A DNA stretch of 64,000 nt from Candidatus Altimarinota bacterium (GTDB taxonomy: Bacteria; Patescibacteriota; Gracilibacteria; BD1-5; UBA2023). The notes beneath the pieces were generated by a model. The model saw only the letters and a program-made list of their open reading frames with translations. It did not search any database and was not told where the DNA came from. A program made the position numbers and the translations under genes. Below, in pieces: positions 1 through 64,000 of this stretch. How positions within the stretch are numbered: the first letter of the stretch is position 1; each line of letters opens with the position of its first letter. Location of the stretch: positions 1-64,000 of the forward strand of contig JABFSX010000009.1 of the NCBI GenBank assembly GCA_013268835.1, given 5' to 3'.

Positions 1-418
1 ATATTGGTTGCTTTCCATCCAAAGTCCCAATTCCCACTCGGAGTAACTGGAACAAGAGAAAATACTTCTCCACTTGCAAATCCACTCTTTTGAATCATAT
101 TCCCACTAGAGTCTTTGACTCAGATAGTTGCTGTAGTATTTCCTCCAATGCTGATAGTTGTTGTTGGCTGAGATACTACCTTTTTTGTTGCAGGATCAAT
201 CACATCAAGGGTCACAAACCAATTTCCACTATTTCCAAACTTAGATCCAGGAAAACTATTTCCACTTCCTGAGAGAGTATTACCATTGCTCATATTGGTT
301 GCTTTCCATCCAAAGTCCCAATTCCCACTCGGAGTAACTGGAACAAGAGAAAATACTTCTCCACTTGCAAATCCACTCTTTTGAATCATATTCCCACTAG
401 AGTCTTTGACTCAGATAG
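1..418 (-). repeat. 291-bp tandem repeat, 97-aa PKD-like unit
   Basis: Bases 1-127 and 292-418 are identical at every position, including third codon positions, so the period is 291 bp (97 codons). The array continues off the left edge, so copy number is unknown. Identity breaks just after the segment encoding GVKDSSGNMIQ. Perfect identity at silent sites points to recent duplication or ongoing homogenisation inside the gene. Confidence 0.9.
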
Positions 419-1148
419 CTGAAGGGGCGCTATTTTCACTTCATACAACCTGACATTGAGTATATCGTAGTATACGAGCAGCCATAATAGCAAATTCTCC
501 TCGAGTTATTTTTTCATCTTGTCCTATACTTCCATCTCAATTTTGCTTTATAATTCCGATCTCAATTCATTTTTTTGCATAGCCATACCAATACGTGGTA
601 GTACCTGGAATAGTGATAGTTTTATCAAAAAATCCACTATTCATTGTATCATCCCAAAGTTTTGCTCGCCTGAGTAGGATCGCAGCAGCTTCTATGCGAG
701 TTATTGTATTCTCAGAACAGAATGGTGAACTCATATATTTATTCTGATCTTCACAAGTAGCTTGTCCAGTTGTATCAGGGATATATCATTGGATGATGTT
801 TATATCTTTCGCATAGGCAGTACAATAGTAGTATCTATTGGTCTTTGGAAGATCTATAAAAGGGGAAATCTGATATTTGAATATATCTTCTATACTTGGT
901 GTTTCACATTCATGACAGCCGATTCCTACGGCAAGTGATACGAAAAAATCACGATTCATAAGATCAGTAGGCCTAAAAAGATGATCCCCATTATCCGAAA
1001 TAACACGATTGGTATAGAGTTCTCCAACTGCCTCAAAATATGGATCAGAAGATCTAATATCAGTAAATGGCATCCCTAAAGCAAAAACACCCCCTGTAGA
1101 GCAGAAGAGTGAAATGAGGAAAAATAGTTTGAAAAATACTTTTAACAT
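1..1148 (-). CDS. SLH-domain surface protein with PKD-like repeats (3' end off window)
   Basis: This is a secreted protein probably held to the cell wall or S-layer. It starts at ATG 1148 with a signal peptide (MLKVFFKLFFLISLFCS). Three SLH-like segments follow at roughly residues 28-75, 95-150 and 165-240: FTDIRSSDPYFEAVGELY, then TRIEAAAILLRRAKLWDD, then KITRGEFAIMAARILRY. From about residue 243 a 97-aa PKD-like unit repeats (GNWDFGW, then GNWFVTLDVIDP). The C-terminus lies beyond base 1. UGA is Gly in several places, for example AIGVKDSSG and KKGIEIG. It is the last visible gene of an operon with a MacA/MacB-like exporter 42 bp upstream, so it may be a substrate or partner of that exporter; this is inferred from position only. 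The SLH assignment is fairly secure. The repeat fold is a pattern-level guess. Confidence 0.8.
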
Positions 1149-1190
1149 ATTTCTGATTGTAGCGAGAAAAAACCAAAAATCAAAGGAAAA

Positions 1191-2390
1191 TTACTCGCTT
1201 CTCAGTGCATCAATCGGTCTCATTTTTGCTGCCTTGTATGCTGGATATATTCAGAAAAAAAGACCAATTCCAACAGAGAAAGAAAGTGCTAAAAGAATAT
1301 GAAATGTTGTGATACTTGCAGATATACTGGTGACAAAATAATTCACCAATCAGACAATACCATAGGAAAGGAGTATACCCATAATTCCACCTGATACGGT
1401 GAGTATCACAGATTCTACGAGAAATTGCTCGATAATATCACTATTTTTTGCTCCAATAGCTTTCCTAATACCAATCTCTTTGGTTCGCTCAGATACTGTT
1501 ACAAGAAGAATATTCATCACCCCAATACCTCATACAATGAGTGATATGGCAGCAACACCCCCAAGAAATGCCTTGAGCATCGTAGTGATGCTATTTGCAG
1601 TATCGAGCATATCTGCTTGGTTTTGTATCTGAAAATTCATTGTATCAGTTGTTTTTCAGAGTGATTTCAGGAGTTTTTCTTGTATATCGATCTGTACACT
1701 ATCCATCAAGTCAGCATTTGCTACACTTACGTAGATACTTGATAGGTACGGTGTACCACTTATAGTAATCTGTGCAGTTGAAATCGGAATATAGATGAGA
1801 TTATCATTCATCCCGCTTGTTTTTGTGATACCAACTACGGTAAATAGGGTAGTTCCGATACGGATAGTTTTTCCGAGAGCATCTCAGTCAGGAAATAGAT
1901 TGGAGACTACTGTAGGTCAGATGACAGCAATCTTATCCCGCATCTTGTAGTTATTTTCTGTTACAAATGTTCATTGTTCTATGGTAACATTTTTTACTGT
2001 TTCATATGATGGGGTCACTCCATAAATATTTGCATTGGTATTAGCACTTCCATATACCACTTGTTTTGATCCTGATATAATTGGAGCAACATTTGCTACA
2101 CCACTTATTTTTCAGATAAGATCCGAGTGTTCCATTAGGAATACATTTCTATTTCCCCCACCAATTGTTCTGACATTGCCAGAGTTTTTTGCTCCAGGTG
2201 ATATAGTGAGAAGATTAGTTCCAAGTGAATTGATTTTTCCAAGGATGCTATCTGTGGCTCATTGCCCGATTGCTAGAAGAACTACAACAGAAAAAACACC
2301 AATAATAATACCCAGTGAAGAGAGTCAAGCTCTCATCTTGCTTGCGAGCATATTTTTTACGGCAGTTTTTGCGGTTCGGATAAGATTCAT
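1191..2390 (-). CDS. MacB-type ABC transporter permease
   Basis: This is the membrane subunit of a MacB/LolCE-like exporter, 399 aa. It begins at ATG 2390 with [20 protein letters not shown] followed by [20 protein letters not shown], the classical N-terminal helix of the FtsX/MacB permease family. A periplasmic MacB_PCD-like domain follows ([15 protein letters not shown], then [10 protein letters not shown]). Three more helices near the C-terminus lead to the signature ending [20 protein letters not shown] encodes Gly at family-conserved positions (RAGLSS, IGQGATDS). The ATPase gene ends 60 bp upstream and the SLH protein starts 42 bp downstream. The substrate cannot be read from the sequence. 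It is probably not a macrolide pump, because homologues in Gram-positive-like cells export peptides or lipids. Confidence 0.93.
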
Positions 2391-2450
2391 ATTGATTCTT
2401 AAGATAAGTGATTAATCATTGATTGATTTAATCAATAGTATGTATGGGTA

Positions 2451-3113
2451 TTATTCTACAATATTTCCATCAAGGATTTTTACGATTCGTTTAGCCTTGG
2501 CTCAGACGGTTTGATCATGGGTGATGAGTATCACGGTACGTCATTCATCATTGAGTGATTTGAAAATTTCAAGAACTTCAGCCCCAGTTTTTGAATCAAG
2601 TGCTCCAGTTGGTTCATCAGCAAGGAGTACCGAAGGGGATCCAGCAATAGCTCTGGCGATTGCAATACGTTGTTGTTGTCCTCCTGAAAGTTCATTAGGC
2701 TTACTTGCGAGTTTATGTCAGAGTCATACTCGTTCAAGAGCTTTTATTGCCTCTTTTTCGCATATACTCTGACTCTTTCCTTGGTATTCGAGAGGGAGCA
2801 TCACTTGTTCGAGTGCTGAGAGTCTGGGTATGAGATTGTATCCTTGAAAAATGAAACCAATTTTTTTTCCTCTGAATTCTGCTTCATCATTTTCTGTGAG
2901 TTTGTTGGTATCAAATCCATCGAGGATATACTGTCCACTTGTTGGTCTATCAAGGAGTCAAATCATATTCATAAGGGTAGATTTTCCACTTCCAGATGGT
3001 CACATGATGGCAACGAACTCTCCATCGTTGATAATTAAATCAATTCCCTTAAGAACTCGAATGGTCTCATCACCAACTTGGTATTCACGGATGATATTTT
3101 TTAGTTCCAGCAT
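2451..3113 (-). CDS. MacB/LolD-type ABC transporter ATP-binding protein
   Basis: This is the ATPase partner of the adjacent permease, 220 aa, the usual length for the stand-alone LolD/MacB ATPase family. It shows Walker [10 protein letters not shown] (first Gly is UGA), Q-loop [20 protein letters not shown], signature [14 protein letters not shown], Walker [13 protein letters not shown] and H-loop LITHD. The start at ATG 3113 follows the fusion-protein stop by 37 bp. The PTGALDS segment and the Q-loop spacing are typical of the LolD/MacB/FtsE branch. It couples ATP hydrolysis to export together with the genes at 3151-5124 and 1191-2390. Confidence 0.95.
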
Positions 3114-3150
3114 GGTATGATAAGTAATTTGTTGTTTTTTAAGATATTTT

Positions 3151-5124
3151 TTACATCGGTGGAGCTCACATTCCTCAGCCAAATCAGCTAGTTGAAGTTT
3201 TTGTAGCCGTTCCACTTGATGTAGTACTTTGTATCTTGAGTTTTTGTCCAAGAGTAAGACCAGAGAGAACCTCGATACTTGCATCATCAGTGAGTCCAAG
3301 AGTTACTTCAGTCTGGATTGATGCTGCATTCGGATTAGTGCCGTCTATTACTTGTACATATGATTTTCCTTTTTCTGATTTTATTGCTTTTGATGGGATT
3401 ATGAGTACATCATTTTTTTCTGCTACAACAATCTGAACTGTTGCACTCATATTCGAGTATACTTCTCTGTCGATTGCTGGCATGAGTATCTTTGCTGTAT
3501 ATGAAACTACACTTGATGATTCGACAGGGGTAGGACTCACTGATGATACGGTTCCAGTGAATGTGCTATTTGCATAGGCATCGAGAGATATCCGAGCATT
3601 CATCCCAGGTTTTATCTTTACTATATCTACTTGATCAAGAGATACTCGTATCTCATATCCGCCACTATTGGTGATAGATATATTTTCAGCAGAGGAAGAA
3701 CTCGAAGATGTAACTGTATCTCATACTACCCAGGGTATATCACGAATGACTCCATCGAAGGTAGAATATATCTGATAATCCTTGAGTGCAAGTTCTGCTT
3801 TTTGGAGTGATATCTGTGCCGATTGAACACTATTTCTTGCACTGATAAGATCAGTACTTGAGCTTGTTACAGTATCTCTGTAGCTTGCACTATTGAGCCT
3901 TATGGCATTCTTCTGTGTTTCAATATTTTGCTTTGCAGAGAGAAGATTGGATTCATTGGTTTTCTTGGTTTCTTCGAGAGCAATTCTTGCTTTTGCAAGC
4001 TCATTTTCAGCATTGGTTACTGAGGATTTTTTGCTCGCTATAGAGTTTTTATTGGCAAGATCTTGGATACTATCATTTCCATAGTTTTTGAGTGAAGCAA
4101 GAGTTGAGTTGATGTTCGAATATTTTGATGAAACACTGGAATTCAGAGTTTCCATAGTTGCGATCTTCTTATCAAGAAAATCAGAAGGGAGGTCTATCCC
4201 TGTTCGAGATTCTCGGAGTACTGAGATAGATAGAGCTGTAAGGGCAGAGAGGTCACTGATAGTAGTTCGTAATTCGGTGAGACCTACGAGAATACTCGTA
4301 AGAGAACTCGTCTGTCATCGTACTTCTGTCATAGTTTTTTGTACATCCTTTTCCTCTTCTATAACTTTGTTATACAGTTTTTCGAGTTGTAACTTCAGGG
4401 ATGGATTATTTTCACCTATTGCCCCATAGGTGGAAGTTGCTTGGCTATCCAGAAGAAGAGTCTCTCGAAGCGTCTTCAATGATGGATTGATGAGCTGGTA
4501 CGATGATTCAATAAGAGAATATGCATTAGCTACATCTCTTTCGATATTATTCGTGTTAGTGTTGGTGCTAATATTTTGTTCTGTATAAGTGAGATCACTT
4601 TTTGTAAGTGCAAGTTTTTCTTCAAGTGATTTGATATTTGCCTCACTGGTAACAATTCCATTTTCTTGTTGCTTTATCAGACTTTCATATTGTTTCTGGA
4701 GGAGCTCAAGTTTTCCCTCAGACTCGCTGAGTGTATTGGAAGCTCTTATCTTACTTGTTTCACTCGAACCTCCGAGAAGCTTATTGAGATTATTTTGAGC
4801 ATTTGAGAGTGATATCTTTGCATTCGAATAATCAAGCTTAGTAGTCTTGGCATCGAGTTCAGCAACGAGCTCACCCGCTTTCACAGCATCTCATACTTTT
4901 TTGTATATAGCTGTTATTGTACCTTGTTTTGTGAAGGTAAGATTCGATTCTTGAACCGGGTACACTTTTCCAGTTACTTTCACAACATTACGGATTGATC
5001 CACTTGATACAGTTACTGTTGAACTCTTTGTTGTAGTAGTTTTAGCTCCATAAAATTTGGTATAGAGATAATACGACCCACCGAGAATAATTGCAGTGAG
5101 AAGGAGATAGACGATTTTTCGCAT
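3151..5124 (-). CDS. HlyD/MacA-like membrane fusion protein
   Basis: This is the periplasm-side adaptor of the exporter, 657 aa, longer than the usual 350-450 aa. The N-terminal helix is MRKIVYLLLTAIILGGSYYL. It leads to a lipoyl-like half domain (SGSIRNVVKVTGKVYP), then a very long coiled-coil hairpin over roughly residues 110-460 (KARIALEETKKTNESNLLSA). A second lipoyl half (STFDGVIRDIPWVVGDTVTS) and a beta-barrel (KPGMNARISLDAYANSTF) follow. The tail is GFGGGMGAPPM, with two glycines encoded by UGA. The gene lies 58 bp after argS. The lengthened coiled coil suggests a taller adaptor spanning a thick envelope. No outer-membrane TolC-like partner is visible. Confidence 0.9.
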
Positions 5125-5182
5125 ATATAAAAAATAATTATGGAGACTATTCTATCTTTCAAGTTTAAGACAACTTAAAGAA

Positions 5183-7000
5183 TTACATCTCGCTTGGCAT
5201 TTTTATACCTAGAAGACTGAATCCGAGAGTGATTTTCTCACTTGTGAGTCGACAGAGTTCAAGTCTGAGATATTTGAGATTTTCATCTCATTCTTCGAGG
5301 ATCTTCGGAGTATGTACATAGAAACTATTAAAACAAACTGCCAGATCATAGCAATAGAGTGCTAGGGTATGAGGCTTGTACTTACTTGCGGTATCTTGGA
5401 TTTTCATTTCCATCTCTGAAAGAGTACGGATAAGGGCGGTATCGTATAGAGAGAGTTCTATGTTTTGTATATCTATATTTTTTGGTTTTATATTTTCAGT
5501 TTTTGCCACTTTCCCAGCTCGAACACAAGCATATTGGATGTATGGACCAGAGTTTCCTTCAAAAGAAAGAGCCTTATCCCAATCAAAAGTGACATCTTTC
5601 TCACGATCTTGTGAAAGGTATGAATACTTGATAGCACCTACAGTGATAGCCTGAATATCTTCTGGACTGAGTTTATTATCTCCCGTTCTTCATTTTTCTT
5701 CGAGAACTGCAGTGGTTCTCTCTTCGCCTTCTTCGATGAGCTTCTCGAGAAATATCAATGTTCCGTTACGAGTCGACATCGCTCATTCCTTGAGCTTGAT
5801 AAAGCCATTGAAGGCATGGAAAAATTCGACTCACTCGGTGAGTTCTGGCCAAGCCATCTTCGCTATGGCGAATGCTTGTCTGAGATGGAGTTGCTGACGT
5901 ACATCGACTGAATAGATGATTTTCGATGGATTCCAACCATTCGTGAGACGATACTTGATTGCTGCAAGGTCACTCGTGAGATAGAGTCCAGTTCCATCCT
6001 TCTTCTGGAGAATACAAGAGGGGAGCTTCGATTCTTCTGAGAAAACTACTCCAACACTTCCATCCTCATTTTGAGTGGCAACTTTATTTTTTATAAGTTC
6101 CGCAACAATATCCTTCATATTCCACTGTAGATCTGGATAATCTTCATTGTTTGGACGAGGAAGATTGAGTCCTTCATAGAAGCTCTCACCGATGTTATAG
6201 TTAGCATGAACATTGAGGAGATCAAGTTTTTTCTCAATTTCAGAGATTGAGATTGCAGTGAATTGTTTCCAGAGTTCGACGTTTTCAGGATCTCCTTTGG
6301 AGAGTTTTTTGAATTCTTCACGAGCTCAACTTTCACGTTCTTCTTGTTTCTTAATTACTTCATCTTCTGCTCAAAGAATTGGAAGATGAAACGATTGGTA
6401 TAGTTCTAGGATATTAGAAATAGATAGATTTCTTAAAAATTCTTCCCTATAGGAAACTTTATCAGATTCAGTACTAAATGCAGCAATTCCATCATTTTTA
6501 AATGACCAAATCAACTTCCCAAATATCCCTCCCCAATCACCAAAATGAGAATCACCAATTACTTTGTATCCAAGATGGTTATAGATATTACAGATGGCTT
6601 GTCCAACTGAAGGAGTGCAGAGGTGTCCGATGTGGAGTGGCTTTCCAGCATTGGCACCGATATAGTCGACGATGACAGTTTTTCATCTTCCTGGTTTTAC
6701 CATCTCAGGATGGGAAATAGTATTCAGGATATCGAGCCATATTCCCGCAGTACAAGAGAGATTCACATATCCACCGATAGTATTTATCTGTGTGAAGTTG
6801 GCTGTGTCTTTACGAAGCTCGTTGGCAATTTCTTCAGCGATAATATTCGGAGATTTACCGAGAGGTTTCGCGAGAGTAAAAACTCCAAAACAGTATTCTC
6901 CGTGTTCTGGTTTTGGTGGAGCTGATAGGGCAGGGGAGAATGATATATCTCCATAGAGATTCGAGATGTGAGATGAGATGATGGTGGTGAGATGTTGCAT
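5183..7000 (-). CDS. argS: Arginyl-tRNA synthetase
   Basis: This class I synthetase charges tRNA-Arg in the cytoplasm and is 605 aa long. The N-terminal additional domain begins MQHLTTIISSHISNLYGDIS. The catalytic domain has DYIGANAGKPLHIGHLC (HIGH box HIGH) and GDWGGIFGKLIWSF. The second signature is degenerate (AMSTRNGTLIFLEKLIEE), as in most ArgRS, which lack a true KMSKS lysine. The C-terminal DALR-type helical anticodon domain contains SGPYIQYACVRAGKVA and ends LLGIKMPSEM. UGA glycines occur at several points. It starts 19 bp after the cysS stop, so the two synthetases are probably co-transcribed. Confidence 0.97.
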
Positions 7001-7019
7001 AGTTTAGTTATTGAATTTA

Positions 7020-8552
7020 TTATTTTTTCTCCACTCTTGATCCATTTTTTTCATCGATAATCTTGTATCCGATTGCATCGAGTTCGTCACGAATACGATC
7101 TGATTCCTTATAGTTTTTTTGGAGTTTTGCTTCATTACGTTCTGCAAGAAGGGCAATTATCTCATTTGGTATTATCTCATTGGATTCCAGGAGTTCAAAA
7201 TCAAATATAGCAACGACTTCGTTCCAAGTTTTGAGGAAATCAATAACAGATTTGCATTCTTCGAGTGAGAAGAGTTCATCATCGATCCCGCTATTGATAT
7301 ACGTCTGATACTCGAATACGATTGTCATGGCACCAAGTGTATCGAAGTCATCTTCGAGTTTTTCGATGAATTCTTGCATAAATGCTTGTTGATTATCTCG
7401 AAACTCACGAGAAATCTCATGGAATTTGAGACGTCATTTGGCTGTGCGCTCTCGGAGATCTTCGAGTTCAGTTCATTCTACTTCATCGCCGATGAGTTCA
7501 TTTTTGTATCTTCCAAGTCGTTTCATCATCTCATCGAGTCACTTGATAGTATTGATACTTGCCTGAAGTCGATCCTGTGTAAAGTTAAAATTCTCTCGAT
7601 ATTGATTCTGGAGTCACATGAGACGGAATCCTCTTGCAATCAATGTTTCTGAGGTATCGCTATTTTTCGCAAATATATCTCGAAGGGTATAAAAGTTGTT
7701 GGCACTCTTCGCCATTTTCTTGTTGTCTACCAGGAGATGGCCCCCATGCATCCAGTATTTCGAGAATTGTTTTCCAGAATATGCCTCACTCTGGGCAATC
7801 TCGTTCTGATGATGTGGAAAAATAAGATCACATCCTCCCATATGAATATCGATCTGTGGGCCGAAGAATTTCATATTACAAGCAGAACACTCAATGTGCC
7901 ATCCTGGACGACCTTTTAGGATTTTCTTATTTCATTCGATAGTTACCTCGATTTCCCAGAAGTTTTCTCCATCGGATTCTCTATCATATGCTTTCCAGAG
8001 AGCAAAATCAGCCACCTGTTCTTTGTCGTATTCGTCATTATCGATGCGTACGCTCGAAATCATCCCTTTCATATCCAGATGAGCGAGTTGTCCATATTTC
8101 TTGAACTTGCTCACACTATAGTAGACACTTCCATCTTCAGCAAGATAGGCAAATCACTTCTTGATGAGTCCGTCAATAATCATTCCCATATCAGGGATAA
8201 GGGTAGATATCGGAGCTATAGTGTCAGCAGGAAGAATCCCGAGTTTTCTACAATCATCAAGAAATTCTCTTGTATAGAATTCTGTAAAATCCTTGAGAGT
8301 TTTTTCTGATTTTTGACTATCACGAATCGTCTTGTCATCAATATCGGTTACGTTCATTACCGTTTTGACTTTGTATCCGAGGAACCTGAGGGTACGAACC
8401 ACAATATCATCCATCAGATAATTCCGAAGATTCCCAATATGAGCGTAGTTATAGGGAGTTGGGCCACAATAGTATACCTTTACTTCATCTTGTTTGAGGG
8501 GTTTGAATCGTTCTATCTCTCGTGTGAGGGTATTATAGAATTGGAGGGACAT
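7020..8552 (-). CDS. cysS: Cysteinyl-tRNA synthetase
   Basis: This class I synthetase charges tRNA-Cys and is 510 aa long. Visible signatures are [19 protein letters not shown] (HIGH box as HIGN, first zinc cysteine in YYCG), [35 protein letters not shown] (zinc Cys and His) and KKMAKSANN (KMSKS as KMAKS). The C-terminal helical domain ends [22 protein letters not shown] 8552 gives the standard N-terminus [19 protein letters not shown]. It heads the minus-strand run cysS-argS-exporter. The 210 bp upstream separates it from the divergent gene at 8763. Confidence 0.97.
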
Positions 8553-8762
8553 AGGTCTAGGATTATGAATAGGATCTGAGTATAGTCAAAAACTGAGAAA
8601 AATCGACATATATCAAAAAATATAGTTGACTATTAAATAATTTTAATTAAAATAATTTTTTCAGTCTGAGATTCTTTCAGATAAATTCGTCTTTGCTCCA
8701 CCTCGGTGGTGGCAGGATTCTAGAAATTCTTTTTTGGGACGATCAGTCCGGAGGTTAACATT
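8553..8762. promoter_or_regulatory. Divergent intergenic region with structured leader
   Basis: These 210 bp separate cysS (minus) from the small membrane gene at 8763 (plus). The left half is very AT-rich. The right half (about 8695-8760) is clearly more GC-rich and holds a small hairpin (CCACC TC GGTGG), a near-palindrome around ATTCTAGAAAT followed by six T, and a strong Shine-Dalgarno (CCGGAGG) 8 bp before ATG 8763. Most genes in this window lack such a strong ribosome site. The near-palindrome plus T run could act as an attenuator. I could not assign a known riboswitch or leader class. Confidence 0.4.
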
Positions 8763-9050
8763 ATGCAAGTTATTCCGAATAAGCTCATTCCACTTATGCA
8801 TGAAAAACGTCTTTCATTAGGCGAAGCTGTGCAGGTGATGTTTACAGCTGGTTATGTGACAGTAATTCCGGTAATTGTATTACTTACATTACTCGAGAAT
8901 AAAGTCATGTTTGGTTTTACGCTCGGAGTTATGGTAGGCATTCTGCTACTAATAAGGTCGGATTCTCCATGGCGTAATTTGCTTATAGCAAGTGCAACAT
9001 GGCTCGGTGTATGTGCCAGCATGCTTGTCATAAATCTTGCAACACACTGA
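8763..9050 (+). CDS. Small two-helix membrane protein, apparently ending at UGA
   Basis: The predicted product is 95 aa if the UGA at 9048-9050 terminates, with two or three hydrophobic segments (VTVIPVIVLLTLL, GFTLGVMVGILLLI, WLGVCASMLVINLA). I do not recognise the family. The start is well supported by a strong Shine-Dalgarno. Its end is odd. In this genome UGA means glycine, and the frame then runs without TAA/TAG straight through a perfect intrinsic terminator (9076-9105) and into the next gene, to the TAG at 9666-9668 (301 codons in all). All six glycines before the UGA are GGN, and the base composition looks less AT-rich than its neighbours. It could be a gene acquired from a standard-code donor, a regulated nonstop gene, or a single 301-aa ORF. 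Confidence 0.6.
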   Translation: MQVIPNKLIPLMHEKRLSLGEAVQVMFTAGYVTVIPVIVLLTLLENKVMFGFTLGVMVGILLLIRSDSPWRNLLIASATWLGVCASMLVINLATH

Positions 9051-9052
9051 CT

Positions 9053-9068
9053 CTCGTTGGAAAACGAG
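9053..9068 (+). other. Hairpin two bases after UGA
   Basis: CTCGTT-GGAA-AACGAG forms a perfect 6-bp stem with a four-base loop, starting two bases after the UGA at 9048-9050 and seven bases before the terminator stem. It could be a 3' stabiliser or part of the end-of-gene signal. A bacterial selenocysteine insertion element is a remote alternative, disfavoured because the terminator follows at once. Confidence 0.5.
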
Positions 9069-9075
9069 AAAATCC

Positions 9076-9105
9076 AAAGCCCCGCATTGCGCTGGGGCTT
9101 TTTTT
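9076..9105 (+). terminator. Intrinsic terminator inside an open frame
   Basis: The stem AAAGCCCC/GGGGCTTT (8 bp) has a 10-base loop and a T run. It lies 25 bp after the UGA of the small membrane gene and is strong by any rule. The surrounding frame has no UAA or UAG, so a transcript ending here would carry no usable stop codon under table 25. Confidence 0.9.
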
Positions 9106-9150
9106 CTTGCATCACTATATTTGACATTATTAAAATTTATTTAAAAGTAA

Positions 9151-9179
9151 TTGACAATGTATTATTTATATGTTATAAT
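9151..9179 (+). promoter_or_regulatory. Consensus sigma-70 promoter
   Basis: TTGACA (9151-9156), a 17-bp spacer and TATAAT (9174-9179) match both consensus hexamers exactly, and TGT just before the -10 gives an extended -10. The predicted start is near 9186, about 18 bases before ATG 9204, with AAAGG as ribosome site. It drives the gene at 9204. Confidence 0.85.
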
Positions 9180-9203
9180 TGTTTTGTTCTTTTTGTAAAG
9201 GTT

Positions 9204-9668
9204 ATGAAACATCCTGTCTCACAGAGACACAACGGTAATGGAGTAGAGCTCTTGCAAGCTATGTTTACTCTCTTGGTGCTCTCTGGTATATATGTATTTT
9301 CTACTACTTATAGTGGTAATACAGCATCTATCAGAGATATACCGACGAAGCCAGCTATATTATCAGCCCAATATTGGAATGATACCATCGGCTACGGATT
9401 CACAAGTATTCCAGGGGATACATATGCAAAATCAGGAAGTAGTGAAGTTGATCAGGTAACTATTCATCCTTGAGATGGTGTAGTATATAACGATCAATCG
9501 GTTCGGGTATCTTTTTATTCTCGACTCTCAATAGAGGATATAGAGCAAAAAAATACACAAACCACACCACGAACCTATTCTCGCTTGCCTGGTGGTATAG
9601 CAATGATCGAATGAGATCTCTCATCTAATCGAGCAAAGACCATTCTAGCAACACTTCATAGTCGTTAG
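9204..9668 (+). CDS. Small secreted or membrane-anchored protein, unknown
   Basis: The product is 154 aa and I do not recognise its family. A short basic N-terminus (MKHPVSQRHNG) precedes one hydrophobic segment (LLQAMFTLLVLSGIYVF), so it is either exported or anchored with the C-terminus outside. The rest is polar (PGDGVVYNDQSVRVSFYSRL) and ends KTILATLHSR. Two glycines are UGA (HPGDG, IEGDL), so this gene does follow table 25, unlike its upstream neighbour. It has its own promoter and terminator, so it is a single-gene transcription unit. The start is set by the promoter distance and the AAAGG site. Confidence 0.75.
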
Positions 9669-9686
9669 TCTCATCCTCATCCGTGT

Positions 9687-9733
9687 AACCTCCCATGACA
9701 TTTTGGATTTTGTCACATTGGGAGGTTTTTTGG
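9687..9733 (+). terminator. Intrinsic terminator
   Basis: The stem AACCTCCCA/TGGGAGGTT has an inner TGACA/TGTCA extension and is followed by a T-rich run. It ends the transcript of the 154-aa gene. Confidence 0.88.
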
Positions 9734-10140
9734 TTTTTTTTATTTATTCTTTTTTCGTCATTGCGAGGTACAAAGCAATCCAGTTTTTCTGAGTTCTAAC
9801 TTACTTTTTATGTAAAAAGTAACAATATATTCCCTTTACTTTTGATATCAAAAATACAAAAATATTTCTTTTATTATATCTCTGTACTTTTATGACTAAA
9901 AGTACCAAAAGTCCTTCTTTTGTCTTTGCTCGTTTTGTATTCTGTTTGCGACTTGTTTTCTAAAATTCCAAAAACTAAGAAACCTTTGGAATTTTTGCGA
10001 AAACTGCGTCGACAGAATAGAAAAACTCACAAAAATAAAGAAGCAAAATGGAGATATTTCTTAGTAGTATGTAAAGAAAGGGTGAATCTGATTGCTTTTT
10101 TCATCATTTTTACTATTATTCATCCGTTCATTAACATCTT
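9734..10140. repeat. Non-coding stretch with nested inverted repeats
   Basis: This holds about 400 bp with no convincing gene. It contains a CGTCATTGCGAG element (9756-9767, a motif common in dispersed bacterial repeats), a perfect palindrome TTACTTTTT-atgt-AAAAAGTAA (9801-9822) and another, GTACTTTTA-tgac-TAAAAGTAC (9884-9905). A long imperfect hairpin spans 9939-10018, with core AAAATTCCAAA/TTTGGAATTTT and outer ATTCTGT...GCGAC/GTCGACAGAAT. This looks like a small non-autonomous repeat element or stacked dispersed repeats. A possible ssrA promoter (TTGCTT 10092-10097, TATTAT 10114-10119, 16-bp spacer) lies at its end. Confidence 0.55.
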
Positions 10141-10582
10141 GGGGATGATATAGGATTCGAGGAAAAGACTCGTACGTCGTATATGCTCTGTTGGGGCGGC
10201 TCGCCTCGTTATCAAAGGGCAAACAATAGATGCAAAAACATCACCTCTCGCTCGTCTTGCTGCTTCTTTCAAGAAGTCTGTGACTCCTGCGTTCGCTTTC
10301 GCTGCGTAATTGCTCGAAAGTGTAGCCTCCTATTATAGGATGAGTGCCGGATGGCCTGCTACAATTTTCATTTTCCGACATTGATAGGGGAGTGTCATAT
10401 TTATCAATTTTACCTTTGTCTCGTTGACACAGTTCTCGCAAAGTGTTCATATCTGAGATCGTGTTTTTCTGAGAGCTTTTTGCCCATTCGTTATTCTCAG
10501 AAATATTAGAACTGGGCTATGCAGAGTAGAATTATACGATATACCTTTTTCGACGCGGGGGCGGTGCCCGCCATCTCCACCA
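10141..10582 (+). ncRNA. ssrA: Transfer-messenger RNA (tmRNA)
   Basis: This is the one-piece tmRNA, 442 nt, that rescues ribosomes stalled on mRNAs without stop codons. The 5' end GGGGATGATATAGGATTCGA matches the conserved tmRNA start, and GGGGATG pairs with CATCTCC before an encoded ACCA. The T-stem GCGGG/CCCGC is perfect. The tag frame resumes at GCA 10232 after the AATAGAT context and ends at TAA 10307-10309. It encodes 25 residues beginning AKTSPLARLA and ending PAFAFAA, a proteolysis-type terminus. The T-loop reads GGCGGTG instead of the near-universal TTCRANY. A terminator follows at 10599. Confidence 0.95.
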
Positions 10583-10598
10583 GTGCGTGAACAACTTT

Positions 10599-10632
10599 AA
10601 AAACTCTTTCAAATTTATTTGAAAGAGTTTTT
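10599..10632 (+). terminator. tmRNA terminator
   Basis: AAAAACTCTTTCAAA and TTTGAAAGAGTTTTT form a 15-bp stem with a short AT loop and T-rich tail, 17 bases after the tmRNA CCA end. Confidence 0.9.
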
Positions 10633-10744
10633 ATTTTTTCTTCCGAAAAATTTATTAGAGAATATTTGATTTTTCCCTTCTTTTTTATAAGATGCTCATA
10701 TCTTTTTTATACAATAGAGTTTTTAATATTTCAAAAAAATAATT

Positions 10745-11347
10745 ATGGCTTTTTCTCTTGATCGTGATGGAGCATCTCGTCGTCTTGGGGTATCATCTCG
10801 TACCATCGATCGACATATTCAGGCAGAACGTATTCGTACTCGTCGTATCGGTAAGAAGATGTTTCTTGAAGAGGATGATGTCGAGGCACTTCGTATGGCT
10901 GATCCTGCTCGAAGAGAAGAGGACTATACGATAGTTGAATCTTCTGAAGAGAGAAAAGTACCTGAGATAGTCACTCCAATTAAAGAGATGATTGATCCAA
11001 AACAAAATAATGTGGCCCTCGCTGAAATTGTACGAATATATGAGGATGCTCGTAGTCTCATAGCTGAAAAAGATGCAACAATACAAACTCTCTCATATAA
11101 ACTCTGAAAGATAGAATCAGAGCTTGCTAACTCTATCCCAGCAATGGAATACAAGAAGACAACATTTCTCCTTGAGAGTGCGAAGTCCAAGAGTGATTCC
11201 GATGCTGAAGTTCTTACCAAGAAGATCACCACTCTTGAATCAGAAGTAAATAAAAGAAATTCAGCACTGGTTACTCTCGTTATTCTATTTATTCTTGTTC
11301 TTGGTTTTTCTGTTATATTTGTTCTCTTTGGCGATAGTCTCAAATAA
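10745..11347 (+). CDS. Membrane-tethered MerR/excisionase-like HTH protein
   Basis: The product is 200 aa. An N-terminal winged-helix domain (residues 1-50) reads GASRRLGVSSRTIDRHIQAE then RIRTRRIGKKMFLEEDDVEA, which is the MerR/excisionase helix-turn-helix plus wing pattern. A charged coiled coil follows (residues 75-175, SEVNKRNSALV at its end). A single C-terminal helix (TLVILFILVLGFSVIFVLFG) then leaves about four residues outside, so it should be a tail-anchored DNA-binding protein. One glycine is UGA (LGKIESE). It precedes pyrH by 18 bp and is probably co-transcribed with it. The target is unknown. Tethering of chromosome or operator DNA to the membrane is inferred. Confidence 0.75.
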
Positions 11348-11365
11348 TCCTAATAAATCGTAGTA

Positions 11366-12106
11366 ATGAAAAAATATCATACTCCTAACCGTATCCTTCT
11401 TAAGCTCTCTGGAGAAGCACTTCAATGAAAGCAATGATATGGAATTGATCCTGAATTCTTGGCTTATATTGCAGAGAAAATCGTTCATCTTGTAAAGATT
11501 CAAAAAATAGAAGTAGCAATTGTTGTTGGTGGTGGAAATATATTTCGTGGTGTTGAGCTTGAAAGAGGAGGTTTTGATCGGGCTACTGGTGATAATATGG
11601 GTATGCTTGCCACTATCATCAATGGTATAGCGATTGGAGAGGCAATCGAGGGCGCTGGAGTGGATGTGAGAGTGATGTCAGCAATTCCAACCCATCGTGT
11701 TGCTGAAGACTTTATCCGGAGACGAGCACTCAGGCATATCGAAAAGGGGAGAGTGGTTATCTGTGTTTGAGGTTCTGGTAATCCATATTTTTCAACTGAT
11801 TCCGCTGCGGTGTTACGGGCCCTTGAGCTCGAATGCGATGCGGTAGTGAAAGCTACCAAGGTAGACGGAATCTACGACAAAGATCCCAAGAAGCATGATG
11901 ATGCAGTTCGATATGATATCCTCCCTCTTGAGGAGGCTCTTCATAAAAATCTCCGGGTTATGGATCAATCCGCTATTGCGCTTGCTCACGATGAAAATAT
12001 GCCAATATTTGTCTGTAGAATTGAAGATATTCAGCTTATTGGTACAGATGAAATCATTGGAACATATGTTCATACTAAAGATCATTCAAAAAAAACCTCT
12101 CTTTAA
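11366..12106 (+). CDS. pyrH: UMP kinase
   Basis: This converts UMP to UDP with ATP in pyrimidine nucleotide synthesis and belongs to the amino-acid kinase fold. It is 246 aa, the family length. Motifs are ILLKLSGEALQGKQGYGID, VVGGGNIFRG, RATGDNMGMLATIING, VGGSGNPYFSTDSAA, KVDGIYDKDPK and MDQSAIALAHDENMPI. It is also the cleanest proof of UGA = Gly in this window: LSGEALQ-TGA-KQ-TGA-YGIDP and CV-TGA-GSGNP fill glycine positions. The stop TAA lies inside the hairpin of the terminator shared with the convergent gene. Confidence 0.97.
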
Positions 12107-12120
12107 AGAGAGGTTTTTTT
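12088..12120. terminator. Bidirectional terminator between convergent genes
   Basis: AAAAACCTCTCTTT/AAAGAGAGGTTTTT is a self-complementary stem with runs of A and T on both sides. It contains the pyrH stop codon and touches the stop of the minus-strand PKD gene. Confidence 0.9.
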
Positions 12121-14443
12121 ATGGCTCAAGGGTAGTTTCTACTGTAAATTCTTGGCTATTTGATTTTTCTGTTCCATCAGAATATCTAATAGTAAGGGAA
12201 ACATTGTACTTTCCGGCTTTTGTAAATATGTGAGAGACATCATATCCCTTTATAATTGGGGTATTATCTCAAAAATTCCATATCCATTCTTCGATCTGTC
12301 AAGTTGCCTTATCAGCAACAAAATCTACAGGATTATTAATAATTCACGGTGACATACTGGTGCTAAATGCCACACTTCTTGGAGTATCTTTTAATATAAT
12401 ATATTTACTAATAGTTGCTTGTTCATTATTGCTATCTGTAATAGTAAGGGTTATCTTTTTTTCTCAAGGAGTTGTATATTCATATGTTTGAACAGCATCA
12501 CCAGTTGCTGGTGGTCGCCCATCATCAAAATCAAAGGTGAATTTTTGAATCTTCCAATTTTTACTACTAGAACTTGACGCATCTACGGTAATTTTACTTG
12601 GAACATAGTCACTTGATTGTTGTACTATTTTTAGAACCGGATCAAGTTCTTTGCGTTCAAGATCAAGGATTATTATGTCTTTTGCAGTACGTATTTTAGA
12701 GTCAATAGCTGCAACATCTTTTTCAAATGTATATATAGCTTCAATCTTATATCGTTCTGTTCGTTGTATTTCGAAGTTTATTTTTTCTCAGATTTTTTCT
12801 TCTGTATTTTTTGAGTCAGTTATTTTCCATGTTACATTAATCATCTTATATCCAGGATTTTCAATTATGATATCTCTTGCATCAAATATGAGATTCATAG
12901 GAACAGATAAATCTTTTATAACATAAGCGTTAAGCCCAGCATCAAAAGTTTCAAGGGTATTGAGTATATTATTATCGGTATCCTTTATCTGAGCATGTCG
13001 AGTTATAGAGAGAGGAGTATTAAGTATTACTGTGCCTTGAATTTTATATGTTTTTTTATTAGCCAATGTAATTGTGGCTTTGATATTTTTTTCCCCAAAT
13101 GACGCAAAGAGATACTTACATGTTATTCCGGGTCAACGACATAAACGAGTTCATTCATCTTGAATCCAGTCAATATCTACTATTTCATTGCTACTGATAT
13201 TGAGGCCACTTAATGTCATGGTCATACCAAGGAGATTTGCTGAATCTTGTTCGAATTGAATCGATCATTCAATATCATGAATAGTGTCATCATCAACAAT
13301 GATAAAGTATCTATCACAAGAAATATTAAAAAGCTTAAAACATATTAGATTTGGATTTTTTCATATTTGTTGAGTGGTACTTGTAGTCGTTTCCTCATTT
13401 CATGAGTCTGAACTTATCCATCGAGGATTTCCTAGATTTTTTACTGATGAGGCATTAAGTGTGACAATTTTTTTGCCATCGGCATTTCGATTTTTAGTAA
13501 TATCAATTATTCCTTTTATCTCAACAGGATCAATAGGAATATCTATTTTATGAGTTTTATCGAGTCGATCTTTTCCTATATAGGTTCATTTGATTTGATA
13601 ACTTCGAACTTCATCAAATGTACAGATGATTCACTCATCGAGCGCAGGATCACTACCATTGACAATAGATTTTCCATTAGCACATTTCGCACCATCAAAG
13701 TCTATTTCATAAGAGTTAATGCTTATGAGATTTTTTTTCATTACGGCTTTTGAGTTTGTAGCAAGATTATATTTGAGTGTTATTGGCCCTATGAGTGAAT
13801 TGGTTATTTCTATTTTTGAATAGTCCTTATAATCACTATAAGGGTATATATCATTATCATAGATAATAACAGCACCGCCAAGATTATCATAAGGGGTATC
13901 TTTAATAATCTTAAAAAGATATGCCCAAAATGCTAAAATGCTAAATAAAAATATTCCCACAACACCAGCAGTAAGCCAACTTATAAGTCTTCTTCTTTTT
14001 TGTTCCTTAGGTGTCCAGATGGCTTTAAAGAGGCTTGTTATCCAAACCATAGAAAAAACTAGAACAGTCATTCAAAAACTACTATTAATAAGAGTTTTAA
14101 GAAGTTTTTGAATATCATTTGGACTGATTCCAAAAATGGTTACAAAAAAAGAAGCTTGATCAGGATTGAATACTATATAAGCAAGAAAGCTTCCAAAAAA
14201 TATTATTGCAATAAAAAGAAGCGAACCAATAAGTTTGAGTACCATTCCTGCCGTCATCGGATCTCTTGGTTTTTTCGTCGGGGGTATTGTCGTACTATTA
14301 ACTGAAATATCTCCAGTAGGACCTATTTCTGTATCTACTTTTATAGTTGTTTCATGTGATGTTTTGATGATCTGATCTAAGAGAGAACTTGTATTTTCTT
14401 TGATCTCATTGCTTCAGATATCTTTGTTTTCAGGAGTATCCAT
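12119..14443 (-). CDS. Multi-helix membrane protein with PKD domains
   Basis: The product is 774 aa. A short cytoplasmic segment is followed by three hydrophobic helices (LIGSLLFIAIIFFGSFLAYI; GMTVLVFSMVWITSLF; GVVGIFLFSILAFWAYLF). A long extracellular region contains at least two PKD domains near the C-terminus (FTFDFDDGRPPATGD...YEYTTPGEKKITLTI; EWIWNFGDN...HIFTKAGKYNVSLTI). The middle third is beta-rich and weakly similar. Many glycines are UGA. PKD domains usually mediate protein-protein or carbohydrate contacts outside the cell. It is the 3'-most gene of the minus-strand surface block and probably works with the larger PKD protein upstream (102 bp gap). Its specific role is unknown. Confidence 0.75.
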
Positions 14444-14545
14444 AATTATATATAAATAGTATGTAGTAAGTATACCTAAATTGATCTTTTTCGTCAAAAA
14501 TAAAAGAATAAAAAAAGAGGATAGTGCATTTACTATCCTCTTTTT

Positions 14546-17500
14546 TTATTTAAGCCAACTTGGTATATTTTCAGTGTTAGTTACTGTCGCTGGTATGACA
14601 TCATTTTTTGTTGCTATTTTTTTCTTTTTTGGTGTTTTTGTTTCTTGGATTTTTTCAATTTCTTCTTTCAGGCTATTATTAGTAACCAAGTCTTCAATTT
14701 CTTCTTGTACAGGTAGAATTGTATTAATTGAATTTTCTTCAATATTGCTACTACTCGTAAGTAGGCCTGCATCATCTTTCAATGAATTTTCTTCTGTATG
14801 AAGCGAATTAATAAGCCAGTCAGGTAATTTTTCTTCCTCTACAATATTATTTTTTTCTTGAATAAGAGAAGATTTTCCTTCATTAGTTTTTTCTCATATA
14901 GAAGTATTTTTTATCCAGTCAGGAATATTTTCATCTTCAGTTTGAAGTTGAGCGTTATCATTATTTTGACCTACCTTAATTTCTTCAATATCTTCATTTT
15001 TCTCATTATTTGAACCAGTTTCTTCATTTTTTACTGCGCTACTATCTTCTATTGAACTATTATTTTCATCTTTTTTAATTTCATTAGAAATAGTTGGTAT
15101 TGACGGAACTTTTAGCCAGTCTGGGATAGAATCTGTCGTTGTTTTTTCAGTATTTTCTATGATAGTTTCAGGAATAGTATTCAATGGATCAGAGGTATTT
15201 TCTTTTGGTTTTAAAATATCAAAACTTGGAGAAGATATAGTCTGAGTCTCAATTGGAATACTAGGGGGAGTATAACTCACAAGAGGGTCTATTTTTGGTT
15301 GAGTTGGAGTTACTGTAACTATTGGAGGAGTCACGATAGACTCATTTTTTATGATAGTATTTGTTGCAGGTGTTGGTGTATTTGTGGCTACAGATGATAC
15401 TTTTCAGCCGTGAAATACTGAATCAATAAGAAAGTCTTGAAAACCGATACTTTCTCATTTTCTTGTAATTCTATAAAATATAAAAGCAATAAGTCCGATA
15501 ACAAAAATGGATCCAATAATAATAAAAAATATTTTTACAAAACCACTGATAAAACTAAATATTCCACTTTCTGATGATTTTGGTGTAGTTTCTTCTCAAG
15601 ACCCAGAATTAGTAGTTGTTACAGATGGTGTACCACCATTTATTATGATTAATAGTTGATTTTTTATATGTCATTTATATTTATCAGGGATGGTGGTGTC
15701 ATTCTCTATAAGAACAAGCATTTCTTTTCCAAGTTTTTTATTTACATCTAAAAGAGTTGGATGAGATTCAATCTCTTCGAGTTTTGCTAGTAGAACATCA
15801 TGGTTTGGACTTTCAGCTGGGATAAGATCTCGTATTAAGATAGCAGCAATACCTATTTCATCTGTTACTTGAGCGTCACCAATAAGAAGTTCATCAATAA
15901 CTTTTGATATCTTCCCCTTTGTACTTGCATCCATTTCGCCACTTTCAACTCATTCCTGAATATCAATCAGTGATTTTGCTTTATCAAAAGGATTGTTCCA
16001 ATTCTCAACAAGAGTATTATATCGTTGCATTAGAATTATTCGATCACTATCAGTGAGTTCACGTATCATTTTTGATAATTCTTCTAATTTTGCCTTATCG
16101 CCAGTACTGAGTTCTGCAATCCCACTTCAGCTTAGATCAATTCCTTTTTCTTCTGACCCTATAATATAATCAAGAATTATCGTAATAACTTTGCTTGCAA
16201 CAATAGCACCATCTTTTTTTATGGCAAGACGTATTTTTTGTTCTCTTTTATTCCGACTATCTAGATTCTTGAATGTATAAAGTGAGCCATCCATATAAGA
16301 TCAATCATCTTTATTATCATCATCATTATCGGGTATACTATCAAGATTACTATCGATAAGAATATCAGTATCTATAGAATATATAGTACCATCATTTCAT
16401 AACATAGATAGTATTACTGTATCATTCTTATTTTTTACCGTAATAGTATCATTGATACTCTTTGGGAATGATTGATAGAAGAGTCCAGTTCCTGAAATAG
16501 ATTCAATTTTTGAAAGATCGATATCAAGATTTGATACATCTGTGTCATTATATGATATAGTGAGTCTACCACTCATTGATGACATAGTTTCATCTAAGAG
16601 AAGGGTATTGAGTGATTCAGATGTGGTGTTTCAAAATTCCCAATGAGCCTTGTCATATACTCATTCACTTGCATTTAATAGATAGATTCGATTATCAGGA
16701 AGTTTATAGCCCTGAATGTCGGCTTTTAACTTATTTTTTACATGAATAGTTTGAAACTTGGTATTTGATACACCATTGTTTGTAACTCGCACCTTCATAT
16801 TAAAATCACCAGATCGAGTATAGATATGATCTATCGTTGGAGTATTGCTCTTTTCATCGATGCGTCCATCACCATCAAAATCCCAAGCATACTCGGACTT
16901 ATTAGTTATATTTACCCCAGGAATGATAGTTTTTACATCTACAGAGAAACGGAGACTTTCACCTATATTGATAACTGTTTTTGGGACAGTAAGGGTTATA
17001 AGTGGAATATGAATATTGCCATTGGCATTATCTATAATGAGGGGGGCTGGATTTTGCCCAGAATCTGTACTATTCATCTTTGCTCCGTCATTATCTTCAA
17101 GAATTACTCAAAAGTAATATTTTTCAGTAATATTTGGAAGTACAAAAGTAATATCACTCTTTTGAGTAATTTGTATATTTTGTGGTTCAGGATCAGATTC
17201 TGTTGTGTAGTACCAAATATATGAAGTAATCACTCCATCCGGATCAAGGGCACCATTGGCTTGAACTTTTACAAGTATTTTTTGGCTATCTTTTTTTGTA
17301 CTATCCTGACTTACTGTAAGGCTTGTTATCTCTGGTGGTTGATTTGTAAGTTTGATGTATTGTTTTGTTGTATGGCTTCATCCATTTTTAGTTGAACGAA
17401 CAGTAAGCTCAATAGGAAAACATCCAAGTTCATTAAACTTTTCGGAAATTGTAGGAGTTGTTCGTGCCTTTCAGAGGTATTTCCATGTATAAGTAAGCCC

Positions 17501-19855
17501 ATTTGTATTTCCATCCGTATTTACTGAATTTGCACCATTGAACGTAGTTGGTTCTGCTCTATTAATCAATAGGGCACTATTCTCTTCACAGGCGTTCTTT
17601 TCTTCAATAATACTACTTGAGGCATTGCTTGCTTCGATGATGGAATAGGGACTCTCAGAGTCTGATATATATATTTTTCTATTGATAGTATTGATCTCAG
17701 ATCATCATTCTCTATTCACGCTTAGTGTGACATTATAAGTCCCCGATCTTTTATATGTATGTTGAACGCTTCTATCTGTTCAGCTAATAATAGGTGAACC
17801 ATCTCACATATTCCATTCAAAATATTCAGCATTTGCTGATTGCCCAATTATTGTTACTGGTATATCCCGTTTTCCAACTTTTGGTGTTACGATAATATTT
17901 ACAGCAAGAATCGAGGTAACATCAAATTGTTTTTCGAGTGTTGATATCTTTCCATAAGTATTTGTTACCCTAAGAGAAACCTTATGATTTCATTTATTTG
18001 AAAATGTATAGGTTCAGCGAGCTCAATTATTTTCAATATTATCAAGCGTTACCTTCTCATCATCTATTCGCCACTCATATGTAAGATCTTTTCGTGAATT
18101 ACTATCAGGATCATAACTTTTTGTGGCATCAAAAATAATAGTATTTGGTTTTTCGCTATTTATAGGTCAAACGTTATCTATGGTTATGATGGGCTCACGT
18201 GATTCTATGGTGATTATTTTTGAATCAGTATCAATCCCTCCGTTTGGACTTTTTGCTGTAAGACTAATAATATAAGATCAAACAGTGGTAAATTTGTATT
18301 TAAAAGTTGATCATTCTCCTGCTTTTATTGCCTTATTTCCATTTTCATCTTGAATTTGCCATGAATATTCTGTATTTTTTGAATCTGAAAAATATGAAAC
18401 GGCAGACATACCAATCTCTTCTCCTATATGACCCGTATCTTTATCTATTTTTATAATTGCAGCTGGATCACGAACAAGAAGTTGGATTTCTTTTGTAAAA
18501 GTTTGTCCATTATTTGTTTTCATCGATAATTTTAATACATATCATCCTTGATTTGCATATATTTGTCTTTCTACAATTGGTCCTCATTTGTTTGTTGAAG
18601 TATTTCCATTTCAAAAATCCCAATTTGTTTCTGTTATTGTACCATTTCATATAGCTCGAGAAGCAGAAGCATCAAGAATAACTCCCATTTTTCATATAGT
18701 AGGTGAAATCTTGAGGGTACTCATATTACTTACATTTACTCCATTAATTAGGAGTACAATGTCTCCTAATCTAGGCTTTACGGAAATTTGTTTTGATATA
18801 GAAAGTGGTAATACATCGACTTTTCCTTTACTGTTTCGACTTCAGGAAATAACATCAAGAAATACAGTGTAGGTTCATTCTTTTGTAAAAACAAATGACA
18901 TACTTGGTCCACGACTTAATTCACGTCTGATTCAACCATTTTCACGAGTCCACCATATATAATTATTATCAGAAGGGGTTGTACCTGACGGATCTTTGAT
19001 ATTATCAGCTCGAAATGATACAGAGAGTGGTGCGTTTCATTCATTTGGGTTGGCACTAATTTCTCATGTAATTACGTTGATGTTTACTTTATCCAAAAAA
19101 GTGGCTACCCGAGAGATAGCATTGCCGATATGATTTGAGCTGTCAGGATTTTTGATAGCAAGATCAAGATATGTGTCAACAACTTGTTTTGCTGATTGAT
19201 TTATGGTGGCCGATTCACCATAATCAGGAAGCCTTTCGAATCATTGTTGAATGAGATTTTTTACATTTTGTATGGTGCTAATATTTACTGTTTTATTAAT
19301 CAGTAGTTCACTCTCCATACTATTTGCTGCTTCTTTTATTTTATTTTTGTACTCTGCAAATGTATCTGATTCACTTTCGGTATAGGCTGCAAGGGTCTGA
19401 GGAATGAATGATCAATTATAGGTTACCATATCTACTGTCCATTTTACGATAGGAACAGCAAGCCACATAAGAGCAATTCATAGCATTACGTAGATAATGA
19501 TTTGTCTCGCTTTTTTCATCTTTTCTTCATCCCCAGCACCCATCATCAATTGAGCACCAGCATAGATAACATAGATTACAGCGATCACTGAAACAAACCC
19601 CATAAGATATATAACAATATCTTGAGCATACGCAGCTATACCCTTACTACTAAGCTCATTACCTATAGATTTCTTGGCTGCTGTGAGTCAAGAATCTATT
19701 CAGCAATCAGAACCAGTACAATTGTATGGTGAAGTAGTTGCACAAGTTGAATTAAACCAAGATCCCCCACAACTTGCATAGATAATGCCTGTCCAGAGAA
19801 TACATATTGCTGAGATGATGCCTATAATAAGGGTGGGAAGATTATTTTTTCGCAT
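14546..19855 (-). CDS. Giant PKD-repeat membrane protein with VirB2/pilin-like N-terminus
   Basis: The product is 1769 aa. After a signal or first helix (LPTLIIGIISAICILW), residues about 65-130 form a helix hairpin (VIYAGAQLMMGAGDEEKMKK then IIIYVMLGIALMWLAVPIV). This matches the short VirB2/TrbC-like membrane proteins common in Patescibacteria. The outside region carries at least seven PKD-like modules (examples FEWNMGDGSP...HTYKRSGTYNVTLSV and YAWDFDGDGRIDEKS). A helix near residue 1440 (FFIIIGSIFVIGLIAFIFY) leads to an acidic, low-complexity tail of about 300 residues. That tail has four [IL]P[DS]W[LI] motifs, the last being the C-terminal IPSWLK. It heads the pair with 12119-14443. I saw no TAA/TAG in the parts checked, but did not verify every codon. 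Confidence 0.78.
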
Positions 19856-19933
19856 AATGTGTGTTTTTATATGTTTACTATACTATAAAAAAGCAAAAAT
19901 TGCAAGTTTTGATTAAACTTTTTTATTAATTAT

Positions 19934-21328
19934 TTAATTGGATTGGCAATCACTACTTACACTTCATCCAGTAAGTCAGTTGATTTCACAACCAATTTCG
20001 ACAGATATGTTTTTTGTTATACTCTCAATATCTGGTTCAGTTGAGGTATCAAGTCAATCTTTGAGGTATCTTTCAAATTTTGATTTAATTCCATAATGGA
20101 ATACTGATAATTTTTCTTCTAAAAGCGGTACAAATGAATCAAGCTTTGTTTTGCTAAAATTTTCTGAAAGTGCTATTTTTTTGGTTGTAGCATAAAACTC
20201 AACCTGAGCAGGGATAATATATGGGTATTCATTCATATAGAGCCTTTGAGCCTCAGGTGTTAGAAGATATTCAAGGAATTTCATACTAGCAAGTCCATTG
20301 TTTGTATATTTTGAAATTCAGAAAAAATTATATTTTCCAATATTTTGCTTTTTTTGTTTGGATATTTGGATTATTCTTTCTGTTAAAATATCATTACTAT
20401 CAATAGATTCTTCGACACGCTTACTTGATTTTTCAAGATCCAATACAAGGCTTGGATATCAGAGAACCATAGAAATCTTTCATTCCATAAAAAGGTCTAA
20501 TGTGGTATTTTTCCCTTTTAGCATAGCTGGTTTTTCATCATTCAATACTTTTGTGTTTGCTGTATTTGTATCTTCCGTATTTATCTTACTATTTTGTGAC
20601 TCAAGAGCTCCATAGTTTAAGTATGATTCGAGAGTACTTTTTCTATCATAGACATCCGCATAGGTATCTACACCATCTTTAATGAGCCAGAGTGGGTAAA
20701 TATCAATCATATTTGGCGTATATGTTGGACTGAGTCATATATTTGTTGGATAAGCATCAGAACTTGATTCACTATAAGTGAGGTCAAGTTCATCAAGAGT
20801 TTTTGGTACATCACGAATAAGCGTTTTATTGTAAAATATTCCAAGAGTTTCAAATCAGAGTGGAACTCATTTTATTACGGTTTTTTTATCCTCTCATGTT
20901 CCAGTTGAATAAACAAGATCTCTAAAAATATCATCATATCGCTTTTCAAAATCTCAGAAATCAAGTACATCACCTGGAATGGGCTCAATTTTTGACTCTA
21001 AAATATCATCTTCTCATTTTTTTAACATAAATATATCAGGCCCATTTCCTTCTGTTATTGTCGAAAGAAGAAGAGTTCTATATCTATCCGGATCACTTGT
21101 TTGTTTTTCTATTAGTATCTCAGTTCTTGCATATTCTGGGGCATATTTTTTAAATCCATCAATTATTCCTTGATAAGATTCTGTTGTCCCATCAGTAATC
21201 CATATTTTTATAGTACCTGTTGATGGTTTCTTTTTTTGTTGTTGATTTGAGATATAAGTAAAACCAATTATTATTGATAGAGCAAGAATTCCTACTATAA
21301 CGAGAAAGATTATTTTTTTTTGAGACAT
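19934..21328 (-). CDS. Membrane-anchored extracellular solute-binding-like protein
   Basis: The product is 464 aa. An N-terminal anchor (KIIFLVIVGILALSIIIGF) has no lipobox cysteine. The rest resembles family 1 sugar-binding proteins of ABC importers: GTIKIWITDGTTESYQGIID, then GNGPDIFMLKKGEDD, VPKTLDELDLTYSE and FLEYLLTPEAQRLYMNEYPY. The C-terminus is cysteine-containing (IGCEINGLTGGSVSSDCQSN). No importer permease or ATPase lies nearby. It sits between the giant PKD protein and an M23/SLH protein. A surface sensor or binding module is therefore as likely as nutrient uptake. Confidence 0.75.
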
Positions 21329-21377
21329 AAAATGTTTTATTATACGTTTATAGTAACTATTTTTATAAAAAAATCTA

Positions 21378-22973
21378 CTATTTTTTCAATTGATCTCTTG
21401 AGTAAATGTTGCCAATAATTTCTACAGCACCTTGTCTTGTTAAGAGTGATTTTGGATTAAAGTTTCCTCATCTTGCTCGGATCTTGAATCCATAATCTTG
21501 AATATACTGAAACTTGAGATTCATAGCATTTGTATCTTTATATATTTTTATTTGGCTAGGATTTTTTTCAAATTTTCAAATTTTTACAAGCAGTTCGATG
21601 AACTCTTCTTTTGAGAGAAGTTTTTCAGGAAAAGCGTAGCTTCCATCTAGTATACCTTTTCTATATGAGGTTACTGCATACCCCTGGAATGGATCACCAA
21701 TATTTATATCAAGAAAATGACTTGTTCCATTTGTTGGTGATATATTGTAATATTGCATAAGCATCACAATTGCATCTTTTTGTGTAATTGTAGCATTTGG
21801 GTTAAATGTATTTCCATTTTGGAACATACATTTTGCGTCAATGAGTTGGTAGAGTATCTTTCATCATTTTGATGTATTACTTACATCTGGAAATCTCTTC
21901 TTTTCACACGTGGTTGAATACGTAATATTACTTACTATTTTTTGTGTTGTTGTCTTTGATAGGGCAGGTGATGTTCATCAAAGATTCATTTTTTCAATAA
22001 TACTCTCTACAGATGCATTTACTGGAATAAGTTCGTGCAAGTCTTCTTTTGGTATATTTGGTGCGCTTAAAAGTTCTATGCTATTTTCATTAGTTCATTG
22101 TTTTATATTTTTTCAATTTAGGTAATTTTCTATAAATAACATTGGATGTATACTGTATTGCAGTGCATTTTCTCTTCAGAGACCAGCATTTATAGAATCA
22201 AAAAAAGAAAGTCAATTTATTTTTGAATCTGATGAACTAAATGGCCAATAAGGATGAAATGGTGCATTTTCTGTATCTATTTGAATGTGAAGATGTGGAG
22301 TGGTTGCTATTCCTGTCATTCAGACACGACCAAGCATATCTCATTTTTTTATTTTTTTTCCTTCTTGGACACTGATTTCCGAAAGATGAAGATATCAAGA
22401 ATATATATCTTGTATTTTTCCATTTATATCAACATTATCATGTCGTATAACAACAAGCTTGTTTCCAGTCATATCAGCCTCGATAGTTCGAATAACTACA
22501 CCATTTGCAATGGAAAGAACGGGTGTTCCTATTGGTGCACGGATATCAATAGCATTATGACTCCCGTCATATTCTTTATAATTAAGACGATAGCTACCCA
22601 TATATGGTGTTATATATGTGTAATGTATGATAGTTGATTTTTTTGTAGTATTCTTTGTATCACTAAGTTCTATCGGATCATAGTTTGGTAATGGTATAAA
22701 ATCTGATATTGGTATATCGGAGAATTTTACAGTTTTATTCTGATATTCAGTCTTTGTCCAATCTGGAATATAGAGTATGGGCATAATGGTGCCATCAAAT
22801 ATATCACTTTTAACTTCAGTATAGAGAGAATTCCCCGCATTAATATAGGGCAGCCAAGATTGCTTGATTGCTATAAGTCCCCCAAGGATACAGTTGCATA
22901 TCCATATGGCCACAATGGCATAGTGAATATATTTATTATGAACAATAATCATATTTATTTTTATATTGTTCAT
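21378..22973 (-). CDS. M23 (LytM-like) peptidase-domain protein with SLH repeats
   Basis: The product is 531 aa. An N-terminal signal anchor ([17 protein letters not shown]) precedes an M23 domain. Zinc-binding residues are visible as [14 protein letters not shown] (H-x3-D, about residue 138) and [16 protein letters not shown] (HxH, about residue 224), plus [16 protein letters not shown]. From about residue 360 come SLH-like repeats ([49 protein letters not shown]). The likely role is cleavage or binding of peptidoglycan peptides while held at the wall. The start could also be the Met eight codons later (MIIVHNK). A terminator follows the next gene upstream. Confidence 0.85.
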
Positions 22974-23017
22974 ATCCTATCATAAAAAATCAAACTATGC
23001 AAATTTACACTATTAAT

Positions 23018-23045
23018 AAAAATCCCTATGTACATAGGGATTTTT
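23018..23045 (-). terminator. Intrinsic terminator after the pseudopilin gene
   Basis: AAAAATCCCTATG/CATAGGGATTTTT forms a perfect stem with a minimal TA centre, directly beyond the TAA of the pilin-like gene. It separates the pilin/FecR block from the M23 gene. Confidence 0.85.
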
Positions 23046-23046
23046 A

Positions 23047-23676
23047 TTAAAATTTACTTTTCCAATTGGTTATGGTAGATTTTAATATTACATTTTGAGG
23101 CATCTGCTCCATCCAATCTACAACTGATGTGATGCTGAGTTCTCAACTTGAAGCACCTTCTCTGATCTGGATTTCCCGAGTAAAACGAGAAAGGCAATTG
23201 GTTGTAACTTCGATAGTACATGGTGGACCAACTACAGTAGTTCAAGTTAGTACATAAAATCAGTCTTTATTCACCCATAGTCAGCTCCCTGAAGTTACTC
23301 ATGTAAGGTACCATGCTCAGTTATTATTTTCTAGTACGTATAACCGTGTTGTCCCTCAGCTTCCAATAGATCATCATGTTGAAAATGCAATATCACCAAT
23401 GCATCTTGCATCATAATCTTGTATTTTCCAACAGTTTACTTGGTCACTTGAAAATCGAAGCCAATTCGTATTTCTAAGATTAGTTACTCATTCGAGTCAT
23501 TCACGAGCAAGATTAATAGCCTTAATTCTGTTTTCAGAATCTTTTGCAAAGTAAATACCTGATATAACAGTAGAAAACATAGCTGCGATAGATACCGAAA
23601 GTATTGCCATCATTGCCATTATTTCTATAAATGAACTTCATTTTTTACCGAGATGATTCACCAGAGAGAGTGACAT
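23047..23676 (-). CDS. Type IV pilin-like (pseudopilin) protein
   Basis: The product is 209 aa. The N-terminus has a prepilin-type signal: VNHLGKKG followed by SSFIEIMAMMAILSVSIAAM, with Glu5 after the predicted cleavage glycine (the glycine is UGA). A long hydrophobic helix follows, then INLAREGLEGVTNLRNTNW, a common minor-pilin motif. The C-terminal globular domain ends VVDWMEQMPQNVILKST followed by ITNWKSKF, typical of PilV/PilX-like minor pilins. The start at 23676 overlaps the end of the FecR-like gene by 32 bp. The prepilin peptidase at 25656-26618 is the expected processing enzyme. An alternative frame ending at 23054 was rejected because it lacks pilin features. Confidence 0.8.
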
Positions 23677-25042
23677 TTTTAGATTCTTTTATTATGGTAA
23701 AAAGCTGGGTATAGAGGATTTCATCTTTTAATCCATAAAATTTAATGGTGTAAAGATTGATACCATCTCTCATAGTTTCATTGTCCATATTTGCAAAATA
23801 GTACCATGTAGTTGCATTTGCTGAATATTTTTGTAGGCGGTAGTCGTTTACTACAATGTAACTAACAGTGCCTTTCGGAACAGTTCATTGTACCTTTACA
23901 AGCCGATCAGTTGTTACAAATGGATTACTTCCAGGACTTATAATTCTAAAATCTTTACTTGATATTGGGGAACTGTTTGGCACAAGTTTAGAATCATTTG
24001 GAATAGCTTGTTTTCATCATAAAACAGTAATAACTCAAGTTTCTATTTGTTTTCAATCAGCATTATATGCCTTATATATGATATCATTTATTTTACTTCA
24101 AATAGGGAAATTTTCGATAGTAAAAGTCTTATTTACAGGGCTCAGATTTGTTTCTTGATTATTTATTGTTACTTTCTGAACTTCCGTAGAATTAATAGTT
24201 CATCGAACTACTATGTTCGGCGTTTCTATAATAGCTCAATTTTTTGGTTCTAATATTGTCACAAAAGATTCTCCTACAGGAGTGGATGTTCCAGTACTAG
24301 AATTTGATGTTCATGTATTTGTGGAACCTGAAGATTGAAGGTTTGTTAGAAGCTCCTTTCAGTTATTTCTAATAAAGAGTTGATTTTGAGTTATACTCTC
24401 ATCAATAGTACCCACTAATGATCCTATCTGCAAACCAGGATTAGATAGATCAGATCCAGAAATCATAATTCTATTACCAGCATGGAGTGTATATTTTCCT
24501 ATTGAAGTTGATATTGTGACATCACCTTTTAAAACATAAACAGTGCTATATATTTGATTATTTTGTTCAAGCATAATGATATCTCATATCTTTGTACTCA
24601 CGGTAAGATTTTTTAGCTCAATATCACTATTAGCTCAAATTTGATTAAGCCATATTCGACCTTTTGTCATATGGAGAACATCTCCTGTACTCGAATTTCC
24701 TATATAGGAAATTTCAGTTTTTTCATCCCCGTCAATAATCATGGAATTATTACTGATTTTTGCTCCACCAGTTTCGATGGAAAGTGATTTATCTCCAAGA
24801 TATAATGCTTGTCATCAGGTTCCTGTGATTCTATTCTTAGATGACTCAGACATAGCTATAAATACCGTGCTAGCATTGGAATCGGGTGTAACAATAAGAT
24901 GGGGTCTACTATTATCTATTTTTACCCCACTTGATAATGATCTGGCTATGATAATAAGAATCACAAGAGTACTCAGTACTCATACCCATAGCCATGGGAT
25001 AGAGAATGAAGGTGAACGAGATCTGGAATATTCATTTCGCAT
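23645..25042 (-). CDS. FecR-like single-pass membrane protein
   Basis: The product is 465 aa. One N-terminal helix (IPWLWVGVLSTLVILIIIA) places the rest outside. The central part resembles the FecR domain: GKISVE-like strands, LTVSTKIGDIIMLEQNNQIY, VLKGDVTISTSIGKYTLHAG and NRIMISGSD. A Ser/Thr-rich linker (SGSTNTGTSNSSTGTSTP) precedes Ig-like or PKD-like C-terminal strands (TPNIVVRGTINSTEVQKVTI). Glycines at several sites are UGA. It is translationally linked to the pseudopilin gene by a 32-bp overlap and lies 19 bp after the gene at 25062. The function is unknown. It may be a pilus-associated surface or sensory protein. Confidence 0.7.
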
Positions 25043-25061
25043 AGCTATCAAAAATAGGGAA

Positions 25062-25592
25062 TTAGTTTTTTGGAATAATACTTTCGATTACCGCGTAGGT
25101 TCAATCTTTTCATTTTGGTGTCCTGATGCTTACCGTATCACCAACAGAGCATTTATGGAAAGTGATGGCAGCCATAAGTACTTTATATGTTTTTGAGTCT
25201 GTAGTAATTTCATATTTTTCACCATTTTTTGTTACGATTCCAAGACTTGTATCAAACGGAATCTCCTCAATTATCTTATACTTTATTCATCAATTTGTAT
25301 CTATTGTTGCCTTAAGTCTACTTCATTGAACGAGAAGTGATTTTGAGGAATAGTTTTGTGGAACTGGATATACTGAGCCATCAGGCCCAAGCATCGAATC
25401 TCCAGTAAATACTCATTCTACAATTTTTTCATCTCAAGATTGATAACTATTGAGTCATACTGTACTTACCTCAAAGTCATCAGAAGATGTATCTCATATG
25501 ATAGATTCCAACATTTTTCTTGCAGTTCTGATAGAACTTTCTGCTGATTGTATAAGGTCTTTGAGAGCCTTTATTTGTTTATCTTGTACCAT
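25062..25592 (-). CDS. Conserved small Patescibacteria-type protein with coiled coil and beta-barrel
   Basis: The product is 176 aa. An N-terminal helix (IKALKDLIQSAESSIRTARK) is followed by a compact beta domain: EGVFTGDSMLGPDGSVYPVP, NYSSKSLLVQGSRLKATI, YKVLMAAITFHKCSVGDTVS and KGKDGTYAVIESIIP. I recall this pattern from uncharacterised proteins found widely in Patescibacteria, sometimes mislabelled as a ribosomal protein. I cannot confirm that without a search. No signal peptide is present, so it is probably cytoplasmic. The function is unknown. It lies between prepilin peptidase and the FecR-like gene in the same operon. Confidence 0.65.
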
Positions 25593-25655
25593 GTATATTT
25601 GGGATTATAGGATTAATTGAAGTATATGGGTTTTATTTCGAAAGTCGATATTTTT

Positions 25656-26618
25656 TTAATTGACATTTATTAAAAATTGTATGAAGAAATTTTCTATTTC
25701 TCTATAGAAAACTATACTAATAATCCATCAGATTCAAAGAAATGGACCAAATGGTATTTGAGATTTTGTCTTCTTTCAACGAACCAGATTCGTTATAAGG
25801 ATTAGTATTCATACTACGCTACCTATGATATAGGCAAATGAAAAGCTTGCAATACCGTGCAATGTACCAAGTGTAAGTCATATGAATATTGCAATACGAA
25901 GATCTCATCATCACACCCAGGTGGGTACATCTATTTCAGTATCCTCCTTTTTTTTTCTAAAAAAATCTATTATTAGAACAATTGGAAATGTTATATAACT
26001 ATAGAATAATTCTATAAGATATTTCCATTTTTTATTTTTTATAAAGAAATATCCTCCTGGAATAAGTATTTGGATATAGAAAAAAGTGTAGAGAATTAAT
26101 GCTCAAAAGAACCTATTTCATGTTGAAATATGAAAAGTATGAAAAGTATACTTAGTATACCCTACGAATAGTAGTGAAAAAAATGGAATTGAAAGAAGAA
26201 GAAGTATAGATGGTACCATAATCTGATCAGGTATTTCCATATATCGAATATCATAGAGTATATATACTCCAGTAGTAAAACCAAAGGCAAGAAGTAGTAT
26301 AAATTTGATGCTATATATATCTATATTAAGACGCATTGCAGAAAATGCAATAAGCATAAATATTATACCCATAACTATTTCTGCTATGAGATAAAATAAA
26401 GAAATATTTGATTTACAAAAAGAGCATTTTCACTTATTCCATATGTATGAAAATATAGGAAACAAATCTTTTATCTTTAGGATATTGTTACATTTTGGAC
26501 ATTCGCTTCTTCATCAAATAATTCATCACTTTCAACTGTGCCATCTTTCGATTAAAACAGTAGAAAAACTTCAGAATATGGCACCAAAGTAAAAAAAAGT
26601 AAGGAGAAAGAGGATCAT
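25656..26618 (-). CDS. pilD: Prepilin peptidase (type IV leader peptidase)
   Basis: This membrane aspartic protease/methylase cleaves and N-methylates type IV prepilins. It is 320 aa. Seen: FGAIFGSFSTVLIERWHSG, a zinc-ribbon-like pair RSECPKCNNILKIKDL and GKCSFCKSNISLFY, then the catalytic-type DIRYMEIPDQIM (first Asp of the DxR...IP motif), and several helices. The C-terminal catalytic area shows SQIPFGPFLGIGWIISIVFY, as in PilD. UGA supplies several Gly, including the conserved GGRSE and FGPFLG. Its likely substrate is the pseudopilin at 23047-23676. No pilus ATPase (PilB/PilT) is in this window. Confidence 0.9.
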
Positions 26619-26624
26619 ATTTTT

Positions 26625-27200
26625 TTATTGTCTCAATGAATAAATAGAGTTCAGATTTATTTGTTCGATAATACTAATGTGATTATTTTTTATATTAGCC
26701 GAAAGAATTCTCTCAAGAGGACTATTGGATATATTGTTGTATATGTACTTTAAAATAGGATCATCTCAAAGCATTTCAGGATTCATCGATCAGAGTGATT
26801 TAAGTATTCGCATCTGAAATATAGTATAATGACAATGATCGAGTAGATTTTTTAGTCCATAGCGTATAAGAAAATATGCGTCATCGTATAGCTGTATAGT
26901 TTCCTGATTATCTACACTTATTTGACCTATTATGTGGAGTGTTTTTAAAAAAGAAGCTATCTGTAAGTAGTTCCAATTTCGATTCCATCATGAAGTAATG
27001 AGATCAATATTTTTGATAGTATTTTTATTGTCGTCTCTAACGAGAAGTACCTCAATAACATCTCACAAGTCTATTCCGGTGATATTTTTTTTATTCCACC
27101 ATCACGTAATTTTTCAATATTCACGACTTATCATGACAATTCTTGTGTTATTGTCACGTATTTTGGTTATATTTAAGATGATAGCTCTAAAACGATACAC
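26625..27200 (-). CDS. recO: RecO-like recombination mediator, short form
   Basis: The product is 191 aa, with GTG at 27200 as the best start because no upstream ATG fits and the previous gene ends at 27206. The N-terminal OB-fold pattern of RecO is visible: YRFRAIILNITKIRDNNTRI, VMISREYGKITGWWNKK, IDLGDVIEVLLV. A helical C-terminal half follows. RecO helps RecR load RecA during gap repair. Family assignment rests on the N-terminal pattern; a zinc finger typical of longer RecO is absent. It is packed between prepilin peptidase (6 bp) and the propeller protein (5 bp), so it is part of the same transcript. Confidence 0.6.
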
Positions 27201-27205
27201 TTTTT

Positions 27206-29101
27206 TTATTTGAAAATAATTTTTCCATCAACAAACTCAAATTTTAGTTCGTATACTCAGCGATCAGTTGTGACATAAATAGATCCATCTCTTGGAACTT
27301 GTATACTTTTTACAATCTCATCTGTTTTTAATTCAAATTGACCCCTATATTCCCATGAGGTTATATCTTGAAAACGTTTTGAATTTGGTTGAAATATCCA
27401 AATACGATTTCAGTTATGAATATAAGTATAAGATAAATTCCCCTTTGTTATAAAGGTTGTTCAGAGTGTCGGATTGATATTCCATTCTCATGGAATTTTA
27501 TTTAAGACGATATTTTCGAGTTTTTCAGGGTTTCCCATATATCGTAAGATTTTTCAATCTTCCATATAAAGATAAATTCCACCATCTATACTAATGTCCA
27601 ATATTCATGGTTGAGTTTTATTTAAAATGCTTGCTTTTTGTGAAAATCAATTTATTCATGGCTTATGTCTTTCAATTTGATTTTTTTGAGAATTAAGAAG
27701 ATATATATTTCCATTGAAAGTTTTTATTCAAAGTGAATCCTCCCAAGAATTTTGTCAAGTTACGTTAACATAAGTAAATTCATCTCTTCTTGGCACAAGA
27801 ATATGATTTTGTTCTGTAAGTAGGAATATTGATCCGTCTTCTCCAGAGTCAAAAGTTCTTATTTTTTCATTTCAAGGAAATTTGATTTGTTTTAAAGTTT
27901 TATCACCTGTAACATAGTCAGTTATTGCTCACTCCTTTCCTATAAGGGTGAGTTTCTTATCTTTTTCAAAAACTCAAATTGGTGATATATTTGATGGATC
28001 AAATGGAATGAGCGTAGTAAAACGACTCATATCTATAGTTTGTATATCGTATACTTCTTTCTTCATAGAAGATATTTGTCCCAATAATTCTTGTATATCT
28101 ACAGTATAAACTTGCTCTTTTCTGAGATCGAATAATATCTTTTCTGCTGCAGCAATCTTAAGGTTAAACGCTGAAGGGTTTGTGGAGAGTTTTTGAGATT
28201 CTTCGATAAGTATTTTCGCTTGTATTAATAGATTTTTACTATCAGATTTTGTATTTTCAAGTACCCCAAGGAGGGTTGATATAAGTGAGTAAAGAAGTAC
28301 AAAAAGTAATATAAGCCCAATACTTAAGAAGGTATATTGATATTTTTTGTTTTCTAATGTTGGAAGTTTTTTTATATAATTTTTGGTTTTTTCCCACATT
28401 TTCTTACTTCGCATGTATTCAACTAAAAGAGTTCATTTATCTCGTATAATATCTGATTGTTTTCTTTTTTCTCGGGAAAATGTAGGAAAACTTGCATCAG
28501 GAGATCTTCGTGAAAGTCTCATAATATGAAGATTGCTTGATATTTCTCTTTCTAGAAGATTTGTAGTTGTCTCAATCCATGCACTTGCTTCCAGTCTGGA
28601 AAGTTCATCAAGTATTTCTTTTCCAAGAATTTGTTCAATATTACTACTTGTAAGATACACCGTGGCACCATTCGCTATTTTTCCGCTACTAATAGAATGA
28701 AATTCATAGTATTTATTTTCATGGACAGTTATATCGGTTATATTGGCATTTTTTTCTATTAAAATTCCATGTGTACCTCATATGGTTGCAAGGGTAAGAT
28801 TATCTCATTCAAGCATTGCAATTAAAACTTTGATATTCGAAATATCGGCTTCATCAAAACTTTTTATGAAGCTATTATAGTGTTCCGTTATGTATCAGAA
28901 GTCTTGAGATAATTCTTTTATATTCCATTCTGTTGAAGAAATACTCTCAAGAATATGGTCCTCAATTATACTTACCGTACTCTCATTGGGACCATCTATA
29001 ATACAAAAAATAGTCACAGCATCATGTGGAGTGAGTGTATGTGATCTTGTAAAACGGCCACTTGCTGTGTGATTATAGTGGAGTGAATTAACTTGTATCA
29101 T
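27206..29101 (-). CDS. Single-pass protein with PP2C-like N-domain and beta-propeller C-domain
   Basis: The product is 631 aa. Residues 1-200 look like a degenerate PPM/PP2C phosphatase fold: DAVTIFCIIDGPNESTVSII, LEGDNLTLATIGGTHGILIE, YYEFHSISSGKIANGATVYL. The usual metal-binding aspartates are not obvious, so catalysis is doubtful. A helix near residue 265 (YTFLSIGLILLFVLLYSLIS) crosses the membrane. A coiled coil follows, and then repeated blade-like units (GEDGSIFLLTEQNHILVP, GGIYLYMEDGKILRYMGN, DGSIYVTTDRGVYELKF) suggest an extracellular beta-propeller. Signalling across the membrane is inferred. The start at ATG 29101 lies 13 bp after the small gene upstream. Confidence 0.65.
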
Positions 29102-29114
29102 TGAATTATAAGGA

Positions 29115-29489
29115 CTAAATATTTAAAAGTCCAAGGCTATCCATAGCATCAGATTTAGATGTATCTGATTGTTCTGCTTGTTGTATTTTTTCTTTTGCTT
29201 TTTGTGATTGAAGTGATTGCCATTCAATAAGATGTTTCTCATTGAGAGTCTTTATCTCATCCTGATACTTAACATTGAGCTCTTCAAGCTGATTTTTTTC
29301 TGTTGTGAGAATATTGAAAAGACGATCAATCTGCTCATTTGTCATTGATGGAAGGATATCGAACCAATATTGTTTTTCATTGTTATCAATAGATTCACTT
29401 CACAATATCAGATCAACAAGGGCTCCAAATTGGACCTGTATTTCATCAAGGATAGTAAAGGTAAAATTATTTCGGATAATTTGTGCCAT
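29115..29489 (-). CDS. Small coiled-coil protein, unknown
   Basis: The product is 124 aa and cytoplasmic by composition. The N-terminal part reads MAQIIRNNFTFTILDEIQVQ and FGALVDLILGSESIDNNEKQ. The C-terminal half is a charged coiled coil (EKNQLEELNVKYQDEIKTLN) ending DSLGLLNI. One glycine is UGA. It is the first gene of the minus-strand surface block (down to 12119), with a divergent 119-bp promoter region shared with the Mur ligase. I do not recognise the family. Confidence 0.65.
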
Positions 29490-29572
29490 ATGTTTTATAA
29501 AAAAGTATGCTTGAATTGTATTCAATGTTGCTCGTTTCGCAAATAAAAATAATTCTCTTAGAGATATTTAAC

Positions 29573-29600
29573 TTGATTTTATTTTTCCATTCTCTATAGT
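29573..29600 (+). promoter_or_regulatory. Possible promoter giving a near-leaderless Mur ligase mRNA
   Basis: TTGATT (29573-29578), a 16-bp spacer and TATAGT (29595-29600) lie so close to ATG 29609 that transcription would start one to three bases before the start codon. No Shine-Dalgarno is visible upstream of the ATG, which agrees with a leaderless message. Confidence 0.35.
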
Positions 29601-29608
29601 TGGTACTT

Positions 29609-30883
29609 ATGCAGAATATCTTATTACTTTTTCTTGGTTTTTTTGCCCGTTTAATTATACAAAGGCACAAACCATTTGTCATCGGTGTTACTGGTACGGT
29701 TGGTAAAACAACTATCACAACTCATATTGCTCGGTTTCTTGTTCATCAGTTTTGAGCTAAGCAAGTAGGATATTCTCCTTACCATTATAATGGAGAATAT
29801 TGACTTCCTCTTACGATAATTGGAGTAAAATCTCCATGAAAAAATCCATTTTTATGGCTTTGGGTTTTTTTTATTGCTTGTACTCGATTATTTTCATCAT
29901 ACCCTCGATACCTTGTTCTTGAATATGGGATTGACCATCCGGGTGAGATGGATTTTCTTATTTCTATAGTGAAACCAGATATTGCTATACTCACTCCTGT
30001 TGAATCAAATCATCTCGAACAATTTGGGAATTTGGCTACATATCGAAATAGTAAACTACAATTAATTCTTGCTGCCCAACATAAGGTAGTTCATGAATCA
30101 TTAAGACAATATATAGATATTGATGTTTTATATTATAGCCTTGGAGCATTATCTGATATCGATGCATCTTGAATTGAGATAGGAATCCATGGAACTAGGG
30201 CAATTGTACATTACAATAATAAGAATTATCCTATTTTACTTCCCGCAATTGGTGCATTTCAGATAGAAAATATATTGCCACTCTATCCGGTTGCCAGTAT
30301 TTTGGATATTAATCCTGAACTATTATCTGAGTATACTCTTCATTTTATGCCTGAATCAGGAAGATCTAATATTATTTCTTGAAGTTATAACTCAACTATT
30401 GTTGATTGAAGTTATAATGGGGGGTATCTTAGTCTTCATGAGGGCGTTATTTCAATGAAATCTTTTTTGCATTCACATAGAATTATCTTTTTTCTTGGTG
30501 ACATGAGGGAGCTTTGACTTGTATCAAAAGAAATCCATGAAAAACTTGCAAATGAAATATTGGATAACATCCCACATGATGCTCGGGTTGAGTTTTATCT
30601 TGTTTGACCACTTATGCAAGAATACGTATATCCAATTCTTTCAAAGAAATTTACTGTTTATTCTCATCTTTCATCTCAAAAATCAGGAGAAAAAATCGCT
30701 AAGAGTCTCAAGAAAAACCAAATTGATACAATTATTTATGTAAAATGAAGTCAAAATACCATCTTCCTTGAAGAGGGAATTAAATTCTTTCTTCAAGAAA
30801 AAGATGATTCCAAAAAGCTTTGTCGACAATCCCATACTTGGATGCTTAAGAAAGGTGCTTTTTTAAAAAATTTAGAGAAGTAG
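29609..30883 (+). CDS. Mur ligase family protein (MurF-like, lacking the N-terminal domain)
   Basis: The product is 424 aa. The ATP loop FVIGVTGTVGKTTITTHIAR begins near residue 22, whereas canonical MurF has it near residue 105, so the N-terminal UDP-binding domain is missing and a hydrophobic segment takes its place. NYNGEYGLPLTIIGV-like and RYLVLEYGIDHPGEMDFL motifs, then AILTPVESNHLEQFGN, match the MurF/Mur ligase core. C-terminal domain: FFLGDMRELGLVSKEIHEKL and IIYVKGSQNTIFLEEGI. It probably joins an amino acid or dipeptide to a peptidoglycan precursor or related acceptor. Short Mur ligases of this type are common in Patescibacteria, as I recall. The next gene downstream encodes a wall hydrolase. 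Confidence 0.8.
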
Positions 30884-30985
30884 TAAATATACTAATACAT
30901 ATTATTTAATAATAATCTAGTTATTTTCGAATCAAATACGTATTAATTTGTGTATTTTTTTTGTTTAATATGTTACGATTGATAT

Positions 30986-32968
30986 ATGCAAAAAATATTA
31001 TCATTCATTTTCTTAATTGTATTTTCCATATCGTATCTTTCTCCTACGATTGGTAATGCTATAGATCCAGCTACGTCAGGACGCATACTTGATAATTTTA
31101 AAGAAAAGCAGGAGGAGATTCTTTTTGATTCAGCACCACTTGATATTACTGATGCAAGTAAGATTCTTGAACAAGAATATACTCTCAATTGACTTGATTC
31201 ATTAAAGGCTCGATTGAAAGGAATTGAATCGCTATATCAAGAAAAAAAAGAAGCTGTAGGAGAAGTGCGAATTTCACTTGAAAAAGCATTGGCGAATATT
31301 TCTGATTCTATTAAAACTACAGAAACATCGATTTCTGATACTGAAGCCGCTATAACTCAGAAAGATCAAAAAATTCAAGAATTACACGCAACGAGCGTCT
31401 CAATAAAGATGAAGATTCGTGAACATCGACAAATTATCCTCTCATATTTGGTTAATATTTATTCAGAATGAAATAATATTATCGATGAAACTGGGAAAGT
31501 TGATCTTATAAAGTGAATGATCTTAACAAGTGAGGATACTGATTTTTCACTTTCAGACATTACATATAAAACACTTGTTACTCAGATGTGACAGAAATTT
31601 GTAAATGAGTATCGTGATTTGGTTAGATCGTTATATCTTTCTCAAGTGCAGGAGAAAAAAGAAGAAAAACAACTTCAGGAATTGAAGATTGGACTTCAGG
31701 AACAGGCTAATACATTGATTACACAAAAAGCTGAGCAACAAAAACTTCTCGAGTATACACAATGACAAGAGGCTCTTTATGTTCAATATATAGCAGCACA
31801 GCAACAAGCTCAAGCTCAAGTTGAGAGTCTTTGGCAGGAGGCAAGTGATAAATATCAGGAATCATTTGAGACCCTTCTCACAAAGTATAATTGTAATAAA
31901 ACAAAGAAAACGAATGATATGATTCTTGAATGTGCTCGAATTCGTCAGTATTTTATTAATGAAAAAGAACTTGCAAAAAGTCAGTTTCAGGATGATACAT
32001 CAAACATTTTTTCTTGGCCAGTAGAGAGTCGTAGAATTACATCTTTTTTTCATGATTCAGAGTATTATCAGGCCCTTCGTAGTCATCATGAGGCAATCGA
32101 TATTTGAACTGAACAATGAAGTGATGTGATTGCCCCAGCTGATGGATATGTATACTTTGTTCTTCCTCCATTACCAGGTTGATATTCATATCTTGCCATT
32201 AAGCATCGAGATGGATATGTATCGGTATATTGACATCTTTCCGAGATTAATGTAGAAAAATATGAGTTTGTGAAAAGAGGTCAGTTGATTGCAAAAAGTG
32301 GAGGTGCACCAGGAACAGCAGGAGCCTGACCAATGACAAGTGGTGCTCATCTTCATTTTGAATTATGGAAAAATAGGGAACCAATCGACCCGCTTCGTCA
32401 TTTGTCCCTCGTTGGTATTGACTACTCTACACTTTTATCAGTATACCAAGATAAATTCATTACTGATTTAATCGAATATTCATGAACAGGAGCAGATACT
32501 ACACAATATAAGAAAAAATTTAATATTTATGGAAGTACTGAAATTGAACGACAGAAGTACCTTCTTTCAAAATATGCAACACCTGATTTTCAGAATTGGC
32601 AGATGTGGGTTGATACTGCTCTAGATGCGAAGATAGATCCAAGCTTTATGATGTGTATAGGTCTTGCTGAGACAACTCTTTGAAATCATCTTAAAACACC
32701 ATTCAATATATGAAATATTGGTAATACTGATAGTGGATCAACCTATTCTTTTGCTTCCCCTCAAGAATGACTTACTTGGATGACAGCAACATTTAATAAT
32801 AGATTTCTTTGAAAGTATACCAAAGTAAGTGAGCTTTCTCGTTGGTGAAATATTGATGGCTCGATATATGCATCATCAAATTCAAATTGGCATAATAATA
32901 CTATTCGTTGTTTATCTGCACTGAAATGAGAATTTGTTGAAGATGGATTTGAATTTAGACTTAAGTAA
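30986..32968 (+). CDS. Secreted M23 peptidase fused to glucosaminidase/lysozyme-like domain
   Basis: The product is 660 aa. The signal peptide is MQKILSFIFLIVFSISYLSP. Residues about 40-330 form long coiled coils, as in EnvC-type proteins. The M23 domain at about 360-475 has zinc ligands in HHEAIDIGTEQGSDVIAPAD and GAHLHFELWKNREPIDPL. The C-terminal about 150 residues resemble a FlgJ/lysozyme-like fold: MMCIGLAETTLGNHLKT with a candidate catalytic Glu, followed by PFNIGNIGNTDSG. So one protein could cut both peptide and glycan strands. It has a strong bidirectional terminator. Cell division or attack on a host wall are both possible. There are many UGA glycines (YGHLSE, GAGPM). Confidence 0.88.
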
Positions 32969-32970
32969 AT

Positions 32971-33010
32971 AAAAAAATCCCCTAGAAATTAATTTCTAGG
33001 GGATTTTTTT
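32971..33010. terminator. Bidirectional terminator, wall hydrolase and valS
   Basis: A long perfect stem (ATCCCCTAGAAATT paired with AATTTCTAGGGGAT) is flanked by seven A and seven T. It lies 3 bp after the hydrolase stop and overlaps the valS stop. Confidence 0.92.
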
Positions 33011-35657
33011 ATTTGAGTTTACTATATTTTTCTTCAAGTTTTTCTAGTTGTTCTCGGGCTAGATTTTTTTTATCCATTTCTATACGAATTATTTTCTCAG
33101 GAGCATTTTTAGTAAAAGCACTATTTGATAGTTTTACTTCAAGAGTTCGTATATATTCCTTCTTTTCATTAATAAGGCTCATAATCCTTTCTTTTTCTAT
33201 CTGAATACCAGCTATATCAATTTCGTTATGAATATATATTTCTACGGAGCCACAAATACCGTAGGCATAATTTTGAGGATCTCTCTCTTTTGGATTGATA
33301 ATGAGGTTATCGATCCGTCCAAGTCCTGCAAGAAGTGTTTTATTTGCCTCAAGATTACTTACCATATCGGTTTTAGCCTTGAATATCGTATCATGATATT
33401 CTCCTGGTTTAATTCAAGATTCTGCACGAATATTTCGAATAGTTCTTACTATCTCCCATATTTGTTCTAGATTTTTTTCCTCTCTCATATCACGTTCCAT
33501 TGCTATAGTTGGCCAAGAACTTGTTGCAAGTATTCATCCTTCTGTTATATATCAATAGAGTGTTTCAGTAATGTGAGGAATATATGGATGCATAAGAGCA
33601 ATAATATCAAGAACACAGAGCGATATAACCTCCTTTCCAAATTTAGAATTTTCTTTTTCTATTTTATATGCTTCTATGGCGATATCAGCAAACTCATCAC
33701 GAACAAACGTTATAAGCTCTGATCAAATACTTGAAAAATTATAAGAATCCATACCGCCTGTAAGGCGCTCAGTGATCATAGAAAGACGAGAAAGAATCCA
33801 TATTTCATATGGGAGAAGCTCTGATCTATTTTCAGTAATTTTTTTTATGAGATCTTTTCTGGAATCAGCAATATATCCCACATTCATCCAAGCAAATCTA
33901 ATAATATTCCAAAATTTATTAAGAAATAATGAATATTCTTCCACTGTCTTCATAGAAAAATTTAGATTGTTTCCTGGCGTATTTCCAAGAGTAACAGCAA
34001 GACGAAGAGCATCAGTCGAATAAGTATCTATTACTGACAAAGGATCAATTACATTCCCCCAGCTTTTGCTCATTTTTTTTCCACTTTCATCAAGAATAAG
34101 GCCGTGAAGATAGATCGTCTTAAAAGGAGTTTCTCAGGTATATTCATATCCCATGAGAAGCATTCGTATTACCCAGAAGAATAGGATATCATATCCAGTT
34201 TCAAGTACATTTGCTGGATAGTACTTTTTAAAAAATTCACTTGGATTTTCAAAATCCCAATCAAGAATAGCAAAGGGCCAAAGTGCAGATGAAAACCAAG
34301 TATCAAGAACATCATCATCACGTTTCACATTAATCTCACCGTATTTTTCAAAAATAGAGCTCGGATCTCGAGTTACTCAGAGTAGTTCACCAGTTTCTTT
34401 ATGATAATAAGCTGGTATCTGATGTCCCCACCAGAGTTGCCGTGATATACACCAATCACGAAGATTGTATATCCAATCTTCAAATGTTTTATTGAATCTT
34501 TCCGGAACAATTTTAAATTCTCATTTTTTATATCCAGCAGTCACTTTTTCAGCCATAACGCTTGCTTTTACAAACCATTGTGTAGAAACAACTGATTCTA
34601 TACGACATTGGCTTCTTGAGCAGAATCACACACTATGTGTATATGGTTCTATGCGAACAAGATTTCATTTACTTTTAAGTAACTCTACAATATTACTTCG
34701 AGCTTCACCAATAGCAGATAATCATGCAAATACTCATGCTTCACTACTCATAAGTCCAGTTTTATCAATAACACGATAGTCTGTTCTGAGTCAATGACGA
34801 CGAGCAATATCAAAATCAGAAGGATCATGGGCTGGTGTTACTTTTACTACACCAGTTCAAAATTCCATATCAATGGATTCATCACCAATAATAGGAATTT
34901 CTCTATTGATAATTGGAAGAATAACGTTTTTTCCAATAAGCTTTTTATATCTTTTATCCTTTGGGTGTACCGCAACAGCCATATCTCCCAATAAAGTTTC
35001 AGGACGGGTAGTGGCTACAAGTAGCTCTTTGTCAGATCATGCTACAAAGTAGTTAATGTAATACATTTTCTCATCAACTTCTTTGTGATCAACTTCAATA
35101 TCTGATATAACTGACTCTATTCATGGTGAATAGTTTACCATATACTCACCACGGTATATGAGTCATTTATTATATAGGTCAACAAATATTTTTTCAACAA
35201 GCTTATTATTTTTCTCATCAAATGTAAATCGTTCCATATCCCAATTCACAGATGCCCCCATTTTTTTTACTTGACCTTGTATATTCCCACCATATTCATC
35301 TATCCATTTCCAGCATTCATCTAAAAATTTTTCTCGACCAATTATTTTCCTTGAAGATCCATTTTTTTCGAGACGTTTTTCTACTTGAGCCTGAGTGGCA
35401 ATACCAGCATGGTCAGTTCCAGGTATCCAGAGTGTTGAGTCTCATTTCATTCGATGGTAACGAGTCATAATGTCTTCTATGGAAAGCGTAAGAGCATGTC
35501 CAAGATGAAGATTTCCTGTTACATTTGGTGGTGGTATTGGTATATAGAATGTTGATGATGTATTTTCATTTGGGGTATATATTTTTTTATTTTCCCAGAG
35601 TTCTTGACTCATTGGTTCATGTATTTTTGGGTCATATTGTTTTGGAAAATCAGACAT
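33009..35657 (-). CDS. valS: Valyl-tRNA synthetase
   Basis: This class I synthetase, 882 aa, charges tRNA-Val and edits threonine. Motifs are [18 protein letters not shown] (HIGH box), [16 protein letters not shown], the editing-domain [17 protein letters not shown] and [41 protein letters not shown] and [19 protein letters not shown]. The C-terminal valine-specific coiled coil is present ([18 protein letters not shown]). UGA glycines occur throughout. The start [18 protein letters not shown] gives the normal N-terminus. It stands alone between convergent and co-directional neighbours. Confidence 0.97.
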
Positions 35658-35725
35658 AGTAGGGAAGATATGGGGTAGATATTTTTTATAGGATATTCAT
35701 TTTTTTTTCTTTTGCAAGGATCGCC

Positions 35726-37126
35726 CTATTTCCATATTCGCATAACTACAACTAGAATTGTTCGAAGAAGAATGGCAATATCAAGAAAGGCTGAATAGTG
35801 TTCGATATAATATGTATCTAGTGCAACCTCTTCTTTAAATGTATTCTTGTCTCTTCCATATACTTGAGCCATTCCTGTGATTCACGGTTTTATTGTAAGT
35901 ACTTGTTTATCGGACTCATCATATAGCTTTATTTCCCTTGGTTGATGAGGTCGTGGTCCTATGAGCGACATATCCCCAATAAGTACATTGTAGAGTTGAG
36001 GAAGTTCATCTATTGAAAGTTTTTCTATCCAACGTCACCAAAGCATTTTTCTTGGATCGTTAGAGATTTTATAGAGGGGTCATTCACGAGTATTTTTTTC
36101 TTTTTTTAACTCCTCTTCATATGCCATAGCATTATCAATAATCCCATATTCTTCTTTTGTACAGTATTTCCAGTACATATATCGGAACTTATAAAGTGCA
36201 AATATTTTACCATTTTGTCATATTCTCCTATTTTTATATATTACTGGACCAGTTGAATCACTAATAAATATTCAAATAGATACTATTATAAATACTGGTA
36301 GTAGTATAATTATAGATACTGTAGATATTACTATATCAAATATTCTTTTTCAAATTCTCCCCCATGCTGTTATTGATACGGGTATGAGTTCTATCATTGG
36401 TATTCATCATATCCAATTTTCTCTTACTGTATTAATAGGGGTTTGGTGTGATATTTTTGGATACATGAGGGGTATTCAATATATTTTTGCTAAATTAAAT
36501 ATATTTCATATATTTTCTTGATTATCAGTATATATAATACTATTAATTTTTTTATCTCTAATTATTTGTTCGATAGTATCTATTTCATCTGGTTTTTTGC
36601 ATATGTACGAATAGAATTCATTTTCATTAAATGGATTTTCTCAAATTGAAATAAGTAATATGCTTTGTTTCTTTATTTTTCATTTTTTATATAATATACT
36701 ATATACTGTATATATAGTATATCTTATTGATACAGTAAATATTGTTGCGATAATATATGTGTATAATATTATGAGTCTTGGAATTTCATGATTAAATATG
36801 AATCCAGTTGAAAGATAAATAAAACCAATATAAATAAAGAACCAAAAAAAACTATATGTTAGAATGAGTCTAATTTCTTCTACTATAGGAGTATTTTCTC
36901 TTAATGAGTAAAGTCATCATCGAAGAAAGACAATGCACCAGATAATTATACCTGATATAACAAATGGTACAAATTGTTCATAAGAGATATATGGTATTGG
37001 AAGCTGAATAAATGGTATCCAATCACGCATAATTCGAAGTGAGTATGCTATAAAAAAGGCCCCAGTAACTCAGATGATTTCAAGAATAGTTGTGAATAGA
37101 ATTTTTTTAATGTATGTATGTGACAT
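35726..37126 (-). CDS. Polyprenyl-phosphate sugar-1-phosphate transferase
   Basis: This is a membrane initiating glycosyltransferase, 466 aa, that moves a sugar-1-phosphate onto undecaprenyl phosphate to start exopolysaccharide or glycan synthesis. The N-terminal half has four or five helices and a CoA-binding-like linker. The catalytic domain near residue 270 shows GPVIYKNRRIGQNGKIF, YKFRYMYWKYCTKEEYG, KISNDPRKMLWGRWIEKLS, DELPQLYNVLIGDMSLIG, PRPHQPREI and KPGITGMAQVYGRDKNTF. The usual length is 450-480 aa. The sugar cannot be told from sequence. It is divergent from the LemA-like gene, 78 bp apart. No other polysaccharide genes are nearby. Confidence 0.92.
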
Positions 37127-37204
37127 ATTGATAGTATATCTAAGTAAGAGATTTTGCAAATTGTTCCTTGATTTTCAGATACTTATATATAATATATTAA
37201 CTAT

Positions 37205-37717
37205 ATGAATTCATTTTTTATTATATCTGTAGTCGTATTTCTGGTTGTTTTATTTTTCTGTTATTTGGGCGTTTTTTTATTCCTGAAGGAAAAAATAAGA
37301 AGAATAGAATTTTTTGTTGTAGATATTTTTTTGCAAAAAATATCAAAAGTTCCTGCACTTATCGAGGTTATGAGACCATATGTTATAGATGAAAAAAAAT
37401 CATTTGAACTAATGACTCGACTCCATTCAGAAGCAATAATCCATGAGTATACGCATATACCAGTTATTATGGAACATAATGCTCGGATTAATGATCAATA
37501 CGCATTTTTGATGAGACTCTCTATGGCAATCCCAGAATTACAAAAAAATTCATATTTTATATATATACGAGATTATATTATTGATTATGATCGCCATATG
37601 CGAGGTAATTTACCAGAATATAATCGTCTTATAAAGAACTGGAATAGATTTATTTATATTAAAAATATAACTATCATAGGATATTTGCTGCCTGGAAGGG
37701 AAAAGGTTGAATTATAG
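37205..37717 (+). CDS. LemA-like membrane protein
   Basis: The product is 170 aa. An N-terminal helix (FIISVVVFLVVLFFCYLGVF) is followed by an all-helical region with the LemA layout: VPALIEVMRPYVIDEKKSFE, RLSMAIPELQKNSYFIYIRD, YDRHMRGNLPEYNRLIKNWN and IGYLLPGREKVEL. It is somewhat shorter than typical LemA (about 185 aa). LemA proteins are anchored with the helical bundle in the cytoplasm or outside and have no settled function. The gene has no UGA codon. It converges on lgt with one base between the two stop codons. Confidence 0.6.
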   Translation: MNSFFIISVVVFLVVLFFCYLGVFLFLKEKIRRIEFFVVDIFLQKISKVPALIEVMRPYVIDEKKSFELMTRLHSEAIIHEYTHIPVIMEHNARINDQYAFLMRLSMAIPELQKNSYFIYIRDYIIDYDRHMRGNLPEYNRLIKNWNRFIYIKNITIIGYLLPGREKVEL

Positions 37718-37718
37718 T

Positions 37719-38480
37719 TTATGCTCCTCGTTTCATCTTTATGTATACTAAAAGTAGACCCCCGATTAACATCGGTATTGTATATATTATTCCTAGTGTT
37801 ACCCAATTAGTTCATAAAAGATATCAAATATGGCTATCTGGAAGTCGAAACTGTTCCGATATTATACGAGCAATAGAGTATCAAATTAAAAATATTCATG
37901 AGAATATTCATGGTTCATTTTTTCTTAAAAATTTAAAAAAAAGTAGCATTACTATAGATAAACATACTCATTCTAAAATCATTTCAAATAATGGTGAAGG
38001 AAAGTGCTTGATTCCCTGTATCGTCATCGGAAAATATCCATCATATGGAGTATATCATGGAAGCTCTTTATTTATCCAATTGCCAATTCTTCAAAATCAT
38101 ATAGCAACAGGTATGATAATTGCAATTGTATCTATGATCTTCCAAAATTTATAACTATATTTTTTACTAAAAAGATAGACTGCTAGTATTGTGCCTATGA
38201 ATCACCCATGAAAACTCATTCATCATTCCCATATTGATATTATTTTCAATGGATTTTCTATAAAATACGATAAGTTATAGAGTATAACGTATCAAATACG
38301 TCATCCAATGATAATTCCAAAAAATAGAAAAGAGAGAAGTGAGTCGATATGACTAGCTTCCTTAAATAAAAGATATTTTTTCACAAAAAAGTAACAAACT
38401 ATAAATCCCATTGCGTAGGAAAGTCAATACCAAGTTGGAGCTATATGGAGATTGAAAATAGATAATTCAAATATATACAT
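37719..38480 (-). CDS. lgt: Prolipoprotein diacylglyceryl transferase
   Basis: This membrane enzyme, 253 aa, attaches diacylglycerol to the lipobox cysteine of prolipoproteins. Seen: HIAPTWYGLSYAMGFIV, the conserved GGRIGYVILYNLSYFIENPL, IWEGGMSFHGGFIGTILA with the essential region HGG, VAIGFGRIGNWINKELPG (Lgt signature with R and N), PLFEMILEG and SEQFRLPDSHIGYLL. Nearly every conserved glycine of the signatures is UGA, so a standard-code annotation shatters this gene. Its presence shows that lipoproteins are made. The stop lies one base from that of the LemA-like gene. Confidence 0.96.
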
Positions 38481-38588
38481 ATGACTATAGAATTTATATA
38501 ATACAATATTTTATCTGTTTTGTGAAGGGATTTTTTTTGATTTTTCCTTTCGAGTTGATAGAATACAGATTAATCATATTAATTTTCT

Positions 38589-39968
38589 ATGAAAGGCAAG
38601 GCATTTTTATTTATAGTCATATCATTATTGCTTACTGCCTCTATAGTAGTTCTTGCTTCATCTTCCTCTTTTACTATTAAAGGGGTTTTTAATACACAAA
38701 ATTGATGGACTGGTGGTATTTACGACCTTTGATGAAACCTTGTTTGAAAGCCATGAAGAGTTGATTTTGACTCTAGTTCTGGAATTATTACTTCTACTGG
38801 ATCTTTTTCTGGTACTTTTTGGATTGGGAATGTTGGTTGGACATCATTTTCACATGATATTCCTGGGCAGGAGATGGTTATTCAATGCCCAGATGACATT
38901 TTAAATATCGCAACGCAACTTTGTTATATCTCAGGGGCTGCTTGGAGCAAGAATGCTGGATGGATTATATTTTGAAGTGGTGCCCTTGGCTCAGGTTCCG
39001 GAGCATATTACAATCCAAATACTGCATCTATATCTGGTTGGGGATGGAATAGATGATTATGATGGGTTCCTCTTTGGTCTGGATTAAGTGGATCATTGGC
39101 ATTTTCTGCTTCTCCTATTGCACCTTTGGCGTCAGTATCGTTACACTTTGTATCCAAAATCGCTATTGTTGGTAATATTGCTGGAACGAGAGTATACTCT
39201 GTGAGTAATAGTTGAATTACAAATCAGGACGTATGATATACATATAAGACGGTTAATCATGCAAGTATTTTGAATTTGATACGAAAGAATATTGCTCTCA
39301 TGACAAGAAATATTAGTCCTGCAGTTATAGCTGATGAGACTACCGCTAATCCATTTGATTTTATAGTTAAAAATGTAGACTTTTCTTTTGATCCTTCTTG
39401 ATATCTTTCAAGTTGAAAAAGAACAATTATTGTAAGATGATGAGATGTTATTATGACTGGAACTGGTATAAATGCTGATCCTGTAGCTTTAACTAAGCCA
39501 ATTTGAATAATTGCACTCAAAGATGATACCTGAAGTGGATGAAATATCATAATTTCTGAGAATGTAAAGAGGATATCTGCTTATATGTATGCAGAATGAA
39601 GTATTTTCTCTTGAGAGAAGTCAGCTACGGGATTGATTGTGAAATATACTGATTGATGACCATTTAATATTCCACAATGACAATTGTATATTAGAGGTCT
39701 TGCTGCATCAAAAAATACTATTGGTGGAGCACAGCAATCTCTTCCTACGCCAGTTTGTCCTGTATTGATATCAGTCTGTGACTTGGTCACAGCTAAGTGA
39801 TATGATTGGGATTATTTTAGGATTTTTGATCCAAGCGACTCTTCCCAAAGAGCTATCCCTACTATCAGGAATAGTGAGTTTCCTACTGTTATTCAAGATT
39901 CAGTAATGATTATTGATTATGATGAATGAATACTTACTGATCCTCCTCCAGGATTTCGGGAAATGTAA
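38589..39968 (+). CDS. Secreted surface protein with IGW-type repeats
   Basis: The product is 459 aa. The signal peptide is MKGKAFLFIVISLLLTASIV. Tryptophan-rich repeats follow: GAAWSKNAGWIIFGSGALGS, then ASISGWGWNRGLGWVPLW, resembling the AWSENIGWI-type repeats I recall from Patescibacteria surface proteins. The middle part is beta-rich. The C-terminal part includes DPSDSSQRAIPTIRNSEF and ends GILTDPPPGFREM. Four cysteines lie in the second half. There are many UGA glycines. It precedes the giant adhesin by 50 bp on the same strand, with no terminator between, so the two are probably co-expressed and may assemble together. No enzyme motif was seen. Confidence 0.75.
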
Positions 39969-40018
39969 CCGGCTCTACTCTTTGTTTCTATAATCTATTT
40001 TTTTTCCACTTCATTTTT

Positions 40019-43000
40019 ATGAAAAAATATCTTTTTTTCACTTTACCGATTCTAGTGTTTGTTTCTCTTTTTCAATCACTAAATGCTATTTCTTATCCAG
40101 GATTTGTGCCTGTCTGAGAAGCAACGGGTGGATTATTCTCAGTGTATTTTGATAATATGTTTTCTTGATCATCTATTACTGATACTACTCTTGATTATTC
40201 TAAGGGCTGTACTCAGCCAAATGAAGTGGTAAGGTGATTTACAAGTACTGGTTTACTGCTTTGTATCTTTACAGTTTCCTCTACTACAACTGGATTTACT
40301 GGGGATCTTGTAGGTTCAGGGCATTATATTCCAAAGTATAGATCAAGTGGTACAGGTATAACTAACTCTCAAATATATGATAATAGTGGTTCTACTGTAA
40401 CAATAGGTACTGGTGTAGTGAGTTCTGTATTAACACGACTAGACGTCCTTGGTGGTGATATAAAAGTTAATGGTGTAACTATTGGACAAGGGGGGCTCAT
40501 ATCTTCTGGTCCAGTTTGAAATATAGCATTTGGAATTTCAGCTTTATCTAGTAATATGTGAGGATTTTGAAATACGGCAATTGGTCATTGGGCAGGATTG
40601 GCTATAAATGCATCAGATAATAATACATTTCTATGATATTATGCTGGTTCAGGGGTGACTTGATCAAGAAATATTGCTATTGGGGCAAATGCACAGGTTC
40701 CTAATAATGCATCAGATGATCAACTCTCAATAGGGAATTGGATATATGGTCTTGGAGGAAATATTGGTATTGGTACTAATGCTCCTACTGCTAAGTTTGA
40801 TATCAATGGTTCATTTAGGCTACGTATTCCAGCAGTACCTTGAATGGTATTGACTGCCACAGATGCTCTCGGTAATGCTACTTGGCAAACTTTCATAGCC
40901 TGAAATGCTTATGCAACAGGTATTATTATACCACCAGGCTCAAATAATTATCTTGCAAAATTTCACTCTGCAGGATCTGGTATTGTTGCATCAATACTCT
41001 ATGAGAGCGGGGGATACATTGGTATTAGTACATCTAATCCAGGGGCAAAACTCGAGGTAAATGGCAATACTATACTGAATTGAAATGTAAGGATAACGGG
41101 TGGCTTGCCATCTTCAGGTAAGGCTCTTACTGCTTTGGATGCATCAGGTAATGCTACATGGTCTGATATGGTACTTACGGGTGGTACAGCAAACTATATA
41201 GCTCGTTGGCTTACAGCAACAGGGTTAACAACGGGCTTGATATATGATGATGGTTTTAATGTTGGTATTGGAACTAGTGCACCTTCAGCAAGACTAACTA
41301 TTGATAGTGGTCTTCCAAATACAGGTTGACTCAGATTTACCCGACTAACAGCAGCGAGTCCATTATATAGCTGACAGAATGTTGGATTAGGGCTCGATCT
41401 GTCATGAAATGTTGTAACGGTAAATAAGGGTGATGTCATTGTGTATGATGGAATATCTGGTGCTGCTGGTGCTGCACTGAGTCCAAATCCAAATAATACA
41501 ACAAAGCAAATTCAATATGACTTTAATAAGTATTTCAATATTCCAGCAAGACAATCTTTTGTTGTAACTGATGGTGCAAATCCATGAAAAAGTGCACCAT
41601 ATATTTCGAGTAATGGAGCATCTTCTGTTTGTGATTGGACTGGAAATTTTGGTACTGGAGTTGCTGGTGCTTGTCCTGGATGAGTACTTCCAGGTTCTCC
41701 CTATAATAGTTTCACCATGTCAGCTCGTACCCCAACGAGTAATTGATATTGATATCAATTAGCCTTAGCATATCGATGAGATATTCCACTCATGGCTCGT
41801 TCAGGTAAATATAAGAATACTGATTATGGTAGTGGTCTTTATATTGGTGCCACCAATACTCCTGCTCCTTGGATGAAAGTATTTACAATACCAGTGAATC
41901 ATGTTGAATGGTTTTTTATTGATACTTGATATGATGGTCAATGGAATGCTACAGGTACACCATGACAAGTTGGTATAGGTACTGATAATCCTAGTTATCA
42001 TGTTGAATTAAAATGAACTGAGACAACAGCGCAAACACAATTACATATTGGTAGAAATATACAGTCTACAACTTATGGTAAGCCATTTCTACGTTTTTGA
42101 ATGAATGGTGGAACAGCAGTTAATAATCTTCAAACTATTTGATTTGGTAAATCCGCAACTTCTACTGAACTTTCTGCAGCAGAAATTGGTTTTCTTACTA
42201 CTTCTGTAGCATGAAATACTCAAGGTGATATAGTATTTGCTAATCGAAATGGAACTACTAATGTTGCCCCAGTAGAGGTTATGCGCATAAGGAGTAATGG
42301 AAATGTGGGTATTGGTACGAATGCTCCATCTGAGAAATTACAGATTGCAGGAACTGGTTCATTCTATGGTCTTCGAGTAACTTCAGGTGCAACTAATAAT
42401 TATGTACTTACATCTGATGCAACGGGTAATGGTTATTGGAAAGCTGTTACTGCTACGACAGTAACAGCCAGTGGTATTATTAGCTGAAGTGGTTCAGCAA
42501 ATTATCTTTCAAAATTTTGAGCTACAGGAACGGGTATTTTTGCCTCAAATGTTTATGAGAAATCTACGGCAAGTGGTATGTATATCGGTATTGGAACCAT
42601 TAATCCAAGAGCAAAACTTGAAATAGATTCTTGATTTGCAAATGTTTCGGGTATTCGATTTACTAATCTTACTACGAATTCTCCACTTACGGCCACTGGA
42701 ATGGTTTCAGTAGGTGTAAATGGCTCTGGTGATCTTGTTGCCATATCACCAGTGAGTAATATCGCTGTGTATACTGCATTACCCCCTTCTTCTCCACCAT
42801 CGCCAAATCCTGATTTTGCCAATACAAGAATCTCATACGATTTTAATAACTACTTTGCTATTGATACAAAACAATCTTTTGTAGTTAGTAAGGGTGATTC
42901 TCATGGTGATAATGCTCCATATTTTTCAGAGAATGCAGTATCCTCTAATTGTAGAAGAGCAGGAACATTGACCCCTTATTCTCCTATCGATTGTGAAATT

Positions 43001-46000
43001 AAAGATCCAATAACTGGTGATTATGCTACTCCAGACAATTCATTTACTATGAGTGCAAAAGGAGATACGTATTGATATCAACTTGCTCTTGGTGCTCGAG
43101 GTGATACTCCGCTTTTTGCTCGTAGTGGTAAGTTTTCAGCATGAATGACAGGTTGATTATTTTTGTCAGATGATCTTACACCATCTCCGTGGTTAAAAGT
43201 TTTAGCTTTTCCAGCGAATCATCCTGAATATTTTTATATTAATACCGGCTATAGTTCACAACTCTTAACTCAATCTTGAGGATGACAAGTGGCAGTTGGT
43301 ACGACGATGCCAAATAGTCGATTTGAAATATGGACAGGTTCAAGCACGGCTCCTCTTATGCATTTTCGAGGAAATTGAAACGTTGCACTTGGTCAATATG
43401 CTCTTAATACCAGAGCATGAACAGGAGTGGTGACACTTCATAGTAAAAATACTGCTATCGGTTATAGTGCAGGATCAGGAATAACTACATGATCGAACAA
43501 TATATTTCTTGGTGCAGAAACCCGACCACAGGCAGCAGCGAGTGCGAATACTCTTAATATTGGTAATACTATATTTGGAACTAATCTTCCAACTTCATTT
43601 GGATGAATTGCTGGTAATGTTGGTATCGGAACCCCATCTCCCGCATATAAGCTTTCTGTTAATGGAACAATTCAGTCTACTGACTTTGGTGCTGGATGAA
43701 CGCAAAATGTTATAGTTGGTGATGATACTTTTCTATCAGATGTCGATCAGGCAAATACTCTTGGTGTCTATGGTGTCCAAAACAATGATAGAGCGACTCT
43801 CCGTCTTGGTAATAGGACTGGTCAAGAGATATCCACTAATGGTGGTGATGCATTCGGTATTGGTACGGCACCTAATTCATCGTATAAACTTACAGTTGGT
43901 GGTGATTTGTTGCTTAATTCTGGTTGGTTTAGAACAACTGGTACAAATGGTTGGTATAGTCAGACATATGGTTGAGGATGGTATATGACAGATACTACAT
44001 GGATTCGATCATATAATTCCAAGTCCCTTTGGTTAGCTTCAGGTATACTATGATCTGATGGATGATTAACTGTTTGATATACTTGAACTAGTCCAACTGC
44101 TGGTGGAGCAATCATAAAAAATAGAGTTGGTATCGGAACAAGTTCGCCAACCACGATGCTTCATCTTAGTTGATCAGCAGCATGAGTTTGAGCGATTAGG
44201 ATTGTTGATTGAATGCAACTTGCTGGAAGAATTCTTGTATCAGATAATAATGGTGTGGGAATGTGGCAAGATGCTGGTACCTCTTCTATAGATTGGCATA
44301 TCAATGGTAACGCAACAACAGATCCTGCTACACAATTTATTGGTACCACTGACCTTAAAGATCTTGTATTTAGAACAAATAATACAGAAAAACTTCGTAT
44401 TACTACCGGAGGTAACTTATGACTTGGAACAAATAATCCAGGTACATATAAATTCTATAATATGGGTACAAGTTATTTCTCTGGAAATATTGATATCCGA
44501 CCAACTCAATTTATAGGTTTTCAAAATACATCAACTCTCGGTGCTAAAAGTGGCATAAGTTGGTCAAATAATTCAGCATCAGGAAATGCATTGACATCTA
44601 TTTATGTGAATAAGGATCAGATTTGAAAAAACTCCTTAGTATCTATTATGGATTCAGATACCAATAATACTGATGAATTTGTATGGATACATAATAGAAC
44701 GGGTACTATTATGGATGCTACACCAATGCGATTGGCTGCTAATTATGGTAATTTCTATAGTGGTGCTATAGAAATAAGTAATCCTTTACCTGGATGATTT
44801 AAACAAGTTTGATTTGGTGCTGCTCCAGGATCATATCTTGGATGAACACCAAGAGTTGATATCAATGGTAAGATAAGAATTGCTGATGGTAGTCAATTGA
44901 CAGGAAAAGTTCTTGTTTCTGATGATGACGGTGTGGGAACTTGGGTTGAACTTGCAGCATCAAGTGGAAGTCTTGGATTCTGGAAAACTATTGGTAATTC
45001 TGGTACTACGGCAGTATGAAACTATATAGGAACATCAGATGCTGTTGACTTTGTAGTGAAGGCTAATGCTCTCGAAAAAATATATGTACAACATAATACT
45101 TCAAACTTGAGAATAGGTGGTGATATGATGCTCGGTCGAGGTGGATGAAATATTTCATGAAATACAGCTCTTGGTATACAAGCATTGCAGTGAAATGCAG
45201 CCTGAATACAAAATACGGCTATATGATACTTTGCCCTCAGGGATAGTCTATCATCTGAAAATACAGCAGTATGATATGAATCATTACGCTTTAATCTTAC
45301 AGGTGGAAATAATACTGCAATAGGTAAACAAGCATTATATAATAATACAAATGGTTGGAATAATGTTGCAATAGGTAAACAAGCATTATACAATAATAGT
45401 GGTTCAGCAGATCAAAATGTTGCAATCGGTTACCAGGCAGCTTTTGGTAATACTACAGGTACTAATAATATTGCAATCGGTTACCAGATAAACCTACCTT
45501 CTGCAACAGCATCAAATCAATTAAATATTGGGAATTGGATATATGGTATTGGTGGAAATATTGGTGTTGGTACATCTACTCCAGGAGCAAAACTCGATGT
45601 AAATGGTAATACTATACTTAACTGAACTGTAAGAGTAACAGGTGGATGACCAGCTGCTGGTAGAGTTCTTACAGCCTCAGATGCATCAGGTAATGCTACT
45701 TGGACAAATCCAACATTTACGATTACTGGTGGTACCACCAGTTATGTAACTCGTTGGACATCAGCTTCCACTCTTTGAATTGGTCAACTGTATGATAATG
45801 GTACAAATGTAGGTATTAATACAACGTCTCCATGACAAAGACTGGATGTCAATGGAAGTATAGCTGTTCAGGGAATCAATTGACATTCAATATATGATTA
45901 CTCAGCAGCTGATGCTAATTGGAGGATTGGTATGTCTAATGCTCCTGGCTTTACAAGATCACTCGCTACAAGCTGGACACAGTATGCTACATTCTTCGAT

Positions 46001-46723
46001 TCAGCAGTATATGGATTTTCTGTAGGTGCCAATGGTTGAGCTTCTTCATTTGAAGTAACTGGTCCAGCTGGTTGATATAATGCATTTTTTAGAGGAAATG
46101 TTGGACTTGGAACCGCTGCTCCAAGTGAGAAGTTACATATCCTTGGTAAAGTAAGAATCGAAGATGGTAGTCAGTCAAGTGGAGCAATCCTTACTTCTAA
46201 TGGAAGTGGCGTAGGTACTTGGATAATTCCTACAAGTTCACAGAAGACAGAATGGGTATATAGAAGTAATGTTAATCAGCCAAGTACGGATGATCTTCTT
46301 TCTAATATCTGACATCTTACTTCAGTTCCATTGCCAGCATCAGCTGCAGATGAAGTATACGTATATGAAGTTGTTTGAAATTATACATCAAGTGATCTCC
46401 TTAATGGTTTAGCATTAACACTTACTTCAAATTGTCCAGGAAATACTACAGAAATGAATTCATTGGTTAATATCGCTATGGGGAATGGTGCTTCATATCA
46501 AGACTGATTCTTAACTCAATGAGTTCCGGTCAAGTCAACAGGAGTTGCTGCTATTAATACACAGTATCCATTTTTAATGAAGTGAACATTTAAATTAAAT
46601 GCTTCATGTAAGGTTGTTGTCTCATTTGCCAATGAGATTAATTGAAGAACTATTACTATAGGATCTTGAACGTATTTGATAATACGTGCCATTAAGCGAG
46701 AAGCCCCAGGTAGTGCTGTTTAG
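40019..46723 (+). CDS. Giant secreted adhesin with YadA-head-like and VGIGT repeats
   Basis: The product is 2234 aa. The signal peptide is MKKYLFFTLPILVFVSLFQS. About fourteen units of the form VGIGTxxPxxKLxV occur (VGIGTSAPSARLTI, VGIGTNAPSEKLQI, VGVGTSTPGAKLDV), as in phage tail-fibre shafts. Near residues 160-240 and 1720-1840 there are YadA-head-like motifs (NVAIGKQALYNN twice, NIAIGYQINLP, NTAIGHWAG). Two paralogous domains of about 165 aa start near 41540 and 42860 (QSFVVTDGANPG; QSFVVSKGDSHG) and share GYQLAL and ARSGK. A C-terminal globular domain of about 150 aa ends REAPGSAV. No membrane anchor or sortase motif is evident. It is very rich in UGA glycine codons. It is likely a trimeric fibre for attachment; the binding target is unknown. 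Confidence 0.85.
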
Positions 46724-46733
46724 TACTTGAATT

Positions 46734-46769
46734 AAAAAATAGAGACCAATTGGTCTCTATTTTTTTTTT
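46734..46769. terminator. Bidirectional terminator, adhesin and ABC-F
   Basis: AAAAATAGAGACCAAT paired with ATTGGTCTCTATTTTT is a perfect palindrome with A and T runs. It follows the adhesin stop by 10 bp and contains the stop codon of the convergent ABC-F gene. Confidence 0.9.
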
Positions 46770-48499
46770 CTTCTTGCGAATTTTTCCTTGATTCGCCTCG
46801 CTTCGACGGCTCAGAGTTTCTGCTCTAGAACCAGATCAAGTTCTCCATCTACATTGAAGAGCGACATATCGAGATCTATTCATCGTTCTCGCTTATAGCG
46901 ATAGTCTTCATAGTTTCCATAAGATATAATGAGTTCTCCATCTTCGATAATCCAGAGTTTCTCGGCGAGTTTATTCACGAAGTAGCGATCATGAGAAATG
47001 AAGAGTATGGATCCAGGATACTCTCTGAGTGCTTTCTCAAGACTCTCTCGTGTATCTGCATCCAGATGATTTGTTGGTTCATCGAGTATAAGGAGATTGG
47101 ATGTATCTGAGTGTTCTCATCTCCATGCGAGACTATTTTGTGAGAGGAGAGCAAAGAGAAGTCGGGATCGTTCTCATCCTGAGAGATTACCAACTATTTT
47201 ACTGTAATCGTGGAACTCAAATCCAAAGGTAGATATAATGCTACCAACTCGTTCTCGAGCATAGGGAAGACCATGAAGAGTAAAGTTATCTAAGATACTA
47301 ATATTTGTATCGAGGGATTCATGAAGCTGAGAAAAATAGAGAATTCGAGCATTTTCATGAATATGAAGATATCCTTCGAGTGGTTTTATCTGACCCAGAA
47401 GTGTTTTTATGAAGGTGCTTTTCCCAACTCAGTTTTCTCATACAATTCATACTCGATCTCATTTTGTCAGATTAATGCTCCGTATATAGAAAAGGGGATT
47501 CTTCCGTCCAACGAATACATCTTCTCATTTGATGAGAGTTTCAGGTCCGTGTTTGTCGTATGAGAAGATAAAATTTACTCCAATTTGAACTTCTGCTTTT
47601 TCTAGAATTTCTACTTTTTCCAGTTGTCGTTCTCGACTTTTTGCGAATCCAGATCTTGAGCCAGCTCGAAATCGATTGATGAGTTTTTTCTCACTTTCGA
47701 TCATAATTTGTTGTTCTTCGTATTTTTTATCTTGGATTTCACGAACCTTTTTTCTTTCCTCTACACTATAGGTATAGTCTCAATGATAGATATTGATGCC
47801 ATTTTTCCCAAGCATTTCTATCGTGGTTTTACAGGTTCGATCGAGGAATTCACGATCGTGCGATACGATGATATATCATCACTTCCAAGTGTTTTCGAGA
47901 TAGTTTTCGAGCCATTCAACACTCGTGAGATCAATAAAATTCGTTGGTTCATCGAGGAGAAGAAAATCCGGTCGAGAAAGGAGTATCTTGGCAAGGGCAA
48001 TCTTGGTTCTTTCGCCTCCAGACACTTCTGCGAGTGGTCGTTCGAGAAGATGAAAAATCCCTATTCCACGAGAGACTCGTTCCACATCATTCTCGTACGT
48101 ATATCATCCAATCAGCTTATATCTCTCTATTGCCTCCGTATAGGCGATATATTCGCCCGTTTCAGCCAGAGTATTCTCTTCTTGTTCAATGGTTTTTTCG
48201 AGTTCTCGAATTTCAGAGAAGGCATCACGGAGCTCGTCTCGGATCGTTTTCGTCTCATCCATAAAATGGATCTGTTCCAGATATCCGAGTGTTATCCCTC
48301 CAATATTCTCAATGCTGCCATCATATTCACCAATCTGTCCTGAGATAATACGCATAAAGGTACTCTTTCAGACGCCATTTGGTCCTATGAGTGCAAGTCT
48401 ATCATCTTGATTGATGATGGTATGTATATTTCCGATAATACTCTCTCCGTCTCTTTCAAAGGTATTAATGTTGATATTTAAGTGATTCATATGTGGCAT
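46757..48499 (-). CDS. ABC-F family ATPase
   Basis: This is a soluble twin-cassette ATPase of the ABC-F class, 580 aa, that acts on ribosomes rather than in membranes. The first cassette has LIGPNGVGKSTFMRIISG, AEVSGGERTKIALAKIL and LLLDEPTNFIDL. A linker follows (VEERKKVREIQDKKYEEQ, then INRFRAGSRSGFAKSRERQ). The second cassette has VGENGVGKSTFIKTLLGQ, NLSGGERSRLLFALL and LLILDEPTNHLDADT. UGA supplies Walker A glycines. The tail is lysine/arginine-rich (KEKFARRKKK). The start is at 48499, with 48490 as an alternative. A second ABC-F lies at 52830-54653. Translation-factor or antibiotic-protection roles are both known in the family. Confidence 0.93.
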
Positions 48500-48506
48500 T
48501 ATATAC

Positions 48507-48540
48507 AAAAAATGCTTTATTCAACATAAAGCATTTTTTT
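48507..48540 (-). terminator. Intrinsic terminator after tex
   Basis: AAAAAATGCTTTA/TAAAGCATTTTTT forms a 13-bp stem with a 7-base loop, directly beyond the tex stop. It separates tex from the ABC-F gene. Confidence 0.88.
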
Positions 48541-48547
48541 GATTCAC

Positions 48548-50644
48548 TTATATATCCTTCATACTGAGTTGTATTTTTCCAGTTTTGAGGTCAATAGCGG
48601 TGATTTTTACTTTTATCTTATCTCCAACACTGACGATCTCAGAGGGATTGCTGACGAATCGGTTTGCCATCTGTGATACGTGTACGAGTCCATCACTCTT
48701 GAGACCAATATCCACAAATGCTCCAAATGCCACTACATTGCGTACCATTCCATCAAAAATATCTCATTCTTTTATACTTTCCATAGCGATTTTTTTCTTG
48801 GCTTTGGTATGAGTGGAGTTAATTCGTTTTTCGATACCAATCTGTGAATATGAATTCAATATAAAACTGAGTGTATCTCGATTGGTGTCTGGATATATCT
48901 GGATCATATTTCTCGCATGATCTACGAAATTATCTTGAGTCACTTGATGCTCTAGGATATATCTTGCAAGCGGGTATTGGTCAGGGTGGATATCTGTGTT
49001 ATCTAGTAGCTCTTTGCTTTCCGGAACCCGAAGGAATCCTATGGCAAGCTCATATGCTTTTTCTGATAATACCTTCTGGAGTGCGAGACGAGACTTGTAT
49101 GGACGATGATTGTAGATTTTTTTTGCTTCTCGTTTATCAATACCTGAGATATGCTGGAGCACGTATATAGAGGCATTATTCACATTGATTCCGACCTCAT
49201 TTACTACATCCTCGACGACATATCCGAGTTTTTCGGATAACTTCTTCTCTGCGATATCATGCTGGTACATCCCGACTCCGATACTTCCAACAGGAACCTT
49301 CACGAGTTCTGAAAGGGGATCGATATAGCGTCGTCCGATCGATACGGTTCCACGATCGAGAGAATCAAGGTCTGGGAATTCTTCTTGAGCAATTGGGCTT
49401 GCACTGTAGACCGAAGCACCAGATTCATTCACTATAAAAATATCTCCAGTAAACAATTCTGAAACAATCAGAGAAGTCTCATCACATCCAGTTCCATTCC
49501 CGATAATGACACTATCGATCGTATATTTCTTGAAAATACTTGAGAGTTGTGATCTGGCTTTTTCTTCTTCATGGAGAAATATCTTATCGAATAAGATAGG
49601 ATTCCCAAGAGTATCAATAATACACATCTTGCATCCGGCACGATATCCAGGATCAATCGCAAGAATCGTCTTTCCATATTCTGGCTTCGTCATCAGGAGT
49701 GCCTGAAGATTCACTTGAAATGTCTTGATAGAATCATCTTCTCCGAGCTCTGAGAGCTCTCCACGGAGCTCGTTCTCCACGGAACCGAATAGGGCATCAT
49801 ATCCAATCTTGAATCCACTCTCGAGCTCAGTGATGAATGACATATGAATTCATAGTATACCCCTGTAGGTATCTTTTATAGTTTCAAAAATATCTTCATC
49901 TTTCTCGATCTTGATATTCAATATTCCGAGATTTTCTCCACGATTCAGTGCGAGTATCTGATATGGTTTGATCCGATTGATTCGAGAAGAAAACTCAAAA
50001 TAGAGTGCAAATTTTGGAATCTGTTCTGTATCTTTTGCATTGAGTTTTTCGAGCATTTTATCGCTCTTCTTGCTCGATGATACATCACCCATCTTGTGGA
50101 GTTCTACGATGAGAGTATGTCTGAGAGTAGCATTTGCGGATACCTCAGCACCAATGATTTCAATGGCTCCTTCGATAATCTCTTCTCGTGGATACTCTGC
50201 GAGGAGATTCTCAGGAATCTCAACTGTATTCTTCTTGATGGCATCTGCCACCACCTGAAATCCCTTCTCAATCGCAATCATCGCTTTGGTTTTTTTCTTG
50301 GATTTGTAGGGCTTATAGATCTCTTCTACTTCCTTCAGTGTCTTTGCTGCAATGATATTTGCCATGAGCTCTGGAGTCATCTTCCCAAGCTCTTCAATCC
50401 CGTTGATCGCTGTTTGCTTCGCCTTGTGGAGATTCTCCTCCTTGGTATGGAGTTCGATAATATCTCGGATGTTGTTCTCATCGAGATTGCCAGTGCGTTC
50501 CTTGCGATAACGAGCAATAAAAGGTACGGTTGCACCTTCGGCAGTGAGTTCGAGAACTATCTCTACTTGGAATTTCTTATATTCCAGTGCGGTTGAGATG
50601 ATGTCGATGTAGTTTGGGATTGGGAGGATTGTTGGAGAGGACAT
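48548..50644 (-). CDS. tex: Tex-family S1 RNA-binding protein
   Basis: This is a nucleic-acid-binding protein related to Spt6, linked to transcription and RNA turnover, 698 aa. N-terminal helical domain: GATVPFIARYRKERTGNLDE and VEEIYKPYKSKKKTKAMIA. YqgF-like RNase H fold: AIDPGYRAGCKMCIIDTLG and VIIGNGTGCDETSLIV. Helix-hairpin-helix region: NEVGINVNNASIYVLQHISG. C-terminal S1 domain: GDIFDGMVRNVVAFGAFVDI, GLKSDGLVHVSQMANRFV and GKIQLSMKDI. The single-Gly UGAs occur before IHMSFITEL and at the start of S1. ATG 50644 is preferred over 50671, which would overlap the previous gene. Confidence 0.95.
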
Positions 50645-50655
50645 TATTATTTTTA

Positions 50656-51129
50656 TTAATTTTTTATACAACGAACTGAATATCAGACTATATCATCTTT
50701 ATTAATAGAGATTTGATTAATTTGTTTTGGAGTGGTAATTAATCAAGTTTCATTATCAGAGGCAAGATAATATCAATGTTCCCCAATATCAGTATAATAA
50801 AAGTCTTCATTCTTCTGACATCTTACACCAAGGGATAGTGGTAAGTTTTCATGTTTTTTAGATAGTTCTTCCCATTCTGATGTTGTTGGTATTCTTTTTC
50901 AAGCTTTTTTTAATTCTCTCCTTCAGCTTTCAAGAGTAAAATATTGTTCTTCTCAAATCTCCCAAATATCTCATTCTGGATTTACTTTCTCTTCAATCTC
51001 TGTAAAAACAATGGTTGGCTTAAAGAAAGATTTTGAGTAATCTTTTCGGTATTCAATACATTTACTTTTCTTCCATCAATCAGAATTGATAGAAAAGTTT
51101 TTATCTTCTAAAACTATTATTTTTCTCAT
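50656..51129 (-). CDS. Small FISUMP-type domain protein
   Basis: The product is 157 aa and has no signal peptide. The C-terminal half resembles the Fib_succ_major (FISUMP) domain: KRIPTTSEWEELSKKHE, GYYLASDNETG and the ending VGYSVRCIKN. The larger gene 280 bp upstream ends with the same VGYSVRCIKN. It overlaps the end of the 91-aa gene by 29 bp. It looks like a degenerate paralogue of the 433-aa protein, with the N-terminal signal and cysteine repeats lost. UGA glycines are used, so it is still read under table 25. The function of the domain is unsettled, although it is distantly related to formylglycine-generating or lectin-like folds. Confidence 0.65.
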
Positions 51130-51376
51130 ATTGTTCTTTAAGACTAGGAGCTATTTCTCTGTGCATATCTGATACTTGATTTTCTATATCTGATACTTGA
51201 TTTTCTATATTTGGAATACTTCTAATATTCCATAATGTTGAATGTAAAGTATTGTTTATATCTATTAAAACAAGGATTACATAACATAATAGTATGATTA
51301 TAATATATTGAGATACAATAATTTTATTATTTCTAATTAAGAATCCTATATTTTTTAACTTTTGTAATATTGTCAT
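51101..51376 (-). CDS. Small membrane protein with coiled-coil tail
   Basis: The product is 91 aa. A single helix (IIVSQYIIIILLCYVILVLI) lies after a short basic cytoplasmic start (MTILQKLKNIGFLIRNNK). The outer part contains a perfect seven-residue duplication (IENQVSD twice), encoded by a 21-bp tandem repeat at about 51170-51212, then a charged tail ending NNSFRR. It lies between two FISUMP-type genes and overlaps the smaller by 29 bp, which suggests translational coupling. The family is unknown. Confidence 0.6.
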   Translation of the reverse strand: MTILQKLKNIGFLIRNNKIIVSQYIIIILLCYVILVLIDINNTLHSTLWNIRSIPNIENQVSDIENQVSDMHREIAPSLKEQYEKNNSFRR

Positions 51377-51408
51377 AACTTCCTATTAAAGAATAATCTT
51401 ATGGGTAA

Positions 51409-52710
51409 TTAATTTTTTATACATCTAACACTATATCCAACTGCTCGAAAGCTACTATTCCTAAAATCTCCTGTAATATTTCCATTTCATAATGTATTGA
51501 TATTCATATAAAAAGATTTTGGCAATTTAAGGTCAGGACTTGACGACCAATAAGTTCAGATTCAACCTTGTCCATAATACTCAGCATTATCAAATCCACG
51601 CCATCAGGCAAAAGGAAGTTTTAGTATACCTCCTATATTATTGTTATATTTGTCTCATGAATATTCTATTGCTCTCATCCATTCAGTTTGTGTTGGTATA
51701 TGGTAACCAATGGCGCAAGGTCATTGTCTTGCAACATTAGTATTTGTTGTATCTCACCAAGAATTACCATTTGATTGTTGCCAATCATAAGGAGAATTCT
51801 CTGTTATGACAGTAAATCCAGTATCATTTCTACCCCATTGATAATATGAACCATAAGATTCAGCTCAAAATCCAGCAATATTACTTCAAACATTACAAGC
51901 AGCCCATACCTTATCTCAAAGTACTATGTCAGGTGTATCACATCAAGGATATTGACTTGCTATAACTGCAAGAGTGCAACTTGCAGAATCTCATTTATTT
52001 TCATATCAAGTATTACAACTTACTACATTACAACTTCAATAACTACTCCCATTCCAAGTTTGTTCTCAAACTCAATTTGCCATTGAACAAGATTTTGAAT
52101 TTGATACACAGATATTGTTTTCTAAATGTTGAGAAGAAGAACAAGATGACTGGTTGATTATTGGAGTTGATTCTTGTACAGGTTGATTTACTAGGCAGCT
52201 TCCATTGGAAGCGGAGTATCAAGTATTACAACTTACTACATTACAACTATTCCAACCATTTCAATTCCATGTTTGTTTTCCAATTCCATTGGAAATATTA
52301 CAACTTTTTATTGGATTATTTGGCTGACAATTCATCACTCATTCATTGTAATACCATCAGTCATCACAGTTATTATTTTTTTTAACACTTATTTGATTAT
52401 TGATTGTTGTTTTGTTTGTAGAGTCTATTAGATTTTCTAGTATATATTGTAAAATAGCATAATTCTTATCTAAGTTTTTAAATGCCATTGATTTTATATT
52501 TTTATTATCTTTATTTTTCTTGATATTATTTTGAATATTAAGTTGTTGCTTATAGATTGTGCTATATGGAGTCCCTTTTTGAATCCTCTCATTTAATATT
52601 TTTACTTTATTTGTAGCAATTCTAGTATCAGCTTTACTTAAAGTATATGCAAATGCTGTATTGGAAAATACTATACAAGGTAACACTATTAATATTAAGA
52701 ACTTTTTCAT
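51409..52710 (-). CDS. Secreted cysteine-rich FISUMP-domain protein
   Basis: The product is 433 aa. The signal peptide is MKKFLILIVLPCIVFSNTAF. A helical stretch precedes two cysteine-rich repeats (QTWNGNGWNSCNVVSCNTGY and EQTWNGSSYGSCNVVSCNTG). The FISUMP domain then starts with PGCDTPDIVLGDKVWAACNV. It continues through YYQWGRNDTGFTV, CAIGYHIPTQTEWMRAIEY, GLIGTYWSSS-like strands and the ending AVGYSVRCIKN. Paired cysteines suggest disulphides outside the cell. The domain is common in large surface protein sets of Fibrobacteres, Bacteroidetes and Patescibacteria, with no proven activity. A smaller relative lies downstream. Confidence 0.75.
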
Positions 52711-52829
52711 ATTTCTAATTAGTTAGAATAAATAAAATCATAAAAGACCTGAAAAGTATTATAATCTTTTGATCGGTTTGTCCAGTAGAAAGAATTATTG
52801 AAAATAATATTAAATAAAGTAATTTTCCC

Positions 52830-54653
52830 TTAAAACACCTCACTAAATCATTTTTCTGGATCATTGAAAGTTCTGAGTACTCATCATCCAATCAACCATA
52901 CCTTATTTGAGATATGTTCGAGAAGATCACGATCATGTGAGACAATGAGGCTCGTTCCATCGAAATTCTCGAGCATATGCTTGATAACATTCTTGGAGTG
53001 GAGATCGAGGTGATTGGTTGGCTCATCCATAATGATGACATGTGGACGAGTGAGGAGCATCTTGGTAAGTGCTACTTTGGCTCGTTCTCCTCCTGAGAGG
53101 GTTTGTATCGTTTGATCCACTTTCTCTCCAGATATGAGGAGTCCACCGAGCATAGATCTGATCTCACTATCTTTGGGATGATGTTTGGAGAGTTCGGCAA
53201 TGATCGTCGATTTTCCATCGAGGTCAGCGAGGACTTGGGAATAGGAACCAATGATGAGATCAGGATTGATAAAAATCTCTCCAGAGAGAGCGTTGAGTTC
53301 TCAGAGGATGGTTTTGAGAAGGGTAGTTTTACCTGCTCCATTGCGTCCGATGATTCCGATTTTATCATCTTTTCGTATCAAGATTTCTCACTGCATCGAG
53401 ATAATAGGGGACTTGTATCCTATCTCAAGATTTTTGAATTCCATGACTTTTTCAGGAAGTCGTTTTTCAGTTTTTACGATAATCGTGCGAACAGTCGATT
53501 CGTTCTCGGGTTTTTCTATTCGTTCGATTTTATCGATTTGCTTGATGCGACTCTGTACACTATTGGATTTACTCGGCGTATATCGGAATCGGTTGATCCA
53601 AGCTTCTTGTTCTTCGATATCTTTCTTTTGGAGCTCATGAGCCTTGAGTTGTCGATCGTATCGAGCCTGTTTTTCTACGAGATATTTCTCGTATCCTCCT
53701 GGATAGTTGTTGAGTTTCTTTCCTGATATTTCCACGATTCTATCTCCTGTATTATCGATAAATCTCACATCATGAGAGATAGAGAGGATTGCCTTTTTCC
53801 AGACTTTGCAGAACTTCTCGAGGAATATAATTCCCTCGATATCCAAGTGGTTCGTTGGTTCGTCGAGGATCAGGAGATCTACTTCGGTGATGAGGAATTT
53901 GGCAATCTGTACCTTGGTTTGTTCTCATCCTGAGAGTTGGAGTACATTGAAATTGAGCTGTTCCTCCGTGAATCCAAAGTATCTAAGTATCTCGGTTTGT
54001 AGTTCATATCGCCTGTATCCATCATACTCCCTGAGGTATGCTTTTATTACATCTGCTTCCTCCCAATGAGCGTCGTCATATTCAATCTCATTCAGTCGAT
54101 TCATCTTCTCAGTTATCTCTGGGAATACCATGAGCATCTCTTCTCTGAGGGTATTGTTGGTATCCTGCCAGAAGAGATCCTGTGAGAGGTATCCAATCTT
54201 GAGTCCTGATGCCTTCTCGATGGTTCACTTGTATTCAATATCTCGACCGATGATCATCTTGAGAAGTGTCGTTTTTCCGGCTCCATTTTTTCCGATGAGA
54301 GCAATCTTATCTTGTCGATTAATCTGCATCTCCGCATCTTCGAATAACTCAGTTTGTTCGATATTTTTAGTCAGATTAGTGATCTTCACGAGGCTCGAAA
54401 CAATCTCAGCTTTACTATTAAAAAGATACTCTGGAATCGTATCAAGACTATAGATACGATTGGATGTTTTTTCTATCTTGGTACTCTCGAGCTCAAACTC
54501 CTTTTCGATATATTTCACCAGTCGCTTCATCTTGGTTTCTTCTTTTATCTTTTCGGTGATGGAATCGAGATAATCTTGACATACTTCTTCCACTTCTTCA
54601 TAGGTAAAATCGGGATGTACAGAGATGACACGGTTAACGAGAGTATTGATCAT
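52830..54653 (-). CDS. ABC-F family ATPase, second copy
   Basis: This is a twin-cassette cytoplasmic ABC-F protein, 607 aa. An N-terminal extension of about 80 residues (VISVHPDFTYEEVEEVCQDY) is unusual for the family. The first cassette has ALIGKNGAGKTTLLKMIIG, QLSGGEQTKVQIAKFL and LLILDEPTNHLDIEG. The linker reads EEQEAWINRFRYTPSKSNS. The second cassette has IGIIGRNGAGKTTLLKTIL, TLSGGERAKVALTKML and VIIMDEPTNHLDLHS. It differs enough from the 46757 copy to be a distinct subfamily. It is divergent from the ABC exporter. The role is presumably ribosome-associated. Confidence 0.92.
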
Positions 54654-54743
54654 ATTTTTTATGGAAATCAGTATATAGGGAAGGCCTACTATTGCAAACG
54701 AAAGAAACCAATGAAAAAAATAATGTAATTATTCTTCTTGTAA

Positions 54744-54764
54744 AGATTTGAATTTCTGTATAAT
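54744..54764 (+). promoter_or_regulatory. Possible promoter of the ABC exporter operon
   Basis: TATAAT at 54759-54764 is a consensus -10, about 38 bp before ATG 54803. No good -35 lies at 17 bp; TTGTAA sits at 15 bp spacing. The assignment rests mainly on the -10. Confidence 0.4.
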
Positions 54765-54802
54765 GGAGAGTCAGACTCTTGAGATACATCAATTAATACG
54801 AA

Positions 54803-56548
54803 ATGACTCATATGAAAAAACCTTCTTCAGTTCCCACCAATAAGAATAGTATATTTGTACTCTTGAAATCCTATTGGATGTTCGTAGTAGGGATTATTAT
54901 TTTTACTATTTTGAGTAATGGGCTCAATCTCTATATCCCAAAGATTATCTCTGGTGCTATCGATGCTTATACTCAAGGAAATCTTGATATTATCGTTGTT
55001 GTTGAAGAATTTTTTGTGGCATCATTATTTATTTTCATATTTACCTATATACAGAATATTATACAGGTTTATACTTCTGAATCTGTTGCAAAAAACCTCA
55101 GAACCAAACTTATCGAAAAGATTTCTTTGCAAGATTACAACTATGTACAGACGGTAACAACATCAAAACTCCTTACTAATCTTACTTCTGATATTGATTC
55201 AGTTAAGATGTTTGTCTCGCAGGCAATATCTTCTATTATCTCTTCAATATTTCTAATTATTGGTGCCAGTATACTGCTCATTAGTATCAATTGGAAACTG
55301 GCTCTAGCGGTACTCTTGATCGTTCCAGTGATTGGTTTCTCATTCGCATTTGTCCTCTCTCGTGTACGAAAGCTCTTCAAGTCCTCACAGGAAACTATCG
55401 ATTGGCTCAATCGTATCATCAATGAGGGTATTCTCTGATCTGCACTTGTTCGTATTCTCAACTCACAAACCTCGCAGTATGTGAAGTTCCTTGAGGCAAA
55501 TCAGAGGGCAAAAGAAATAGGACTTTCTATACTAACACTTTTTGCCACACTTATTCCTATAATAATGTTCTGTTCCAATCTTGCAGTTCTCATCATTTTG
55601 GTTTTGGGTGGTCATTTTGTGATCTCAAATACCATGACTCTTGGGGATTTTTCTGCCTTTAATGCGTATATCACGATTCTTATCTTTCCAATTATTATGA
55701 TTGGATTTATGAGTGGGGTGATCGGACAAGCACAAGCATCTTATGCTCGTATTGTTGAGGTTCTCATGCTTCCATCCAAATCAGAAACAGGTAATATAAC
55801 TCATTGAATTACTGGTGAGATCCATTGTGATTCGATTTCTCTAAAAATCTGAGAGAGTAATATACTCGATGGAGTATCTTTTACTATCAAGCCAAACACA
55901 AGAAATGCTATAATATGACCAACCGCAGCAGGGAAGACACAACTTCTCTATATCCTTACTGGATTACTCGATGCAACTTCTGGTACTGTTTCATATGATG
56001 CTATTGATATCCACCAGTATAGTAAACAATCATTCTATGAGCAGGTATGACTCGTATTTCAAGATAGTTTTTTATTCAATCTTACACTTCGTGAGAATAT
56101 CGCATTTAGCAATACGGTACATGATGCAGATATAAAAAAGGCGATCGAAACTGCTGAGCTCAGTGATTTTATTGACTCACTTCCTCATGGACTTGATAGC
56201 ATCGTATCAGAAAGAGGAACGAGTCTATCGGGTGGACAAAAACAACGTATTATGCTCGCACGAGCCCTCTCTATCAATCCTCGAATTCTCTTTCTTGATG
56301 ACTTCACAGCGAGACTCGATATCCATACTGAACAAAAAATCCTCGAAAATATCAAAAATAATTATCCCGAGATCACTCTTATTTCCGTCACGCAAAAAAT
56401 CAAGCCGATAGAAGATTATGATCAGATTATCTTTCTTATGGATGGTGAGATTATCACGGCTGGAACCCATACTGAACTCATGCATACGACTCCCGAATAT
56501 GTCCAGATCTATAACTCTCAGCTGAGCACTACCAATTATGAACTATAA
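54803..56548 (+). CDS. Heterodimeric ABC exporter, degenerate-site subunit
   Basis: The product is 581 aa, with six transmembrane helices fused to an ATPase (TM287/BmrC-like). Walker A is AIIGPTAAGKTQLLYILTG and the signature is TSLSGGQKQRIMLARAL. Walker B reads RILFLDDFTARLD, with Asp in place of the catalytic Glu, and the H-loop is ISVTQKIKPI, with Gln in place of His. So this cassette should bind but hardly hydrolyse ATP, as in asymmetric exporters. Its frame overlaps the partner start by 11 bp, which ties their synthesis. ATG 54803 or 54812 could be the start. The substrate is unknown (drugs, lipids or peptides). Confidence 0.92.
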
Positions 56549-58304
56549 ACTCTCCACATCAACTGATGACTCTCCAAAAAAATCAATGAGGATATCATTG
56601 CGTCGAATTATCCCGTTTTTATCGGAAGAAAAGTGAAAACTCATTCTTACGTTTTGTATGGTTATCTTGAGTACTATATCAAACCTTGTCTCTCCGATGA
56701 TAATCGGAAATACTATAGATACTTCTATACAGTCTAGTGATTATCACTGAGTATTTATGAGTTCTCTATGGCTTTTATTGATATATATAATTGGGTCTCT
56801 TGCGAGCTATATACAGACAAAAACGATGTGATGAGTAGGAAGAAGGCTTCTTTTTAATATTCGTAATACTATCTTTAATAAGATTCAGGAACTTCCGATT
56901 GCTTTTTTTGATCAAAATAAAACGGGCGATCTCATCTCTCGAATCAACAATGATACTGATAAACTCAACCAATTTATCTCTCAAACTCTGATGCAGTTTT
57001 TCTCCAATTTTTTCCTTATTTTTGGGACAGGTATCTTTATTCTTTTTCTCCATTTTGATCTCTCTGTTGTGACTCTTCTTCCAGCACTTGGTGTTCTTTT
57101 GATTACGCAACTCCTCTCTCCTTGGATCAAAAAGAAAAATCTCCAGAGTCTTCAGGCGCTTGGTTGACTCAGCGCAACAATACAGGAGAACTTGAGTAGT
57201 TTTAAAGTGATTATTGCATTTAATCGTCTTGATTATTTCAAAAAGAAGTTTGATACCTCAAATCTGATAAATTATCAAGCTTGAATAGGGCAGGGAATAT
57301 CGAGTAGTCTCTTGATTCCAATCTATGGATTTGCTGGTAATATTGCTCTCCTTCTGAGTCTTTGGTATGGTATTCACTTGATTACGAATGGAAGTCTTAC
57401 GATTGGATTATTGATTAGTTTTCAACTCTACCTGAATAACTTCTATAGTCCGCTCCGTCAACTTGCATCGGTATGGTCTTCTCTTCAGCTTTCACTCGCT
57501 TCACTCGAGCGAGTTGGGGAGATTCTCGATTTGCAGTCGAATATGCAGGTAAGTGATGAGAAAATATCTATTTCTGATGAGGAAAATAGTATACTTGAAT
57601 TTAAAAATGTTTCTTTCCATTATCCTGATGGAGAGAATATTGTTACAAACACGAGTTTTTCTCTGGAAAAATGAAAAACATACGCATTTATTGGTCCGAC
57701 AGGAGGCGGTAAAACAACAACAGCATCACTCATCGCTCGCCTCTATGATCCAACAGAAGGAGTAGTATATCTTGATGGAAAAGATATACGATCATATCAA
57801 CCAAATATTCGTACTTGTAAGATTGGCTTTATCTTACAGGAGCCTTTTCTTTTTTCAGGTACTATTCGGGATAATATCATCTATGGTAATTCTAAATATA
57901 GTGATATTTCTGATAAAAAACTCATACAACTTCTTAAGAAACATGATCTGTATCGATTCGTTACCAAGTTTGAATGATGACTCAATACAGTTATTGATAC
58001 GAGCGGAGAATCTATGAGTCTCTGACAGAAACAATTGATTGCATTTATCAGAGCATTTTTGCGACAGCCAGATATCCTCATACTCGATGAAGCAACGGCT
58101 AATATCGATACAGTTACAGAACAAATTCTTGAAGAGATACTGGGACAACTTCCAAAAACTACTACTAAGGTTATCATAGCACACCGACTCAATACTATCA
58201 AAAATGCTGATGAGATATTTTTTATAAATTCAGGAAATATCACTCCTACAGGATCAATGGAGAATGCTATAAATATGCTATTGTACGGGGAGAGAAAGAG
58301 TTAG
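56538..58304 (+). CDS. Heterodimeric ABC exporter, catalytic subunit
   Basis: The product is 588 aa. An N-terminal six-helix domain (LILTFCMVILSTISNLVSPM) includes the coupling-region motif ELPIAFFDQNKTGDLISRIN. The ATPase has Walker A FIGPTGGGKTTTASLIARLY, the variant signature SMSLGQKQLIAFIRAFL and the canonical Walker B LILDEATANIDTVTE with catalytic Glu. The H-loop is VIIAHRLNTIKNADE. The altered signature together with an intact Glu/His is the complement of the degenerate partner, so one composite site is active, as in TM288. UGA glycines occur at SLGQK and elsewhere. The operon ends before the terminator at 58401. Confidence 0.94.
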
Positions 58305-58400
58305 TCTAATTACTAGAATATATCACTATAGTAGATGTTGAGTCTTTATGATGAGATATTGGTTGGAATATAAATATCATTATCTTTGCAACTTTATATA

Positions 58401-58432
58401 AAAAACTCTCAAAATGAATTTGAGAGTTTTTT
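58401..58432. terminator. Bidirectional terminator, ABC exporter and tRNA-Asn
   Basis: AAAAACTCTCAAA pairs with TTTGAGAGTTTTT around a short loop, with A and T runs on both sides. It lies 97 bp after the exporter stop and 10 bp beyond the 3' end of the minus-strand tRNA. Confidence 0.85.
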
Positions 58433-58441
58433 GAATTTCTA

Positions 58442-58516
58442 TGGCTCCCCAAATAGGATTCGAACCTATGACCTACCGGTTAACAGCCGGTTGCTCTACC
58501 GCTGAGCTATTGAGGA
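58442..58516 (-). tRNA. tRNA-Asn(GTT)
   Basis: This 75-nt gene includes an encoded CCA. The acceptor TCCTCAA pairs with TTGGGGA with one G-T wobble. The D-arm is AGCTCAGCGGTAGAGCA. Anticodon stem ACCGG/CCGGT surrounds loop CTGTTAA with anticodon GTT. The T-arm has the canonical loop TTCGAAT. The discriminator is G. It is transcribed away from metG. Confidence 0.97.
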
Positions 58517-58532
58517 ATAGAGGGATAGTGAG

Positions 58533-58557
58533 TGGCTCCCCAAATAGGATTCGAACC
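58533..58557 (-). repeat. Duplicated tRNA-Asn 3' end (25 bp)
   Basis: The last 25 bases of the tRNA-Asn gene (58442-58466: CCA, acceptor strand, T-loop and part of the T-stem) recur exactly at 58533-58557, 91 bp upstream of the tRNA. Beyond the match the sequence diverges and no D-arm or 5' acceptor strand can be found, so this is not a functional tRNA. It is either a decayed second tRNA or a scar of tRNA-targeted integration. Confidence 0.75.
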
Positions 58558-58680
58558 AGAGACTGGATCAATCGAATTACAGGAACGAGCGTATATTATG
58601 AAAGTTGCTTCAAATGTCAAAATTTTTTCTTGAAAAAAGCGCATATTTCTCTACAATCCTAGCATTCTCATATATTCTTC

Positions 58681-60168
58681 ATGCAAAAAAAGTTCTTCAT
58701 CACGACACCAATATACTATTCCAATGCAGTTCCACATATAGGAAATGCGTATGCATCCTTCATTGCCGATACTATTGCTAGATACTCAAGACTCTCAAAT
58801 GTGGATACACGATTCTCAACGGGAGTGGATGAGAATTCACAAAAAGTGGTTGAATCTGCGGCAACTGCAGATATGGCTGTGATGGATTATGCAGATATGA
58901 TGGCAAAAAAACATCAAGATACTTGGGATGCACTCGATATTCGGTATTCCGATTTTATCCGTACTACTGAGTCTCGTCATCGTGATTTTGTACAAAAAGT
59001 TCTACAAAAGTCGTTTGATAATGGAGATATCTATGAATGAGTCTATAAGGGGCTCTATTGTGTGGGTTGTGAGACATTCAAAAAAGAAACTGATATCGTA
59101 AATGGAAGATGTGCTGATCATCCTAACAGGGAACTCGAACAATTGAGTGAGAAGAATTATTTTTTCAGGCTCTCAAAATATCAAGATCAGATCCTTGAAT
59201 TCTACTCGAGTCATCCTGACTTCGTGAAGCCACGAACGAGATACAATGAGATTATCGAGTTTGTTCGAGGAGGACTCGAAGATTTCTCGATTTCTCGTGA
59301 AACTAACAAGTTTGGTATTCCACTTCCATTCGATCCTTCACAAGTTACCTATGTTTGGTATGATGCACTCTTCAATTACCTCACTGTAGTTCAGGATGAT
59401 GAATCCAAGTGGTGGCCAGCAGATATCCATGTGATCGGGAAAGATATCGTGAAGTTCCATGGAATCTATTGGCTTGCGATGCTCTGGAGTGCTGGATATG
59501 AAGCACCAAAACAACTTCTGACGACTGGGTATTTCACCGTGGATGGACAGAAGATGTCCAAATCTATCGGGAATGTGATTGATCCAGTGGCATATGTTGG
59601 AGAGTATTCTCGTGATATGCTTGTACTCTATCTCTTCACTGCCTTTCCGATTGGAGAAGATGGAGATTTTTCTCAGGAACAGGCGATTCTGACCTTTAAT
59701 GCGAAACTTTCCAATAACATCGGTAACCTGCTCAATCGCTCGATCGCACTCGCTCTCAAGATAGGAGGAAAGCTTGAATGAGATATCTCTGTTACATCAA
59801 CTGAAAAAGTAGAAAAATACCATTCATTGATGGAAGTACACGATCTGAAGTGATCGATTGAACTCGCCTTCGAGTATGCAAGTGAGATCAACAAGTATGT
59901 TGATGAAAATACTCCTTGGAAACTGGATATCGAAATCGATAGTGATAAAGAAAAGCTTGAATCAGTTCTTTTTCATATGATTGCGAATCTCCGAAAGATT
60001 GCTATTATGCTCCTTCCATTTTTTGATATTAAGATGCGAGAGCTCTTATCTCGTATAGGAACACCATACGATGATGCTATTTCTCTTACAGAGAATCTTG
60101 CTCGTGATCCTGTTTCATTTTTTATCGCTGAAAAGGGAGAACCACTCTATATGAGAATAGGGAAGTAA
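58681..60168 (+). CDS. metG: Methionyl-tRNA synthetase
   Basis: This class I synthetase, 495 aa, charges initiator and elongator tRNA-Met. Motifs are TTPIYYSNAVPHIGNAYAS (HIGH box HIGN), RFSTGVDENSQKVVESA, the zinc knuckle CVGCETF with a later GRCADHP, SGLEDFSISRETNKFGIPLP-like strands, TYVWYDALFNYLT, HVIGKDIVKFHGIYW and VDGQKMSKSIGNVIDP. The anticodon-binding helical domain follows. There is no C-terminal EMAP/tRNA-binding domain, so this is the short form. Few UGA codons are used (YEGVYKG, KLEGDIS, LKGSIEL). It is followed by a NUDIX gene 17 bp downstream. Confidence 0.97.
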
Positions 60169-60185
60169 TATCGAACTAAAAAATT

Positions 60186-60761
60186 ATGTCTTCATCTCAA
60201 ATTATTCCCGAAGATGCTGAGCTCGTATTCTCATGAGTGAGATCACAAGTATATCAATGGAATCAAGAGCTCTATGATGGATCTATTCGTAGATTTGAGA
60301 CGATTCGTTTCCTGAATGGTGCATTTGTTCTCCCGATTCTTCCTGATGGACGAATTCTCCTCACTCGACAAGAACAGCCTGGCAGATCTCAGTTCATATC
60401 TCTTCCTGGGTGATCATTTGATACGCCTGATGAGGATCCAATTGATTGTGCTCGACGTGAGCTCAGAGAGGAGACAGGGTATGACTCTAAGATTATGGAT
60501 GATTGGACCGTGTTTCATGGTACGAGCAATGTTCATACAGATGTATATTACTATATAGCCAGAGATTGTTCTCAGATTGGAGATATTATGGGTGATGGTG
60601 GAGAAAAAATCGAACTATTTACTGTAACATTCGATGAGTTTCTTGAGCTCTCATCTGACCCGAGATTTCATCATCATTGGAATCTCCTCCCGATTCTCTA
60701 TGAGGCTCGACTCTTTCCAGAAAAGAAAGCAGCCCTCAAAAAAATCCTCTACAATTTGTAG
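60186..60761 (+). CDS. NUDIX hydrolase (ADP-ribose pyrophosphatase-like)
   Basis: The product is 191 aa. The NUDIX box is visible as LPGGSFDTPDEDPIDCARRE followed by LREETGY. The glutamates of REL-REETG are intact and the first glutamate is offset by one residue from the consensus. The upstream strands FVLPILPDGRILLTRQEQPG and the N-terminal part match the ADP-ribose pyrophosphatase (NudF-like) layout. It probably hydrolyses nucleoside diphosphate derivatives in the cytoplasm. Its TAG stop lies inside the terminator hairpin. It is likely co-transcribed with metG. Confidence 0.88.
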
Positions 60762-60772
60762 AGGATTTTTTT
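60738..60772. terminator. Bidirectional terminator, NUDIX and propeller protein
   Basis: AAAATCCTCTACAA paired with TTTGTAGAGGATTTT, with A and T runs, contains the NUDIX stop and overlaps the stop of the convergent gene at 60771. Confidence 0.9.
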
Positions 60773-62447
60773 AGAACTCAATGAGTCTCCATCATCGGTT
60801 ATCTTGCACTGACATAATCACCTTGTTATCGTATCCGAATGTGGCATCGAGGCCAACATCTTTCCAGATTCCTTCCACCCAAGCTCATTTTTTGTAGAGA
60901 CGATATCCGTCATCTTCTCCTCGGATGAAGAGATAGTAGCTCGGATTTGTGATATCGAAGAAAACATAGTCCCGAGAGATATCATCTTTGTTTGGATATC
61001 CAGTATTTCGAATAATTGGTGTAGCGTTTCGATATATTCCCCAATTACCATCCTTGAGGCCCGCATAGATGACACTGAGTCCGTCAGGGCTCTGTCGTGG
61101 ATTCATATAACCAGTGAGTCCGCAGAGATTCCCACGATACCTCGTGTAGAGGCAATAGCTCTGTTCTCCAAGTGGGCGACCGAAGTAGACATATCAGCCA
61201 CCATCTCGATCAAGAAATATTTCTCTAATTTCATCGAATTTCCTATCTAGGATTGATCCATTGTATACGAGTTCCATAGCATTTTCATGCTCTGAAGCAT
61301 AGATACTCTCTGTTCCATTCATTTTGAGTGTTCATTCGATGTATCCTGATCCAATTTTTTCTATTTTTACTCCATTTTTCATGATGTATTGTGATCCATC
61401 AGCATCGCGAGTATGGGCCATAATTGATTCCCCATCGGATGATATTGCGATTCGTACAATTTCATATTGTTCTTCTGAGATTGGCTTCCCATTTTTGAAT
61501 ATAGTAAATCCTGATCCAGTTTTACTTTTCCAGATATGACTCTCTCCATTTCTTGTTGTACTAATATTTTCTATGTGAGTATATGTTCCAGGGTATGATT
61601 GCATTCCTTTTGAATTGAGTCCTATGAGTTCACTTCCTGAATACATCAAGATTGATTTGTCTACTTCCTGAGGAAGTATGGCCTTGCCGAGGATAACTCA
61701 GCTTGCTGTAGATACAAATCATTCAGCATTGATCGTATAAGAGATATTTCCGATTGATGTTGTAGTATAAGGGAGTCTATCAAAAGATTGTCCACTTGGT
61801 ATAGACACCATATTAGTACCACTTGATGTAAAAAAATTGATACTATCTTTTTTTCTATCAAATACGAGACGTTCGATGCTCGAAAATGAAGATGATAAGA
61901 TAACTCATGAACGAGTTTCTGTAGAGCCACTTCAGAGTATTCCTGCTATAATATGACTCTTATTTGATTCGTGAATATTTGGAATATAAGATATGGATAT
62001 TATGAGACCAGTGAGTGCCAGTATCGCAATGGCACCAAGCCAACCGATGAGATGATCCGATAGGCTCGTTATAATATCCTCATCACTAGTATCAAACATA
62101 CTACTAATAAGAAGCCCACTCCCTGCAACTAAAAAAACCCAACCCCAAGAAAGAGTTTGTACTAGTATTCCTGTTGTGGTTCTTACCTCACCACTCCAAG
62201 TTTTTAAAAAAAGATATCCTATGAGTCCAAGTACAATGAGTGAAAAAAACTTTGCAGATTTCCAAGATCGTACTGCCAGAAGAATGCAGATTATAGCAAG
62301 ACAAAGAAGGATGATATATGCAGGTACCTGGAGATCAGTAAGTGGAAAGGGGAAGCTAGAAGAATTATTGCTTATTACTGGTGAGATGATACCAGTAAAT
62401 ATGCCCACTACACCAAGCATACCAAGATGCATACGAGAAAGAGTCAT
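60771..62447 (-). CDS. Membrane protein with C-terminal beta-propeller-like region
   Basis: The product is 558 aa. Four or five helices lie in the first 165 residues (HLGMLGVVGIFTGIISPVI, AYIILLCLAIICILLAV, FFSLIVLGLIGYLFL, VFLVAGSGLLISSMF, LGAIAILALTGLIISIS). A region of about 380 residues follows with blade-like repeats containing DG, YxxxK and GxxIYR patterns (RNGESHIWKSKTGSGFTIF, SPDGLSVIYAGLKDGNWGIY, YYLFIRGEDDGYRLYKK). This is like WD40/TolB-type propellers. It resembles the architecture of the 631-aa protein at 27206, but with a different N-terminus. The function is unknown. Confidence 0.65.
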
Positions 62448-62550
62448 ATAAAGATATATTATAATAAATACACAATAGACATTGTATATTTATTTCGTGG
62501 AATGCAAGTTTCAAAAAAATCCTCCAGAAAAAAGTTGGTGCTATAATTTC

Positions 62551-62910
62551 TTAATGTATAATATGTGTTCCTAGTATTGAATCGACTCTTTTTGCAATAG
62601 GTCCAGTATATATAAAAGATATTTCTCAATTTTTTGATCACTTTCGAACTATAAATGCATGAAGATACTTTCCAAATATATTTGAATAATCTTTTTTTAT
62701 TTCTGTCCCAGTATGATTATATTCGTTTGTATCTCAATTTGGAGATATTTCCAGAATATAGTAGATCTCTTTACTATCAAGTCTTGACATTTCTTGTCTA
62801 ATTCAGGCATGTTGTAAATATCAATAAATATGATTTCATCATAATGCTTGAGTTGGGCTATATGGATCACTACTAGTATCTAAGTGCATATATCTGTAGT
62901 TAGTAAGCAT
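62551..62910 (-). CDS. Hypothetical protein
   Basis: The product is 119 aa from ATG 62910. It reads MLTNYRYMHLDTSSDPYSPT, then SRLDSKEIYYILEISPNGDT, FGKYLHAFIVRKGSKNG and ends VDSILGTHIIH. Several glycines are UGA, which argues for a real gene, as does the long run free of TAA/TAG. It lies 72 bp after the partial coiled-coil gene in the same frame, separated by three TAA stops. There is no signal peptide, membrane segment or family I recognise. The start is uncertain, since there is no clear ribosome site. Confidence 0.5.
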
Positions 62911-62982
62911 CCATTTTATACCTCTTTTTTGTTCCTGTCAATTTTTGCAATAGACTCAATATATATCAGTTTATTACAATAA

Positions 62983-64000
62983 TTAATTTGATCGCATTAG
63001 AGATTCTATACTTCCTGGATTATCTGCATTTTTAGTTACTGCAGACGTGATAGTATCCTGGAATTGTGGGAGTTTTTCACCATTGGTGAAGATATTTTGT
63101 GTTCCTCAGAGTTTTTCTAGAGCTTGTACGAGCACCTTTCCATCTGTGGCTTGATTGAGTTGCTCTGTGAGGTCAATCTGATTGTTGGAGGTACGAGTAC
63201 GATTGATCTCAGTAATAATCCGATTCATAGCTTCATTAGCAGATGGTCCAAGTTTATCGAAATTGTTTGCCACGAGATAGGAGAGATTCTCACTGGCATT
63301 ATTATCAAAGCTTTCAATCGTTCATTTGCTCTCTACTCATTGATATGTTACGAGTTTTTTATCAGTTTCTACAAAATCCGAAAGAGATATTTCAAGCTGA
63401 TTGAGTCAATCTAGTTCTCTAAATAATCCTTCCTCGAGTTTTGCATATTTAGTATCACTCATATTCTCTACAGTTATCGACTTTCGTCTTTCTCATTCAA
63501 GAAGATGGTTTTGTTCCTTGAGAATCTTCAGGGCTTCGAGTTTTTCTGTTGGATTCCTCGCTTTTTGATATCATTCTTGAGCTCATCGATATGACTCAAT
63601 GAGATTCTTATTTTGTATAGAATCTGGTATATTTTCGGGAGTATTGAGTTGCACCTTTCCTGCATCTTTTATTACTACTTCAGTTATTTTAGTCTTCTTA
63701 TCTTCTAGGATTTGTTTCTCTTTTTGTTCTGGAGATACTGATTCTATCTCTTTGGATATAGATAGGCCATTGAGAGATTTTATTAGTTTCGGTGGACGAG
63801 CGGCCATATCAATCTCATATTTGGATCACTTCTTGTCTTCCCAAGAGAGACGATCTCCATCACGAGTGATAACAGTATCTGGGGCTCACTTGGTGAGGGA
63901 ATTGACGGTTGAAACAACGGTATCTTTATCTGATTTTGGGATATCTGTTAATGCTCTTCAGATTTCCTTTGCCTCGATTTTTCCTGATAAACCGAGAGCA
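62983..64000 (-). CDS. Long coiled-coil/helical protein (5' end off window)
   Basis: This is the C-terminal 338 residues of a protein entering from the right edge. It is highly charged and helical: KTKITEVVIKDAGKVQLNTP, NPTEKLEALKILKEQNHLLE, LEEGLFRELDGLNQLEISLS, and NDAMNRIITEINRTRTSNN-like segments, ending NADNPGSIESLMRSN. The first visible part (SALGLSGKIEAKEIGRALTD) reads like a small folded domain. There is no membrane segment in the visible part. UGA glycines are present. The function is not recognised. Confidence 0.65.

Follow-up and report, generated by a model that had tools for sequence, protein, structure and literature searches.

ArfA of E. coli and BrfA of B. subtilis are conserved rescue factors that act through RF2 and have selected nonstop messages. 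Their mRNAs end before an in-frame stop codon, which brings them under the control of tmRNA. A second, engineered system is recoded E. coli without RF1, in which UAG-ending genes undergo tmRNA tagging and are lost (Ma et al. 2018, PMC6207430); no release factor there recognises the stop codon with which such a gene arrives, termination fails, and tagging blocks the expression of transferred genes. Finally, phages compatible with the standard code have been predicted for Gracilibacteria (PMC10746230), i.e., standard-code genes without internal TGA enter a host that uses genetic code table 25 and reads UGA as glycine. We compared these systems with a small gene in a 64,000-nucleotide stretch (the window) of assembly GCA_013268835.1 (1.36 Mb, 25 contigs, 94% complete, possibly a metagenome bin). 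An earlier note on this DNA had proposed it to be a nonstop-regulated gene linked to the tmRNA gene ssrA. The features of the locus are the following (window positions):

7020–8609, minus strand: cysS (cysteinyl-tRNA synthetase), native left flank, divergent, 7 internal TGA codons
~8627–9113, no strand assigned: inserted segment, separating cysS from the promoter of the 153-aa gene (borders approximate, ~10–30 bases)
8626–8653, plus strand: TTGACT-16-TAAAAT (10/12 matches), candidate promoter of the small gene; AT-rich surroundings
8660–8762, plus strand: leader, containing several small hairpins; its folding is not significant (z = −1.9)
8763–9047, plus strand: ORF for a 95-aa hydrophobic protein (P0001), helical by prediction, with 6 Gly codons, all GGN
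9048–9050, plus strand: UGA, a stop in the standard code and glycine in the host organism
9053–9068, plus strand: short hairpin CTCGTT-GGAA-AACGAG in the interval between UGA and terminator (folding centroid; arms 9053–9058 and 9063–9068, GGAA loop)
9076–9107, plus strand: strong intrinsic terminator AAAGCCCCGC...GCTGGGGCTTT followed by a T run (stem 9076–9101)
9151–9179, plus strand: promoter of the 153-aa gene, perfect sigma-70-type TTGACA-17-TATAAT with extended −10, conserved in relatives
9207–9668, plus strand: conserved gene for a 153-aa protein, 2 TGA-Gly codons, aligned by relatives from Met 1
10141–10582, plus strand: ssrA (tmRNA), Rfam match of 75.9 bits

The positions of the ORF (8763), the UGA (9048) and the terminator (9076) given in the earlier note were all correct. 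The small ORF is complete under table 11: it ends with UGA, contains no internal TGA, and is preceded by the Shine-Dalgarno sequence GGAGG at 8750–8754, correctly spaced 8 nt upstream of the ATG at 8763. The length of this ORF was reached in 1.8% of the shuffles under table 11 and in 6% under table 25; that a 95-codon ORF arose by chance is moderately unlikely. The hydrophobicity of its product was above that of 99% of the shuffles, and the predicted structure consists of helices only (mean pLDDT 61). Sites like the candidate promoter of the small gene were no commoner than in shuffles. As an alternative to a protein-coding gene, the segment could produce a structured non-coding RNA of ~440 nt with a fortuitous ORF. 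As a whole, the segment folds more stably than shuffles (z = −3.0, partly via the terminator), and the protein has no homologue; however, the insert had no Rfam match over threshold, the folding of the leader on its own was not significant, and the well-spaced GGAGG as well as an ORF length and hydrophobicity exceeding chance argue for translation. We thus regard a non-coding RNA as improbable.

The UGA at 9048 lies 25 nt upstream of the terminator (folding z = −3.5 for 9040–9110), and no in-frame TAA or TAG is present between it and the terminator end. Under table 25, the frame from 8763 is open through the terminator and into the next gene, as had been noted, and closes with the TAG at 9666–9668 after 301 codons. 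From the UGA through the terminator this run comprises ~19 codons without TAA or TAG. The earlier remark that the open run is not in itself improbable agrees with our estimate: ~19 open codons are unremarkable at the local composition, with a chance of about 0.5. As far as the sequence tells, the transcript would have no usable stop before its end, as with arfA and brfA. Homologues of the 153-aa gene were found in relatives, including all four congeners, and the promoter at 9151–9179 is kept at about the same distance from it. Since the 153-aa gene is conserved from its own Met and has its own promoter, the 301-codon ORF is fortuitous. Judged from this conservation, it is a by-product of the 95-codon ORF, a spacer that lacks a stop, and a downstream gene, unrelated to the ORF, which happens to share its frame. 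This rules out a single 301-aa gene, which had been considered before. We also rejected a duplication of the 153-aa gene as the source of the 95-aa protein, as the protein similarity was not above that of shuffles (p 0.37).

TGA makes up ~24% of the Gly codons in the sampled native ORFs. The only RF1/RF2-type match in the assembly scored above the cut-off for prfA and below that for prfB; with no score over the prfB cut-off, RF2 was not detected in the assembly. ARAGORN found a 79-nt tRNA with the anticodon TCA, labelled SeC, which we take to be the UGA-reading tRNA-Gly in view of the known code of the group. Because RF1 occurs without detectable RF2 and goes together with a TCA tRNA and with the use of TGA for glycine, the UGA at 9048 should be read as glycine and not as a stop. 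The genome contains SmpB, and the tmRNA gene said to lie ~1 kb downstream was located at 10141–10582; its tag, as judged by eye, is likely AKTSPLARLAASFKKSVTPAFAFAA-UAA (~25 aa, ending in AFAFAA). ARAGORN misses this tmRNA, and the Rfam match is clear. The claim of a nonstop mRNA is thus sound in its logic: no RF2 was found, a candidate UGA tRNA, tmRNA and SmpB are present, and the terminator comes first. The message itself and its tagging we infer; the expected course is the one seen for UAG-ending genes in recoded E. coli (PMC6207430).

Comparison with relatives shows that the small gene lies on an insertion. The site was readable in seven of them (four congeners and three others; G001, G002, G003, G004, G007, G012, G017), and in each it is empty: the conserved promoter region directly adjoins cysS, and nothing between the two matches window 8660–9113. 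In relatives without the insert, cysS (named from its protein sequence, with homologous DNA in the same place), the 153-aa gene and, in most, ssrA are retained in place, and the majority of relatives with the 153-aa gene have ssrA nearby. The insert is single-copy in its own genome. Its left border resembles the right flank at 9116–9152 (imperfect direct repeat of 38–40 bp, p ~0.004–0.01), perhaps a weak trace of a degenerate repeat arising from insertion. Absence from the orthologous site in close relatives is what one expects of an acquired gene. As the segment is absent from the equivalent neighbourhood in relatives, the order of gene, terminator and ssrA lacks conservation, which makes a tmRNA sensor unlikely.

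If the gene were native and under nonstop control in the manner of arfA or brfA, its product would normally be destroyed through tmRNA and would accumulate when tmRNA fails. Such a gene would have the anatomy found here: a UGA read as sense, an in-frame terminator, and ssrA 1 kb off. However, relatives in which ssrA and the genes on either side are retained lack the gene, and its position beside ssrA is not conserved. Its hydrophobic product matches no rescue factor in Pfam or NCBIfam, RF2, through which ArfA and BrfA work, was not found in the assembly, and the other genes with the same ending (pyrC and PEP-CTERM genes, described below) have no rescue role. In contrast to the conserved, RF2-dependent arfA and brfA, the small gene is a lineage-specific insert of no known family in a host without detectable RF2. 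We therefore consider regulation of this kind highly unlikely. The link to ssrA drawn in the earlier note is not supported, and the closeness of the insert to ssrA looks like an accident of the insertion site.

The homology search for the 95-aa protein that had been suggested gave no homologue, and hence no candidate donor, in the collections searched. None was present in 76 relatives of the order, and 379 genomes across the phylum gave only weak matches (per-genome E of at least 4e-4), of which those at L046–L049 (23–34% identity over short stretches) were taken as chance matches among hydrophobic segments. Searches of phage, plasmid, viral and species-genome collections were negative as well, where the genome and viral scans detect close relatives only. 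No Pfam or NCBIfam family, and so no rescue factor, matched the protein, and at the DNA level the insert matched nothing in phages, plasmids or E. coli. We rejected a phage holin or plasmid gene, as neither protein nor DNA matched phages or plasmids and the best PHROGs hit had an E of 0.12; an NCBIfam holin_3 match (E 0.014) was far below the cut-off and fell on the downstream stretch.

The composition of the gene is not distinctive. Its codon usage takes rank 182 among 815 chunks and falls inside the native range, so that foreign codon usage is unsupported, and the lack of TGA among only 6 Gly codons has a p of 0.19. Since neither homologues nor composition point abroad, the foreign origin of the protein is deduced from the insertion and from analogy with other acquired genes. 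The codon usage and the likeness of the two flanks of the insert would also fit a young native orphan, arisen or duplicated in place, with UGA coding for Gly96 and the missing stop being a defect or tolerated. The segment is, however, a compact standard-code unit with UGA 25 nt from the terminator, and it has parallels among identifiable acquired genes, making such an orphan very doubtful.

These parallels came from a home-made terminator scan, which covered ~1.1 of the 1.36 Mb, read in stretches, and from a search for PEP-CTERM genes in related genomes. The scan gave 249 terminator-like sites, 157 of which follow an ORF ending with TAA or TAG. Nine of the 249 follow a TGA-free ORF that ends with TGA and is open through the terminator under table 25; some of the nine are other-frame noise and several are real genes. 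The candidates L051, L071, L084 and L106 resembled other-frame ORFs and were dropped. The following genes were retained or found in relatives:

L066:12604–14660 (contig C15), minus strand: pyrD-pyrC pair without internal TGA; pyrC ends with TGA, followed by a terminator
C1:223142–224407 (L080:3142–4407; contig of 396 kb), plus strand: two tandem PEP-CTERM paralogues (TIGR02595 over cut-off), both with TGA, then a terminator
L105:10318–10869: TGA-free ORF, TGA before a terminator, without clear family
L077:10679–11056: TGA-free ORF, TGA before a terminator, without clear family
L144:1254–1959 (G003) and L160 (G008): PEP-CTERM genes with UGA, then a terminator

In the pyrD-pyrC pair, PyrC was identified as dihydroorotase (401.6 bits, cut-off 293) and the product of the upstream gene, pyrD, as DHO_dh (Pfam, 140.6 bits). 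The pair has a GC content of 0.47–0.49 and 55 Gly codons, none of them TGA, and neither TAA nor TAG occurs between the TGA of pyrC and its terminator. Native ORFs flank it, with a gene for a secretion/pilus ATPase on one side and the infA region on the other (both named from their sequence), and it is absent from the equivalent site in G004. The nearest PyrC relatives found were gammaproteobacterial, the best full-length match being 54% identical; PyrC matches of G020 and G011 were left out as high-GC frames on possible contaminant contigs. Together, seven acquired-looking genes (one from G003) have 136 Gly codons and not a single TGA (p ~5e-17 at the native rate). Like the small gene, the PEP-CTERM and pyrD-pyrC genes have a TGA-free body, their own Shine-Dalgarno sequence and a UGA near a terminator, partly without another stop; they belong to known protein families, whereas the 95-aa protein does not. 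The acquired units share no common leader: that of the small gene was no more similar to the others than expected by chance, and only the PEP-CTERM leaders were clearly alike. Since all examples from the own genome except PEP-CTERM were picked for TGA followed by a terminator, the fraction of open cases among them is biased.

The PEP-CTERM search gave matches in 9 of the 76 genomes of the order. Together with one gene from G003, the 12 readable genes of this search make 13, all with TGA-free bodies; 8 end with TAA and 5 with TGA. Four of these five (two from G000, one each from G003 and G008) are open through the terminator, and in that of G035 the TGA is followed at once by TAA. The copies in G003 and G008 are flanked by TGA-containing ORFs. 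The pyrC genes of G019 and G036 end with TGA and have a usable stop a few codons on. Both open and stopped endings thus occur, and nothing suggests a preference for open ends. On imported genes in this group whose stop does not fit the code, the literature covered gave phage work (PMC10746230) and engineered systems but no account of this pattern; as that coverage was incomplete, novelty is not proven.

The insert could also come from another organism in the sample through an assembly chimera or a mixture of strains. The bin indeed contains standard-code phage-like contigs, and the relatives lack the insert, but several independent inserts lie between native genes, in this genome as well as in G003 and G008, on contigs of up to 396 kb. 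It is unlikely that such chimeras arose again and again in assemblies made separately, and we give this explanation quite a small chance. Contigs C6 (L058, L089, L101) and C14 (L065), with high-GC stretches (0.44–0.47) and TGA-free phage-like ORFs, look like standard-code phage or bin contamination.

We consider it fairly likely that the small gene was acquired horizontally from a standard-code donor, that its UGA no longer stops, and that its mRNA is nonstop by accident, with a product probably tagged by tmRNA. The possibility of a standard-code donor, mentioned in the earlier note, thus fits best: several acquired-looking genes share the UGA-then-terminator ending, and the best reading of these sequences is that the small gene is one of several such genes in its own and related genomes. 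The occurrence of the same defect in other imported genes points to an accident of transfer rather than to a built-in sensor. A standard-code transcription unit of ~490 bp, complete with leader, Shine-Dalgarno sequence, 95-aa membrane protein, UGA and terminator, would have been taken up from a bacterium that uses the standard code, or from a phage of such a bacterium, and would have entered the genome where cysS adjoins the promoter region of the 153-aa gene. A member of JAEDAM01, a related table-25 group, has been observed to live on floc-forming Zoogloea and has competence protein EC (PMC11393006), which makes uptake of DNA from neighbours plausible. In the RF2-less host with UGA as glycine, the ribosome would read through UGA 9048 and, after a further ~18 codons, stall where the terminated transcript ends; tmRNA-SmpB would then tag the product. 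Because of this tagging, expression of the small gene would probably be low or silenced, except if the cell tolerates the extended C-terminus or another rescue operates. The stall would fall at the transcript end and the tagging is presumed, which sets this gene apart from recoded E. coli, where UAG is unassigned and the strain engineered, whereas here UGA is assigned to glycine in a natural lineage. The predicted Gracilibacteria phages differ in that they typically use non-TGA stops, whereas the genes described here have bare UGA stops and lie on chromosomal contigs.

A wider proposal, that bacteria with UGA as glycine acquire genes of the standard code again and again (PEP-CTERM, pyrDC and those for small membrane proteins), which then come under tmRNA control, is in our view possible but unlikely; the sources would probably be host or prey bacteria. 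If the proposal were true, an unreadable UGA together with a terminator would act as a genetic firewall of natural origin, and part of the genes may be retained and put to use in that state, e.g., expressed when trans-translation is saturated or with a short tail that is tolerated. A code change as a barrier to gene transfer has so far been tested in engineered E. coli. Table-25 genomes would provide natural cases, with recently acquired unreadable-stop genes, UAA-ending sisters and a tmRNA pathway that should act, and would let the cost and repair of mismatched stops be measured in nature.

Between the 153-aa gene and ssrA, the intergenic sequence at 9756–9781 (CGTCATTGCGAGG...) resembles a dispersed repeat, with one other copy at L057:3977 among the own-genome stretches fetched.
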